A DNA stretch of 45,547 nt from Candidatus Latescibacterota bacterium. Lineage in GTDB: Bacteria; JAAXHH01. Where the stretch lies: NCBI GenBank assembly GCA_022823465.1, contig JAJEHX010000047.1, positions 1 to 45,547 on the forward strand. The letters are read 5' to 3'. The number at the start of each line of letters is the position of its first letter. Position 1 is the first letter of the stretch. The notes beneath the pieces were generated by a model. That model worked only from the letters and a program-made list of their open reading frames with translations. It was not told the origin of the DNA and searched no databases. Shown piece by piece: positions 1 to 45,547 of this stretch. The translations under genes and the position numbers were made by a program.

Positions 1-265
1 TACAAACATGAAAACAATATGTACAAAAAGAACAATAATTGTAATTATAAAGATGTATTAAAATGACAGTAATTGTACAAAGACTGCTGGCGAATGTATA
101 AAAAGATATATAATTGTATGAAAGGCTGCCATGATAAAAAAACGAAATTCCTGACACGACTTATTTAATAACTGAATTCCAGATGTAACGGACACAGTTT
201 TCGAAATCTACAATATCCTCAGAATTAACCCTAGTACACTCGTAATTCCTACCCGAGTCAAATTC
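1..265. other. AT-rich non-coding leader
   Basis: This stretch is far richer in A and T than the rest of the window, with many short TTATAA/TGTACAA-like words. It has no plausible reading frame. It lies directly upstream of the dehydrogenase at 266 and may hold its promoter, but no single -35/-10 pair stands out. The composition contrast with the GC-rich downstream genes suggests intergenic or recently acquired DNA. Confidence 0.5.
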
Positions 266-1258
266 TTGAAATCAAAAAGATTAGTCAACACTGATTTCCG
301 GCAGATCGTATTGGAAGAGTACGAACTTCCTTCTGTGCCGAATGACGGCGTACTCGTCCAAAACGAATATACGGCCGTCAGTGTAGGTACTGAAATCTAC
401 AATTTTATAAACGGTTGTGAACCGGGCGGGGAACCAAGATTTCCTAGAAATACAGGCTATTGCAATGCGGGCGTTGTTCTGGAGGTCGGCAGGGACGTGC
501 GGGGACTTGTCCCCGGCGATCGTGTTGCGGGGCAGGGGAATCACGCCAGTCATTCTGTGTTGTCGGGCTTGATCAACAAGGTGCCGGCGAATGTGTCATC
601 CAGGGCGGCAGCGTTCATGGTCATGTGTGCGACGTCACTGCATGGTCACCGCGTGGCCCGTCCGGAACTGGGCGAGGCAATCGTCGTGACCGGCATGGGT
701 ATCGTTGGCCAGTTGGCCGCCACCTTTGCCGGGCTGAGCGGCGCCGTTCCCGTCATTGGCGTGGATCTGGACGACTTCCGCCTTCAAAAGGCCCGTGATC
801 GCGGGGTCGACGTCTGTATCAACCCGGAGAGTGAAACCGACGTTGCCGAGACGGTACGCCGGCACTGTGTGGCAGATGGCGCGGATCTGGTCATCGAAGC
901 GACAGGCAAACCTTCCGTCTATCCTATGGCGCTAACCTTGCCAAGGCTCGGCGGCCGGTTTCTCGCCCTGGGTTCCCCGCGCGGTTCGGTGGAAGTGAGC
1001 TTTTTCGCCGAGGTCCATCTGCGCGAGGTCACGGTCCTGGGTGCCCACCAGCCCAAGACACCCGATGAGGCCGACCTGTACTATCCCTGGAGCAAGCGCA
1101 GGGACCGCGATCTGGTCCTCCGGCTCATAGATGAAGGAAAACTGCCGGTTGAAGACCTGATCACCCACGAAGCCAGCCCTTCCGACTGCCAGTCTGTTTA
1201 TAATATGCTTGCAGATGATCCTAGGGATGTGCTTGGGGTAGTGTTCGACTGGAAATGA
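266..1258 (+). CDS. Medium-chain (MDR) alcohol-dehydrogenase-like oxidoreductase
   Basis: A 330-residue cytosolic NAD(P)-dependent dehydrogenase of the medium-chain superfamily. The N-terminal GroES-like half carries GLVPGDRVAGQG. A Rossmann fold begins at TGMGIVG (residues 142-148), followed by the acidic strand end GVDLDD. The later segment ADLVIEATGKP and the glycine-rich LPRLGGRFLALGSPRG are typical of sugar or polyol dehydrogenase-like MDRs. The four-cysteine structural zinc site is absent, unlike the MDR at 44545. The start is a TTG with no good Shine-Dalgarno; no ATG lies upstream in frame before a stop at 173, so TTG is accepted provisionally. No co-directional partner follows, and the substrate cannot be named. 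Confidence 0.8.
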   Translation: MKSKRLVNTDFRQIVLEEYELPSVPNDGVLVQNEYTAVSVGTEIYNFINGCEPGGEPRFPRNTGYCNAGVVLEVGRDVRGLVPGDRVAGQGNHASHSVLSGLINKVPANVSSRAAAFMVMCATSLHGHRVARPELGEAIVVTGMGIVGQLAATFAGLSGAVPVIGVDLDDFRLQKARDRGVDVCINPESETDVAETVRRHCVADGADLVIEATGKPSVYPMALTLPRLGGRFLALGSPRGSVEVSFFAEVHLREVTVLGAHQPKTPDEADLYYPWSKRRDRDLVLRLIDEGKLPVEDLITHEASPSDCQSVYNMLADDPRDVLGVVFDWK

Positions 1259-1553
1259 GCTCACCGTTAAGACCAGCAGCCGCCCTGATCGTTACCTCTT
1301 CGACCTCATGCGATCTCCAAAGGCGCATCCTCATCAGCATAATCGGAAACCTACGCCGGCAAGGCTCATAAATCACTTCTAACGTATGATCTTATTTTCG
1401 AGGGAAAACTTAACCACTTGGGATTGTGATCTACTGGAGCAGCGATTTGATCAGCGGAACGACGACGCACACCAGAAGGACGCCAAGCGTCTATTTGATC
1501 GGTTTGGTGTTGTTCGGCATGGATGATTGTCTCCGCTCAAAGTCCCACACCTA

Positions 1554-1775
1554 CTAACCCTCAGCGACCGCTACGTCCAGGACGGTTGCCGAGCACTGAG
1601 GACGGGGAACAGGCTCGCCGTGTTCACGCAGACTTTCGATATGCAGGGTGATAGCCTCGCGTATCTTGCTGATAACTTTTTTCTCGGTAGAACCCGTTGC
1701 AATACATCCGGGCAGGTCCGGGACATAGGCGGCGTAGTTGTTCGATGCCTTTTCGATAACTATTGTATAGCGCAT
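1554..1775 (-). CDS. hicB: HicB-like antitoxin
   Basis: A 73-residue partial-RNase-H-fold antitoxin of the HicB family. It starts MRYTIVIEKASNNYAAYVPD and continues with LPGCIATGSTEKKVISKIREAITLH, the classic HicB pattern (Y.A..PDLPGC.a.G.t..ea....eAi..hie). The ATG at 1775 is preceded by AAGGAG, which overlaps the stop of hicA. The two are therefore translated together, toxin first, with 5 bases between them. HicB normally binds and blocks HicA and represses the operon. This copy is short and lacks an obvious C-terminal DNA-binding extension, so autoregulation may be weak. The frame is open further upstream, but that part is the shadow of hicA. Confidence 0.88.
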   Translation of the reverse strand: MRYTIVIEKASNNYAAYVPDLPGCIATGSTEKKVISKIREAITLHIESLREHGEPVPRPQCSATVLDVAVAEG

Positions 1776-1780
1776 TCTGG

Positions 1781-1972
1781 TTACTCCTTCAGTCCGGCCT
1801 GTTTTAGGACGCTTGACCACGTTCCTCGTGGAAGGTCGTCGCCCGGGCTGCCGGATATGGTCACGGTGCCCGGCTTGTCGTGATGCCTGTACTGACGGTG
1901 GCTTCCTCTGGTCCTCTTCAGTCGCCACCCGTCCTTTTCGATTCGGCGGATTGCGTCCCGTACCTTTGGCAT
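1781..1972 (-). CDS. hicA: HicA-like mRNA interferase toxin
   Basis: A 63-residue toxin with the dsRBD-like HicA fold. MPKVRDAIRRIEKDGWRLKR is followed by TRGSHRQYRH, which carries the conserved catalytic histidine (GSH.qY), and then GTVTISGSPGDDLPRGTWSSVLKQAGL, the standard HicA C-terminus. The family cleaves mRNA in a translation-independent way. It is the first gene of the hicA-hicB pair and lies 65 bases downstream of the nuclease-like gene at 2038-2694 on the same strand. The ATG at 1972 has only a distant GAGGA upstream, suggesting modest translation. Length and motifs are intact, so the module is probably functional. Confidence 0.9.
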   Translation of the reverse strand: MPKVRDAIRRIEKDGWRLKRTRGSHRQYRHHDKPGTVTISGSPGDDLPRGTWSSVLKQAGLKE

Positions 1973-2037
1973 GACTATACCAATCCTCAGGTGACTTCCG
2001 ACGGGACCTAAATCAGTAAAGAGCGGGCACGGCTATT

Positions 2038-2694
2038 CTACGTACCGTCACCCCAAACTTCCCCGGACGGCGGTTCGCGGTCGAACAATTCTTCAATTGC
2101 CTTCGGCAACCCTTCGTAGTTTGCCACATATACCCCTCTTTTTTCCACCAACTTCCGCAACGGGTCAAGACCTATTGTCTTTTGCATCGGTACTGCGTCG
2201 TACAGGGCGTCTGTTGTGAGGGCGTAGAACTCCCATTGTTCGAGTTCAAGTGGGTTGGGATACACCGCGCGTGGCTCGCCGAGGATACAAAAGACATAGG
2301 CGTCTACCGGACGCGTGGGCTTTCTAAAGAACTTTGTTGGTAAGGCTTTAGGGGCAATATCAAACCGAATATCGGTTGGTTTGGTATCTATCCGATGCCA
2401 ACTTTGGACGTACGCAGCACTTTTGACCTCAATTGAGGCCCACGTCTCCTGTTTATCGTAGGTTATATCGTGCCCTGCCCATGAGGCACGAGGGTATTTC
2501 AATTCCCTTGCTCCGAGTAACATTGCGACGATGAACTCGGCCACGATGCCGCGATCGACATTGCTAACTAGGTCGGAACCCATCCATCGCCAGTAATCAT
2601 ACAGCGTGAATTTCGCGGCATCTCCACGAAGCTTGAAACGCTCGTCACCATCCCTGAATTTTGGTGGTCGCAGAAGAGTGTTTGATTCACTCAA
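2038..2694 (-). CDS. PD-(D/E)XK nuclease-like protein of unknown role
   Basis: A 218-residue protein from a TTG start at 2694, which has CGGAGA at good spacing. The frame is open to an ATG at 2793, but the extra 33 residues look non-coding. The middle contains FTLYDYWRWMGSDLVSNVDR and GIVAEFIVAMLLGA, then GHDITYD...WASIEVKSAAYVQSW. A conserved Asp followed about 12 residues later by E-x-K after a hydrophobic strand is the PD-(D/E)XK active-site layout, and the preceding helix with AEF fits the motif-I glutamate. VDAYVFCILG is the usual next strand. This fold is common in restriction, repair and defence proteins. The position beside HicAB in an AT-richer patch supports an accessory role. The family is not recognised by name. 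Confidence 0.6.
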   Translation of the reverse strand: MSESNTLLRPPKFRDGDERFKLRGDAAKFTLYDYWRWMGSDLVSNVDRGIVAEFIVAMLLGARELKYPRASWAGHDITYDKQETWASIEVKSAAYVQSWHRIDTKPTDIRFDIAPKALPTKFFRKPTRPVDAYVFCILGEPRAVYPNPLELEQWEFYALTTDALYDAVPMQKTIGLDPLRKLVEKRGVYVANYEGLPKAIEELFDREPPSGEVWGDGT

Positions 2695-3640
2695 AGGATT
2701 TTCTCCGAATCGGTAATGCGACTTAGCAACTAGCGCAACAGCCAGTACAAAAGCGCAGTGACCACGAGAGACAGACAGCCTAGAACCGACCAACTTCCTC
2801 CCATCTATTTAACTGAGTTATCAGAATAGTCACCGGCAGCAACGCAGTGATTACCATCAAGGCTATTTTGATTCTGTCTCCCTGATAGATAACTTCCGCC
2901 GGATCGAAGGCTGTTGCGCCGGTGCCTAAGGTGACAATCCGTGGTGGCGTCTGTAAGTTTCGAGTGTGTTTCCTCGTGTTAAGCCGACTTGAAGTCCTCC
3001 TGAATCGGGCGGCTGCCATAAGGTACAGAACTGACTGCCATCCCGGTTTCTAAATGGTCCGTATATTGGTATCTGGTAGTTCTGGTTAAAAAAATGACAA
3101 ACAGGAACAGTGAATTTATGGTCTATCGTAAATCTCTCGTCGATTTTTGTCTGCAACATTAATGGATGGGTGAGGATTACCATCTAATACCCTCCCTGTA
3201 ATCACTCTATCCGCGAACAGACCTCGCCGTGTCGGTAAGCAACAAGGCGACTTAACTTCTGTTTAGTCGTATAACTCGAAGCTAATCTACAGCAAAACTC
3301 TTGTCGTGTACCGTGAATCTAACTTTATATAACCTTCACAGCAAGCGGTACCTCGTCGATAGGTATCCGGGCCCCAAAGTGGGGTGACAATCGAATAGAA
3401 CGAAGAATGGCCAATTACATGGCTCTTGTGCACGTAAAGGTCGGCTGCGAATCTACTCTTGTTGCACCCGGCGGTCTAAGCCGTCCTTCCACTTCCGGTC
3501 TCATTTTTCTCCTTGACTTGAACCCTGATTTTCCCGTTAAGTTAACGGTTGGATTTCACCTTTGTCTCGGTGTGTCCGGTCATTCATAACCAACTGTAAA
3601 ACAGGCGTTTACCGGTTACTTGAACTAGAGAGGATGCTCC
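2695..3640. other. Gene-poor stretch with two overlapping degenerate frames
   Basis: No confident gene. On the minus strand two overlapping frames (2780-3019 and 2926-3183) are open for 79 and 85 codons. The first ends in a hydrophobic segment (IALMVITALLPVTILITQL) that could be a membrane helix; the second contains HKFTVPVCHFFNQNYQIPIY, which looks protein-like. Together they could be pieces of a decayed or frameshifted gene, but neither start nor Shine-Dalgarno is convincing. The plus-strand 60-codon frame at 3407-3589 looks non-coding. The palindrome at 3534-3548 is listed separately. Confidence 0.4.
3534..3548. promoter_or_regulatory. 15-bp perfect palindrome upstream of the sulfur-carrier gene
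   Basis: CCGTTAAGTTAACGG is a perfect inverted repeat (7 bp arms around G). A TTGACT hexamer at 3513-3518 lies just upstream, so the palindrome sits where a -10 region would be expected. It could be an operator for the moaD-like operon starting at 3641. This is inferred from symmetry only. Confidence 0.3.
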
Positions 3641-3883
3641 ATGACCGTTTCCGTCAAGCTCTTTGCCACCCTGAGAAAATACCTGCCCGAGAACGCGGTC
3701 AACAAAACGGCGACGCTCGAGTTCGGCGATCAGGCCACGGCGAGCGACATCATCGCGCAGTTGGAAATCCCCGATGGCCACATACACCTGATCCTGATCG
3801 ACGGTAAACATTCGTCCGAGGATACTCCCCTAACCGATGGCGCGGTGGTCAGTTTCTTTCCACCGATTGCCGGCGGCGCTTAG
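3641..3883 (+). CDS. MoaD/ThiS-family sulfur-carrier protein
   Basis: An 80-residue beta-grasp (ubiquitin-like) protein. MTVSVKLFATLRKYLP is the canonical MoaD start, and GAVVSFFPPIAGGA matches the family's D.V.ifPPvAGG end. MoaD and ThiS carry sulfur as a C-terminal thiocarboxylate on Gly-Gly; here the di-glycine is residues 78-79 and one alanine follows. Unless trimmed, that alanine would block adenylation. The ATG has AGAGAGGA upstream at good distance. It is followed after 5 bases by an unrecognised 97-residue gene and then the OmpA-family gene, a likely operon. No moaE, thiG or E1-like activator is nearby, so molybdopterin, tungsten-cofactor or another sulfur-transfer role cannot be chosen. 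Confidence 0.85.
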   Translation: MTVSVKLFATLRKYLPENAVNKTATLEFGDQATASDIIAQLEIPDGHIHLILIDGKHSSEDTPLTDGAVVSFFPPIAGGA

Positions 3884-3888
3884 GCCCG

Positions 3889-4182
3889 GTGTCACAACAC
3901 ACCTATTACGGATTCAAGCTGGACGACGCCGTCCGGGGATTGAAACGGGCGCTGCGGGATGAGCGTATACCTGTCGTGTCGGTCCGCGAGGACGAAAGCA
4001 AGGTGGTCTTCGCGGTACAGGTCGCATCCGAAACAGGGGAGATCAGCCTGGCCTACCATACCACGACGACACATCCCCTGGCCCGGCTGGGTGACATCCC
4101 CGCGATCGATGTCACGGTCGACGATCATCTGCCCGATGTCAAACCCGTGCTGACCATGGCGTTCTTGAGAGGTGGAGGATAA
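3889..4182 (+). CDS. Uncharacterised 97-residue protein paired with the MoaD-like gene
   Basis: GTG start, 97 residues, soluble, no signal peptide. It reads as an alternating alpha/beta small protein: FKLDDAVRGLKRALRDERIPVVSV, then strand-rich KVVFAVQVASETGEISLAYH, ending in VLTMAFLRGGG. I do not recognise the family. It begins 5 bases after the MoaD-like stop and its last codons (GGT GGA GGA) double as the Shine-Dalgarno of the following OmpA-family gene, so all three are translationally linked. The triple-glycine end resembles a sulfur-carrier terminus but is better explained by that ribosome-binding site. Codon composition matches its neighbours. Confidence 0.7.
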   Translation: MSQHTYYGFKLDDAVRGLKRALRDERIPVVSVREDESKVVFAVQVASETGEISLAYHTTTTHPLARLGDIPAIDVTVDDHLPDVKPVLTMAFLRGGG

Positions 4183-4186
4183 CCTC

Positions 4187-5734
4187 ATGCGTGCCGGTTT
4201 CGTGGTTCCCGCGATCATTTCCTGTATTTTGGCCTGTCTTCTGGCGTTTCTCCTGGCAACCCCCCTTCCGCTGTCGGCCCAGGCCTCCCGCGGTAGCAGT
4301 CCGGCCGGCCAGATCTCCTTGGCCACTTCCTCTCTGAATCAGCTTTCCGATCTCGACGCCGGGTTCCTGGTTCCCGATTCCTTCAAGAAGGTCAGGGAAG
4401 CCTACGACCGGTATACACGAGTCATCCGGGAAGGCAGATCGGCCCGGGACATCCAGCGGGCCTATTCGGAATTCGACGCCGCCCTGGTCCTGGCGCGGGA
4501 GAAACTGGAACGCGTGAACGAAGTGCTTATGATACCGCTGGGGAAACGGGCAGCGGCCCGGCAGGCGAATGCTCCCGCCATGGTCCCGGACGCCTACGAG
4601 GCGGCCGAGAGACGCATCGAACGGGCCATTTCCAGGCTGGAAGACAATCGGGTCTCTGATGCCTTCGCCCAAGGACAGGAAGCGGCCATGCTCTACGATG
4701 AAGCAAGGTCGTCGGTGATCGAGATGTCGCTCATCGGATCGGCGCGGATCGGGCTGGCGGAAGCCGAGAAGAAGGACTGGGACCGGCTCGCCCCGGCGTC
4801 TTTCGAACGGGCCCGCCGGTTGACAAACGAAGTGACCAGCGCCCTGGACCGCGGAGAACCCCTGTCGGTCGCGCTGCGCGATAAGGCCCAGGCCGCTGAT
4901 TACGCGGTACGGCGCGCCATCGAGCTCGCTGCCCGGATCGACACCCTCCGCCAGGATTCAGGAAACTGGGAGCGCGTGTTGCTGTCGAGGGAGCGCCTTG
5001 CGCGGGAAGCCGCCGATATGGCAGGGGTCGCGGCTGATTTCCTGGCAGATGATCCGCAGGCGATTATGACGGCAAGCTTGCAGTCCCTCGCCGCGAAACA
5101 GGATTCCCTCGTCCTCCTGCTCCAGCGTGCAGAAGGGGACGCGGCCGCACTGAGGGCCGAGGTCGATTCCCTGCACCAGGCGATTGAGGAGCAGCAGATC
5201 CGCCTGTCGTCCATGGTGGAGAACTACCAGCAGGATCTTCAGCGGCGAAAGGAAGAGCTGGACCGGGAACGCCGGGAACTCAGGGACTATCTGTATGAAA
5301 AGACCCAGCTGGATGCCGCCGCCCAGGCCCGGGAGCGTTTTTCGGACAGCGAGGCGACTGTGGTGCGGGAACCCGACCGGCTGACCCTGCGGCTCATCGG
5401 GCTGTCTTTCCAGGCGGGAAGAACGGAGATACCTGGCGGCGCGCGTGGGCTGCTCGAGAAGCTCGGGGAATTCCTGGTGTTGTATACACAGACCCGCCTT
5501 GTCGTGGAGGGACATACTGATGCCACCGGCAAAGAGGACAAGAACATCGAACTATCCAGGTCTCGCGCCGATGCGGTCATGCAGTTTCTGTCGGACCAGT
5601 CCGGCGTTGAGGTCGAGCGCATGACCTCCACCGGCCTTGGCAGCGCTCAGCCCATCGCCAGCAACAATACGCGCAGAGGCAGGGAACAGAATCGAAGAAT
5701 CGACGTGGTTTTGACTTTCAGCAGGGAACGATAA
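4187..5734 (+). CDS. OmpA-family peptidoglycan-binding protein with coiled coil
   Basis: A 515-residue envelope protein. The ATG at 4187 is preceded by GGTGGAGGA; a GTG five codons earlier is less likely. A signal peptide of about 30 residues (hydrophobic IISCILACLLAFLLATPLPL, then SAQA) is followed by a helical DUF4398-like region rich in Ala, Arg and Glu (about 40-270), a long coiled coil (about 300-375, with the heptad-rich RRKEELDRERRELRDYLYEK) and a C-terminal OmpA domain from about 390. The OmpA domain keeps EGHTDATG, the LSRSRADAV helix and NNTRRGREQNRRIDV, the residues that bind diaminopimelate in peptidoglycan. It probably spans the periplasm and tethers the outer envelope to the wall. 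Confidence 0.88.
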   Translation: MRAGFVVPAIISCILACLLAFLLATPLPLSAQASRGSSPAGQISLATSSLNQLSDLDAGFLVPDSFKKVREAYDRYTRVIREGRSARDIQRAYSEFDAALVLAREKLERVNEVLMIPLGKRAAARQANAPAMVPDAYEAAERRIERAISRLEDNRVSDAFAQGQEAAMLYDEARSSVIEMSLIGSARIGLAEAEKKDWDRLAPASFERARRLTNEVTSALDRGEPLSVALRDKAQAADYAVRRAIELAARIDTLRQDSGNWERVLLSRERLAREAADMAGVAADFLADDPQAIMTASLQSLAAKQDSLVLLLQRAEGDAAALRAEVDSLHQAIEEQQIRLSSMVENYQQDLQRRKEELDRERRELRDYLYEKTQLDAAAQARERFSDSEATVVREPDRLTLRLIGLSFQAGRTEIPGGARGLLEKLGEFLVLYTQTRLVVEGHTDATGKEDKNIELSRSRADAVMQFLSDQSGVEVERMTSTGLGSAQPIASNNTRRGREQNRRIDVVLTFSRER

Positions 5735-5863
5735 CGCACACCGGTTACATTACAACGCACCATCGGTTTTGAACACACGACGCGCACTTACGCTGGCACG
5801 TTTACACAGGCATTCTTATGCAAGGTGTACTGACCGCGTGATGCGTCCGTCTCGAGGGAGAAC

Positions 5864-6535
5864 TTGAAATTGAGCAGAGAAACAGGCAGCGAACGCTACG
5901 AAGAGATGAAGGAGAAGCTGTTTTCGGCCGTGATCGCAGACGCACTGGATGGCTGCGGCTATCGAGACCAGATCCTCCGGCACGACATCAGGCCCCTGTA
6001 TCCCGGCGCGGTCGTGGTGGGCCGGGCGCTGACCGTGCTGTCCGTCGACGTGTACGAGATCCCCGACGAGCCGTACAAGCTGGAACTGGAAGCCGTGGAT
6101 GCGCTGAAGCCCGGAGACGTCCTCGTGGCGCAGACCAACGGCACGACGCGGAGCAGTCTCTGGGGCGAACTCCTCTCGACCGCCGCGGAGGTCCGGGGGG
6201 CGCGCGGCGCGGTGATCGACGGGTTTACCCGGGATTCGCAGGCGATCGCCGACATGGGGTTTCCGCTGTTCGTCCGCGGTATCGCGCCCTATGATTCAAA
6301 GGGACGAAGCGACGTCATCGCCTACAATACCCCAATCGACTGCGGCGGCGTGAAGGTGTTTCCGGGCGACCTCGTTTTCGGTGACTTCGACGGGGTCGTG
6401 GTCGTTCCCCGGGCCGCGGAAGAAGAGGTACTGAAAGCGGCGTTTGAAAAGGCGGCGGAAGAGAAAGAGGTCAAGCAGGCCCTGCAGAACGGCATGTCCG
6501 CGACGGCCGCCTTTGAGAAATACGGCATACTCTGA
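5864..6535 (+). CDS. RraA-like family protein (4-hydroxy-4-methyl-2-oxoglutarate aldolase type)
   Basis: A 223-residue protein of the RraA/HMG-aldolase family, a trimeric class II aldolase or decarboxylase fold. Visible motifs are AVIADALDGCGYRDQ, KPGDVLVAQTNG, the substrate-binding SLWGELLSTAAEVRGARG, and AVIDGFTRD, in which Arg and the metal-binding Asp are conserved. YNTPIDCGGVKVFPGDLVFGDFDGVVVVP completes the fold. Family members cleave oxo-acids such as 4-carboxy-4-hydroxy-2-oxoadipate; some instead bind RNase E. The TTG start at 5864 has GAGGGAG just upstream. The stop overlaps the next ATG (TGATG), so it is co-translated with glutamate formimidoyltransferase. The substrate is not identifiable. 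Confidence 0.85.
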   Translation: MKLSRETGSERYEEMKEKLFSAVIADALDGCGYRDQILRHDIRPLYPGAVVVGRALTVLSVDVYEIPDEPYKLELEAVDALKPGDVLVAQTNGTTRSSLWGELLSTAAEVRGARGAVIDGFTRDSQAIADMGFPLFVRGIAPYDSKGRSDVIAYNTPIDCGGVKVFPGDLVFGDFDGVVVVPRAAEEEVLKAAFEKAAEEKEVKQALQNGMSATAAFEKYGIL

Positions 6536-7440
6536 TGAAGCCCCTCGTCGAGTGCGTGCCCAATTTCAGCGAAGGGCGCGATACGGGCATCGTGGAGGCC
6601 ATAGCCGCCAGCGTCGCCGCCACCGATGGCGTCCACCTGGCCGGCATGGAAATGGACGGTGATCACAACCGCTCCGTGGTCACCTTCATGGGCTCGCCCG
6701 AAGACGTCGCCAGGGGTGCCTTCGAAGCCTGCAGGACGGCCCGGGACCTGATCGACCTGAGACGCCACCGCGGCGTACATCCGCGGATCGGCGCCACGGA
6801 CGTCATCCCCTTCATTCCCCTTACCGACTACAGCTTTGCCGACTGCGTCTCCCTCGCCCGGATCTGCGGCGGCGAGATCGGGCGGTCTCTCGAGATCCCC
6901 GTGTATTTCTACGGACAGGCCGCCATGAGTGCGCGGCGCGTTGAGCTTCCGGAGATACGCCGGGGTGGATTCGAGGACCTGGTGAAGGAGGTCCGACAGG
7001 AACCCGGGCGAAGGCCCGATGCCGGTCCGGACGCGGTCCACGTTTCCGCCGGCGCCACGGCGGTAGGCGTCCGTGATATCCTCGTCGCGTACAACGTGAA
7101 CCTGGACACCGACGACGTACGCGTCGCCCGGGCGATCGCCCGGAACATCCGGGAAAGAAACGGCGGCCTGCCCGGCGTCCGAGCGCTTGGGCTGTTGCTG
7201 CCTGGACGGCACATCGCCCAGGTCTCCATGAATCTGACCGACTACCGCAAGACCGACATGGTCCAGGCTTTCCAAGCGGTCACGCGCCTCGCGGAAGCCG
7301 AAGGCGCCGGGATACTTGAGAGCGAACTGGTCGGCCTCGCTCCCCGCGAGGCCATGGGCGGGGCGGGACCCGAAGATCTGCGCATGGCCCCCCTGGATCC
7401 CGCCCGGTTCCTGGACTACCATATCCGGCTTTTCGCCTGA
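6535..7440 (+). CDS. ftcD: Glutamate formimidoyltransferase
   Basis: A 301-residue protein matching the formimidoyltransferase part of FtcD, which transfers the formimino group of N-formiminoglutamate to tetrahydrofolate in histidine breakdown. The start LVECVPNFSEGRD is diagnostic. HNRSVVTFMGSPEDV, then RRHRGVHPRIGATDVIPFIPL with the catalytic-region histidine, and VPVYFYG-like IPVYFYGQAA follow. The C-terminal half has NVNLDTDDVRVARAIARNIRERNGG and VSMNLTDYRKT. The cyclodeaminase domain of the bifunctional mammalian enzyme is absent, as usual in bacteria. No other hut gene is close; the one-base overlap with the RraA-like gene suggests joint expression with that aldolase. Confidence 0.93.
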   Translation: MKPLVECVPNFSEGRDTGIVEAIAASVAATDGVHLAGMEMDGDHNRSVVTFMGSPEDVARGAFEACRTARDLIDLRRHRGVHPRIGATDVIPFIPLTDYSFADCVSLARICGGEIGRSLEIPVYFYGQAAMSARRVELPEIRRGGFEDLVKEVRQEPGRRPDAGPDAVHVSAGATAVGVRDILVAYNVNLDTDDVRVARAIARNIRERNGGLPGVRALGLLLPGRHIAQVSMNLTDYRKTDMVQAFQAVTRLAEAEGAGILESELVGLAPREAMGGAGPEDLRMAPLDPARFLDYHIRLFA

Positions 7441-7527
7441 TCTGTCCCTCAAGTAGTTCGTTGTCTCTCGTTCGGTGATCCTCCTTTATCCCACGTCGCT
7501 TCATCCCGCTCTCCGCTCCGTATTTTC

Positions 7528-7556
7528 TTGACTCTGTGCCCCCCTCTTCATATCAT
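7528..7556 (+). promoter_or_regulatory. Sigma-70-type promoter of the Rrf2-cysteine synthase operon
   Basis: TTGACT (7528-7533), a 17-base spacer and TATCAT (7551-7556) form a strong housekeeping promoter, about 46 bases upstream of the Rrf2 start codon. Transcription would begin near 7563, inside the palindrome at 7557-7575. Confidence 0.7.
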
Positions 7557-7575
7557 GTTGACTAAATTAGTAAAC
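7557..7575. promoter_or_regulatory. Candidate Rrf2 operator
   Basis: GTTGACTAAATTAGTAAAC is an inverted repeat with 9-bp arms around a central A and one mismatch pair (8 of 9 symmetric). It abuts the -10 hexamer and covers the expected transcription start, the ideal place for repression. AT-rich dyads of this size are typical of Rrf2-family sites, so autoregulation by the adjacent regulator is likely. Confidence 0.6.
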
Positions 7576-7601
7576 TAAAGCCAGGTGGCCAGGGAGCACA
7601 T

Positions 7602-8042
7602 ATGCGGGTTTCAGCCAAGGCGGAGTACGCGTGCAGGGCGGTACTGGAGTTGACGCGCTACCACGACAAGGCGGAAGTCATCCATATCAGCGACATCGCG
7701 GTAAGACAGTCCATTCCCGAAAAATACCTCGTACAGATCCTCCTGCAGTTGCAGCGCGCCGGCCTGGTCCGGAGCAAGCGCGGAGCGACCGGGGGCTATT
7801 CGCTCGCCAGGGCTCCGGGCGATATCTCGCTGGGCGACGTGATCCGGGCCATGGACGGCGCCCTGATCTCCGTCGAAAGCCTGTCCGGAGACGCTGAAAT
7901 GTCGGATCAGTTGAGCGGCCAGCACGTATTGAAGGACGTTTGGATGGGCGTGCAGGAACAGCTCGGCGAGATCATGGACGGCATCACATTCGAAGATATC
8001 TCCAGGCAGGCGCAGAAGAGCCTGTCCATGTACTACATCTGA
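7602..8042 (+). CDS. Rrf2-family transcriptional regulator (CymR-like)
   Basis: A 146-residue winged-helix regulator. MRVSAKAEYACRAVLELTRYH is the standard Rrf2 start, and the helix-turn-helix and wing are IHISDIAVRQSIPEKYLVQI and GLVRSKRGATGGYSLAR. The three clustered cysteines that hold a [2Fe-2S] cluster in IscR are missing; the only cysteine is near residue 12. It is therefore more like CymR, the cysteine-metabolism repressor of Firmicutes, which is controlled through contact with cysteine synthase. The next gene here is a cysteine synthase whose Shine-Dalgarno overlaps this stop codon, which supports that reading. ATG at 7602 has AGGGAG upstream. Confidence 0.88.
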   Translation: MRVSAKAEYACRAVLELTRYHDKAEVIHISDIAVRQSIPEKYLVQILLQLQRAGLVRSKRGATGGYSLARAPGDISLGDVIRAMDGALISVESLSGDAEMSDQLSGQHVLKDVWMGVQEQLGEIMDGITFEDISRQAQKSLSMYYI

Positions 8043-8052
8043 AGGATTGCCC

Positions 8053-9000
8053 GTGGCCTCCGGGAACGGAATATACGACAGCGCGCTCGACCTGATCGGC
8101 AACACCCCCCTGGTTCGCCTGAACCGGATCAATCAGGTCCCGGGGGTCGACCTGCTCGCCAAGCTCGAATCGGACAACCCCGGCGGCAGCGTAAAGGACC
8201 GCGTCGGCCTGAGCATGATCCTGGACGCGGAGCAGCGGGGCCTGCTCGAACCGGGCGGCACCATCGTGGAGCCGACAAGCGGCAACACGGGGCTCGGCCT
8301 GAGCATGGTGGCCTCGGTGCGGGGCTACAAGGTCATCCTCGTGATGCCGGACAACATGAGTTCGGAGCGGCGCGTGCTGCTGACCTCCTACGGCGCGGAG
8401 CTGGTGCTGACGCCCGGCATGCTGGGCATGGCCGGCGCCGTGCAGAAGGCGGAGGAGATACTCGCCGAACATCCGGACTACTTCATGCCCCAGCAGTTCA
8501 AGAACCCCGCCAACGTGGATATACACCGGAAGACCACGGCCGCGGAGATCTGGGAAGCGACGGAAGGAAAAATCGACGCCTTCGTGGCCGCCGTGGGCAC
8601 CGGGGGCACGCTGACGGGCGTGGGGCAATACCTGAAGGAGAAGGACGAGCGCATTCGCGTGATCGCGGTGGAACCCTCGTTGTCCCCCGTTATATCGGGC
8701 AAACCCGTGGAGAGCCTGGTGCACGCCATCCAGGGCATCGGCGCCGGGTTCATTCCCGATATCCTGGACAGGTCGATCATTGATGAAGTGATGCTGGTAG
8801 ATGATGAGGACGCCTACCAGACGGCGCGCAGCCTGGGCCTGGAGGAAGGGCTCCTGGTGGGCATTTCGGCGGGCGCCAACGTATGCGCGAGCATGCGGGT
8901 CGCCGAGAGCATGGAAGAAGGCAGGATCGTGACCATCCTGTGCGATACCGGAGAAAGGTACCTGAGCATTCGGGAGTATTTCGAAGGACAGAGCGACTAA
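8053..9000 (+). CDS. cysK: Cysteine synthase (O-acetylserine or O-phosphoserine sulfhydrylase)
   Basis: A 315-residue PLP enzyme of fold type II making cysteine. [20 protein letters not shown] opens the protein; the PLP lysine lies in GGSVKDR, the substrate loop in EPTSGNTG, the phosphate-binding loop in [11 protein letters not shown], and GISAGAN closes the site. The GTG at 8053 is chosen over an in-frame TTG at 8047 because AAGGA (8042-8046) leaves 6 bases to GTG and none to TTG. It is followed after 16 bases by a CysO-like sulfur carrier, as in the mycobacterial cysO-cysM pair, so the sulfur donor may be a protein thiocarboxylate rather than free sulfide. CysK and CysM cannot be separated with certainty. 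Confidence 0.92.
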
Positions 9001-9016
9001 GAGGAGGATCCGTCAG

Positions 9017-9370
9017 ATGGCCGTTACCGTTCGCATTCCAACCCCGCTGCGCAAGTTGACCGCCAACCAGTCCGAAATCGAAATAGACGGCGAAACCGTC
9101 GAATCGCTGATCGGAAACATGGAGGCGTCCTACCCCGGAATCAAGGATCGTATCTGCGACGAGTCCGGTAAAGTGCGGCGGTTTATCAACATCTACATCA
9201 ACGAAGAAGATATCCGGTTTCTGGACGGTACGGACACCGCGGTGAAGGCGGGAGACCGGATTTCCATCGTTCCTGCCATCGCGGGCGGCCTGGTCGATCC
9301 GGGTGGGCCGGGCTGTCAAGATGGTCCGGGTGTTCTGGGCGGTCCGGGCGGCCCGCGGGACAGCGGCTGA
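9017..9370 (+). CDS. CysO/MoaD-like sulfur carrier with a C-terminal extension
   Basis: A 117-residue protein. Residues 1-91 are a complete beta-grasp sulfur carrier ([20 protein letters not shown] ... [12 protein letters not shown]) with Gly-Gly at 90-91, close to CysO length. A further 26 residues follow, rich in Gly and Pro with one Cys ([18 protein letters not shown], then PGGPRDSG). A carrier must end in Gly-Gly to be thiocarboxylated, so this tail would need removal, as the JAMM protease Mec+ does for CysO adducts; no such protease is in the window. ATG has GAGGAGG upstream. The stop overlaps the thrB ATG. The tail DNA is internally repetitive (GGTCCGGG words), suggesting growth by tandem duplication. 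Confidence 0.85.
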
Positions 9371-10275
9371 TGTCCTCCGTGCGGGTGCGCGTACCCGCGA
9401 CCACCGGTAACCTGGGCTCCGGCTACGACTGCGCCGGCATGGCCCTCGGCCTCCATAACACCATCGAGTTTTCCGAAACGGACTCCGGCCTGGAAGTGGC
9501 CGTTGAGGGCGAAGGCGCCGACGCGGTACCTCTCGATGAAAGCAACCTGTGCATTGTCTCCGCCCGGTCCATATTTGACGCGGTGAACTGGCAGCCCGCC
9601 GGCCTTAAGGCGTGCATGCACCACACTATTCCGGTATCTCGGGGCCTCGGCAGCAGCGGAGTCGCCATCGTGGCGGGCGCCGTGGCGGCCAATGCACTCG
9701 CTGGACAGCCGCTCGGCACGCCAGAACTGCTCCGGATCTGCTCCGACCTGGAAGGCCATCCCGACAACGTCGTTCCGTCCCTTCTCGGCGGGCTCTCCGT
9801 TAGCGGCGAGCGGGCGGGAACGATCGTGTACCAGACCTTCTCCGTACCCGCCGACCTCCAGGCCGTCGTGGCTATTCCCGAAATCACCCTCGATACGAAA
9901 GTCGCCCGCGGCGTCCTGCCGGAATCGGTATCCATGGAGGACGCGGTCTACAATCTGTGCAGCGTGGGGCTGCTCATAGGCGGTATGATGACGGGGGATT
10001 ACGCCTTGCTCCGGGAGGGCATGGCCGATCGCCTCCACCAGCCCTACCGGCAGCACCTGGTGCCCGGGCTCGCCGAGGTCATCTCGGATGCCCTGGAGGC
10101 CGGCGCCCACGGCGCGGCCCTCAGCGGCGCCGGTCCGACCGCCATCGCATTAGCCACGGAAAACCACGCAGAGATCGGGAAAGCCATGGTCGATGCTTTC
10201 TCACGGAACGGCGTGTCCGGACAATACCGGATCCTCCCGATAGACAACGAGGGATGCCAGGTCCTGCAGGACTGA
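9370..10275 (+). CDS. thrB: Homoserine kinase
   Basis: A 301-residue GHMP kinase that phosphorylates homoserine for threonine synthesis. The start VRVPATTGNLGSGYDCAGMA is the ThrB version of the family's N-terminal motif. IPVSRGLGSSGVAIVAGAVAA is the ATP-binding GHMP loop, LEGHPDNVVPSLLGGL follows, and ALSGAGPTAIAL is the C-terminal motif. The ATG overlaps the stop of the CysO-like gene by one base (TGATG) with no clear Shine-Dalgarno, so translation is probably coupled. Its place after cysteine synthase links sulfur and aspartate-family amino-acid synthesis. No thrA or thrC is in the window. Confidence 0.92.
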   Translation: MSSVRVRVPATTGNLGSGYDCAGMALGLHNTIEFSETDSGLEVAVEGEGADAVPLDESNLCIVSARSIFDAVNWQPAGLKACMHHTIPVSRGLGSSGVAIVAGAVAANALAGQPLGTPELLRICSDLEGHPDNVVPSLLGGLSVSGERAGTIVYQTFSVPADLQAVVAIPEITLDTKVARGVLPESVSMEDAVYNLCSVGLLIGGMMTGDYALLREGMADRLHQPYRQHLVPGLAEVISDALEAGAHGAALSGAGPTAIALATENHAEIGKAMVDAFSRNGVSGQYRILPIDNEGCQVLQD

Positions 10276-10279
10276 GCCC

Positions 10280-11464
10280 ATGGGCGCTCTCACGGACATT
10301 CGCGTCATCGACCTGACCCGGGTACTCGCGGGTCCCTTCACGACTATGACCCTGGGCGATCTGGGCGCCGAGGTCATCAAGGTCGAACCCTTCGGCGGGG
10401 ACGAGGCGCGGGGATTCGGCCCCTTCAAGGAGGGCGTGAGCGGCTACTTCGAGAACGTCAACCGGGGTAAGCAGAGCATCGCCATCGACCTTAAGCATCC
10501 CACAGGCCGTGAATTGCTCCTCGAATTGATCGGGAAGTCGGACGTGCTGGTGGAGAACTTCAGGCCGGGCGTTATGAAAAAGCTCGGACTGGATTACGAA
10601 GCTCTGGAGGCCCGTTTCCCGGGACTGATCTACGCGGCCTGTTCCGGGTTCGGGCAGACCGGACCCTATGCCCGGCGCGGGGCCTACGACATGATCATCC
10701 AGGGCATGGGCGGCATCGTCAGCATTACCGGCGAACCGGACCGCCCGCCCGTCCGGGTGGGCGTTTCCATTGGGGACATTGCCGCGGCCCTATACTCCTG
10801 TATCGGCATACTCACGGCACTGATCACCCGGACGCAGACAGGTAAGGGGCAGATGGTGGATATCGGCATGATGGACTGCCAGGTCGCTCTCCTCGAAAAC
10901 GCCATTGCCCGGTACGACATGACGGGCAGCGTCCCGGAACCACTCGGGGCCAGGCATCCGTCCATCACGCCCTTTCAGGCCGTCGAGACGCGGGACGGAT
11001 GGATCATGATCGCAGCGGGGAACAATGTGCTTTGGCGCCGGCTCTGCGAATTGATGGAAAGAGAATACCTGGTCGACGACGCGCGATTCAGGGACAACAA
11101 CCTGCGCACCGAAAACCACGCCGAATTGCACGCGATATTAAGCGACGTCTTCAGGGTAAGTACAACGGAAGACTGGCTGCGGCGGCTGGATGCGGCCGAG
11201 ATCCCCTGCGGCCCCATCCAGGATGTTAAACAGGTCGTGGAAGATCCCCAGGTCTTGGCTCGCGATATGATCGTAAAGCTCCTGCACCCCATCGCCGGTC
11301 CTCTCCGCGTGGCCGGCTCGCCCCTCAAGCTCTCCGACACCCCGCCCGAAATCACCCGGCATGCCCCCGCCCTGGGCGAACACACCGACCAGGTCCTTCA
11401 GACGCTTCTTGAAGCGTCTTCGGACGACCTGACAGGCTGGCGGGAATCGGGTGTGATACGGTAA
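10280..11464 (+). CDS. Class III CoA-transferase (CaiB/BaiF family)
   Basis: A 394-residue family III CoA-transferase, which moves CoA between acyl groups through an aspartyl-CoA intermediate. ALTDIRVIDLTRVLAGPFTT, LGDLGAEVIKVE, SDVLVENFRPGVMKKLGLDY and the catalytic-Asp motif GAYDMIIQGMGG (Asp137) are all present, followed by TGKGQMVDIGMMD. Family members act on carnitine, formyl/oxalyl, bile acid or succinyl substrates, and this one cannot be assigned. It starts 4 bases after thrB. A perfect 9-bp palindrome lies inside its 3-prime end (11400-11419). Confidence 0.92.
   Translation: MGALTDIRVIDLTRVLAGPFTTMTLGDLGAEVIKVEPFGGDEARGFGPFKEGVSGYFENVNRGKQSIAIDLKHPTGRELLLELIGKSDVLVENFRPGVMKKLGLDYEALEARFPGLIYAACSGFGQTGPYARRGAYDMIIQGMGGIVSITGEPDRPPVRVGVSIGDIAAALYSCIGILTALITRTQTGKGQMVDIGMMDCQVALLENAIARYDMTGSVPEPLGARHPSITPFQAVETRDGWIMIAAGNNVLWRRLCELMEREYLVDDARFRDNNLRTENHAELHAILSDVFRVSTTEDWLRRLDAAEIPCGPIQDVKQVVEDPQVLARDMIVKLLHPIAGPLRVAGSPLKLSDTPPEITRHAPALGEHTDQVLQTLLEASSDDLTGWRESGVIR
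11400..11419. other. Perfect palindrome near the 3-prime end of the CoA-transferase gene
   Basis: AGACGCTTC-TT-GAAGCGTCT: 9-bp arms that can form a strong RNA hairpin 45 bases before the stop codon. It is followed by only a few T residues, so it is not a standard intrinsic terminator, but it could stabilise or attenuate the operon transcript. Confidence 0.4.
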
Positions 11465-11497
11465 AAAGGGAGTTACTCGTAAAAGTAAGGAGGTCCG

Positions 11498-11584
11498 ATG
11501 AGCACGTCGATCCAGGCGAGGTGCTCATTCAAGGGCTTTGCCCTGTCCTCGAGCCGATTGACTTTCCGCGGCGCAGTTTCCTAG
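11498..11584 (+). CDS. Possible 28-residue small protein with an ideal ribosome-binding site
   Basis: An AAGGAGGT sequence (11488-11494 region) stands 5 bases before an ATG at 11498, the optimal arrangement. The frame is 28 codons (MSTSIQARCSFKGFALSSSR, then LTFRGAVS) and ends in TAG at 11582. The peptide is basic with one Cys and has no recognisable domain. It lies 33 bases after the CoA-transferase stop, so it could be a small last gene of that operon or the surviving start of a lost gene. Only the ribosome-binding site supports it. Confidence 0.3.
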   Translation: MSTSIQARCSFKGFALSSSRLTFRGAVS

Positions 11585-11587
11585 ATT
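11558..11587 (+). promoter_or_regulatory. Possible promoter for the small membrane protein
   Basis: TTGACT (11558-11563), 18-base spacer and TAGATT (11582-11587). It lies about 185 bases upstream of the gene at 11772. The -10 is a moderate match, so the call is tentative. Confidence 0.35.
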
Positions 11588-11771
11588 CAACTCGAAAGAT
11601 CGACTAATACTCAATAAGCTGGTTTCGGATCGTGTATGTGTTTGATATCCCGGGCATACTGCGCTTGATCTCCCCGTATTGTGCGTGTGCGTCATACCTC
11701 GATCAGGCCAGGGATCAGGCGAATGGTTCATACATCATATCAGGAGTGAGCCGAGGAACGCGGAAACTACC

Positions 11772-12191
11772 ATGGACGAATACCAAAACCAAAACCGGGT
11801 CGCCGTCTGGGGCGTTCCCGAAAACACGCGATGGTGGTTTACCGTTGTCTTTCTGGTCATCACGGCAGCAAGCCATGCTGTATTCTGGAAGTTCGGGGTT
11901 TACACCCTTTCAATTGAGCTTGTCTTCGATTATGTTATTAAGGTCGGAGGATCATCAGTATTCGCCACGTTTACGATCATAGAAGGAGTGGATTTCATGG
12001 GATGGCTCTACGAATCCATAAAGCGACGACACAGGGAGGAAGGTCGTGCGGAAGGTCGGAGAGAACGAGACCAGGCTTACAGGGAGTGGATCAGCAGGGA
12101 ACAGGAGGCTGGCACGCTTGGCACGCCGAAGCAAAGTCCTCCCCCATTTCTCGATGACGTGGTCACGCAATCAGAACGGGATTCGGCATAA
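11772..12191 (+). CDS. Uncharacterised membrane protein with charged tail
   Basis: A 139-residue protein from the ATG at 11772; the upstream-open frame looks non-coding. The N-terminal segment RWWFTVVFLVITAASHAVFW is a clear transmembrane helix. LSIELVFDYVIKVGGSSVFA and the following hydrophobic run may form a second. The C-terminal half is strongly charged (ESIKRRHREEGRAEGRRERD) and probably a cytoplasmic coiled coil, ending in a proline-rich stretch. No family recognised. The repeated RxEGRxE pattern occurs in many small membrane proteins of unknown function. It stands alone, convergent with leuB. Confidence 0.65.
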   Translation: MDEYQNQNRVAVWGVPENTRWWFTVVFLVITAASHAVFWKFGVYTLSIELVFDYVIKVGGSSVFATFTIIEGVDFMGWLYESIKRRHREEGRAEGRRERDQAYREWISREQEAGTLGTPKQSPPPFLDDVVTQSERDSA

Positions 12192-12329
12192 GCCTGTAAA
12201 GAAGCAATAAGCACTCACGCATATCCCCCTCCGCGTACTGCTTACATCTCGTGTTTGCCGCTAATGCCAGATATACCGCTTCCCCGTGGGCATTTCATCT
12301 GAAAACTGACGGTCATCCGAGCCGGGATC

Positions 12330-13382
12330 CTACCCCAAAGCCTCGGCCACGAGGTCGCCGACTTCGCTGGTGCTGTAGCCCATCCTGCCGGCGTCCATGC
12401 TCTTCATCTTGTTGCTCACTACGTCGATGATGGCCCGTTCCACCGCGTCGGCGGCCTGTGCTTCGCCCAGCTGCGCCAGCATCATCTGGCAGGAGGCGAT
12501 GGCCGCGATGGGATTGATGACGTTCTGGCCCGTGTATTTCGGCGCCGAACCCCCGATGGGCTCGAACATGGAAGCGCCTTCCGGATTGATGTTGCCGCCC
12601 GCGGCGATGCCCATGCCGCCCTGGATGATGGCGCCCAGGTCGGTGATGATGTCGCCGAACATGTTGGTCGTGACGATGACGTCGAACCACTCGGGATTCT
12701 TCACCATCCACATGCAGGTCGCGTCCACGTGGGCGTAATCGGCCGTGATGCCCGGGTATTCCTCGGCGACTTCGTAGAACGTGCGCTCCCAGAGGTCGTG
12801 GGCGTAGGTCAGCACGTTGGTCTTGGCGCAGAGGGTCACCTTGTTCTGTTGATTGCGTGCCTTCGCCGTCTCGAAGGCGAAGCGGATGCAGCGTTCGGCG
12901 CCCTTGCGTGTGTTGATGGACTCCTGCACCGCGACCTCGTCGGGCGTGCCCTTCTTGTACACGCCGCCGGCGCCGACGTACAGGTCCTCGGTGTTCTCCC
13001 GGACCACGACGAAGTCGATGTCCTCGGGGCCCTTGTCCTTGAGCGGGCAGTCCACGCCGGGGTACAGCTTGACGGGGCGCAGGTTGACGTAGAGGTCCAG
13101 TTCGAAGCGGATGGTGAGCAGGATGCCCTTTTCGAGCAGGCCCGGCGGGCAGTCGGGGTGGCCGATGGCGCCGAGATAGATGGCGTCGTAATGGCCCAGT
13201 TCCTGCAGACCCTCCCGGGGCAGGATCTCTCCTGTCCTCAGGTATCTTTCTCCACCGAAATCATATTCCGTCAGTTCATAGCCGAATGAAAACTTCTCCG
13301 AGGCCGCCTTGAGCACTTTCAGCCCTTCACGCACGACCTCCGGGCCGGTACCGTCGCCCGGAATGACCGCGATATTATACAA
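12330..13382 (-). CDS. leuB: 3-isopropylmalate dehydrogenase
   Basis: A 350-residue beta-decarboxylating dehydrogenase making 2-oxoisocaproate for leucine. IAVIPGDGTGPEVV, FELDLYVNLRPVKLYPGV, VVRENTEDLYVGAGG, VDATCMWMVKNPEWFDVIV, TTNMFGDIITDLGA and the NAD-binding GGSAPKYTGQNVINPIAAI are present. The family also includes tartrate and isocitrate dehydrogenases; the place behind leuA favours LeuB. The start is a TTG at 13382 with GGGAGG six bases upstream. It is the last gene of the operon, 36 bases after leuA. leuC and leuD are not in the window. Confidence 0.92.
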   Translation of the reverse strand: MYNIAVIPGDGTGPEVVREGLKVLKAASEKFSFGYELTEYDFGGERYLRTGEILPREGLQELGHYDAIYLGAIGHPDCPPGLLEKGILLTIRFELDLYVNLRPVKLYPGVDCPLKDKGPEDIDFVVVRENTEDLYVGAGGVYKKGTPDEVAVQESINTRKGAERCIRFAFETAKARNQQNKVTLCAKTNVLTYAHDLWERTFYEVAEEYPGITADYAHVDATCMWMVKNPEWFDVIVTTNMFGDIITDLGAIIQGGMGIAAGGNINPEGASMFEPIGGSAPKYTGQNVINPIAAIASCQMMLAQLGEAQAADAVERAIIDVVSNKMKSMDAGRMGYSTSEVGDLVAEALG

Positions 13383-13418
13383 GTGTTCCTCCCGTGAATT
13401 TGGGAATTTGGGGTTGGG

Positions 13419-14945
13419 TTATTCGACGTTCAGCCCGCTGTGCCGGGCAACGAGTTGATTGAGGGAATGCAGGTAGGCCTGGATGCTGGCTTTTACCACG
13501 TCGGTGTCCGAGGCGTGGCTGTTGAAGGACTGGTCGTGGTAGCCCACGCTGACCTGGACGTGGTGGGCGCCTTCGCGGCCGTTCGACGAGGTCTGGATAT
13601 CCTTCACGTAGGTGGGCAGTTTGGTGATCCTGTCGACGGCGTTCAGAGCGGCGAGTATCTGGTTGTCGCCCACGCCCGCCTCTTCGATCGTCTCTCCGCT
13701 GACGTGGAGCCGAACGTTCGCATCGGCCTGGCCGGAGTGGGAGGAGGTCACCCGGAAGTCTTCCAGCAGGTATTGTTCGGGCACTTCCACGGGCGTGTCG
13801 GTCACGAGGCGGTGGAGGTCTTCGTCTGCCACTTCCTTCTGCCGGTCCGCCACGTTCAGGAAGCGCACGTGGACCTTCTCGAACTCTTCCTTCTGGCTTT
13901 CGTCGTACGTGTAACCCAGTATTTCCAGGCGGTGGCGCAGGGCGTGGCGGCCGGATCTCGCCGTCAGCACGATGTCGCTCTTCTCGATGCCCACGTCCGA
14001 CGGGCTCATGATTTCGTAGTTTTCCCGGTGCTTGAGGAACCCGTCCTGGTGTATGCCCGATGAATGGGCGAAGGCGTTGCTGCCCACGATGGCCTTGTTG
14101 CGCTGCACGGGCATGTGCATCAGGTCGCGCACCAGCAGGCTCGTGGCATAGATCTGCGTGGTTTCTATACCGGTGCGCGCGTCGTAGAAATCGCCGCGCA
14201 TCTTGACGGCCATGACGATCTCTTCCAGTGATGCGTTGCCCGCCCGTTCGCCCACGCCGTTCATGGTGCACTCTACCTGGGTCGCGCCCGCCTTGATCGC
14301 CGCCAGGGAATTGGCCGTCGCCATGCCCAGGTCGTTGTGGCAGTGCACGCTGACCTTGGCCTTCTCGATGTTCGGCACAGTCGCTATCAGGCGGGAGATC
14401 AGGCTTCCCCACTGTTCGGGGACGGCGTATCCGACGGTGTCGGGGATGTTCACCACGGTGGCGCCGGCGTCGATGACCGCCTCGACGGTCTGGCACAGGT
14501 AGTCGAAATCGCTCCGGGAGGCGTCCTCGGTAGAATACTCGATGTCCTCGCAGAGATCCTTGGCGAACACGACGGCCTGTACGCCCATGTCCATGATCTG
14601 CTGGCGGGACTTGCGGAACTTGTGCTTAAGGTGGGTGTCCGACGTGCCCAGGACTATGTGGATCCGGGGGCGTTTGGCGGGTTTCACGGCCTCCGCCACG
14701 GCTACGATGTCCGATTCCACCGCCCGGGCGAGGGCGGTGATCACGGGGCCTTCGACCTGCTCGGCGATGTTCTTGACCGCGGCGAAGTCGCCGGGCGAGG
14801 ACGCGGCGAACCCCGCTTCGATCACGTCGACGCCGAGTTTGGCCAACTGGTGCGCGACCTGGATCTTCTCATCCCGGTTCAGCGAAGCGCCGGGCACCTG
14901 CTCCCCGTCGCGCAGGGTGGTGTCGAAGATGTCTACTTTTCGCAT
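13419..14945 (-). CDS. leuA: 2-isopropylmalate synthase
   Basis: A 508-residue enzyme condensing acetyl-CoA with 2-oxoisovalerate, the first leucine step. The TIM-barrel domain has DTTLRDGEQVPGASL with the metal-binding Asp, DVIEAGFAASSPGDF, the metal ligands in SVHCHNDLGMATANS, and VECTMNGVGERAGNA. SNAFAHSSGIHQDGFLK begins the linker, and the C-terminal allosteric LeuA dimer domain (about 385-508) is complete, so leucine feedback is expected. ATG at 14945 has GGGAG upstream. It lies 77 bases after ilvC on the same strand. Confidence 0.96.
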   Translation of the reverse strand: MRKVDIFDTTLRDGEQVPGASLNRDEKIQVAHQLAKLGVDVIEAGFAASSPGDFAAVKNIAEQVEGPVITALARAVESDIVAVAEAVKPAKRPRIHIVLGTSDTHLKHKFRKSRQQIMDMGVQAVVFAKDLCEDIEYSTEDASRSDFDYLCQTVEAVIDAGATVVNIPDTVGYAVPEQWGSLISRLIATVPNIEKAKVSVHCHNDLGMATANSLAAIKAGATQVECTMNGVGERAGNASLEEIVMAVKMRGDFYDARTGIETTQIYATSLLVRDLMHMPVQRNKAIVGSNAFAHSSGIHQDGFLKHRENYEIMSPSDVGIEKSDIVLTARSGRHALRHRLEILGYTYDESQKEEFEKVHVRFLNVADRQKEVADEDLHRLVTDTPVEVPEQYLLEDFRVTSSHSGQADANVRLHVSGETIEEAGVGDNQILAALNAVDRITKLPTYVKDIQTSSNGREGAHHVQVSVGYHDQSFNSHASDTDVVKASIQAYLHSLNQLVARHSGLNVE

Positions 14946-15022
14946 CGCCGCTTGCTCCCGTTGACTGTCAGCGTTCAGGTTGGCCGCGACGGTCTGTCGA
15001 CCTGGCCTGATCGGGGGGCGCT

Positions 15023-16018
15023 TTACTTATTCTCTTCGATCCAGCTCATCATACTGCGCAACTGCCGGCCGACCTCCACGATCTTCTTTTCCGATGCGTT
15101 GCGCCTGAGGGCGTTCATGACCGGTGCGTTGGCCTGGTTCTCGAGCATCCACTCCCGCGCGAACTCGCCGGACTGGATCTCGGAGAGAATGCGCTTCATT
15201 TCGGCGCGGGTCTCCTCGTTTACGATCCGCGGACCGCGGGTCAGGTCGCCGAATTCGGCCGTATTGCTGACGGAATACCGCATGCCTTCGATGCCGCCCT
15301 CGTACATGAGGTCCACGATGAGTTTCAACTCGTGGAGACACTCGAAGTAGGCTATCTCGGGCTGGTATCCGGCCTCGACGAGGGTCTCGAAACCGGCCAT
15401 GACGAGTTCGGAAGTGCCGCCGCAGAGCACGGACTGCTCCCCGAAGAGATCGGTTTCCGTTTCTTCCCGGAAGGTCGTCTCGATGACGCCGCCGCGCGTG
15501 CCGCCGATGCCCTTGGCGTAGGCAAGGCCGATGTCCCGGGCCCTGCCGGTATGATCCTGGTGGACCGCCAGCAGGCAGGGCACCCCGCCGCCTTCTTCGA
15601 AGACCCGGCGCACGAGATGGCCGGGCCCCTTGGGCGCGACCATGAAGACGTCCACGTTATCGGGCGGGACGACCTGGTTGAAATGGATGTTGAAACCGTG
15701 GGCGAATGCGAGGGCATTGCCCTCCGCCAGGTTCGGCGCGACGTAATCGTTGAATAGTCGTGACTGTAGCTCGTCGTTGACCAGCATCATGATGATGTCG
15801 GCCTCGGCGGCCGCCTGTTCCACGGTACGGGGCTCGAATCCGTCCTCGACGGCCTTGTCCCACGAACCGCCCTTCCGCAGTCCCACGATGACGTTCACAC
15901 CGGAATCACGCAGGGAAAGGGCGTGGGCGTGTCCCTGGCTGCCGTAACCGACAACCGCTATGGTCTTGCCGTCCAGTATGCCCAGGTCGGCGTCCTGATC
16001 GTAGTAAAGACGAGCCAT
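15023..16018 (-). CDS. ilvC: Ketol-acid reductoisomerase (class I)
   Basis: A 331-residue NAD(P)H enzyme of valine and isoleucine synthesis. The Rossmann fingerprint is [19 protein letters not shown], followed by VGLRKGGSW, which holds the phosphate-recognising residues for NADPH. The metal and substrate residues are visible in [13 protein letters not shown] and [17 protein letters not shown], with [12 protein letters not shown] after them. The length is that of the short, single-knot class I enzymes. ATG at 16018 has AAGGAG at good distance. It is third in the ilvB-ilvN-ilvC-leuA-leuB operon. Confidence 0.97.
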
Positions 16019-16045
16019 TGGTTCTCCTTCATGCCAGACCGGCGG

Positions 16046-16133
16046 TCAGGCCGGGCCGGCGGTGATCTTCTTTCGTGCCGTACCTGCGGCCATGCTTGGT
16101 CAGGCCAGGTCGGCGGTGATCTTCCTGCGTTCC
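16046..16133 (-). repeat. 54-bp tandem duplication of the ilvN gene end
   Basis: The last codons and stop of ilvN (16100-16133) are repeated at 16046-16079 with 29 of 34 bases matching. A third, truncated copy (about 12 bases) lies at 16034-16046. The period of 54 bp is 18 codons, so the second copy keeps the ilvN frame and ends in its own TGA. Confidence 0.75.
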
Positions 16134-16660
16134 TTCTCCCAGACGGGAAGCGGGGCTTCCGGTGAGGGCGTATCCTTGCTTGCCGATTCGCGGGCCAGCG
16201 CCACCCGGCCGGTCCGGGCGATTTCCCGCACGCCGAAGGGCCGCACCATGCTGATGATGGCGTCGATCTTGTCCTCGTTGCCCGTGGCTTCCAGCATGAT
16301 CGTCTTCTGGTTGATGTCGACGATCTTGGCCTTGAAGATATCGGCGATCTGCACGAGTTCCTGCCGCGTGGCCTGGCTGGCGTTCACCTTGATCAGGGCG
16401 AGTTCCCGGTTGATGAAATTCTCGCCGGTCAGGTCCACGACCCGGATCACGTCCACGATCCGGTTCAACTGCTTGATGATCTGTTCGATGATCATCTCGT
16501 CGCCCTGGGTGACGATGGTCATGCGCGCCGTGCCGGGTTCGGCGGCTTCGCCGACGGCGATGCTGTCGATATTGAACCCCCGTCCGCTGAACAGCCCGGC
16601 AATGCGGGCCAGGACCCCGAACCGGTTTTCAACCACCATGGATATGGTATGGCGTGCCAT
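16100..16660 (-). CDS. ilvN: Acetolactate synthase small (regulatory) subunit
   Basis: A 186-residue regulatory subunit that gives the IlvB catalytic subunit valine sensitivity. The ACT domain HTISMVVENRFGVLARIAGL, FSGRGFNIDSIAVG is followed by MTIVTQGDEMIIEQIIKQLN and the C-terminal domain up to MVRPFGVREIARTGRVALARE. Usual proteins end soon after that point; here about 30 further residues (SKDTPSPEAPLP ... KITADLA) follow. It lies 52 bases after ilvB. The end of the gene, with its stop, is duplicated downstream. Confidence 0.95.
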   Translation of the reverse strand: MARHTISMVVENRFGVLARIAGLFSGRGFNIDSIAVGEAAEPGTARMTIVTQGDEMIIEQIIKQLNRIVDVIRVVDLTGENFINRELALIKVNASQATRQELVQIADIFKAKIVDINQKTIMLEATGNEDKIDAIISMVRPFGVREIARTGRVALARESASKDTPSPEAPLPVWEKERRKITADLA

Positions 16661-16712
16661 GGTACAATCAGCTCCTTGCCAGGAACATGCTACTGGCCTC
16701 TTGATTCCTTGT

Positions 16713-18452
16713 TTATTCCTCGATCATCTCGTGGGACGCCGCACCCGCCGGGATCATGGGATACACGTTGCCCTCTTCGGCGATCACCATGTCGAGCAAA
16801 ACGGGGCGGTCCTTGACCTTGCTCGCCTCGAGCCAGGCGCCTTCCACTTCTTCATCCTTGAAGACCCGGATGCCCACGGCGCCGTAGGCCTCCGCCAGCT
16901 TCACGAAATCCGGGTTGGAATCACGCAGGTCCACCTCCGAGTAGCGCTGCGAGTAGAACAGCTCCTGCCACTGCCGCACCATGCCGAGATAGCCGTTGTT
17001 CAGCAGTACGATCTTGATGGGCAGTCCGCAGGCCACGGCCGTGGCCATTTCCTGGATGTTCATCTGGATGCTGCCGTCGCCCGAGAACACGATGACGTCG
17101 CGATCGGGCAGGGCGAACTGGGCGCCGATGGCCGCGGGCAGGCCGAAGCCCATCGTGCCGAGCCCGCCTGAAGTGATCATCGACCGGGGGTTCGAAAAGC
17201 CGTACCACTGGGCCGCCCACATCTGGTGCTGGCCGACGTCGGTAACCACGTACGCTTCGCCCTTCGTGAGCTGGCCGATCCGCTCGATGGCGTACTGGGC
17301 GCACAGCGGCAGGTGATCCGTCTCCTTCTCGACGGTTTCCCTGTCGACCCCCTCCAGGCCTTCCTCGTGAAGACCGATCGTGTTCTGGTAGGTCAGCGGA
17401 TGGTCCCGCTTCCACGCGTCGATCTCCTTGAGCCACTCTTCCGTATCCGCCCGTTCCACCAGGGGAATGAGTTGCTGCAGCACCTTCTTCACGTCGCCCA
17501 CGATGGGCAGGTCCACCCGCACGTTCTTATTTAAGGACGACGGATCGATGTCGATATGGATCTTCTTCGAATTGGGAGAAAAATCCTCCAGCTTGCCGGT
17601 CACCCGGTCGTCGAAACGGGCGCCGATACAGACCAGCAGGTCGCACATCATCACGGCGGTGTTCGAATACCAGGTGCCGTGCATGCCGAGCATCTTGAGC
17701 GAAAGGGGATCGTTTTCCGGGTAGGCCCCGAGTCCCATGAGCGTGGTCGTGACCGGCGCGTTGAGCTTGCGGGCCAGCGTACGGACTTCCTCCGAAGCCT
17801 CGGAGATGATGGCGCCGCCGCCGACGTAGATCACCGGTTTCCTGGCCGAGGTGAGCATCTCCGCCGCCTTGCGGATCTGCTTCGGGTGTCCGTCGGTCCG
17901 GGGCTTGTACCCTCGGATATCCGGCCGTTTCGGGTAAGAGAACTCGGCTTCCCCGATCTGGACGTCCTTGGGCACGTCGATCAGGACGGGACCGGGCCTG
18001 CCGGTCGTCGCGATATGGAACGCCTCGGCGAAAACTTGCGCGATGTCTTCGGTTTCCTTGATGAGGAAGTTGTGCTTCGTGATCGGCCGGGTGATGCCCA
18101 CGGTGTCCGATTCCTGGAAGGCGTCGTTGCCGATCAGGTGCACCGGTACCTGGCCCGTGATCACGATCATCGGGATGGAATCCATGTACGCGGTCGCGAT
18201 GCCCGTCACCGTGTTGGTGGCGCCGGGACCGGAGGAGACGAGGACGACGCCGGGCTTGCCGGTCGCCCGCGCGTAGCCGTCGGCCATGTGGGTCGCGCCC
18301 TGCTCGTGTCGCACGAGGATATGCTTCAGGCCGGTGGTGCGCTGAATCACGTCATAGGTAGGAATCACTACGCCGCCGGGATACCCGAAAACGACTTCGA
18401 CCCCTTCCTGCTTCAAACACTCTATGACTATTTCCGCACCCGACAGTTCCAT
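16713..18452 (-). CDS. ilvB: Acetolactate synthase large (catalytic) subunit
   Basis: A 579-residue ThDP and FAD enzyme condensing pyruvate, the entry step of branched-chain synthesis. The catalytic Glu is in LVRHEQGATHMADGYARATG, the FAD-binding middle domain carries GARFDDRVTGKLEDF, and the ThDP motif is GDGSIQMNIQEMATAVACGL to NNGYLGMVRQWQ. The frame is open to 18569, but ATG at 18452 begins the conserved MELSGAEIVIECLKQEGVEV and has GGAGAGGG just upstream, so it is chosen. It is first in the operon, about 100 bases from the promoter at 18558-18585. No leader peptide rich in Leu, Ile or Val is seen. Confidence 0.97.
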   Translation of the reverse strand: MELSGAEIVIECLKQEGVEVVFGYPGGVVIPTYDVIQRTTGLKHILVRHEQGATHMADGYARATGKPGVVLVSSGPGATNTVTGIATAYMDSIPMIVITGQVPVHLIGNDAFQESDTVGITRPITKHNFLIKETEDIAQVFAEAFHIATTGRPGPVLIDVPKDVQIGEAEFSYPKRPDIRGYKPRTDGHPKQIRKAAEMLTSARKPVIYVGGGAIISEASEEVRTLARKLNAPVTTTLMGLGAYPENDPLSLKMLGMHGTWYSNTAVMMCDLLVCIGARFDDRVTGKLEDFSPNSKKIHIDIDPSSLNKNVRVDLPIVGDVKKVLQQLIPLVERADTEEWLKEIDAWKRDHPLTYQNTIGLHEEGLEGVDRETVEKETDHLPLCAQYAIERIGQLTKGEAYVVTDVGQHQMWAAQWYGFSNPRSMITSGGLGTMGFGLPAAIGAQFALPDRDVIVFSGDGSIQMNIQEMATAVACGLPIKIVLLNNGYLGMVRQWQELFYSQRYSEVDLRDSNPDFVKLAEAYGAVGIRVFKDEEVEGAWLEASKVKDRPVLLDMVIAEEGNVYPMIPAGAASHEMIEE

Positions 18453-18557
18453 CGACCCTCTCCTTGTAAAAACGGGCGTATTCCACCCAGAACGTGATCT
18501 GCCGTTCACGAAACCGGCTGGATTTCGTCGTGTTGAAAACCCCAACTTGTGCTTCGT

Positions 18558-18585
18558 AAAATACGCCAAAGGCGCTTGTTGTCAA
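18558..18585 (-). promoter_or_regulatory. Promoter of the ilvBNC-leuAB operon
   Basis: On the minus strand TTGACA (18585-18580), 16-base spacer and TATTTT (18563-18558). The -35 is perfect and the -10 fair. The leader to ilvB is about 100 bases. Confidence 0.5.
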
Positions 18586-18607
18586 GTTAAAACTCCATAG
18601 AAACCAC

Positions 18608-18636
18608 TTGACGAAAAGCCCTGATTCCCTTATATG
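18608..18636 (+). promoter_or_regulatory. Promoter of the TPR gene
   Basis: TTGACG (18608-18613), 17-base spacer and TATATG (18631-18636). It faces away from the ilvB promoter, with only 22 bases between the two -35 hexamers. It would give a leader of about 155 bases to the gene at 18800, with no obvious regulatory fold. Confidence 0.45.
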
Positions 18637-18799
18637 TTTTAGGCTTTGCGACAGGGGCCGGAGCCGCTGTCGATTCGACGTTTTGTCATGTGCGATTTAC
18701 GATGTATTCCTGTGTGATACGCGAAGTTAAACTCGCGCGATTTACATCCGAAATTCAACCTGGGGTTTTATACAACGAGCAATCTGGAGGACCGGGTCG

Positions 18800-19471
18800 A
18801 TGGCAAGAACCAGGCGACGCATCAGCCGTCGCGAGATGAAAGAAGACCGATTCATCCTGTGGCTGTATGAAGTAAGCAACGAGATCGATAAACACTGGAA
18901 ATCGCTTACAGCGGCTGTCGTCCTGGTGATCGTCTGCGTGGCGGGCTGGTACTACTGGGTGGACAGGCAAACCGGTGACCTGGTCGAGGCGGGCAGGGTG
19001 TTCGCACCGGGCCTGACGGCGATGCAGGACAACCGCTATGAAGACGCCATCCCCATATTCGAGCGGGTCGTGAATGAATTCGGCGGGTCACCCCTTGCGC
19101 TCGAGGCAACGATAGAGCTGGCCAATGCCTGTTTCCAGACGGGCGACTTCGAAAAGGCGCGTACGTACTACCAGGCGTTCCTGGACGAGTACGGGGACGA
19201 GGACGCTTATTTTCAGTTGACGGCGCGCTCAGGACTGGCCGCCTGTGACGAGGAAGAAGAGAAATACGAAGAGGCTGCCAGCCAGTACCTCGCCCTGGCG
19301 GAAGAAGATCCGGACAGCTACCTTGCTCCGGGCTTTCTGCTCGACGCCGCGCGGTGTTACACGGCCGCGGAAGATAAGGAACAGGCCAGGGCGTTGTACG
19401 ACCGTATCGTCGAAACCTACGAAGCCACGCCGTACGCCCGGGACGCCCAGATCGCGTTGACCACGCTCTAA
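18800..19471 (+). CDS. Membrane-anchored TPR protein (YfgM-like)
   Basis: A 223-residue protein with a basic N-terminus (MARTRRRISRREMKEDRF), one transmembrane helix at about 36-54 (SLTAAVVLVIVCVAGWYYWV) and a periplasmic domain of TPR units: EDAIPIFERVVNEFGGSPLA, GDFEKARTYYQAFLDEYGDE, EEAASQYLALAEEDP and EQARALYDRIVETYEATPYA. The plan matches YfgM/ancillary SecYEG translocon subunits and other periplasmic scaffold proteins. ATG at 18800 has CTGGAGGA upstream. Its last codons and stop are repeated three more times in the 100-base gap before the aminotransferase. Confidence 0.82.
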   Translation: MARTRRRISRREMKEDRFILWLYEVSNEIDKHWKSLTAAVVLVIVCVAGWYYWVDRQTGDLVEAGRVFAPGLTAMQDNRYEDAIPIFERVVNEFGGSPLALEATIELANACFQTGDFEKARTYYQAFLDEYGDEDAYFQLTARSGLAACDEEEEKYEEAASQYLALAEEDPDSYLAPGFLLDAARCYTAAEDKEQARALYDRIVETYEATPYARDAQIALTTL

Positions 19472-19537
19472 CCCTCGCGTTGACCGGGTATTGGCCCTTG
19501 TGTTGACAGCGCTCTGACCCTAGTGTTGGCGTGACTG
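19454..19537 (+). repeat. 23-bp tandem repeats starting in the end of the TPR gene
   Basis: Units begin at 19454, 19477, 19500 and 19523, each opening with G(C/T)GTTG. The first holds the last codons and TAA of the TPR gene and the later ones are degenerate copies in the intergenic space. Copy C preserves GCTCTGACCCTA where copy A has GCTCTAACCCTC. Confidence 0.65.
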
Positions 19538-19579
19538 CGAGGCGTAACTGCGCATTGGCCGCGCACTGACGGAGATCGC

Positions 19580-20719
19580 GTGAAGGTAACCAACTTCGCC
19601 CCCGGACCCACGCCGGTTCCCGACCGTGTCGTCCAGAAGATGTCGGAACCGATCCTCACCCACCGTTCCAGCGAATTCAGCGATCTGCTCAGGCAGGTCA
19701 CGGCGGATCTCAAGCACGTGTTTCAAACGAAGCATGACGTGCTCGTGCTTACGGCGTCCGGCAGCGGCGCCATGGAGGCCGCGGTCGTCAACCTGCTGTC
19801 CCCGGGAGACCGGGTGCTGGCGGTACGCGGAGGGAAGTTCGGCGGGAGATGGATCGAATTATGCGAGACCTTCGGCCTGGACGCATTGCCCTTCGACGTG
19901 GAGTGGGGCAGGGCGGCGGATCCGGATGAAATCGATCGAGTCCTGGGGGAGCGGGGGCCCTTCGAGGCCGTGCTGGCCACCCACAGCGAAACGTCCACGG
20001 GGGTGCTCCACGACATCGAAGCGCTGGGACGCGTCGCCCGCAAACACGGCTGCTACTTCATCGTCGACGCCATCAGCGGACTGGGCGCCAACGAGCTCAG
20101 GACGGACGACTGGCACGTCGATATTGCCCTGACAGGTTCGCAGAAGGCGCTCATGGTCCCGCCCGGACTCTCCTTCATCAGCGTCAGCGAACGCGCCTGG
20201 CAGGGGATCGAAAGAAACGCCCTGCCGTCCTACTATCTCAACCTCAAACGGGCGAGGGACTCCTTCGACAAGGGGCTCACACCCTATACGCCGGCCGTCT
20301 CCCTGCTCATGGGGCTGGGCGAGTCACTGAGGATGATGAAGGAAATCGGCCTGGAGGAAATCTACCGGATGCACGAACGGAACGCCCGGGTGACCCGCGC
20401 GGGCGTTGCCGCCCTGGGCCTGGAACTCTTCGCCCGCAGACCCTCGAACGTACTCACGTCAGTGCTCATGCCACCCGGTATTGACGGGTCCGCATTGCTT
20501 AAGACGATCAAGAGGGAACGGGGGGTGACCATCGCGAACGGCATGGAGCAATACAAAGGCAAGGCCATTCGCATTGCCCACCTGGGCTATGATATCGCTC
20601 CGCCGGACATGCTGGTCGCCATATCGGCCCTCGAGCACGGCCTGAACCGCCACGGGTACGATTTCGAGTCAGGCGCGGGCATCGCCGCGGCGCAACGGGT
20701 TATCCTGGAAACGAGTTGA
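19580..20719 (+). CDS. Class V aminotransferase (serine/alanine-glyoxylate type)
   Basis: A 379-residue fold-type I PLP enzyme. FAPGPTPVPDRVVQKMSEPI and THRSSEFSDLL are the family's N-terminus. VLVLTASGSGAMEAAVVNLL is the PLP phosphate region, HSETSTGVLHDIEAL and IVDAISGLGANEL hold the ring-binding Asp, and GSQKALMVPPGLSF holds the Schiff-base lysine. Relatives transfer amino groups among serine, alanine, glyoxylate and pyruvate and often feed the serine or glyoxylate pathways. GTG start with GGAG upstream. The last bases (ACGAGTTGAG then ACTGGTTGAAG) show a weak stop-containing repeat. The exact substrate is open. Confidence 0.9.
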   Translation: MKVTNFAPGPTPVPDRVVQKMSEPILTHRSSEFSDLLRQVTADLKHVFQTKHDVLVLTASGSGAMEAAVVNLLSPGDRVLAVRGGKFGGRWIELCETFGLDALPFDVEWGRAADPDEIDRVLGERGPFEAVLATHSETSTGVLHDIEALGRVARKHGCYFIVDAISGLGANELRTDDWHVDIALTGSQKALMVPPGLSFISVSERAWQGIERNALPSYYLNLKRARDSFDKGLTPYTPAVSLLMGLGESLRMMKEIGLEEIYRMHERNARVTRAGVAALGLELFARRPSNVLTSVLMPPGIDGSALLKTIKRERGVTIANGMEQYKGKAIRIAHLGYDIAPPDMLVAISALEHGLNRHGYDFESGAGIAAAQRVILETS

Positions 20720-20764
20720 GACTGGTTGAAGAGTTGGGCAGCCGCGGACGCCTCTACCGGGCAT

Positions 20765-22270
20765 TCAGTTATTCAGTTCGCGGATCTCGATGTTGCCGTT
20801 GCTGGTCTCCAGCCAGATCCTGGTGCCGCCGCCGTTGAGCAGGTACGTTGCGCTGATCTCCCCCTCTTCCACGTCTTCCTCGTAGCGCTCAGCTTCCAAA
20901 TCGGACCTGATCTTGTATCGCAGTGAATAATCTATGTCGGTGGCGCGAGCAGGTATAGCTGGAGACTTTATGGTCGACTTTATTCGCTTGTTTACGGATT
21001 CTCGCTGGGCTGCATGTAATTCCCTCTGCACCTCTGCCAACATCCGTTGCAGATCTTCGGACGTCATCTCTGCCTGGTCCATGCTTCGTGATACGGCTTC
21101 ATCTATGTTCTTCTTTATCTTGTTGATAATCTCCTTCAACTTTTCCTCGTCGATCTCCACGATCGCCTGATCGTATTCGAACGTTACCTTCTCGGCCAGA
21201 TCGGCAGCTGTGAGTACAGGTAAGCGAATGGACTTGCCGGAGGAGGGGTCAACAAACACACCGAATCTCGATCTCTTGTCTACGTGGATCCGTGCTTCGA
21301 TGGTCGCCTTCGCTTTCGGGTCCACGTAGAGCACAATGTCCCCGCCGGCCGAAATGAGCGAGCTGTTCTTGGACCCCTCCGGGATGATTTCGGCCAGGAC
21401 GTCGCCGCCCGCGGTGCGCGCATCGATCGCTCCCGACACGTTAAGCAGATCCAGTTCGCCCCCGGCGGTTTTGGCCTGGATGACACCCTTCGCGTTGCGC
21501 AGTTCGATATCGCCGCCGGCCGTCGTGATCCGGGCGTTCCCCAATAGCTCGTCGATCTCGATATCGCCGCCGGAGGTGGTGATTCGGGCTTTTCCGCCTA
21601 CGTACTCGATGGCGATGTCTCCGCCGGAAGTCTGGGCTTCCAGCGTATTGCCCACGTGCCCGATCCGGATATCTCCGCCGGAAGTCTGGACGTCCAGGTC
21701 GGACGAGGCCTTCTCCACACAGATATCGCCTCCCGAGGTCTGCAGGTGCACGTCGCCGCCTACCGTGCCCACCCGGATGTCCCCGCCGGACGTGGTCAGC
21801 TCCACTTCACCGCTGATATCCCGGAGCGTTACGTCGCCGCCCGAAGTGTGACTCCTCACGTCGCCGGTCAGGTCGCCCACGACCTCGATATCCCCTCCGC
21901 CGGTGCGCAGGTCCAGGTCGAACTCCGCGGGCAGGTCGATTTTGAAACGCAAGTCGTTTCTTCGATATCTTGGAAACCTCGGATCGTAATCGACGCGCAG
22001 GATGCCCCCCTCGTACCGTATCCTGAGATCATTTACGCCGTTTGCCGGGATACCCTGGACGGTCACCACCGCTTCGTTCTTCCTCCACGTGGAGATTGTG
22101 ATGTCGCCTGCCCTGGTGTTCAGATCGAGCTTCCCGTCCCTTTCCACCTGGAAAGTCTCCGTTCGGCTGCCGGCAATCCTGCTCTGGTCATCCGTAGCCG
22201 CCAGGGCCTGCTGCGCCAGGGCTTGCTGTGCAAACAACAAAATGCCGAAAGTACAGATCAGTAATCTCAT
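20765..22270 (-). CDS. DUF4097-type beta-solenoid protein with 18-residue repeats
   Basis: A 501-residue exported protein. A signal peptide (MRLLICTFGILLFAQQALAQ) precedes a DUF4097/adhesin-like region. From residue 123 to about 325 there are eleven T-(S/A)-G-G-D-(I/V) repeats. Units 2-9 are exactly 18 residues, for example TSGGDIEIDELLGNARIT. Such regular turns build a right-handed beta-helix. A helical, charged segment follows (KVTFEYDQ to about 430), rich in Lys and Glu and likely coiled coil, then a C-terminal strand pair. It is the third gene after the ECF sigma and anti-sigma factor, so it is the likely output or sensor partner of that system. The final AACTGAAT is directly doubled and supplies the stop. 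Confidence 0.8.
   Translation of the reverse strand: MRLLICTFGILLFAQQALAQQALAATDDQSRIAGSRTETFQVERDGKLDLNTRAGDITISTWRKNEAVVTVQGIPANGVNDLRIRYEGGILRVDYDPRFPRYRRNDLRFKIDLPAEFDLDLRTGGGDIEVVGDLTGDVRSHTSGGDVTLRDISGEVELTTSGGDIRVGTVGGDVHLQTSGGDICVEKASSDLDVQTSGGDIRIGHVGNTLEAQTSGGDIAIEYVGGKARITTSGGDIEIDELLGNARITTAGGDIELRNAKGVIQAKTAGGELDLLNVSGAIDARTAGGDVLAEIIPEGSKNSSLISAGGDIVLYVDPKAKATIEARIHVDKRSRFGVFVDPSSGKSIRLPVLTAADLAEKVTFEYDQAIVEIDEEKLKEIINKIKKNIDEAVSRSMDQAEMTSEDLQRMLAEVQRELHAAQRESVNKRIKSTIKSPAIPARATDIDYSLRYKIRSDLEAERYEEDVEEGEISATYLLNGGGTRIWLETSNGNIEIRELNN
21296..21904 (-). repeat. 54-bp coding tandem repeat array
   Basis: Eleven units encoding the GGD turns of the DUF4097-type protein. Eight consecutive units keep an exact 54-bp spacing. 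The third to seventh are the most alike at the DNA level, suggesting recent expansion. Confidence 0.75.
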
Positions 22271-22300
22271 AATCGCTACTCCTCTGTCGGCCGCGTCCCG

Positions 22301-23308
22301 TTACGGTGCGGACAGGTTGCTAAGCACGGTCCTTGCCTTCGTGCGGATATAGGCATTTTCATCGGAAACCATTCTGGCTCTGAGTACCCTTTCCAGGTTT
22401 TCGTCGTACGAAGCCGGCACCTGCTCCTGCAGCCGGTTGATCGCGTTTATCCTGAGGGCCGGGTTTTCGTCGAAGACCAGCGTGTGGATCATGGCGTCCC
22501 TGATTTCCTCGTCGAAAGGATACCGGGAGAGTGCGTTGAACGCCTCGCCGCGGACCCCGCGATTCGAGTCCGTTTTCAGGGCGGTAACGAGGGCATCCTT
22601 GATCTCGCGTGCCGAATGCAGGTCTTCGGAAGCGCTCACGGCGTTCACCGCCCGCAGCCTGACCCCGGGATTCTGTTCATTCAGCACGGTAAAGGTGAGC
22701 ACGCGTTGTATGCCGGGATCGTCGACCGTTCCCCTGATCTGCACCGGCCGAACGGCTTCGAAACCGATTTCCAGCATGCCGTCGGACAGGTCCGAATCCA
22801 CGAACCGGACGTTGGAGATGGCCACGTCGTCATTGGTCAACAGGTCCGTCTGATCCATGTCCGGCGCCGCGAAACCAGCCGCGAGACCAGTGGTACGGTC
22901 TCCCTGGAAGGCCAGGTAGTAACCCGCCACCAGGCCGATGAACAACAGCAGTGCTCCGCCGAGAACGGAGCGGTAGGAAGGATACGTGTTGAACGTAAGA
23001 CTTTGCAGGGCATTAAGAAAGCGATCTATCCACGCCTTCGGGAAACGGCGTTCCGGGAGGCTGAGCGTCAGGGCGGACCACAGGTTGCCGCGGGCCTCCC
23101 TCAGGTCCGCGTCTCCGGGACGGGCAGGCGCGGCGTCTTCCATAAGGAGTCTGAATTCCTCCAGACGGGCCCGGTACGCCTGGCACCGGTCACAGGATAC
23201 GAGATGATCGTCCAGCTGCCGCTGATCCGTGTCGGACAATTCACCGTACTGGGAGAGTTCCAGCCATTCCTCCCATTTCTCGTGAGACAGGCTCCTATCC
23301 TCTTTCAT
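22301..23308 (-). CDS. Zinc-finger anti-sigma factor with HEAT-like C-terminus
   Basis: A 335-residue membrane anti-sigma factor. The N-terminal anti-sigma domain has LDDHLVSCDRCQAYRARLEE, the H-x3-C-x2-C zinc motif (His35, Cys39, Cys42). One transmembrane helix lies at about 113-134 (SVLGGALLLFIGLVAGYYLA). The outside domain has three or four HEAT-like helical pairs: NPGVRLRAVNAVSASEDLHS, NRGVRGEAFNALSRYPFD, NPALRINAINRLQEQV and NAYIRTKARTVLSNL. Its ATG overlaps the sigma gene's stop by 4 bases (ATGA), the usual coupling of a sigma factor to its inhibitor. The HEAT part may sense envelope proteins. Confidence 0.88.
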   Translation of the reverse strand: MKEDRSLSHEKWEEWLELSQYGELSDTDQRQLDDHLVSCDRCQAYRARLEEFRLLMEDAAPARPGDADLREARGNLWSALTLSLPERRFPKAWIDRFLNALQSLTFNTYPSYRSVLGGALLLFIGLVAGYYLAFQGDRTTGLAAGFAAPDMDQTDLLTNDDVAISNVRFVDSDLSDGMLEIGFEAVRPVQIRGTVDDPGIQRVLTFTVLNEQNPGVRLRAVNAVSASEDLHSAREIKDALVTALKTDSNRGVRGEAFNALSRYPFDEEIRDAMIHTLVFDENPALRINAINRLQEQVPASYDENLERVLRARMVSDENAYIRTKARTVLSNLSAP

Positions 23309-23907
23309 GACGATGTGTCCTTAAGTTGTTCACGCAGCCTCCGGGTGGCGTCGAACAGGTACTTCTTGACCGCCCCTTCGGTGCATTCGATGATTCCGGC
23401 GATTTCTCTCAGTTTGAATCCTTCGTGATGCCGCAGAACGAACACGGTGCGTTGACGGGGCGAAAGGGCGCCGACGGCCGTCCGGATACGCGCCGAGAGT
23501 TCGTTGTTGATGGCCAGGGCGTCCGTCTGGTCGGGAGCGACCGGTAAAACGCCGTTTCGGACGGTGCCGGTATCTTCCGAAAAGTCTTCTTCGATGGGGA
23601 CGAAGCGATTCTTCCCGTGCTTCGTCCTGTGCGTGAGGCAGACATTGGTGACGATCCGGTACAGGTAGGTGGAAAACCGGCTTCTGAATTCGAATTTGGG
23701 CAGCGCCTTGAAGACCCGTATGAACACTTCCTGGTAAACATCCTTTGCGTCGTCCACGTTCCCCACGAAGGACACGGCCATGGACAGCACTTTCTCGTCA
23801 TACCGGTATACGAGTTTTTCCAAAGCCCCTATGTCGCCGCCTCTGGCCCTGAGAATCAACGCGTGGTCGTCCAGATCCGCATGACCTTTTACCGAATCAA
23901 ATTCCAT
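23305..23907 (-). CDS. ECF-type RNA polymerase sigma factor
   Basis: A 200-residue ECF sigma factor. Region 2 is LEKLVYRYDEKVLSMAVSFV to DVYQEVFIRVFKALPKF and FSTYLYRIVTNVCL; region 4 is ALSPRQRTVFVLRHHEGF, KLREIAGIIECTEGAVKKYL. The frame is open to an ATG at 23976, but the ATG at 23907 is preceded by AGGAAGG at 5 bases and gives the normal family length. It directs polymerase to envelope- or stress-type promoters and is held by the downstream anti-sigma factor. The DUF4097-type gene lies 30 bases after that, so the three form one operon. Confidence 0.93.
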   Translation of the reverse strand: MEFDSVKGHADLDDHALILRARGGDIGALEKLVYRYDEKVLSMAVSFVGNVDDAKDVYQEVFIRVFKALPKFEFRSRFSTYLYRIVTNVCLTHRTKHGKNRFVPIEEDFSEDTGTVRNGVLPVAPDQTDALAINNELSARIRTAVGALSPRQRTVFVLRHHEGFKLREIAGIIECTEGAVKKYLFDATRRLREQLKDTSS

Positions 23908-24536
23908 GTCGCCTTCCTGGCAGTCCGGTTCGGTTCGGCTTTCGAGTTTCCGGGCAGTTTCCACGACGGTCACCATGGGAACGCGGTACGTGTACAGGTC
24001 GCCTGCTGTTCATGAGACCGCGCATGTACCGAATTGGTTGGGGCGACCGCGCTTTTTTCAAAATAAGGAGGCGCGGACCCGTAAAATAAAAGTGGGGCGC
24101 GGCCTGAACGCGGGCGCGGCCTGATGTATTTTAACGCGTTGGAACGAAAAAGTCGATCTGATCAGATGACGGAGACGATACGACAGGGCGTCCGTGCCGA
24201 ATGGGTGTCCAGTTTAGGAGTTTGAGATTCGGGATAGAAGAGAGATTGCGCCGTGTCCGGCGCAGCTGCTGGAGGAGGTCTGCGCGGAACGCCGCATGGG
24301 AGGTATTCAGACCGGGAAAGCAATCGATTGGCCAAGAGGGCCAGAGGTTTGCTGTTTCCGTCCCCGCTTACAGTACCGGAAGGCGCATTGCGAGGTATTG
24401 CGAGCAACACGCGCCCTGCTGCCACTACCATCCGGTGTTAAGGATCCATACCACGCGGCGGACCCCGTGGCACAGACGCTTCCGCATGCCCTGCGGCCCG
24501 TCGATGCGGGCATCAGCAATCTACGTACCGCGGGCG
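23908..24536. other. Intergenic region without a supported gene
   Basis: About 630 bases between the sigma factor start and the end of tatA. Several long frames cross it on both strands, but their composition and lack of start signals mark them as spurious. It contains small hairpins, for example GCCCG-TCGATG-CGGGC near 24497, that could end tatA transcription. No known structured RNA could be recognised. Confidence 0.45.
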
Positions 24537-24731
24537 TCAGCCATCCTTGGAGGCGGATGTACCCGAGGTACTCTGATTCTCTTCGGCGGGCTCTTTCTTC
24601 TGCGCTTTCTTGAACTCTGTGATGCCCTGACCCAGGCCCTTGGCCAGCTCAGGAAGCTTTTTGGCGCCAAAGAGGACCATGACGATCACGAGAATGATAA
24701 TCAGTTCTGTCGTGCCGAAACTACCAAGCAT
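24537..24731 (-). CDS. tatA: Sec-independent translocase subunit TatA
   Basis: A 64-residue TatA-type subunit that builds the twin-arginine translocation pore. It has a short periplasmic start ([10 protein letters not shown]), one membrane helix [12 protein letters not shown], the FGxxKLP hinge (FGAKKLPEL) and an amphipathic helix [15 protein letters not shown], then a polar Glu/Ser-rich tail. The ATG at 24731 is preceded by AGGAGGTGAT, a 10-base full complement to the 16S rRNA end, so expression should be high. A promoter lies just upstream. It stands alone; tatB and tatC must be elsewhere. Confidence 0.93.
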
Positions 24732-24753
24732 TCGAATCACCTCCTCGATCTTG

Positions 24754-24782
24754 AGGATACGGTTATCGCTCCATCTTGTCAA
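24754..24782 (-). promoter_or_regulatory. Promoter of tatA
   Basis: On the minus strand TTGACA (24782-24777), 17-base spacer and TATCCT (24759-24754). Transcription would start near 24747, leaving a leader of about 16 bases filled by the Shine-Dalgarno. Confidence 0.7.
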
Positions 24783-24951
24783 GCGGCAATGTACGGTTAT
24801 CCCGTCACGGCATATGGCATGAACGGTACCGGGCCGGTCTTGCGGGGGAGCGGTCTAGAATCCTTGCCATTGCATACAATGAACGTTTATTTAGTGCTTA
24901 GCAACGCATACGATGACTTTGAAGACCATTCATTCGTTCAGGGAGGACATC

Positions 24952-25191
24952 GTGATCGTCCGTATTGAATATTGCGCCGATTGAGGCTACGAACAGGACG
25001 CCGCCGGGTTGGCGGTGAAGCTACTGGAGTACTACAAACACGACATCGGACAGTTGCAGCTCGTGCCCTCCGGTGGGGGCAGGTTCGAGGTAACTGTCGA
25101 TGATGCGCAGGTCTTTTCCAAGCTGGAAACGGACCGGTTTCCCGAGTACGACGAGATCAAGGGCGCCATCGAGGCGCTGATTACCGGTTGA
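24952..25191 (+). CDS. SelW/Rdx-family selenoprotein (in-frame TGA as selenocysteine)
   Basis: A 79-residue thioredoxin-like protein if TGA at 24982-24984 is read as selenocysteine. The GTG start at 24952 has GGGAGG 5 bases upstream. The N-terminus IVRIEYCAD-U-GYEQDAAGLA gives the CxxU redox motif at residues 8-11, exactly where Rdx proteins (SelW, SelT, SelH) carry it after the first beta strand. The rest, LVPSGGGRFEVTVDDAQVFS, KLETDRFPEYDEIKGAIEAL, matches the family's G.FEV.v......SK...grFP motif. Without readthrough only a 10-codon peptide results. A SECIS-like hairpin follows the TGA. The role is probably thiol-linked redox chemistry. It is monocistronic, upstream of a STAS gene. Confidence 0.85.
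24982..25017 (+). promoter_or_regulatory. Candidate bacterial SECIS element
   Basis: After UGA (24982-24984) the RNA can fold CGCCGCC (24999-25005) against GGCGGUG (25011-25017), seven pairs including one G-U, with the loop GGGUU at nucleotides 22-26 after the UGA. Bacterial SECIS hairpins lie within the coding region just after the UGA and need a G-U-containing apical loop about 16-37 bases away, which fits. GGCU right after the UGA could pair with AGCU at 25019-25022 as a lower stem. Confidence 0.65.
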
Positions 25192-25202
25192 AACCGGCTG
25201 AA
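25183..25202 (+). repeat. 10-bp duplication across the selW stop codon
   Basis: ACCGGTTGAA (25183-25192, containing the TGA stop) is followed directly by ACCGGCTGAA (25193-25202), 9 of 10 bases the same. Confidence 0.6.
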
Positions 25203-25285
25203 ACAACACGAATTGGACCCGAGTTGTCATTCTTACCGGCCAGGACCGCATGCCGCGACGGCGTGGCCGGAGCATAGAGGTGGGT

Positions 25286-25627
25286 ATGAATATCGACGTT
25301 TCGCTGGAAAATGAGATCGCCGTACTGCGCATTGAGGGCAGGCTGTGGGAAGAGGGGGACAGCATCGAACTGGATCGCATGATCGATGAGGCCCTCGCCC
25401 GCGGCTGCACGGGCTTCGTTACCGATCTGACGGGCGTGCCCATCATGAACAGCTCGGGGCTGGGTTCGCTGATCGCGGCCATGAAGAAGATCCGGTCCAG
25501 TTCCGGAGAAATGGCGCTCACGGGCGTGAACGACCGCCTGGACCACTTGTTCCGGATCACCCGGCTTTACACCGTCTTCAAAACCTACGACGATGTTGAC
25601 GCCGCCGTGGAAAACCTGCACGCCTGA
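25286..25627 (+). CDS. STAS-domain anti-sigma factor antagonist
   Basis: A 113-residue single STAS domain (SpoIIAA/RsbV type), which frees sigma factors or other partners by binding anti-sigma kinases in its unphosphorylated form. MNIDVSLENEIAVLRIEGRL opens the fold, TGFVTDLTGVPIMNSSGLGS carries the phosphorylated serine (IMNSSGLG), and the last helix is FKTYDDVDAAVENL. The ATG at 25286 has AGAGGTGG upstream; the frame is open a little further. No serine kinase or phosphatase gene is nearby. Its last codons and TGA are repeated three more times up to the next start codon. Confidence 0.88.
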   Translation: MNIDVSLENEIAVLRIEGRLWEEGDSIELDRMIDEALARGCTGFVTDLTGVPIMNSSGLGSLIAAMKKIRSSSGEMALTGVNDRLDHLFRITRLYTVFKTYDDVDAAVENLHA

Positions 25628-25700
25628 CTGACGTTCAGTAACCCGCACGCTTGACGTTCAGTAATCTGCACGCGGACGTTCAGTAACCCGCACGCCTGAC
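25613..25700 (+). repeat. Tandem repeats of the STAS gene end
   Basis: The gene end AACCTGCACGCCTGAC (25613-25628, containing the stop) is followed by copies at 25640-25655, 25663-25677 and 25685-25700, separated by GTTCAGT or TGACGTTCAGT (periods 27, 23 and 22 bp). Copies 2 and 4 keep the TGA; copy 3 has lost it. The array ends one base before the next gene's ATG. Confidence 0.8.
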
Positions 25701-25701
25701 G

Positions 25702-28230
25702 ATGCAACCGGTGCACGAGGCCCCCATGCCGGACTACCAGCCGCTGGATCTCACGTCAAGCTACAACACGAACCGGCAGGTCTACGATTCCATAGCGGAT
25801 CCGCCGCTCGGATCGCAGACTTTTCACGGCCTGCCGTTTCAGATCGGCGACGGGACCGTGGATTCCGACTGTTTCATCGGCTTCGGATCACAGTTGGGAT
25901 GCTCGACCGAGTCTGTCACGATTCCGGTCGGCCGCTCCGCGGTCAACGTGGTCTTCGCCCACGCGGTAATCCGGTCGGAGATCATGGCCGGCGGTCCGAT
26001 CGCCCTGCCCGTGGCCGCGTACCGGTTCATCTGGGACGACGGACGGGACGAGTCCGTGACGATACGCGAGCGGTTCGAGATCGGCTACATGCCGCTGCCC
26101 TGGGGACAGTATCCCTTCCTGTGCGTACCGGACGAGAAGCCGACTCCCCACAGCCGGTCCGGCGGCGACTGGAACGACGCCGGCCGCAGGCAGACGGAAG
26201 CCGAGCAGGGCTGGCCCCGGGGTTACTACCTCTGGGCGTGGCGCAACTCCCGGCCCGATCGGGAAATACGTTCGATCGAGATCACGCCGCAGGGCCCGCC
26301 CTTCGTCGTGGCCGCCGTCACCCTTGGCCACGTTGACGAAGATCCGATCTGCAGATGGGCCGCCCGGGACGTTCAGATCGAGCTCAAAAACCCGGAAGAC
26401 GCGGAAAAACCGTTCGACCTGGAAGTGGAGGTGGACCGGGGGTACGCGACGTACGCCTATCCGCTGCCCGGGCAGGTCGACGAGACCTTCATGAACGACG
26501 CCCACCGGGGATGGGGGCAGGCCGACAACACGCGATCGAGTCCCGCCCACGCGGGGGTGGCCGGCACGCCGTCGGCCACGGTGACCGTGAAACAGGACGG
26601 CGAGGCCATCGGGTCGGCGAACTGGGGCGAGCTGGAAGCGAAAGAGTCCGTGGACACGCCCCGGGTGCGGTTCGAGGTCATCGATACGGGGCGGAACTGG
26701 GTTCACACCACGGTCTTGGACGACGTTACGGGCCAGCCCGTACCATGCCGCGTCCACTTCCGCTCGGCCAGGGGCGTGCCCTACGCGCCCCACGGACACC
26801 ACGCCCACGTCAATTCGAACCTGGAGACGTGGCACGTGGACGTGGGCGGCGACGTCCGGCTGGGTCAGATGTCCTACGCCTATATCGACGGCAAGTGCCA
26901 GGGCTGGCTGCCCCGGGGCGAGGTGCACGTGGACGTGGCCCGGGGATTCGAGTACGAGCCGATACGTCAACTCGTCACCATAGAGCCCGGCCAGCGCGAG
27001 CTCACCCTGCGGCTCAAGCGGTGGGCAGACCTGAACGCGGAAAGGTACTTCAGCGGGGACACCCACGTGCATTTCCTCTCCACCCAGGGCGCCCAGCTCG
27101 AGGCCCAGGGAGAAGACCTGAACGTGGTCAACCTCCTGCTTTCCCAGTGGGGCGGTCTCTTCACGAACACCGAAGAGTTCACCGGGTCGGCGAACGTGGC
27201 GCCAGACGGGGATACGATCGTGTACGCCACGCAGGAGAACCGGCAGCACATCCTGGGCCACCTGTCGCTCCTCGGCCTCAAGGAACCGGTCATGCCCTGG
27301 TGTTCCGACGGCCCCAGCGAGGCCGAACTGGGAGGCAACCTGGAAACGACCCTGTCCTACTGGGCCGACGCATGCCACGCGCAGGGCGGGACGGTCGTGA
27401 TCCCCCATATCCCCAACCCCAACTGCGAACCGGCGGCACTGATCGCCACGGACCGGGCCGACGCCGTGGAGATGCTGGTCCACAGCGAGTACAACCACCT
27501 GGAGTACTACCGGTACCTGAACTGCGGGTACAAACTGCCGCTGGCGGGCGGGACGGACAAGATGTCCAGCGACGTGCCCGTGGGGATCTACCGGACCTAC
27601 GCCTACATCCCGCCGGACGAGCCCTTTACCTACGACAACTGGTGCAAGGCGCTGCGCGGCGGCAATACCTTCCTGAGCGCGGGGCCCATCATCCGGTTCT
27701 CGGTGAACGGCCAGCCCATCGGCGATACGGTGAATCTACCCGGGAACGGCGGGACGGTCGAGGTCGAGGCGTCGGCGGATTCGACGCTGCCCATCCATAC
27801 GCTGGAAATCGTGCAGCAGGGCAAGGTAGTCGCCTCGGCCGAGGACGCCCGGGGCGCCCGCAACCTTTCGCTAAAGACCTCACTCAAGATCGAGGGCCAC
27901 ACCTGGCTGGCGGCGCGGTGCGCCGGGCCCAATTACACCAGCATACCGCATCACGACGGCTGGCGCCGGGGCATCATGGCCCACACTTCGCCGGTATACG
28001 TGGCCTGCGGCGGTCCCTACTGGCTGTTCGACCTGGAAAACGCCCAGTACATGCTGAGCCTGATCGAGGGCGGCCTGTCTTACATCAAGCGCCGGAGCTG
28101 GCAACATAAGCCGGGAACGACCACCCACCATCACGGCGGCGATGACCACGAGGCCTTCCTCGAGGCGCCCTACCTGCAGGCTCGTGAAGCCATCCACCGG
28201 CGCATGCACGAACTGAACATCCCGCACTGA
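25702..28230 (+). CDS. CehA/McbA-family (PHP-type) metallohydrolase
   Basis: An 842-residue protein without a signal peptide. The first half is beta-rich and includes a carboxypeptidase-regulatory-like stretch (VLDDVTGQPVPCRVHFRS). The second half has the PHP metal signature YFSGDTHVHFLST, then GGTVVIPHIPNPN, DAVEMLVHSEYNH and LPLAGGTDKMSSDVPVG, as in the CehA/McbA carbaryl-hydrolase family. The end is histidine-rich (PGTTTHHHGGDDHEAF), perhaps a metal store. The ATG at 25702 has no Shine-Dalgarno because the STAS gene-end repeats reach it; an ATG at 25726 is an alternative. Substrate unknown. It is followed by a BCCT transporter, which may import it. Confidence 0.8.
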   Translation: MQPVHEAPMPDYQPLDLTSSYNTNRQVYDSIADPPLGSQTFHGLPFQIGDGTVDSDCFIGFGSQLGCSTESVTIPVGRSAVNVVFAHAVIRSEIMAGGPIALPVAAYRFIWDDGRDESVTIRERFEIGYMPLPWGQYPFLCVPDEKPTPHSRSGGDWNDAGRRQTEAEQGWPRGYYLWAWRNSRPDREIRSIEITPQGPPFVVAAVTLGHVDEDPICRWAARDVQIELKNPEDAEKPFDLEVEVDRGYATYAYPLPGQVDETFMNDAHRGWGQADNTRSSPAHAGVAGTPSATVTVKQDGEAIGSANWGELEAKESVDTPRVRFEVIDTGRNWVHTTVLDDVTGQPVPCRVHFRSARGVPYAPHGHHAHVNSNLETWHVDVGGDVRLGQMSYAYIDGKCQGWLPRGEVHVDVARGFEYEPIRQLVTIEPGQRELTLRLKRWADLNAERYFSGDTHVHFLSTQGAQLEAQGEDLNVVNLLLSQWGGLFTNTEEFTGSANVAPDGDTIVYATQENRQHILGHLSLLGLKEPVMPWCSDGPSEAELGGNLETTLSYWADACHAQGGTVVIPHIPNPNCEPAALIATDRADAVEMLVHSEYNHLEYYRYLNCGYKLPLAGGTDKMSSDVPVGIYRTYAYIPPDEPFTYDNWCKALRGGNTFLSAGPIIRFSVNGQPIGDTVNLPGNGGTVEVEASADSTLPIHTLEIVQQGKVVASAEDARGARNLSLKTSLKIEGHTWLAARCAGPNYTSIPHHDGWRRGIMAHTSPVYVACGGPYWLFDLENAQYMLSLIEGGLSYIKRRSWQHKPGTTTHHHGGDDHEAFLEAPYLQAREAIHRRMHELNIPH

Positions 28231-28236
28231 GCATTC

Positions 28237-28251
28237 GTGGGGAAACCCCAC
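28237..28251. other. Short perfect hairpin after the metallohydrolase gene
   Basis: GTGGGG-AAA-CCCCAC, 6-bp arms, 6 bases after the stop codon. No T tract follows, so it is a stabilising or weak terminating hairpin at best. Confidence 0.35.
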
Positions 28252-28260
28252 CCGCGCAAC

Positions 28261-28299
28261 AGAAAGCGTATCGCGTATAAAGAACGGTATCGCGTAAAA
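28261..28299 (+). repeat. Short tandem repeat in the gap before the BCCT gene
   Basis: AGAAAGCGTATCGCGTATAA (28261-28280) is followed by a similar 19-base unit (AGAACGGTATCGCGTAAAA). More GCGC-AAAA words continue to 28345. It does not derive from the neighbouring gene end. Confidence 0.5.
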
Positions 28300-28356
28300 A
28301 ATGGCGTGCGCGGCTGAACGCACAAAAGAACGCGCAAAACACTCGGAGCCTACAAC

Positions 28357-29943
28357 ATGCACGGACCCCGCGTCGACCGGATCATCTTCTGGGTCGCGCT
28401 GCCACTCATCGCGGGCGTCTCGGTACCGCTGGTACTGTTTCCCGTCGAGGGGGAAGCCCTGCTGAGCGCGGCCTTCGGCTGGCTGACCCGGGTCCTCGGA
28501 TGGGCCTACCTCTGGTTCACGATCGCGGCATTCGCGCTCCTGGTGTACTACGCCCTGGGCAAGTACGGCAACGTGCGGTTCGGCGGTCCCGATGCCACCC
28601 CCGAATTCTCCCTGATCAGCTGGATCGCCATGATCTTCTGCGCCGGCATCGGCGCCAGCGTCCTCTACTGGGGCACCATCGAGTGGGTGTACTACTACAC
28701 GAACCCGCCCTTTGGACTCGAACCGCGTTCCAGGGAGGCCACTGAGTGGGCGGCGACCTACGGGCTGTTTCACTGGGGATTCACGGCCTGGGCCATCTAC
28801 TGCATTCCGACGCTCCCCCTGGCCTACCTGTTCTGGAACCGAAGGCGGCCCATCCTGCGCATGTCGGCGGCCTGCGAAGGCGTGATCGGCGAACGCGCCA
28901 CAAGAAGCTTCCCAGGCAAGGCCATCGACATGTTCTTCATGTTCGGCCTGCTCGGGGGCGTCGGGACGTCCATCGGACTGAGCACGCCCATGATATCGGC
29001 CGGCCTGTCGGAACTGCTGGGTGTGGAGAGAGGGTTCTGGCTGGACGCGGCGGTGGTGATCACTTTGGGGGTGATCTTCGGGGTCAGCGTCTATACCGGG
29101 CTGCAGCGCGGTATCCGCGTCCTGAGCGGGGTCAACCTCTGGCTCACCATCGGGGTGCTTGCCTTCGTCTTCCTGTTCGGCCCCACGCTTTTCATCATCG
29201 ACACGTTCACCAACAGCATCGGCCTGCTGGTGCAGAACTTCGTCAAGATGAGTTTCTACCTGGAACCCGTCGCCAAGGCGGAATCGATCATTTCGGCGGC
29301 GGCGGAAGGGAAGTCGGGACTGGCTTCCGCGGATACCTTCTCTGAGCAGTGGACGATATTCTACTGGGCGTGGTGGATCGCCTTCGCGCCCTTCATGGGC
29401 CTGTTCGTGGCCCGCATATCCCGGGGGCGCACGATCCGTGAATTGATCGGCGCCGAGCTCATCGGCGGCTCGCTGGGCTGCTGGCTGTTCTTCGCGGTGC
29501 TCGGCAATACGAGCCTGTTCCTGCAGCTGGAAGGATCACAGGACCTCACCGGCCTGGTGGCGCGGAACATGACCCCGGAAGCGATCATAACGACCGTGGT
29601 CGCCGTGGGAGACCGGGTGATCCCCTTCGCCGTGCCGCTTCTGCTGGTTTTCGTGACCCTCGCCATCATCTTCGCCGCCACAACCCTGGATTCGGCGTCC
29701 TACATCCTGGCGTCCGTGGCGACCCGGGAGCAGGCGGAGGTACGGGAACCCGCGCGCTGGCACCGCTGCTTCTGGGCGATCGTACTCAGTTCCGTTTCGC
29801 TGTCGCTGATGTTCGTCGGAGGCACGGAGAGCCTGAGGGCGGTCCAGTCGGCGTCCCTGATCGTCGCGCTTCCCCTCATCGCCGTGCTGGTTCTGATGAC
29901 GCTGTCCTTCATCCGTTGGCTGAAGCGGGATCACGGGGCGTGA
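28357..29943 (+). CDS. BCCT-family transporter
   Basis: A 528-residue inner-membrane transporter of the betaine/carnitine/choline family with about 12 helices. GIGASVLYWGTIEWVYYYTN is the helix-3 glycine motif, and QWTIFYWAWWIAFAPFMGLF followed by VARISRGRTIRELI is the tryptophan-rich family signature. Members take up quaternary amines with Na+ or H+, or exchange carnitine. No other betaine or carnitine gene is beside it, but the class III CoA-transferase at 10280 belongs to a family that includes carnitine enzymes. It may bring in the substrate of the preceding metallohydrolase. ATG start without a strong Shine-Dalgarno. Confidence 0.93.
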   Translation: MHGPRVDRIIFWVALPLIAGVSVPLVLFPVEGEALLSAAFGWLTRVLGWAYLWFTIAAFALLVYYALGKYGNVRFGGPDATPEFSLISWIAMIFCAGIGASVLYWGTIEWVYYYTNPPFGLEPRSREATEWAATYGLFHWGFTAWAIYCIPTLPLAYLFWNRRRPILRMSAACEGVIGERATRSFPGKAIDMFFMFGLLGGVGTSIGLSTPMISAGLSELLGVERGFWLDAAVVITLGVIFGVSVYTGLQRGIRVLSGVNLWLTIGVLAFVFLFGPTLFIIDTFTNSIGLLVQNFVKMSFYLEPVAKAESIISAAAEGKSGLASADTFSEQWTIFYWAWWIAFAPFMGLFVARISRGRTIRELIGAELIGGSLGCWLFFAVLGNTSLFLQLEGSQDLTGLVARNMTPEAIITTVVAVGDRVIPFAVPLLLVFVTLAIIFAATTLDSASYILASVATREQAEVREPARWHRCFWAIVLSSVSLSLMFVGGTESLRAVQSASLIVALPLIAVLVLMTLSFIRWLKRDHGA

Positions 29944-29951
29944 AACAAGAA

Positions 29952-29987
29952 ATGGGTCGGCCCGCATTGAGATGCTGGCCAACCCAT
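29952..29987 (-). terminator. Terminator-like hairpin between convergent genes
   Basis: ATGGGTCGGCC (29952-29962) pairs with GGCCAACCCAT (29977-29987) with one mismatch, and the interior GCAT-TGAG-ATGC closes to a long hairpin. On the minus strand it is followed by TTTCTTGTTTC, so it best serves the TonB-receptor transcript. It also lies 8 bases after the BCCT stop codon and may act both ways. Confidence 0.55.
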
Positions 29988-30044
29988 GCTGTCCTGGTTT
30001 GCGACCGGGTTAGATTTAAGTGACCTGCCTGTCCGATACCTATC

Positions 30045-33011
30045 TTATTGAAACAGGTACGTTATGCCCAGCTTGATCCGGCGTCCTTTCGGATCATGGG
30101 TCAGCGCGTCGAATGCCAGTTCCTGGTTCACGTAGGGCGGCGGCGCGTCGGCCAGGTTAAACAACGACAGGGTGGCGACCACCCCCGAGTTGGGTATCCG
30201 CCATTGGAAGTTCATGTCGAGCGTCAGGAACGAGTCGATCTGGGTCCAGTCTTCGCCCGCGGGTCCCGTATCGAACCACCAGTCCCCATTCTCATATGAA
30301 GAGATGTAGTGCCCCCTGGCGATGGCGCTGTAGTCGCTCCAGTGGTATCCGACGGACGCGTTCATTCGCAGGGGAGGCAAGGGCGGCGCCAGGGGATTCG
30401 TCGCGTTGAGGAAACCCACGGCCTCATTCTCGCCAACGAGCTCCACGCCGTTGTGCATGAGCGGTTCTATGGTATAGTCCAGGGTATAACTTCCATCGAT
30501 GTGGGCGTCGATCGCGCCATTGCCCCACACCTGTCGGCCGCCGATATGCCAGTCGATCCCCGAGGTCTTGAGTCCGGGCCAGTTGATGTGGTTGATCCTG
30601 ATCCGTTCCATGTCACCCGGGTCGCAGCTCCCATCGTTTCGATTGCCGGGACAGTAAATCCTGTCCTGCACCGCGGCGCGGGTTGACGGGTCCACGTAGG
30701 CTGCGGCCAGCGCGGCATCGGGAAGGACGCCGATGGGATTGTTGAAATCGAAATTCCAGTAATCCACCGCCGCCTCGAAACCGGTGTCGTTTTCAATGAT
30801 CACACCGACGTTATAGGTAAACGCTTCTTCCGGCTCGAGGTCTTCCACGCCCCGGTTTTCGATGGCCTTCCATGCGCCGGTCGGTCCGACATAGGCCGTG
30901 TAGATGACGACGTCCGTGTTGAGATCATCCACCGAAGGCGTTCGGAACGTAGTCTGCACCGTGCCTCGCAGCGCCAGGTAATCGTTGACCTGCGCCCTCA
31001 GGGAGACTTTCGGGTCCAGGCTGTTCGCAAAGCCGTAGTCCTCGAAATGCAGCGCCGCCTGGCTGTCCAGCCAGTCACTGTACTTGAGCGCCAGCTCCGC
31101 GAAAACGGCATGGGTCGTCTGGTTGGCTTCGTAGGGATGGATCCCCGAGGTAAAGGTAAAGGACCCGGTCTGTATCGCGCAGCTCCTGTCCCCCGGTATG
31201 CGGCAGGGATTCTGGGAGAGGTCGCCGGGTGCGTTGGGCACGGCGGAGACATCGACGCGGCGCAGCTGATACCCCGCGGCGTAACTGGCGACGTCTTCCT
31301 TCAGCACACCGCTCAACACGCCGTCCAGCACTAATAGGCTGGCCTCGCTGGTTGTGGCGACCCTTTCATTGATCCAGTCGATCAACTCGGCGCTGTGGGC
31401 CAGGTCGGCGCGGTAGTTCGGATTTGGACTGTCCGTCCAGGGAGCGTCCGGTTGCGCGGAAAACTGGATGCCGTTGCTGAAAGGATTGAAGTACGAGCAG
31501 TTCCCCGTTCCCGGCAGGACACCGCTCGGGATGGCCCCGAGAGCGAGCCCGGAAGGCGCACTCCGGTCCGGAACGACGCCGACGCCGCAATTCGTTCCGC
31601 CGTAACCGCGAAATGCCAGGAATTTCCGGTAGGCGTACTCCGCGGGCTGGCGCACCGTGCCCTTCGTGTCGGAATAGGAGATGCCCAGGTCGTAGCTCAT
31701 GCTGGTTTCGCCAATCGGTCCTGTAAGCGACCCCGCCAGCCGACGGGTGCGGGATTCCCTGCTCTGGATGCGTCCGGGACCGGCGTTTCCGACCAGGCGG
31801 CCGAAGTAATACCAGGGCTGGTCGCCAGTGAGATCCAGCGTAACCCCGTCGGCGTTGGTATAGGTCGGGTTTTCCGCCACGAAGGCCACGCGGCCGGGAT
31901 GGTCGACCGGTACCTGCTGCACGCCGTCATAGAAGGCGATCGGGGGGAACGAAGGGGTCGTCTCCCATTCGGGCACCCGGGCGTCGTGGTAGAGCGCTTC
32001 CAGGTGGTACGTCGTCTCGCCGAACGAGCCGTTCAACTCGGCGAACCCCCTGGTGTGCTGGAGTTTCTCGATGATGCTGTCCCAGGGTTGGTATCGGAAG
32101 CGGCACGTGCTTGCGCCTACCTGGTACCCGCCCAGTCCCGAACACCCCGGATCGACGAATCGCGGTTCGCCGGCCAGGATGCTTTCATCAGTCTGCAATC
32201 CGTCCGGTATGATGAACGCGCCGGGATTCCCGTACCAGGACCAGCCCCATCCGTAGTTGGGAAAGGGGCGCAGCGCCCAGTCTCGCTCTTCGGCGCGCAG
32301 GTTCTCGCGGCGCTTGTGTTCCAGGGATACGACCAGGTGGGAATCGCCGACCCTACCGCCCCAGATCCCACCCAACTGGGCGTCTCCGGCCGCATTGAAA
32401 TAGTCATAGGATACATCCAGTTCAAACCCTTCGAAGCTGCTTCGCGTGATGAAGTTGGCGACCCCGGCTATCGCATCCGATCCGTATACGGCGCCCGCGC
32501 CTTCCTTAAGGATGTCCAGGCGTTCGATGGCTATGGAGGGAAAGGCGTTCACATCCACGAAACGGCCCCCGACGAGCCGGCCCGGGACGTAGGTCTGTCG
32601 GCGGCCGTTCAGCAGCACCAGGCTGCGCGAAGCGCCGAGGCCGCGGAGGTTGATGTTCGCCACGGTTTCCGGGATGTCTCCCGACTGCGCGTTGTACCAG
32701 CTGTTGGCCTCGCCGATTACTCCGTTGCTCGCGCTCAGGTTCTTGAACAGGTCGACCATGGATGGCGCACCCTGTTCGGCCAGCGTTGCACGGTCGATGC
32801 GTGCGACGGCGTAGGGGAGTTCGATGGGTGATTCCCGGACCGCCGTCCCGGTCACGACGATCTCCTCCGCTTCGATCACGGGCAGCAAGAATAGGGAATC
32901 CAGCTCCGCTTCCTCCTGCTGGTCGGCGACCGCGGTGGAGCATGGCATCCCGGAAAGGCAGAGCCAGCCGAACGCAATAAGGGCAAACGTACGCATGTTT
33001 GATGTGTACAT
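30045..33011 (-). CDS. TonB-dependent outer-membrane receptor
   Basis: A 988-residue outer-membrane receptor. The signal peptide (MRTFALIAFGWLCLSG ... AVAD) is followed by the TonB box EEIVVTGTAVRE, the plug domain (SMVDLFKNLSASNGVIG, NINLRGLGASRSLVLLNGRR, IERLDILKEGAGAVYGSDAI, AGVANFITR) and a 22-strand barrel ending in RIKLGITYLFQ with the usual aromatic near the terminus. Several cysteine pairs in extracellular loops (PGCSGLGGYQVGASTC, CRIPGDRSC, CPGNRNDGSC) suggest disulfide-stabilised loops. The ATG at 33011 has AAAGGCGG upstream. A strong promoter and hairpin frame it as a single-gene unit. The ligand is unknown; no siderophore or SusD gene is near. Confidence 0.95.
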   Translation of the reverse strand: MYTSNMRTFALIAFGWLCLSGMPCSTAVADQQEEAELDSLFLLPVIEAEEIVVTGTAVRESPIELPYAVARIDRATLAEQGAPSMVDLFKNLSASNGVIGEANSWYNAQSGDIPETVANINLRGLGASRSLVLLNGRRQTYVPGRLVGGRFVDVNAFPSIAIERLDILKEGAGAVYGSDAIAGVANFITRSSFEGFELDVSYDYFNAAGDAQLGGIWGGRVGDSHLVVSLEHKRRENLRAEERDWALRPFPNYGWGWSWYGNPGAFIIPDGLQTDESILAGEPRFVDPGCSGLGGYQVGASTCRFRYQPWDSIIEKLQHTRGFAELNGSFGETTYHLEALYHDARVPEWETTPSFPPIAFYDGVQQVPVDHPGRVAFVAENPTYTNADGVTLDLTGDQPWYYFGRLVGNAGPGRIQSRESRTRRLAGSLTGPIGETSMSYDLGISYSDTKGTVRQPAEYAYRKFLAFRGYGGTNCGVGVVPDRSAPSGLALGAIPSGVLPGTGNCSYFNPFSNGIQFSAQPDAPWTDSPNPNYRADLAHSAELIDWINERVATTSEASLLVLDGVLSGVLKEDVASYAAGYQLRRVDVSAVPNAPGDLSQNPCRIPGDRSCAIQTGSFTFTSGIHPYEANQTTHAVFAELALKYSDWLDSQAALHFEDYGFANSLDPKVSLRAQVNDYLALRGTVQTTFRTPSVDDLNTDVVIYTAYVGPTGAWKAIENRGVEDLEPEEAFTYNVGVIIENDTGFEAAVDYWNFDFNNPIGVLPDAALAAAYVDPSTRAAVQDRIYCPGNRNDGSCDPGDMERIRINHINWPGLKTSGIDWHIGGRQVWGNGAIDAHIDGSYTLDYTIEPLMHNGVELVGENEAVGFLNATNPLAPPLPPLRMNASVGYHWSDYSAIARGHYISSYENGDWWFDTGPAGEDWTQIDSFLTLDMNFQWRIPNSGVVATLSLFNLADAPPPYVNQELAFDALTHDPKGRRIKLGITYLFQ

Positions 33012-33041
33012 GATAATCCGCCTTTCTCTTGTGAGATTGTT

Positions 33042-33051
33042 ATGATATCAT
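33042..33051. promoter_or_regulatory. Palindrome in the TonB receptor leader
   Basis: ATGATATCAT, a perfect 10-bp palindrome about 13-22 bases after the predicted transcription start. It could be part of an operator; it is short and AT-rich, so chance is possible. Confidence 0.25.
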
Positions 33052-33070
33052 GTTCAGGATTTGGACTTAG

Positions 33071-33099
33071 AATATACCCTGACAACCCCATTATGTCAA
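33071..33099 (-). promoter_or_regulatory. Promoter of the TonB-dependent receptor gene
   Basis: On the minus strand TTGACA (33099-33094), 17-base spacer and TATATT (33076-33071), an almost perfect sigma-70 promoter. Transcription would start near 33064, about 53 bases before the ATG. Confidence 0.75.
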
Positions 33100-33164
33100 G
33101 GGATTTAAGAACTTACGCTTGTGTTCCAAAAGTTCACAATACAATATGATCCCGGTCCGGGTCA

Positions 33165-34058
33165 TCATTGCCTGCTTAGATTCAGGCACCAGAACAGGGG
33201 CGGCAGCGTGTACACGTCGCTGCGTCCCTCCACGTACCGTTTCTGTTGGTCGGCCGGCGAATCGTTGCGGACAACCTCCCAGTTTTCACCGAGGTTGAAG
33301 TCCCTTTCCACCCCGGCCGGATCGAAAGACGTGATCATGGGTTCCCCCAGCTTGCCTACATAATCCCTCATGCGGATGGCCAGGGACCGTTGCTCCTCCG
33401 GTATGCTATCCGTTTCGGCGAGGTAGTCGAAGACGATCTCCGATCCGGGGCAGGCTATTTCTGCCACGTGACTCAGCGTTTCTCGAATAGCTTCCCTGGA
33501 CAGGTAATACGTCACCCCCAGCCAGTTGAAGAAGGACCGTTTTTCAGGATCGAATCCATGGGCGGTCAGTCTGTCCGCGAGGCTGTCTTTTTCAAAGTCG
33601 ATGGGGATCAGCCGCAGGGTGTCAGGAAACGCCAGTCCGGCCGCCTCGGCCCGTTCCCGTTTCAAGGCGATCGTGGACGCGAGATCGATTTCGTATATGT
33701 CCAGGTCGAGCTGCGGATGCCGCAGGGCGAATGTATCGTAACCGGAACCGAGGATGACGTACTGGCTTACGCCGTTTTCGATCGCGGCAAGCAGGCAGTC
33801 TTCGGTGAAACGGGCCCGGGTCAGCGGTTGGGTCGTGATCGGCATGAGCCTTCGCAGCACGACTTTCGATATGAAAGCGTCCCGCAGCCAGGACCCGAGG
33901 ATCCGTTGCCACCGCCTGCTCAGAAACCGGAACGCGAAGGGATCGTGGAAGATGTAGGGGGGCTGGTGCCGGAGGAGGTGCCGGGCGCGGCTTACCGCCA
34001 CGAGTTCGGCGGTTCGGCTTCCATGGGTCTGGACCTGGCCGGGGCGCTGATCAGCCAT
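33165..34058 (-). CDS. SAM-dependent methyltransferase of the leucine carboxyl methyltransferase (LCM) family
   Basis: A 297-residue class I methyltransferase of the LCM/TIGR00027-like family. The SAM-binding glycine motif is QYVILGSGYDTFALRHP, the acidic ribose-binding strand is DIYEIDLASTIALKRER, and FFNWLGVTYYLSREAI is the family's conserved W-G-V-T-Y-Y-L motif. SRTAELVAVSRARHLL at the start is also typical. Members act on polyketide, leucine carboxyl or unknown small-molecule substrates. It lies 21 bases after a STAS-domain gene on the same strand, so the two are co-transcribed. The functional link is not clear. Confidence 0.87.
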   Translation of the reverse strand: MADQRPGQVQTHGSRTAELVAVSRARHLLRHQPPYIFHDPFAFRFLSRRWQRILGSWLRDAFISKVVLRRLMPITTQPLTRARFTEDCLLAAIENGVSQYVILGSGYDTFALRHPQLDLDIYEIDLASTIALKRERAEAAGLAFPDTLRLIPIDFEKDSLADRLTAHGFDPEKRSFFNWLGVTYYLSREAIRETLSHVAEIACPGSEIVFDYLAETDSIPEEQRSLAIRMRDYVGKLGEPMITSFDPAGVERDFNLGENWEVVRNDSPADQQKRYVEGRSDVYTLPPLFWCLNLSRQ

Positions 34059-34079
34059 GATTGGTATCGGTTACCCGGT

Positions 34080-34421
34080 TCAGGTTCCAAAGGCTTCGAT
34101 AGCGCCTTCCAGTGTATCGTGGACGGCGAACACGGTGGTCAGCTTGGTCATCTGCAGGAGACTGCTGACGCTGCGGGTAACCCGTGCGAGCTTGAGGTCT
34201 CCGCCGACTTTCTGCATGCGGGTATACGCGCGGATGAGCAGCCCCAGGCCCGAACTGTCGATCCAGTGCACCTTGCTCAGATCGAAGATGATTTTCCTGG
34301 AACCGTTGTCGGCCAGCCTGTTGATGCGTTCGCTCAGGGCGTCGGTATCCCTTCCCTCGGCCATGCGACCGCTCAATTCCAGCACGGTAACGTCCCCGTG
34401 CTTGATTTCTCTTACTTTCAC
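34080..34421 (-). CDS. STAS-domain anti-sigma factor antagonist (second copy)
   Basis: A 113-residue single STAS domain. MKVREIKHGDVTVLELSGRM, KIIFDLSKVHWIDSSGLGLL with the phosphorylatable serine (WIDSSGLG), and the last helix HDTLEGAIEAF are seen. It is of the same length as the STAS protein at 25286 but clearly diverged, so not a recent duplicate. The ATG has GAGAGAGG-like purines upstream. Its partner kinase is not in the window. It heads a two-gene unit with the methyltransferase. Confidence 0.88.
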   Translation of the reverse strand: MKVREIKHGDVTVLELSGRMAEGRDTDALSERINRLADNGSRKIIFDLSKVHWIDSSGLGLLIRAYTRMQKVGGDLKLARVTRSVSSLLQMTKLTTVFAVHDTLEGAIEAFGT

Positions 34422-34910
34422 TGCATTCCACCTCTCTCAAGTGGGTTCGGCCGGAGACTGGCCGGCTCCACCGGTGACAACCCGTAATCACAACTCTCTA
34501 TATGATATGATAATGACGTTTTAACTTGAACAGGGACGAATGTTCCGTTCGTTTGCCGCCTCGTTTACCGCCGCGCCGATCACTCCGTGGTGCCGTGAGT
34601 CCGGTCGATCCTGAAACCCGTTCGGTACCGCATGCCCACGCGATGATGCAGCTGCACGCGATCTTGGCGGGACCGGGAATGATATACCTTGACGTGGAGA
34701 GATACTGGCGCTGAATGGGCGTCTCGCATATCCGGCTTGAGCAGTCAAACCGGCCGCCGCGACGCTTCCTTCTGCCGGATGCCATCTCAAGGATGGATCC
34801 GGTCTTTGTCTTGATGAATTGCGCGTTGCATAATATACTGGTTCAGATCACATGTCAAGACCATTTTACCGGGTGGTTCCCTAAACCGGACAAGGCTGGA
34901 AGGACTTCTG
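34422..34910. other. Divergent intergenic region
   Basis: About 490 bases between the STAS gene (minus) and the RibD-C reductase (plus). Open frames in it are short and look non-coding. It contains an AT-rich block at 34497-34520 (CTATATGATATGATAATGAC) that could serve the STAS promoter, and a clearer promoter at 34811-34839 for the reductase. Confidence 0.5.
34811..34839 (+). promoter_or_regulatory. Promoter of the RibD-C reductase gene
   Basis: TTGATG (34811-34816), 17-base spacer and TATACT (34834-34839). The -10 matches 5 of 6. It lies 72 bases before the ATG at 34911. Confidence 0.55.
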
Positions 34911-35606
34911 ATGAATCCCGATCGACGGCCGTACATCCTGTTGAATTACGCCATGAGCCTGGATGGCAAGATCTCCACGGAAGACCGTGACCCTGTACGA
35001 TTCACGAGCGGAATAGACCGCAGGTTGATGGACGAGATCCGGGCGGACGTCGATGCCGTGCTCATCGGCGCCGGTACGCTCCGTGCCGAAGATCCGCCCG
35101 TCAGGATCCAGGCGGCGGAACGGAGGGATGAACGCACGCGCATGGGCAAATCGCCCCATCCCGTCTCGATTGTCCTGTCCCGTTCCATGCGGATTCCCTC
35201 TGAAGGCAGGTACTGGAAGGACGGCCAGGTCGAGCGGATCATCGCGACCGCGGTACAGACGCCCGCTGACCGGAGCTTGCCGTTTCAGGAGAAGGCGGAG
35301 GTCATCCGGGCCGGCGAGACCTCCGTGGATCTCGACGAACTCTGCAGGATGCTGTCCGACCGCGGCATACGCCGGCTGCTCGTGGAAGGCGGGGGCGAGG
35401 TCAACATGGCCTTCTGGGCAGCCGGACTGGTGGACGAGGTCTACCTGACGCTGTGCCCGGTGGTGATCGGCGGACGAAACGCGCCGACGGCGGCGGATGG
35501 TGCGGGACTCGACGCCGACCGCTTCCGAAAACTCAGACTGGTGGAATCCAGGCGGGTGGGACAGGAGTTCTTCCTGAGATACCGGGTGGTCCGCTCGAGA
35601 TCGTAG
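34911..35606 (+). CDS. RibD C-terminal-domain (dihydrofolate-reductase-like) reductase
   Basis: A 231-residue NADPH reductase with the RibD_C fold. RPYILLNYAMSLDGKIST is the family start, DAVLIGAGTLRAEDPPVRI the substrate loop, and RRLLVEGGGEVNMAFWAAGL, VDEVYLTLCPVVIGGRNAP the C-terminal signature. True riboflavin RibD has a deaminase domain in front; here it is missing, as in archaeal-type 2,5-diamino-6-ribosylaminopyrimidinone phosphate reductases and in many stand-alone homologues of unknown role. ATG with GGAAGGA upstream and its own promoter. No rib genes are adjacent. Confidence 0.85.
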   Translation: MNPDRRPYILLNYAMSLDGKISTEDRDPVRFTSGIDRRLMDEIRADVDAVLIGAGTLRAEDPPVRIQAAERRDERTRMGKSPHPVSIVLSRSMRIPSEGRYWKDGQVERIIATAVQTPADRSLPFQEKAEVIRAGETSVDLDELCRMLSDRGIRRLLVEGGGEVNMAFWAAGLVDEVYLTLCPVVIGGRNAPTAADGAGLDADRFRKLRLVESRRVGQEFFLRYRVVRSRS

Positions 35607-35678
35607 TCGGCGGCGATCGATTCCGGAAGCGCCTGTACCGGTCCGGTATGATTTTTGGGTATGTCCACGGAAAACGGG

Positions 35679-35764
35679 ATCACTTAAGAGCGTGCACCCC
35701 TACCTGCGCGCCCGGAAGTGCCCGGTGCCGGCCGGAATCACTTCAGGGCATGCACCCTTACCTG
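35679..35764 (-). repeat. 58-bp duplication of the lipoprotein gene end
   Basis: 28 bases covering the last codons and TGA of the lipoprotein gene (35737-35764) recur at 35679-35706 with 4 mismatches. Read on the minus strand, the gene copy encodes QVRVHALK-stop and the downstream copy QVGVHALK-stop. Confidence 0.75.
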
Positions 35765-36208
35765 GACGGTTCCGTCGCGCACTTCCAGGGTGGTATCCGC
35801 AAGGAAGAGCGGGACTTTGATGGGACCGCCTTCCGCGCTGGCCGGTTCCAGCATGACGTCCAGCCTGCCCGGTTTCAGTCCTTCCCAGGTCCCCCAGTAA
35901 ATGTCGATGAGCAGGCCGATGCCGAGGGTGAACAGAATGTCGGCGATGATCACCGACGGCAGCTTGACTTTCTGCAGCACGATCCACTTCGTCTCGTAGC
36001 CCGGCTTGGAGATTTCCACCAGGTGGGATTCATTGCGCGGCAGTTCGATCGTGAAGGGATTCGTGTCCCGGTCGATGCGATCCGGAATCTTGATCCGGGC
36101 GTCGGCGGGCGTGACGTTGATCTCCACGTTCTGGGTATCTCCCAGGAACACCCGGCCGCAACCGGTGCTGTAGACTATAATAACAAGGCATAACATCAAG
36201 CGCCGCAT
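35738..36208 (-). CDS. PEGA-like lipoprotein
   Basis: A 156-residue envelope lipoprotein. The signal MRRLMLCLVIIVYSTGC ends in a lipobox cysteine at residue 17. A PEGA-like beta domain follows: VEINVTPADARIKI, NPFTIELPRNESHLVEISKP, GYETK. Then a hydrophobic stretch IIADILFTLGIGLLIDIYWG with GTWEGLKPGRLDVMLEP, a pattern common in small periplasmic lipoproteins of unknown job. It may bind cell-envelope polysaccharide. ATG at 36208 with GGAGGAAAT upstream. The gene's end and stop are duplicated downstream. Confidence 0.75.
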   Translation of the reverse strand: MRRLMLCLVIIVYSTGCGRVFLGDTQNVEINVTPADARIKIPDRIDRDTNPFTIELPRNESHLVEISKPGYETKWIVLQKVKLPSVIIADILFTLGIGLLIDIYWGTWEGLKPGRLDVMLEPASAEGGPIKVPLFLADTTLEVRDGTVQVRVHALK

Positions 36209-36275
36209 CGATTTCCTCCGATTATCCCAGGTTCAGGTAAGCGATCAATCTGTCAGTAAATTCAATAACGAGCGA

Positions 36276-37241
36276 TCAAGTCCACTTCGTGTAGGGCGGA
36301 AGCGGCCAGTTCGCCTCCTCGCCGATGGCCAGCGCCCGCGACCGTTCGTCGGCCGTCAGCGATGGTACCCGGTCGGCCCCAGCGTTCTCTTCAAGCTGCG
36401 CGCGGTCCTTGGCGCCCGGAATGACGGAGGTTACGCCCGGGGTGTCCAGCACGAACCGGAGCGCCGCCTGCACCATGGTGCGTTTCCCGCCTTCGGCCAG
36501 AAAGGCCAGTTCCGAGAGCTTCCTGAGCGCGGCCCGTATCCGGGGATTGTCGTACCGTTCGTGACGGCGGTCCGTCTTGTCGAGGCGGGACAACGAATCG
36601 AAGTACTTCCCGGTGAGAGCGCCCTGAGCCAGAGGCACGCGGATGAGCGTACCCAGGTTCTGCTCCACCGCGAACCGCAGTCCCGCCTGCCCCACCGGAT
36701 TTACGATGCTGTAACCGATCTGGGCCATCGCCAGGTCGCCCTGCGCCATCAAGGCCTGCATGAAGTCGGTTTCATAGGTGGAAATGCCGAAACAGCGGAT
36801 CTTGCCTTCTTCCACCAGCCGGGTCAGCGCATCGACGATCGCCGGCATGTCAGCTTCATCCGGTTCGCCGTGCAACTGGTAGACGTCGATGTAGTCGGTC
36901 CGCAGCCGCTCCAGGCTGCCCTCGCAGTTTCGGGCGATGTATCGCTGAATCGGTTCTTGCGGGTCGTCGGCCCTTGGCGCCACCTTGGTGGCGACTACGT
37001 AGCGGTTCCGCCTGTCCCGGAGCGCCTGGCCGATGATCCGCTCGCTGTGTCCGGCGCCGTATCCGTTGGCCGTGTCCAGGAGGTTGATGCCGAGGGATTC
37101 CGCGTGCTGAATGGTGGCGATGGACTCCTCGTCGTCGATCCCCGACCAGTTCGCACCGCCGGCCATCCCGGCCATGGGCCAGCAGCCCAGGCCGACACAC
37201 GACACCTCAATCCCCGTTTTTCCCAGAACACGGTACTCCAC
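36276..37241 (-). CDS. Aldo/keto reductase
   Basis: A 321-residue NADPH-dependent TIM-barrel oxidoreductase. YRVLGKTGIEVSCVGLGCWP is the AKR start, NLLDTANGYGAGHSERIIGQ holds the catalytic Asp and Tyr, VVATKV the Lys, and DYIDVYQLHGEPDE the catalytic His. The C-terminal GVTSVIPGAKDRAQLEENAG binds NADP. The frame is open to 37385, but those residues are leucine-rich and encoded by a 39-bp tandem repeat, so GTG at 37241 (GTGGAGTAC) with GGAAGGG upstream is preferred. The 9-bp AGCGATCAA around the stop recurs 31 bases downstream, a weak gene-end repeat. Substrate unknown. Confidence 0.85.
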   Translation of the reverse strand: MEYRVLGKTGIEVSCVGLGCWPMAGMAGGANWSGIDDEESIATIQHAESLGINLLDTANGYGAGHSERIIGQALRDRRNRYVVATKVAPRADDPQEPIQRYIARNCEGSLERLRTDYIDVYQLHGEPDEADMPAIVDALTRLVEEGKIRCFGISTYETDFMQALMAQGDLAMAQIGYSIVNPVGQAGLRFAVEQNLGTLIRVPLAQGALTGKYFDSLSRLDKTDRRHERYDNPRIRAALRKLSELAFLAEGGKRTMVQAALRFVLDTPGVTSVIPGAKDRAQLEENAGADRVPSLTADERSRALAIGEEANWPLPPYTKWT

Positions 37242-37265
37242 TGATCTTACGTCCCTTCCGTAACA

Positions 37266-37343
37266 AAGTTTCAATAGTAGCCGAACAGCTGCGGCCTCCA
37301 GACGAAGCTTCATTAGTGGCCGAACAACTGCGGCAGCCAGGCG
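37266..37343. repeat. 39-bp tandem repeat upstream of the aldo/keto reductase
   Basis: Two copies, 37266-37304 and 37305-37343, share CCGAACA(G/A)CTGCGGC and about 80 percent of positions. A third, poor copy may follow to about 37380. The 39-bp period is 13 codons and makes the leucine-rich open frame upstream of the gene. Confidence 0.65.
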
Positions 37344-37398
37344 AAGACGCGCGAGCCAACCAGCGGCGCGTGGCCTGCCGGTCAAGCCGGGCGGTTCA

Positions 37399-37505
37399 CC
37401 GCGGCGTCTGCGTTAGCCTATGCGACGTGCTCAACGTGGGCGTCAGCGTTAGCCGATGCGACTCGCTCACCGCGGCGTCAGCGTCAGCCGATGCGACGCT
37501 AGTGC
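37399..37505 (-). repeat. 35-36-bp tandem repeats of the penicillin acylase gene end
   Basis: Units at 37470-37505 (inside the gene end, including the TGA at 37467-37469), 37434-37469 and 37399-37433. All share GCGTCAGCGTTAGCCGATGC-like bases with few changes. The gene copy encodes SHRLTLTP, the next copy SHRLTLTP again past the stop. Confidence 0.8.
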
Positions 37506-39806
37506 TTCCACTGCTTCCCGGCTGAATGCAAGTTGGAGATATCCGTCATTCCCCCAGGTTTCCAGCAGGCTGCCGTAATAGGGACTCCCGGGCTGGCCCG
37601 ACTGGCCCGGCGTGATGATGAATACCGAACGGTCCCAGTCGTCGGTGTCGAGGATGTGCCGGAAGCTCACGGACGTGGCGGCGATGGTGCCGAAACCGCC
37701 CGACCGTTCCACGGCCGGCAGGGAGAAGGCATCCGCCAGGAGATGGGTAAAGGGGCTTTTCTGAAGCCGCCCGTATCGCCACTGGCTCCAGTCCTCACCC
37801 AGTTCCTGTTTCAGCCGGTCCACGGCCTTGCGCAGGCCGGCTTCCACGAGCGGCTGCCGTTCGTCTGTCGGCGTCTCGGGGTCGTATGCCGCGGATTCGG
37901 CTTCTCCCCGCCAGCGGTACCAGACCGCCGCGCCGGCGCTGTCCCGGTCCAGGACGCCGTTCCAGCCGGCGACCAGTTCGCGGGCCCTTTCGACTTCCGC
38001 GTCCTCCGAAGTCCATCCCTGAAATGACGGGATATCGGCCTCCGCCCGGAGCGAATAGGCGTCCAGCTGGATGCGCTTGTGGTCCTCGACGGAGTACTTG
38101 CGGTTGGACTGCAGCAGCCGCTTCATGCGTTCAATCCGGGAGTATTCGACGCCTCTCGAAGAGTGGAACATGACCGGCCGGCCCGTATAGTCCGGCGGGT
38201 GGGAATCGTTATTGGCCGTCCCTACCCAGCCACGCTGGGGATTGTACTCCCGGGGCAGGTCTTCCCTGAAGCCTTGCCACTCGTACCGCCCGTCACCCGG
38301 GACCGGCAGCCGGCCGTTCCAGCCCTCGCGGTCCGGCGTAAGGGCCGAGACCTGGAAGGCGATATTGCCCTCCACGTCACCGAAGACCAGGTTGTGGGTG
38401 GGGACTTTCCAGAACATGGCCCGTTCGAAGAAATCTTCCGCGCTCTCTGCCTGGGCCATTCGGAAGCATCCCAGGTACGGCGCGGTGCCGGGTTCGTGGG
38501 TGATCGAACGCACGGCATAGACCACACCGTTTTCCGGATCCTCGTAGAAAACGGGACCGTGCCGGCTGTACTTCAGCACGACCTCGCGGGGCTCCTCGCC
38601 CTTCACCGGAATCTCCTCCGTGATGACACGCAGGGGTTCCCAGCCGTTCCGCCACCGCACCATGTCGGTCTGGTCCGGGTGTAGTTCCTCCACGTACACG
38701 TCGTTCACGTCGACCCCGGCGAAGGTGAATCCCCAGGCGACGCGGTCGTTGTGTCCGGCGTTCACGCCCACGAAGGGCGGCTCGCTGGCACCGATCACGT
38801 TCCAGCCCGGGGCGTTCAGATGGGCGTAGTACCGCAGCGAGGGATTCTCCAGGCGGCGGTGGGGGTCGTTGACTACCATGACCTGGCCCGTGATGGACAG
38901 GGCGCCGCTCACGGCCCAGTTGTTGCTGCCGATCTCAAGCAGCTGCTCCTCCGTGGGCGCCTCGGCCTGGCGGTCCGCGGGTACCAGGCCCGTGTAGGGT
39001 TCCACGAGCTCAAGTTGCGGCAGCCGCCCGGGCACAAGGGGATCGCCCTCGCCCTTGCGCATCGCGGCTACGATATCCTCGTGGACGATATTCACGTCGA
39101 GGCCTTCCGGCACGACGAGATCATCCCAGGGCAGGGGCGCTGCCCGGCGATTGGCTTCCTCGACGCCGTGTTCCGCCACGGACCGGGCCAGCCGTATCTC
39201 GTCGCCGGCGTCGTTGCCCGCGCTCGGGAAGAAGAGTCCGGTCCAGCGCCGCACCACCGTTTCCTTCGTCCACCGTCCCGGCTGGATACCGGTCAGCTTG
39301 AACTCCACCGGCAGGTTGTCGGCGTGCGTGTCGATATAGGCGTTCACGCCGTTCGCATAGGCCGTGAAGATGCGCTCGCCCTCGGCGTGGTAACTGGTCC
39401 ATTCCCGTTCGTCGAAAGGGCCGCGGTACATCATCAGCCGCGTGCGGGCATCGTAGTCGAAGGCCTCGGGACCGAAGATCTCCGCGAGACGGCCCTCCCG
39501 CCACCGGCGCCACAGCTCCATCTGCCACAGGCGGTCCTGGGCCATCACGTAACCCTGGACGAAGAAGAGATCGTCCGTATTTTGCGCGTAGATGTGCGGT
39601 ATGCCGTGCTCATCGCGGATCACCTCGACGGGTTCCTCCAGGCCTTCCAGGGTCAGTTCTCCCTCGATCTGGGAGAGCGATTCCCGGGCGAGGGACATGA
39701 GCTGCTCATCAGGATCGATCGTTTCGACCTCCTCGCCGCAGCCCAGGGCCAACAGGGGAACGACGAAAAGCGCCGCGCACAGGTAGATGAAGTGAGTAAT
39801 CGTCAT
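37467..39806 (-). CDS. Penicillin acylase-family lipoprotein
   Basis: A 779-residue N-terminal-nucleophile hydrolase that cleaves amides such as penicillins or acyl-homoserine lactones. The lipoprotein signal MTITHFIYLCAALFVVPLLA-LGC puts the lipid on Cys23. The small chain contains VIRDEHGIPHIYAQNTDDLF and GYVMAQDRLWQME; self-cleavage would expose the catalytic serine in LLEIGSNNWAVSG (Ser294). Later conserved parts are VNDPHRRLENPSLRYYAHL, RVAWGFTFAGVDVNDVYVE and GWVGTANNDSHP. ATG at 39806 is chosen because GGAGGAG lies 6 bases before it; an upstream ATG at 39824 is less likely. The family's usual soluble periplasmic form is replaced here by a membrane-anchored one. Confidence 0.93.
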   Translation of the reverse strand: MTITHFIYLCAALFVVPLLALGCGEEVETIDPDEQLMSLARESLSQIEGELTLEGLEEPVEVIRDEHGIPHIYAQNTDDLFFVQGYVMAQDRLWQMELWRRWREGRLAEIFGPEAFDYDARTRLMMYRGPFDEREWTSYHAEGERIFTAYANGVNAYIDTHADNLPVEFKLTGIQPGRWTKETVVRRWTGLFFPSAGNDAGDEIRLARSVAEHGVEEANRRAAPLPWDDLVVPEGLDVNIVHEDIVAAMRKGEGDPLVPGRLPQLELVEPYTGLVPADRQAEAPTEEQLLEIGSNNWAVSGALSITGQVMVVNDPHRRLENPSLRYYAHLNAPGWNVIGASEPPFVGVNAGHNDRVAWGFTFAGVDVNDVYVEELHPDQTDMVRWRNGWEPLRVITEEIPVKGEEPREVVLKYSRHGPVFYEDPENGVVYAVRSITHEPGTAPYLGCFRMAQAESAEDFFERAMFWKVPTHNLVFGDVEGNIAFQVSALTPDREGWNGRLPVPGDGRYEWQGFREDLPREYNPQRGWVGTANNDSHPPDYTGRPVMFHSSRGVEYSRIERMKRLLQSNRKYSVEDHKRIQLDAYSLRAEADIPSFQGWTSEDAEVERARELVAGWNGVLDRDSAGAAVWYRWRGEAESAAYDPETPTDERQPLVEAGLRKAVDRLKQELGEDWSQWRYGRLQKSPFTHLLADAFSLPAVERSGGFGTIAATSVSFRHILDTDDWDRSVFIITPGQSGQPGSPYYGSLLETWGNDGYLQLAFSREAVEALASHRLTLTPR

Positions 39807-39981
39807 GAAGGGCTCCTCCTGCATGAAAGACTTCTCCTGCTTTCTGCTGTCCTGTTGTTCGATTCAACGCGCTCGAAGTGAGACCGAACCAGCAGGTTCC
39901 GTCCGACCGCAACACACGCCGGATGCAGTCGAAAACATCCTACCATTCGGACGCATGGTTGTCAAGAAGCCGAAGGCAGGA

Positions 39982-40938
39982 TCAGTCGCGCAACTCCGCC
40001 CGGATGCGGTCGGCCAGCCTCATCGTCTCGACGGCCTCGTCCAGTCCCGCCGCGGGCAGGTCCACGGGACGATCTTCCTTGATGCAGTCCACCAGGAAAC
40101 GGGCCTGTTCGGCCGTGCCGGCGGACTCGACCGTGTCGAGCACTTCTTCTTTGCCGTCGCGCTGCACCACGGCTCTCCTCACGCCTTCCAGGTAGGCCGA
40201 GCAGTCCCTGCCGTGGATCTCGTAACGTTCCAGCCGGGCGTCCGTCGTGAAATTGGCCGTGATCTGGGCCACGCATCCGTTCTCGAACCGGATGAGCGCG
40301 GCGTAAACGTCCACGAACCGGGAATTGGCCCGGCGGGCGACGGCGTGCAGTTCGGCGATGGGGGAACTGCCGGCCAGGGACCGGGTCAGGTCGATGGCGT
40401 GTATGGGCGTTTCGTAGATGAACCGGTCCAACAGGTGTTCGGGGAAGCCCCGGGCGGCCAGATCTGTCATGCTCTTGTGGAATTCCGCCACGATCTGGGT
40501 GATGGGTCCCCGCTCCTCGATCATCCTACGCGCCTTGCAGATCAGCGAATGGAACCGCCGGTTCCAACCGACCAGCACCTTGGCGCCTGACGCTTTCGCC
40601 GCGTCGCGAAGCCCTTCGGCTTCGGCGCCGGAAAGTCCGGGCGGTTTTTCGATAAGCGTGTGGACACCGGTCTGTATGACGGGGAGCGCGCACTTGCCGT
40701 TGAGGTGGGCCGGCGTCGCGACCACAGTAAGGTCCAGATCCTCTTTCGACAGCATGTCCTCGATGTCGCCGTACTGGTGTGGGACGGCGTTTTCGGCAGC
40801 GACTCGGTCGCGGAGTTCCTCCACGGGATCGCACACGGCCACGAACCGCAGGTCGTCGAAGGTCTTCATGGCCTCGATATGGCCCCGACCCCTGCCGCCG
40901 CATCCGATCAGGGCGGCGTTCAGGACTGTTTCCGGCAT
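39982..40938 (-). CDS. Gfo/Idh/MocA-family oxidoreductase
   Basis: A 318-residue NAD(P)-dependent sugar or inositol oxidoreductase. The Rossmann motif is AALIGCGGRGRGHIEAMKTF, and FVAVCDPVEELRDR marks the acidic strand. The catalytic EKP motif is TGVHTLIEKPPGLSG. The C-terminal domain has FIYETPIHAIDLTRSL with the catalytic-region His. Such enzymes work on cyclic sugars and inositols. It is divergent from the PhyH-led cluster starting at 41131, with which it may share a control region (40939-41130). Confidence 0.88.
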   Translation of the reverse strand: MPETVLNAALIGCGGRGRGHIEAMKTFDDLRFVAVCDPVEELRDRVAAENAVPHQYGDIEDMLSKEDLDLTVVATPAHLNGKCALPVIQTGVHTLIEKPPGLSGAEAEGLRDAAKASGAKVLVGWNRRFHSLICKARRMIEERGPITQIVAEFHKSMTDLAARGFPEHLLDRFIYETPIHAIDLTRSLAGSSPIAELHAVARRANSRFVDVYAALIRFENGCVAQITANFTTDARLERYEIHGRDCSAYLEGVRRAVVQRDGKEEVLDTVESAGTAEQARFLVDCIKEDRPVDLPAAGLDEAVETMRLADRIRAELRD

Positions 40939-41130
40939 TTCAGATGCTCCGGTTTTGATAGTGAGAATTTCAAACGAAGCGCCGTTTTCCTGACAATGAA
41001 TGTAAAGTTACCCGGCGCCTTAAGTAATATTGCCTAACGCGGCGATCATCGCGGTGATTTGCTTGACGCATGCAATGTATGGTCATTTCTTCTGCATGTA
41101 AACCCACCATTATCGAACGGTGATTCCTGC

Positions 41131-41868
41131 ATGCTGGATCTCGGTTTCTTCAGGCAGAACGGCTACGTCAACCTCGGCCAGGTTTTCGATGGCGAGGAAC
41201 TGAGTCGTTTTATTGAACTGTACGATCAGGACCGGTCGAATCGGGGTTGCTTCTGGCATCCCATTTCCAATCACGGTCACCAGACGCTGAACTGCGAACC
41301 CCTGGTATCATCGCCGGAGATCGACGGGCTGATCCGCCATCCCAGCCTGATCGAACCGATCGAGACCATCTTCGAAGGCCCCAGTTGCCTCGGGGAAGTC
41401 TGCCTGCGCCACATGGTCCCGCGCGACGGCAATCCGGAGGAGATCTGGCACCGGGACCGGCCCCATTCGACGGACCGTCCCTACCGGTGCGGCTACCTGC
41501 AGATGATGCTCTACCTGACCGACGTGCACGAGGGCACGCACTGTTTTTCCATCTCCCCGGAACCCTGCGACGGTCCGGTGCTCGACACGAAGGAACAACT
41601 CGACCAGCGCGGCGCGGTTCACCTGTACGGACCGGCCGGTACCGTCATCCTGTTCAACCTGTCCGTGCTGCACGCCGCAACGGTCCGGATCACCCCGCAC
41701 GAGCGCAAGACCGTCCAGATCTATTACGGCCATCGCGACGGTCCCGTGCTGAGCGACTGTACCTTGATACCCACCCGCTTCTGGCGGGATCACCCCGACC
41801 CAGAGGTGCGTGGATTCTACGGGCTGATGACGAGCCGTTCCAGGCAGTATGCCGAGGCTTTTGGCTAG
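41131..41868 (+). CDS. Phytanoyl-CoA dioxygenase (PhyH)-like protein
   Basis: A 245-residue Fe(II)/2-oxoglutarate oxygenase-like protein. The start LDLGFFRQNGYVNLGQVFDG and EELSRFIELYD is typical of PhyH. The iron-binding HxD is in IWHRDRPHS, the distal histidine probably in LHAATVRITPHERKTVQIYY, and the arginine for 2-oxoglutarate in that segment. The frame is open from 41059, but the ATG at 41131 begins the conserved part. It hydroxylates an unknown organic substrate. It leads the set with the hydroxyacid dehydrogenase and sulfatase. Its last codons and stop are repeated twice downstream. Confidence 0.85.
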   Translation: MLDLGFFRQNGYVNLGQVFDGEELSRFIELYDQDRSNRGCFWHPISNHGHQTLNCEPLVSSPEIDGLIRHPSLIEPIETIFEGPSCLGEVCLRHMVPRDGNPEEIWHRDRPHSTDRPYRCGYLQMMLYLTDVHEGTHCFSISPEPCDGPVLDTKEQLDQRGAVHLYGPAGTVILFNLSVLHAATVRITPHERKTVQIYYGHRDGPVLSDCTLIPTRFWRDHPDPEVRGFYGLMTSRSRQYAEAFG

Positions 41869-41910
41869 GTAAGCGGCTTTCGGATAAGTAAGAGGCCTAC
41901 GGATAGTAAA
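41854..41910 (+). repeat. 19-bp tandem repeats of the PhyH gene end
   Basis: GAGGCTTTTGGCTAGGTAA (41854-41872, with the TAG stop), GCGGCTTTCGGATAAGTAA (41873-41891) and GAGGCCTACGGATAGTAAA (41892-41910). Each unit carries TAG or TAA triplets in its second half. Confidence 0.75.
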
Positions 41911-41978
41911 CTGGAAGAAATGGCCGGGGTGACGGCGTCAGTTTACGTCGGTATGAACCAAAACAGAGTGGAGAGCGA

Positions 41979-43034
41979 ATGTCGAATAACCGTCCGCAAG
42001 TACTCATCGCCTGCAGTGAGCGTGTCCGCAAAGGCTACCTGCCGCCGGAGGAACTGACCCGCCTGGAGGAGTTTGCCGACTGGTCATGGTTCCACTCCGA
42101 GGGCGGCGGAATCTACGATACCAGCACGGATCCCGAGACCACCACTCGGCTTGCGAATGAAATGGCCGGGGTGGACGCGCTCGTCGTCTGCCACGGCGCG
42201 CCGAGGATCGGCGCCGAAATCCTGGATGCCGCGCCGCGGCTGCGGTTCGTCGGCGAACTGGAAGGTGATCGTTTCGCCGCGCGGCTGGACCTGGAGGAGC
42301 TATGGACACGGGGCGTTCGCACCGTAGATACGACGAACGGTTCCACCTATCCGGTGGCGGAATGGGCCCTGGCGCTGACGCTGATTTCCATGCGCAATGC
42401 CGGCGCGCTCTTCCGCCGCATCCTGGCCGGCAATACCCGGGATACCAGTCTCATCCAGCCCATGGCGGGCATACTGACCGGGAAGCGGGTGGGGTTGATC
42501 GGCGGCGGCCACATGGGGCGCCGGCTGATGAAACTGCTACGGCCCTTCGAGGTCGAGCTCTGGGTCCACGATCCCTACCTGGCCCAGGAACTCCCCGAAG
42601 CGCTGGGCTTTATCCAGACGTCGCTGGAAAACGTGCTGTCCAGGTGCGACGCGATCATCTGCGTGGCGCCGCTTACGCCGAAGACCCGGGGCATGATCGG
42701 AAAGCGCGAGTTGGATCTCATTCGATCGGGGTCCGTATTCGTGAATGTATCGCGGGGGGCGATCGTCGACTCCGCGGCCCTGATCGAACGGCTCAAGCGC
42801 GGCGACATTGCTGCCGGGCTGGAAGTATTCGACCCAGAACCAATCCCGGAAGACAGTGAAATCATCGGACTGCCCAACGTCTTTTTGACTCCACACTTCT
42901 CCGGGCGTACGGGAGAGGACTATCCCCACTTCTTCCACTACATGGTCGATGAACTGGAGCGTTTTTTCGACGGACACGAGACCTGGTTCAACCTGACACC
43001 GCGATCTAAGGCCAACCGCGAGGGACAATCGTGA
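41979..43034 (+). CDS. D-isomer-specific 2-hydroxyacid dehydrogenase
   Basis: A 351-residue NAD-dependent dehydrogenase. The fingerprint GKRVGLIGGGHMGRRLMKLL binds the dinucleotide, VFVNVSRGAIVDSAALIERL carries the catalytic Arg, AAGLEVFDPEPIP the Glu, and NVFLTPHFSGRTGED the catalytic His. Members reduce 2-oxoacids such as phosphoglycerate, formate-related and glyoxylate substrates. ATG has GGAGAGCGA upstream. It overlaps the sulfatase start by 4 bases (GTGA), so both are translated together. Confidence 0.92.
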   Translation: MSNNRPQVLIACSERVRKGYLPPEELTRLEEFADWSWFHSEGGGIYDTSTDPETTTRLANEMAGVDALVVCHGAPRIGAEILDAAPRLRFVGELEGDRFAARLDLEELWTRGVRTVDTTNGSTYPVAEWALALTLISMRNAGALFRRILAGNTRDTSLIQPMAGILTGKRVGLIGGGHMGRRLMKLLRPFEVELWVHDPYLAQELPEALGFIQTSLENVLSRCDAIICVAPLTPKTRGMIGKRELDLIRSGSVFVNVSRGAIVDSAALIERLKRGDIAAGLEVFDPEPIPEDSEIIGLPNVFLTPHFSGRTGEDYPHFFHYMVDELERFFDGHETWFNLTPRSKANREGQS

Positions 43035-44476
43035 CGCGACCCAACCTGCTCTACATTTTCACCGACCAGCAGCGCGCCGATACACTGAGTTGCTACGGCA
43101 ATCACCAGATAGAGACGCCGGCGCTCAACGGGCTGGCCTCGGACAGCTACGTCTTCGAAAACGCCTACGTAAGCCAGCCCGTATGCAGCCCGGCCCGGGC
43201 CACCATGCTCACGGGGCTATGGCCGCACACGGCGGGGGTGCCGTCCTGCAACGTGCCCTTGGGCGCGGACACGCCTACCATCGCCGAGATGCTGCCCGAG
43301 GAGTACGATACGGCCTTCATGGGCAAATGGCACCTGGGGGACGAGATCTTCCCTCAGCACGGTTTCAAGACCTGGGTGGGCACGGAGGATCAGTATCGTC
43401 GCGGTTACTCGGAAACGGATCGGTTGACCGAAGTCAGCGACTATCATCACTTTCTGGCGGATAGAGGACACACGCCGGATATGGAGCTTCTGGGACAAAA
43501 GGTCTTCTCGCGGCACCATGCGGCATCCCTGCCCGAGGAATGCACCAAGGCGTGGTACCTAGGCGAACGGGCGTCGGAGTATATTCGCGAGCAGGGCGAC
43601 GATCCCTTCGCGCTCTGCGTCAGCTACCTCGAGCCCCATCCCCCGCACACCGGTCCGTTGAACGATTACTACGACCCGGACAGTCTGCCCACCGGTCCGG
43701 CCTTCATGCGGCAGCCGCCCTTCGACGCACCGCTGCTCGTTCGCCTGATGGCGGCCTTTTACATGCAGTCGGAGAACTACGGGCTGGACCTGCGTACCGA
43801 GGCGGGCTGGCGGGCGCTGATGGCGCGGTACTGGGGCAACATCACCCTGGTGGATCGCTCCGTAGGGAAGATCCTGCAGGCCCTGGAGGAGAGTGGAAAG
43901 GCCGATGACACCATCGTCGTGTTTACCTCCGACCACGGGGAACTGATGGGCGATCATGGGATTTTGGGCAAAACGCTCATGTACGAGGAGTCCATAAAGG
44001 TGCCGATGTTGCTGCGTGCGCCTATGCTCAGGCAGTCGACGCGGCGGATCAGCGGCCGTTTCAGCCATATCGACCTGGTGCCAACGTTGATGGACTTACT
44101 CGGCCTTGAGCGACCAGACCGGTTGCAGGGTCTAAGCCGGGTACCCGTGCTGCAAGGGCGCGATAACCTGGATAACGACGACGTGTTCATCGAGTGGAGC
44201 GGCGAGGACGGCCACGCCCGGGCAGGTCTCGGAGAAGCCGAACCGAACCAGAGCATGGTTCATCAGTATCGGACGGTTGTTACGGCGGACGGCTGGAAAC
44301 TCAACACCTATGGGAAGGGCCAGGGGGAGTTGTACGATCTGAACAGCGATCCCTATGAGTTGGAGAACCTGTATCACCAGGATGGGCAGCGGGCGCGTAT
44401 CGGGGAGTTGAGGGAAAGAATTCGTGCGTGGCAGGAAGAGACGGGGGATGAGGTGGAGACGGGGGATGGGGAATGA
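43031..44476 (+). CDS. Formylglycine-dependent sulfatase
   Basis: A 481-residue sulfatase. RPNLLYIFTDQQRADTLSCY has the metal-binding Asp pair, and VCSPARATMLTG is the C-x-P-x-R motif in which Cys52 is turned into formylglycine. FMGKWHLGD, EPHPPH, FTSDHGELMGDHGILGKTLM and the C-terminal sheet complete the enzyme. It removes sulfate from esters, perhaps of marine polysaccharide or choline sulfate. No signal peptide is seen, so it is cytoplasmic. The tail holds a direct 18-bp duplication (GAGACGGGGGATG) coding ETGDEV-ETGDGE at the very end. A formylglycine-generating enzyme is not in the window. Confidence 0.93.
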   Translation: MTRPNLLYIFTDQQRADTLSCYGNHQIETPALNGLASDSYVFENAYVSQPVCSPARATMLTGLWPHTAGVPSCNVPLGADTPTIAEMLPEEYDTAFMGKWHLGDEIFPQHGFKTWVGTEDQYRRGYSETDRLTEVSDYHHFLADRGHTPDMELLGQKVFSRHHAASLPEECTKAWYLGERASEYIREQGDDPFALCVSYLEPHPPHTGPLNDYYDPDSLPTGPAFMRQPPFDAPLLVRLMAAFYMQSENYGLDLRTEAGWRALMARYWGNITLVDRSVGKILQALEESGKADDTIVVFTSDHGELMGDHGILGKTLMYEESIKVPMLLRAPMLRQSTRRISGRFSHIDLVPTLMDLLGLERPDRLQGLSRVPVLQGRDNLDNDDVFIEWSGEDGHARAGLGEAEPNQSMVHQYRTVVTADGWKLNTYGKGQGELYDLNSDPYELENLYHQDGQRARIGELRERIRAWQEETGDEVETGDGE

Positions 44477-44544
44477 AGGGCGGCAAGCGAATCTCTGGCA
44501 TTACTCAAGCGAGTGTCTGAAGTCGATACCACGAGGGACCAGCC

Positions 44545-45547
44545 ATGAAAACCGGAAAAGTCGCTGTATATACCCAGCCGCAGGCGCCGATGGAGATTCG
44601 TGAATATCCCGTACCGTCGGCTACGGCAGACGACATGCTCATCCGGATCCGCATGGCCAATATCTGCGGCTCCGATCTGCATATCTGGCGTGGTCACGGT
44701 CCCAGAATCGAAAGCGGGATCCCACAGGTACTCGGGCATGAAATGACCGGTACCATCGAAGCCATGGGGCGCAATGTCACCGCGGACAGTGCCGGACAGC
44801 CGCTGTCCGAAGGGGATCGCATCGTCTACTCCTATTTCAAACCGTGTCAACAGTGCTGGACGTGCCTCAACGGCAAGCCGGGATGCCCCGACCGCTACAG
44901 GGACTGGATCGGGGTCTCGAGCGATCAGCCGCCGCACTTCCACGGCGCTTACGGGGAATACTACTATATGAAACGCGGCCACTGGGTCTTCAAGGTGCCC
45001 GATGATCTCTCTGACGCGATCGTATCCCCGATCAACTGCGCCCTGTCGGAAGTCATTTATGGTCTTAACCAGATCGGCGTCACCCTGGGCGACACGGTGG
45101 TCATTCAGGGGGCGGGCGGGCTCGGACTCTATGCGACCGCCGTAGCGCGGGAGATGGGGGCCGGCAGGATCATCGTGCTCGACCGGCTCCCGGCGCGCCT
45201 CGCACTCGCCCGGGAATTCGGGGCCGACGAGACGCTGAATGTCGATGAACTCAACGTTAAATCGCGCGTCGAGTTCGTACTGGACCACACGGGTGGTGTC
45301 GGGGCCGACCTGGTCGCCGAATTCGTAGGATCGCCGCGCGTACTCGCCGAAGGTATCGATATGCTCAGGTGGGGCGGCCGTTATCTCTGGATCGGCAATA
45401 TAAACCTCGGATTCCCGACGGAGATCGATCCGGGCAACATCGTCCGGTGCAGCAAGGCGATTCGCGGCATAATCGTGTATGAACCCTGGGTGATCCCGCG
45501 CGCCCTCGAATTCCTGCGTCGCACACGGGACAGGTACCCTTTCCACA
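44545..45547 (+). CDS. Zinc-dependent alcohol dehydrogenase (partial, cut by window end)
   Basis: An MDR alcohol dehydrogenase open from ATG 44545 to the window end (334 codons, no stop reached), with GAGGG upstream. Unlike the MDR at 266, it keeps both zinc sites: Cys41 in ANICGSDLH and His65-Glu66 in LGHEMTG for the catalytic zinc, and Cys101, 104, 107 and 114 for the structural zinc. The NAD motif is VVIQGAGGLGLYATAVAREM and the acidic residue is in IVLDRLPARL. It begins 68 bases after the sulfatase, so it probably belongs to the same operon and oxidises an alcohol or polyol. Confidence 0.9.
   Translation, partial: MKTGKVAVYTQPQAPMEIREYPVPSATADDMLIRIRMANICGSDLHIWRGHGPRIESGIPQVLGHEMTGTIEAMGRNVTADSAGQPLSEGDRIVYSYFKPCQQCWTCLNGKPGCPDRYRDWIGVSSDQPPHFHGAYGEYYYMKRGHWVFKVPDDLSDAIVSPINCALSEVIYGLNQIGVTLGDTVVIQGAGGLGLYATAVAREMGAGRIIVLDRLPARLALAREFGADETLNVDELNVKSRVEFVLDHTGGVGADLVAEFVGSPRVLAEGIDMLRWGGRYLWIGNINLGFPTEIDPGNIVRCSKAIRGIIVYEPWVIPRALEFLRRTRDRYPFH

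Follow-up and report, generated by a model that had tools for sequence, protein, structure and literature searches.

The rrf2-cysK operon and its promoter

The window, the whole stretch of 45,547 nucleotides analysed here, is contig C10 of a 3.86-Mb genome of a Candidatus Latescibacterota bacterium (GCA_022823465.1). Between ftcD, which ends at position 7440, and rrf2, which starts at position 7602, it carries a promoter and an adjoining dyad that precede a five-gene operon. The features of the locus are as follows.

7528..7533, + strand: -35 hexamer TTGACT (promoter scan; TTGAC at the same spacing in 16/16 genomes)
7551..7556, + strand: -10 hexamer TATCAT, abutting the dyad (TATNAT directly before the dyad in 16/16 genomes)
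7557..7575, no strand assigned: operator-like 19-bp dyad GTTGACTAAATTAGTAAAC (sequence and conservation)
7602..8042, + strand: rrf2, cluster-less Rrf2-family regulator, CymR-like, 146 aa (TIGR00738, 114.7 bits, cut-off 73.3)
8028..8039, + strand: codons M143-Y-Y-I146 of the C-terminal tail (terminal Ile conserved; residues 142-146 with pLDDT <50)
8047..9000, + strand: cysK, cysteine synthase A (TIGR01139, 432.1 bits, cut-off 350.95)
9017..9370, + strand: CysO/SAMP-like ThiS/MoaD sulfur carrier (PF02597, 60 bits; PDB match 3dwg_C)
9370..10275, + strand: thrB, homoserine kinase (TIGR00191, 260.8 bits, cut-off 168.25)
10280..11464, + strand: family III CoA-transferase (PF02515, 458.3 bits)

The start of cysK is either TTG 8047 or the in-frame GTG 8053. 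Gaps within the operon are short, and thrB overlaps the stop of the carrier gene. The CoA-transferase had no NCBIfam equivalog above its cut-off. An earlier note, made from the letters alone, had described a strong promoter directly followed by a 19-bp dyad, a first gene for a cluster-less Rrf2 regulator, a cysteine synthase gene next to it, and an extension to a CysO-like carrier, thrB and a CoA-transferase; sequence and profile matches bear out this arrangement, and the gene order is kept across the phylum. rrf2 and cysK are adjacent in 16/16 genomes, the carrier and thrB come next in all 15 contigs that reach them, and the CoA-transferase gene follows in all 14 that are long enough. In G015, the operon continues unbroken to the end of the contig, and no ftcD match was found within the 5.1 kb taken upstream of it. 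Apart from a shared amino-acid supply, we have no good reason to offer for the presence of thrB and the CoA-transferase gene in a cysteine operon.

The synthase is of the CysK type, as it scores above the CysK equivalog cut-off and misses that of CysM (315.4 bits against 394.2). The best PDB match of the carrier is a chain from M. tuberculosis, 3dwg_C (E 6.9e-24), which we take to be CysO, the record itself reading culture filtrate antigen cfp10A. The carrier just missed the SAMP1 model (58.3 bits, cut-off 60) and passed moaD_arch (51 bits, cut-off 49.5). Its diglycine lies at residues 90-91 and is followed by a 26-aa tail that would need to be removed, for example by a JAMM protease, for thiocarboxylate chemistry. 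This Gly/Pro-rich tail (9290-9367) varies in length from 11 to 56 residues among the 12 same-genus genomes and measures 1-10 residues in three other genera. A JAMM protease (PF14464) is encoded in 15/16 genomes, G014 being the exception, and a rhodanese-ThiF protein (E1) is present in G000, the one genome in which E1 was sought; both are unlinked to the operon. G000 also contains a 758-aa open frame with ThiF (E1) and JAB matches (C41:45889-46962; L112, L168), separate from the rhodanese-E1. Elsewhere in the window, a second MoaD/ThiS-like gene is followed by one whose 97-aa product matches nothing in Pfam or NCBIfam (3641-4182), an order that recurs in 11 of the 15 loci taken from relatives.

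The two promoter hexamers are separated by a 17-bp spacer and together agree with the consensus at 10 of 12 positions, which makes them the better of two promoter-like matches between 7000 and 12400; the scan alone is weak because shuffled sequences average 1.6 matches. The position of the presumed transcription start is taken from the -10 hexamer. In the dyad, 8 of 9 arm pairs are complementary. Of 5000 dinucleotide-shuffled versions of the 161-bp intergenic region, 33 also reached at least 8 of 9 pairs, so that the near-palindrome by itself is only moderately unlikely, and its conservation was tested for this reason; an inverted-repeat search of the region listed no inverted repeat. Both this frequency among shuffles and the position of the dyad against the -10 hexamer would also suit a conserved palindrome that acts as a promoter or mRNA leader element and binds no protein.

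Conservation of the dyad and its further sites

The relatives compared are Latescibacterota metagenome-assembled genomes, some of which were deposited under other labels such as Gemmatimonadetes. All 16 phylum genomes examined (five genera) contain an rrf2 ortholog, and in each of them rrf2 is preceded by TTGAC, a spacer of equal length, TATNAT and then at once the dyad. Absence of the dyad upstream of orthologous operons, which the earlier note had named as the observation that would refute its proposal, was thus looked for and found in none of the 16. All 12 genomes from the window's genus have the identical dyad GTTGACTAAATTAGTAAAC; in the four other genera it reads GTTGACCAAGTTGGTCAAC, GTTTACCAATTTAGTAAAC, GTTGACCAAATTGATCAAC and GTTGACTAAAATGGTCAAC, with 9, 8, 8 and 7 of 9 arm pairs complementary, respectively. 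At some pairs both arms vary, the fourth being G-C or T-A and the seventh T-A or C-G. Between the window and the four other genera, identity is 0.79-0.84 within the dyad, compared to 0.18-0.31 in the upstream flank, 0.24-0.35 in the spacer and 0.08-0.25 downstream. Since 12 of the 16 genomes belong to one genus with an identical dyad, the independent sample amounts to about five lineages. Furthermore, the first dyad pattern was written from 12 of these sites, with G005, G009, G011 and G014 as independent matches.

We searched the 16 genomes with this first pattern at up to two mismatches, and all of the 20 further places that it returned were fetched. Forward matches numbered 32, of which 16 are the rrf2 sites, and a reversed control pattern gave 14; the 16 extra matches are thus not above chance in number, and only their placement speaks. 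Four of the 20 places lie at a sulfite reductase gene (G012, G013 and G015) or at a siroheme synthase-methyltransferase-sulfite reductase operon (G001), and domains of these kinds were seen in G011, G013 and G001. The chance expectation for the four places is 0.0015 with a 300-bp target per genome, an estimate for which sulfur genes had been named beforehand and the exact gene was chosen post hoc. The other 16 places fall inside ORFs or in gaps without recognised flanking sulfur genes, as read by eye from the first residues, with one flank checked by Pfam.

A refined 17-base pattern was then applied at up to one mismatch to the 12 same-genus genomes. Matches found in more than one genome were solely those at the rrf2 and sulfite reductase promoters; the eight others were each single and of eight different sequences. 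The sulfite reductase site matched exactly in 11 of the 12 genomes and with one mismatch in the window's own genome. The refined pattern was drawn with most of the sulfite reductase sites in view, so that G000, G003 and G010 alone are independent there. With a looser pattern, a dyad is found at the sulfite reductase gene or siroheme operon in 16/16 genomes. The search for further dyads before sulfur genes, suggested as a check in the earlier note, thereby yielded one more conserved site. Just two operons have sites in more than one same-genus genome, and a broad regulon is unsupported at the motif used. The dyad thus appears to mark a small sulfur regulon, unlike the wide one known for CymR, which takes in transporters and the route from methionine to cysteine, as judged with a motif at which weaker sites could be missed.

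The sulfite reductases downstream of these sites are of two types. Those of G001, G013 and G015 are 77-78% alike and differ in type from those of the window's genus, which are 29-31% identical to that of G013. The dyad is found before both, which suggests that the site follows function. The sulfite reductase dyad of the window's genus is weaker, with three mismatches to the first pattern in nine genomes and two in G012. There and in G014, the dyad lies 15-16 bp upstream of TTGAC and is centred near -61 (for example G000:C48:51914-51930, L142). By eye, the dyad directly follows TTGACA-N17-TATATT in G015, begins 19 bp past TTGACA and overlaps the -10 region at the siroheme operon of G001, and is found 13 bp past a possible -10 in G013. 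Given the centre near -61, upstream of the -35 in two genera, control may be by repression or by activation there. Such a place is more usual for an activator, and a switch from repression to activation across genera is possible.

These sites also bear on the reading of the palindrome as a promoter or leader element without a bound protein. Similar dyads precede the unrelated sulfite reductase and siroheme promoters, and two genera have the dyad upstream of the -35, where that promoter would not transcribe it, which together make this explanation highly improbable. We consider instead that a protein, probably the product of the adjacent rrf2 gene, binds the dyad.

The regulator, its terminal isoleucine and CysK

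The product of rrf2 belongs to the Rrf2 superfamily (in addition to TIGR00738, PF02082 at 118 bits, cut-off 30). Its score against the curated CymR equivalog NF047409 is 88.9 bits, below the cut-off of 195, above which none of the 16 phylum genomes has a match. In 15 of the 16 rrf2 orthologs, the alignment nevertheless extends to the very end of the NF047409 model, compared to 16 other listed matches in which the alignment ends at position 84-94 (14 matches) or at 125 and 128 (two matches). Among the top-ranked structures, the predicted fold is closest to CymR (2y75, Z 17.6) and to IscR of T. potens (4cic, Z 17.4), a tie, so that the fold does not tell CymR from IscR. The top PDB sequence match comes from T. 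potens and is named IscR in the title of its structure.

The three conserved cluster-binding cysteines that define IscR (Cys3 motif) are missing in 16/16 rrf2 orthologs and kept in 14/14 Rrf2 paralogs. Cys11 is the only cysteine in 12 of the 16 orthologs; the other four have three scattered cysteines without the Cys3 spacing. Fe-S sensing by the operon's Rrf2 is rejected, as the cluster ligands are absent throughout. Cys11 (codon 7632-7634) is found in 16/16 phylum orthologs and in 13 of 14 homologs of the wider set, and might be a thiol sensor. The upstream regions of the Fe-S-type paralogs (L019-L032) mostly carry a promoter element of their own, of the form ACTTGACATAAAAGTCAGGTTT.

Binding of the dyad by such an Fe-S-type paralog, or by another factor, would amount to cross-talk to iron-sulfur supply. 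In its favour, an excerpt of PMC3828012 describes the motifs of IscR and of CymR as similar. The 19-bp dyad, however, precedes the cluster-less rrf2 in 16/16 genomes, whereas an element of the ACTTGACATAAAAGTCAGG type was recognised by eye, with variations, in 13 of the 14 paralog upstream stretches (all except that of L025). In addition, the paralog gene is followed, in both G001 and G013, by a gene that we identify by eye as sufB. We thus regard binding by a paralog or other factor as very unlikely, and the Rrf2 protein encoded next to the dyad as its probable ligand.

The Rrf2 chain ends in MYYI in 15 of the 16 phylum orthologs and in MYHI in the remaining one; the tail of B. subtilis CymR reads -FYI. 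The terminal isoleucine is present in 16/16 phylum orthologs and 14/14 sequences of the aligned wider set (four phyla), and is the only invariant residue past I75 in this 14-homolog alignment, which comprises six sequences from the phylum and eight from outside. Residues 142-146 are predicted to be flexible. Among the 13 paralogs read to their stop, a count that leaves out L027, which runs off its contig, 12 are without a terminal isoleucine; the other, L032 of G014, ends in -DKQI, without aromatic residues. The designation CymR-like given in the earlier note holds in part: the mode of the regulator supports it, with a sulfur regulon, no cluster ligands, an adjacent cysK and an isoleucine tail, and membership of the curated CymR family, at 88.9 of 195 bits, does not.

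According to published work that includes PMC12895370, CysE and the CdiA toxin are held in CysK by a C-terminal isoleucine, and EGL-9 and CymR have one as well. The window's CysK contains SVKDR, TSGNTG and QQF; the last two motifs, which we matched by eye to residues named in PMC12895370, are kept in 16/16 genomes. CysE, whose assignment falls under its curated cut-off in 16/16 genomes, ends in RTA or HTA in all 15 genomes in which its end is readable (the contig of G012 is too short). PMC12895370 also reports that the canonical CysE-CysK complex is absent or non-functional in B. subtilis, and that P. aeruginosa combines a CysE without isoleucine with a CysK that has the tail-binding residues; no such Rrf2 partner is named there for P. 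aeruginosa. As P. aeruginosa has both traits, a tail-less CysE and kept CysK motifs permit a tail partner and do not prove one.

A candidate sulfur-status switch and its relatives

We propose that the dyad is the operator of the adjacent Rrf2, and that Rrf2 and CysK probably form a CymR-type sulfur-status switch. Under ample cysteine and low O-acetylserine (OAS), the C-terminal isoleucine tail of Rrf2 would sit in the active site of CysK, and the resulting complex would keep the Rrf2 dimer on the dyad just past the -10, where it would block RNA polymerase at the rrf2-cysK-carrier-thrB-CoA-transferase operon. Upon shortage of sulfide or cysteine, OAS would accumulate and compete the tail out of CysK, and Rrf2 would leave the dyad. 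The operon and the sulfite reductase gene would then be expressed, restoring sulfide and cysteine. As the operon would be autoregulated, the regulator and its partner CysK would rise and fall together. We infer each of these elements, namely binding of Rrf2 to the dyad, binding of its tail by CysK, OAS as the signal, and repression, from sequence. In the CymR model, as given in an excerpt of PMC3828012, the CymR-CysK complex represses at low OAS and comes apart at high OAS; the predicted anatomy of the Latescibacterota locus fits this model.

Rrf2 might alternatively bind the dyad and control sulfur genes while sensing OAS, cysteine, or a thiol or persulfide at Cys11 directly, without CysK, its isoleucine tail having another role. 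The conservation of Cys11 is in line with such direct sensing, as is the report, in the part of PMC9338935 consulted, that S. aureus CymR ceases to bind DNA once a surface thiol is oxidised. However, Cys11 lies in helix 1 and does not align with the sole cysteine visible in the portion of S. aureus CymR covered by the alignment, an Omnitrophota homolog (L094) has no cysteine at all yet keeps the terminal isoleucine, and no other residue past I75 is invariant. Direct sensing is thus an unlikely account of the locus, and tethering of Rrf2 to CysK by its tail is the reading that we retain.

Two N-terminal peptide patterns, run against 84,980 species genomes, returned 19 loci, eight of them outside the phylum. 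Neighbours were read for L089, L091, L092, L094, L095 and L096, leaving L090 and L093 aside, and are again sulfur genes where readable. In Poribacteria (L089:65-4265), rrf2 is followed by genes for homocysteine biosynthesis (PF01837), PAPS reductase, a JAMM protease and a ThiS-CysK fusion. A Planctomycete locus (L092) has PAPS reductase and ATP sulfurylase as neighbours, L091 has PAPS reductase, and the Omnitrophota locus L094 has cysK together with a PLP enzyme of Cys/Met metabolism. In Singulisphaera (L095), a Cys/Met gene and a gene for a cysK-like protein that includes a CBS domain are located 2-4.6 kb off; in L096, a cysK-like match is located 2-3 kb off. A dyad of the Latescibacterota motif was not seen at the eight loci outside the phylum. 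At the Poribacteria locus, a single exact half-site, TTAGTAAAC, occurs within 85 bases, which does not suffice for a claim, and L091 has a palindrome with 8 of 9 pairs, but of another, repetitive sequence. No relative was found in viral contigs, and searches of the open-licence PMC literature listed no title about a regulator of this kind from these phyla.

More speculatively, Ile-tailed, cluster-less, CysK-tethered Rrf2 proteins could form a class that spans at least Latescibacterota, Poribacteria, Planctomycetota and Omnitrophota, with CymR of Firmicutes as one branch. The CysK docking site freed by a tail-less CysE would be used in this class for gene control, sometimes together with thiocarboxylate cysteine synthesis, and in Latescibacterota the operator would have shifted away from the start site, to around -61 at the sulfite reductase gene, turning repression into activation. 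We put this forward as a tentative idea that is somewhat doubtful as a whole.

The CymR-CysK partnership has been described from Gram-positives, and its counterpart in uncultured phyla is predicted here from sequence alone, in terms of a specific residue, the last isoleucine, and a specific operator. If true, a Gram-positive mechanism would extend to other branches of life. Latescibacterota are known from sponges (part of PMC12993501). The prediction yields a search rule for sulfur-sensing Rrf2 proteins (no cluster cysteines, a terminal isoleucine and a sulfur gene as neighbour) and connects this form of control with cysteine synthesis on a carrier protein. The case is a comparative one, and of its new lines of evidence the conserved terminal isoleucine and the sulfite reductase sites are the strongest. 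The locus would represent a solid extension of a known mechanism and not a new kind of system.

As in CymR-CysK of B. subtilis and S. aureus, an Rrf2 fold without an Fe-S cluster is combined here with a C-terminal isoleucine tail and with cysteine-synthesis genes, and the adjacency of rrf2 and cysK recalls Clostridium acetobutylicum, where cymR lies next to cysK (PMC3828012, in part). The tail-less CysE likewise has a parallel in the absent or non-functional CysE-CysK complex of B. subtilis (PMC12895370, in part). In contrast to CymR, the regulator scores less than half the curated CymR cut-off and comes from another phylum, with an OmpA-family gene nearby; its operon adds a sulfur carrier, thrB and a CoA-transferase gene, and, with the motif applied, only two target operons carry a site in more than one genome of the genus. 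Furthermore, the dyad stands at the regulator's own promoter, whereas expression of cymR in B. cereus is constitutive according to a portion of PMC3519770. With IscR and SUF-type Rrf2 proteins, the regulator has the fold and the winged-helix region in common, but it is devoid of cluster ligands, and its neighbours are cysteine genes instead of Fe-S assembly genes. Finally, the placement of a ThiS/MoaD carrier beside a cysteine synthase is shared with CysO-CysM-Mec, the protein-thiocarboxylate cysteine pathway of M. tuberculosis, and with the operons of ThiS, JAB and cysteine synthase genes described by Iyer et al. in 2006 (PMC1779556, in part). A JAMM protease and a rhodanese-E1 in the genome add to this resemblance, although these are encoded on other contigs here and the synthase is of the CysK and not the CysM type. 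The Latescibacterota operon also differs in being headed by an Rrf2 regulator, a term absent from the main text of Iyer et al., and in being extended by thrB and a CoA-transferase gene.

Follow-up and report, generated by a model that had tools for sequence, protein, structure and literature searches.

A SelW-like UGA gene and a complementary pair of SelA paralogs in a lineage labelled Candidatus Latescibacterota

An in-frame TGA lies eleven codons into a small frame on a 45,547-nucleotide stretch of DNA from a Candidatus Latescibacterota bacterium (the window, i.e. the whole stretch analysed; contig 10 of genome G000, 3.86 Mb, 98% complete). Does this codon end a short peptide, or is it read as selenocysteine (Sec) within a redox protein? 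A preliminary description of the locus had favoured the latter and thereby implied that the host makes selenocysteine. The features of the locus are as follows.

24952..25191, + strand: selW-like gene, 79 codons plus stop codon TGA (25189-25191), translated with TGA as U
24941..24946, + strand: Shine-Dalgarno sequence GGGAGG, 5 nt upstream of the GTG at 24952, by direct reading
24973..24984, + strand: redox motif C8-A-D-U11, with Cys8 (TGC, 24973-24975) and the Sec codon TGA (24982-24984, codon 11)
24999..25017, + strand: SECIS-like hairpin C-GCCGCC / loop GGGUU / GGCGGU-G, starting 14 nt past the UGA, from the minimum free energy (MFE) fold
24537..24782, - strand: tatA (Pfam TatA_B_E), divergent neighbour, at the same position in all congeners
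25286..25627, + strand: gene for a STAS-domain protein (Pfam), downstream neighbour, behind selW in all congeners and in the sister-genus genome G012

Read conventionally, the locus had been said to give a short peptide and an orphan 60-codon frame, and indeed the table 11 list of open reading frames holds a single entry here, of 60 amino acids with a TTG start (25009-25191). Standard gene calling is thus able to lose the active site of genes of this kind. When the TGA is translated as U, no other stop occurs before the TGA at 25189-25191, and the coding part without the stop (24952-25188) specifies 79 residues. The range originally given, which takes in the true stop codon, the undisturbed frame and the ribosome-binding site ahead of the GTG all proved correct. 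The same is true of the proposed 79-residue Rdx protein with Cys8-x-x-Sec11. The product scores 78.9 bits against Pfam Rdx (cut-off 22.6, E=3e-22) and 67.8 bits against the NCBIfam model CXXU_selWTH (cut-off 34.2), and it stays under the cut-off of the narrower model NF041051 (78.1 vs 88). It also aligns with solved Rdx proteins (2fa8, E=6e-11), which places the CxxU near the N terminus, behind the first strand. The predicted protein would have a thioredoxin-like fold with this C-x-x-U redox pair and, judging from the motif, probably acts in thiol/selenol redox chemistry. Neither a further Rdx gene nor a Cys paralog of Rdx was found in the same genome.

The order of the neighbours around selW is kept in all congeners. 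Adjoining the selW and STAS genes, positions 25702-28230 (+ strand) encode an 842-aa protein without a Pfam match that is about 90% identical across the genus.

An alignment with homologues had been suggested as a check on residue 11. The genome search returned 17 Sec homologues, the window gene included, all of which carry TGA at the same codon. The other 16 come from 11 further congeners, from G012 and from four distant genomes (G040, G054, G021 and G046), and each of them has exactly one in-frame TGA. The GenBank relatives are metagenome-assembled genomes (MAGs) labelled Ca. Latescibacterota or Gemmatimonadetes, the label varying by depositor. A Cys codon (TGC) at residue 11 was seen in one homologue, that of a Dehalococcoidia MAG (L051). 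Within the genus the Shine-Dalgarno sequence reads AGGAGGA or nearly so. Ahead of the UGA (codons 1-10) pN/pS among the 12 congeners amounts to 0.05, and behind it (codons 12-77) to 0.18, i.e. purifying selection acts on either side of the UGA. Since the first ten codons are as constrained as the remainder, they appear to belong to a single gene that is read through.

The second suggested check, a genome-wide search for selA, selB, selD and the gene for tRNA-Sec, found all of them, so that the implied capacity of the host to make selenocysteine is encoded. The search also revealed a second SelA-like gene and two further genes with an in-frame UGA.

C31:6360-8288: selB, 350 bits (above cut-off), SelB winged helix 3 present
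C31:8451-8544: tRNA-Sec, anticodon UCA, 70.6 bits, called tRNA-SeC by ARAGORN, 162 nt behind selB
C16 (L001:1435-2673), - strand: selA, catalytic copy, 491.8 bits
C46 (L024:1396-3741), - strand: oxidoreductase-SelD fusion, 781 aa, 254 bits, with CxxC
C51:55277-56632 (L002:1489-2892), - strand: second SelA-like gene, full length, 182 bits
C27:30671-30838 (L123/L129): AhpD-like (CMD) gene, UGA in NECEYU-VRHH (CxxU), second selenoprotein gene
C37:2407-2808 (L128), - strand: Prx/Trx-like (AhpC-TSA) gene, UGA in GYWUPLC (UxxC), third selenoprotein gene

The fusion protein lies above the cut-offs of both TIGR03169 and TIGR00476; it also matches TIGR04369 ('fusion_not_SelD'), below the cut-off. In the AhpD-like and Prx/Trx-like genes the TGA presumably sits where these families have their catalytic Cys. 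Our survey of UGA genes covered three families, and the genome accordingly has at least three selenoprotein genes; the idea that the SelW-like protein is its only one was dropped. AhpD-like CxxU and Trx/Prx-like UxxC proteins are known selenoprotein types (PMC2398784). Of the four distant genomes with the UGA gene, G021, G040 and G054 also have selA, and no selA match was obtained in the fourth, G046 (86% complete).

In the sister genus, G012 keeps a UGA-type selW (L039) together with only a fragment of selA at a contig edge. Neither tRNA-Sec nor an intact selA was found in this fragmented assembly, a pattern that reflects either an assembly gap or a recent loss of the Sec trait. Together with the UGA gene of G046, it is an observation against the reading of the codon as Sec.

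Two other accounts of the locus have to be weighed. One of them traces the TGA to an error in sequencing or to a nonsense mutation and sees in the gene a Cys-type Rdx gene or a pseudogene. The mere 60-aa remnant in table 11 and the existence of a Cys form in L051 would agree with this account. It is, however, at odds with the identical TGA in each of 12 separate assemblies from the genus, in one genome of a second genus and in four distant genomes, with the purifying selection on both sides of the codon and with the complete Sec machinery. As the GTG, Cys8 and the TGA are all kept in 12/12 genomes of the genus and in the second-genus genome, chance or a read error is excluded, and pseudogene and error alike were rejected on account of the homologues; we give this account next to no weight. 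The other account accepts Sec but takes the hairpin for a by-product of the A-A-G-L-A-V peptide and high GC, the SECIS lying elsewhere or having another form. The hairpin at 24999-25017 fits the bacterial SECIS pattern, in which a stem-loop whose small loop contains a G immediately follows the UGA (PMC1088965). A search of the window with the pattern GCCGCCRGNYTGGCGG gave one match, namely this hairpin. MFE folds place a hairpin at about the same position, with a G in the small apical loop, in all 17 Sec homologues, including those with differing codons; in L043, for example, the stem GCUGCA-AGUU-UGCAGC is shifted by one base and fully paired over six pairs. On the other hand, covariation in the stem among the homologues did not exceed that in shuffled alignments and was not significant, with coding constraint as a confounder, the trend towards synonymous conservation was weak (p about 0.10), and the folding energy is not unusual for the composition (z -1.2). 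Because the peptide A-A-G-L-A is conserved in its own right, it is plausible, and not proven, that the hairpin is the SECIS of the selW-like gene. The recurrence of a G-loop hairpin at nearly the same distance in every Sec homologue, as well as a SelB with a SECIS-binding winged helix, nevertheless makes the by-product account improbable.

We are thus highly confident that 24952-25188 is a translated SelW-like (Rdx) gene whose UGA would be decoded as selenocysteine by SelB-GTP-Sec-tRNA-Sec, with the hairpin positioning the SelB complex at the codon. From the machinery, the conserved UGA, the selection pattern and the hairpin we infer real Sec insertion at residue 11. The gene thereby points to selenocysteine use by an uncultured lineage. 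In kind it is ordinary; it is the SelA pair that is worth following.

To characterize this pair, we collected both SelA types from all congeners and from G013, G014 and G015 (L001, L002, L058-L064 and L066-L085). The catalytic type occurs in 14 genomes (G000-G011, G013 and G015) and the other type, which we call lysine-less, in these 14 and in G014. The two thus co-occur in 14 genomes from three families. Each type is monophyletic across the three families with 100% ultrafast bootstrap support, which indicates that the pair is old and inherited. All 14 catalytic-type copies retain K285, R86, R119, D284, R312 and R315 (A. aeolicus SelA numbering), among which K285 is the PLP lysine and Arg86, Arg312 and Arg315 are the selenophosphate residues. 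The profile match of the copy on C16 begins only at position 64, from which we conclude that the N-terminal domain is absent. Throughout the 14 genomes the match begins at position 58-72, and just 15-54 in-frame codons precede the core. The lysine-less protein shows the complementary pattern. The C51 copy spans positions 2-453 of TIGR00474 and aligns to residues 9-452 of E. coli SelA, and the N-terminal domain, which all 15 copies of this type have, carries LARLPSV or a similar motif; the short Pfam model PF12390 was reached, among the lysine-less copies tried, by that of G014 only. K285 is lost in 15/15 copies (Gly in 14, Glu in G015); R86 is likewise missing throughout, and only the G014 copy retains R312. 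Both types evolve under purifying selection, which is weaker in the lysine-less one (omega about 0.42 vs 0.19; 0.51 for its N-terminal domain). Foldseek on the lysine-less model returned SelA as the nearest fold. The single-chain models of the two proteins reached pLDDT values of 65 and 58, too weak for arguments about an interface.

Of the 14 genomes that combine the two types, 12 yielded a gene for tRNA-Sec; G009 (87% complete) and G015 (85%) did not. G014 has tRNA-Sec and the lysine-less SelA, and in this 83% complete assembly no catalytic-type SelA was found. In G012 just the end of a SelA gene is left at the contig edge, in the gene context of the lysine-less type. In G000 (L053, C51:45000-64000) the lysine-less gene is flanked on one side by a glycosyltransferase-like gene (TIGR04282) and on the other by a class II aldolase gene, which is kept as a neighbour in G012 and G014. 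A supposed selA/selD cluster on C51 was discarded: the 'selD-like' neighbour scores better as HypE/ThiL and falls below the selD cut-off, and was therefore not counted as selenium-related. In a survey of 387 sampled genomes, 181 of which gave a selA match at E<=1e-30, no other complementary pair was found among the matches listed, which were itemized down to about 490 bits and entered below that score as counts. Apparent split or doubled genes were set aside because the pieces stop at contig ends (G341, G343, G197 and G311), overlap in a manner resembling frameshifts (G089), or are single genes (G180 and G291).

How could the two proteins share the work? In A. aeolicus SelA the N-terminal domain binds tRNA-Sec, and the domain is reported to be present in every Sec user that was examined (PMC4607533). 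Since the sole catalytic SelA of a Sec user here lacks the domain and a lysine-less SelA has it, a mixed complex would be the simplest solution. The lysine-less protein would recognize tRNA-Sec through its N-terminal domain and present it to the catalytic copy, which would perform the chemistry of Sec-tRNA formation. On the strength of the sequences we consider it an even bet that the two are subunits of a heteromeric SelA, perhaps a mixed ring. The location of the lysine-less gene away from the sel genes, its faster evolution, the occurrence of G014 with tRNA-Sec but without the catalytic type, and the SelA gene end in G012, where tRNA-Sec was not found, count against a mixed complex. Alternatively, the catalytic SelA suffices for making Sec, and its lysine-less paralog has a different function, as a regulator, or persists as a less constrained relic; to this alternative we assign somewhat less than an even chance. 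The higher omega of the paralog and its place beside the class II aldolase and the HypE-like gene would be in line with such a role. It is less readily reconciled with a tRNA-Sec domain retained over three families while the PLP lysine was lost in all 15 copies, with the co-occurrence of the two proteins in 14 genomes, or with the tRNA-Sec binding and reported generality of this domain (PMC4607533). The N-terminal-domain rule for Sec users fails in the catalytic SelA of this lineage, apparently because the lysine-less paralog carries the domain. If the heteromeric reading is true, tRNA recognition would be naturally separated from catalysis in Sec synthesis.

The components differ in how far they depart from known systems. 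SelW-like proteins have ranked since 2005 as the most frequent selenoprotein family of marine bacteria (PMC1088965, PMC2398784), with 48 genes in the Sargasso Sea set (PMC1088965) and 427 in the GOS data (PMC2398784), so the window gene is not surprising in kind. It shares with them the family (PF10262/TIGR02174), the CxxU with Sec second and a putative bacterial-type SECIS in the coding region; the sole difference is the host, labelled Ca. Latescibacterota/Gemmatimonadetes. We found no literature report of a SelW-like gene in this lineage, which would represent a new host group for the family. The oxidoreductase-SelD protein shows no difference from the Ndh-SelD fusions with CxxC known from GOS data (PMC2398784), having the same oxidoreductase-before-SelD order and a CxxC in the SelD part. 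Regarding the SelA pair, no report of a heteromeric or two-gene SelA was found in the openly searchable literature. Both proteins are homologues of the SelA of Aquifex aeolicus and E. coli (PDB 3W1H, 8UZW). Whereas the known enzyme is a homodecamer, the tRNA domain and the catalytic residues reside here on separate paralogs. The SelA of H. pylori has undergone the same loss of the N-terminal domain with the catalytic residues kept, but H. pylori lacks the rest of the sel genes and is not a Sec user (PMC4607533); the lineage studied here, in contrast, has tRNA-Sec, SelB, SelD, UGA genes and a second SelA with the N-terminal domain. The closest functional analogy is the bacterial split PylRS (PylSn + PylSc; PMC6267555), in which tRNA-binding and catalytic domains are likewise separate and serve a recoded stop codon. 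The proteins are unrelated, and PylSn exists as a domain on its own, whereas in the present case a lysine-less full-length paralog carries the tRNA-binding domain as a fusion.
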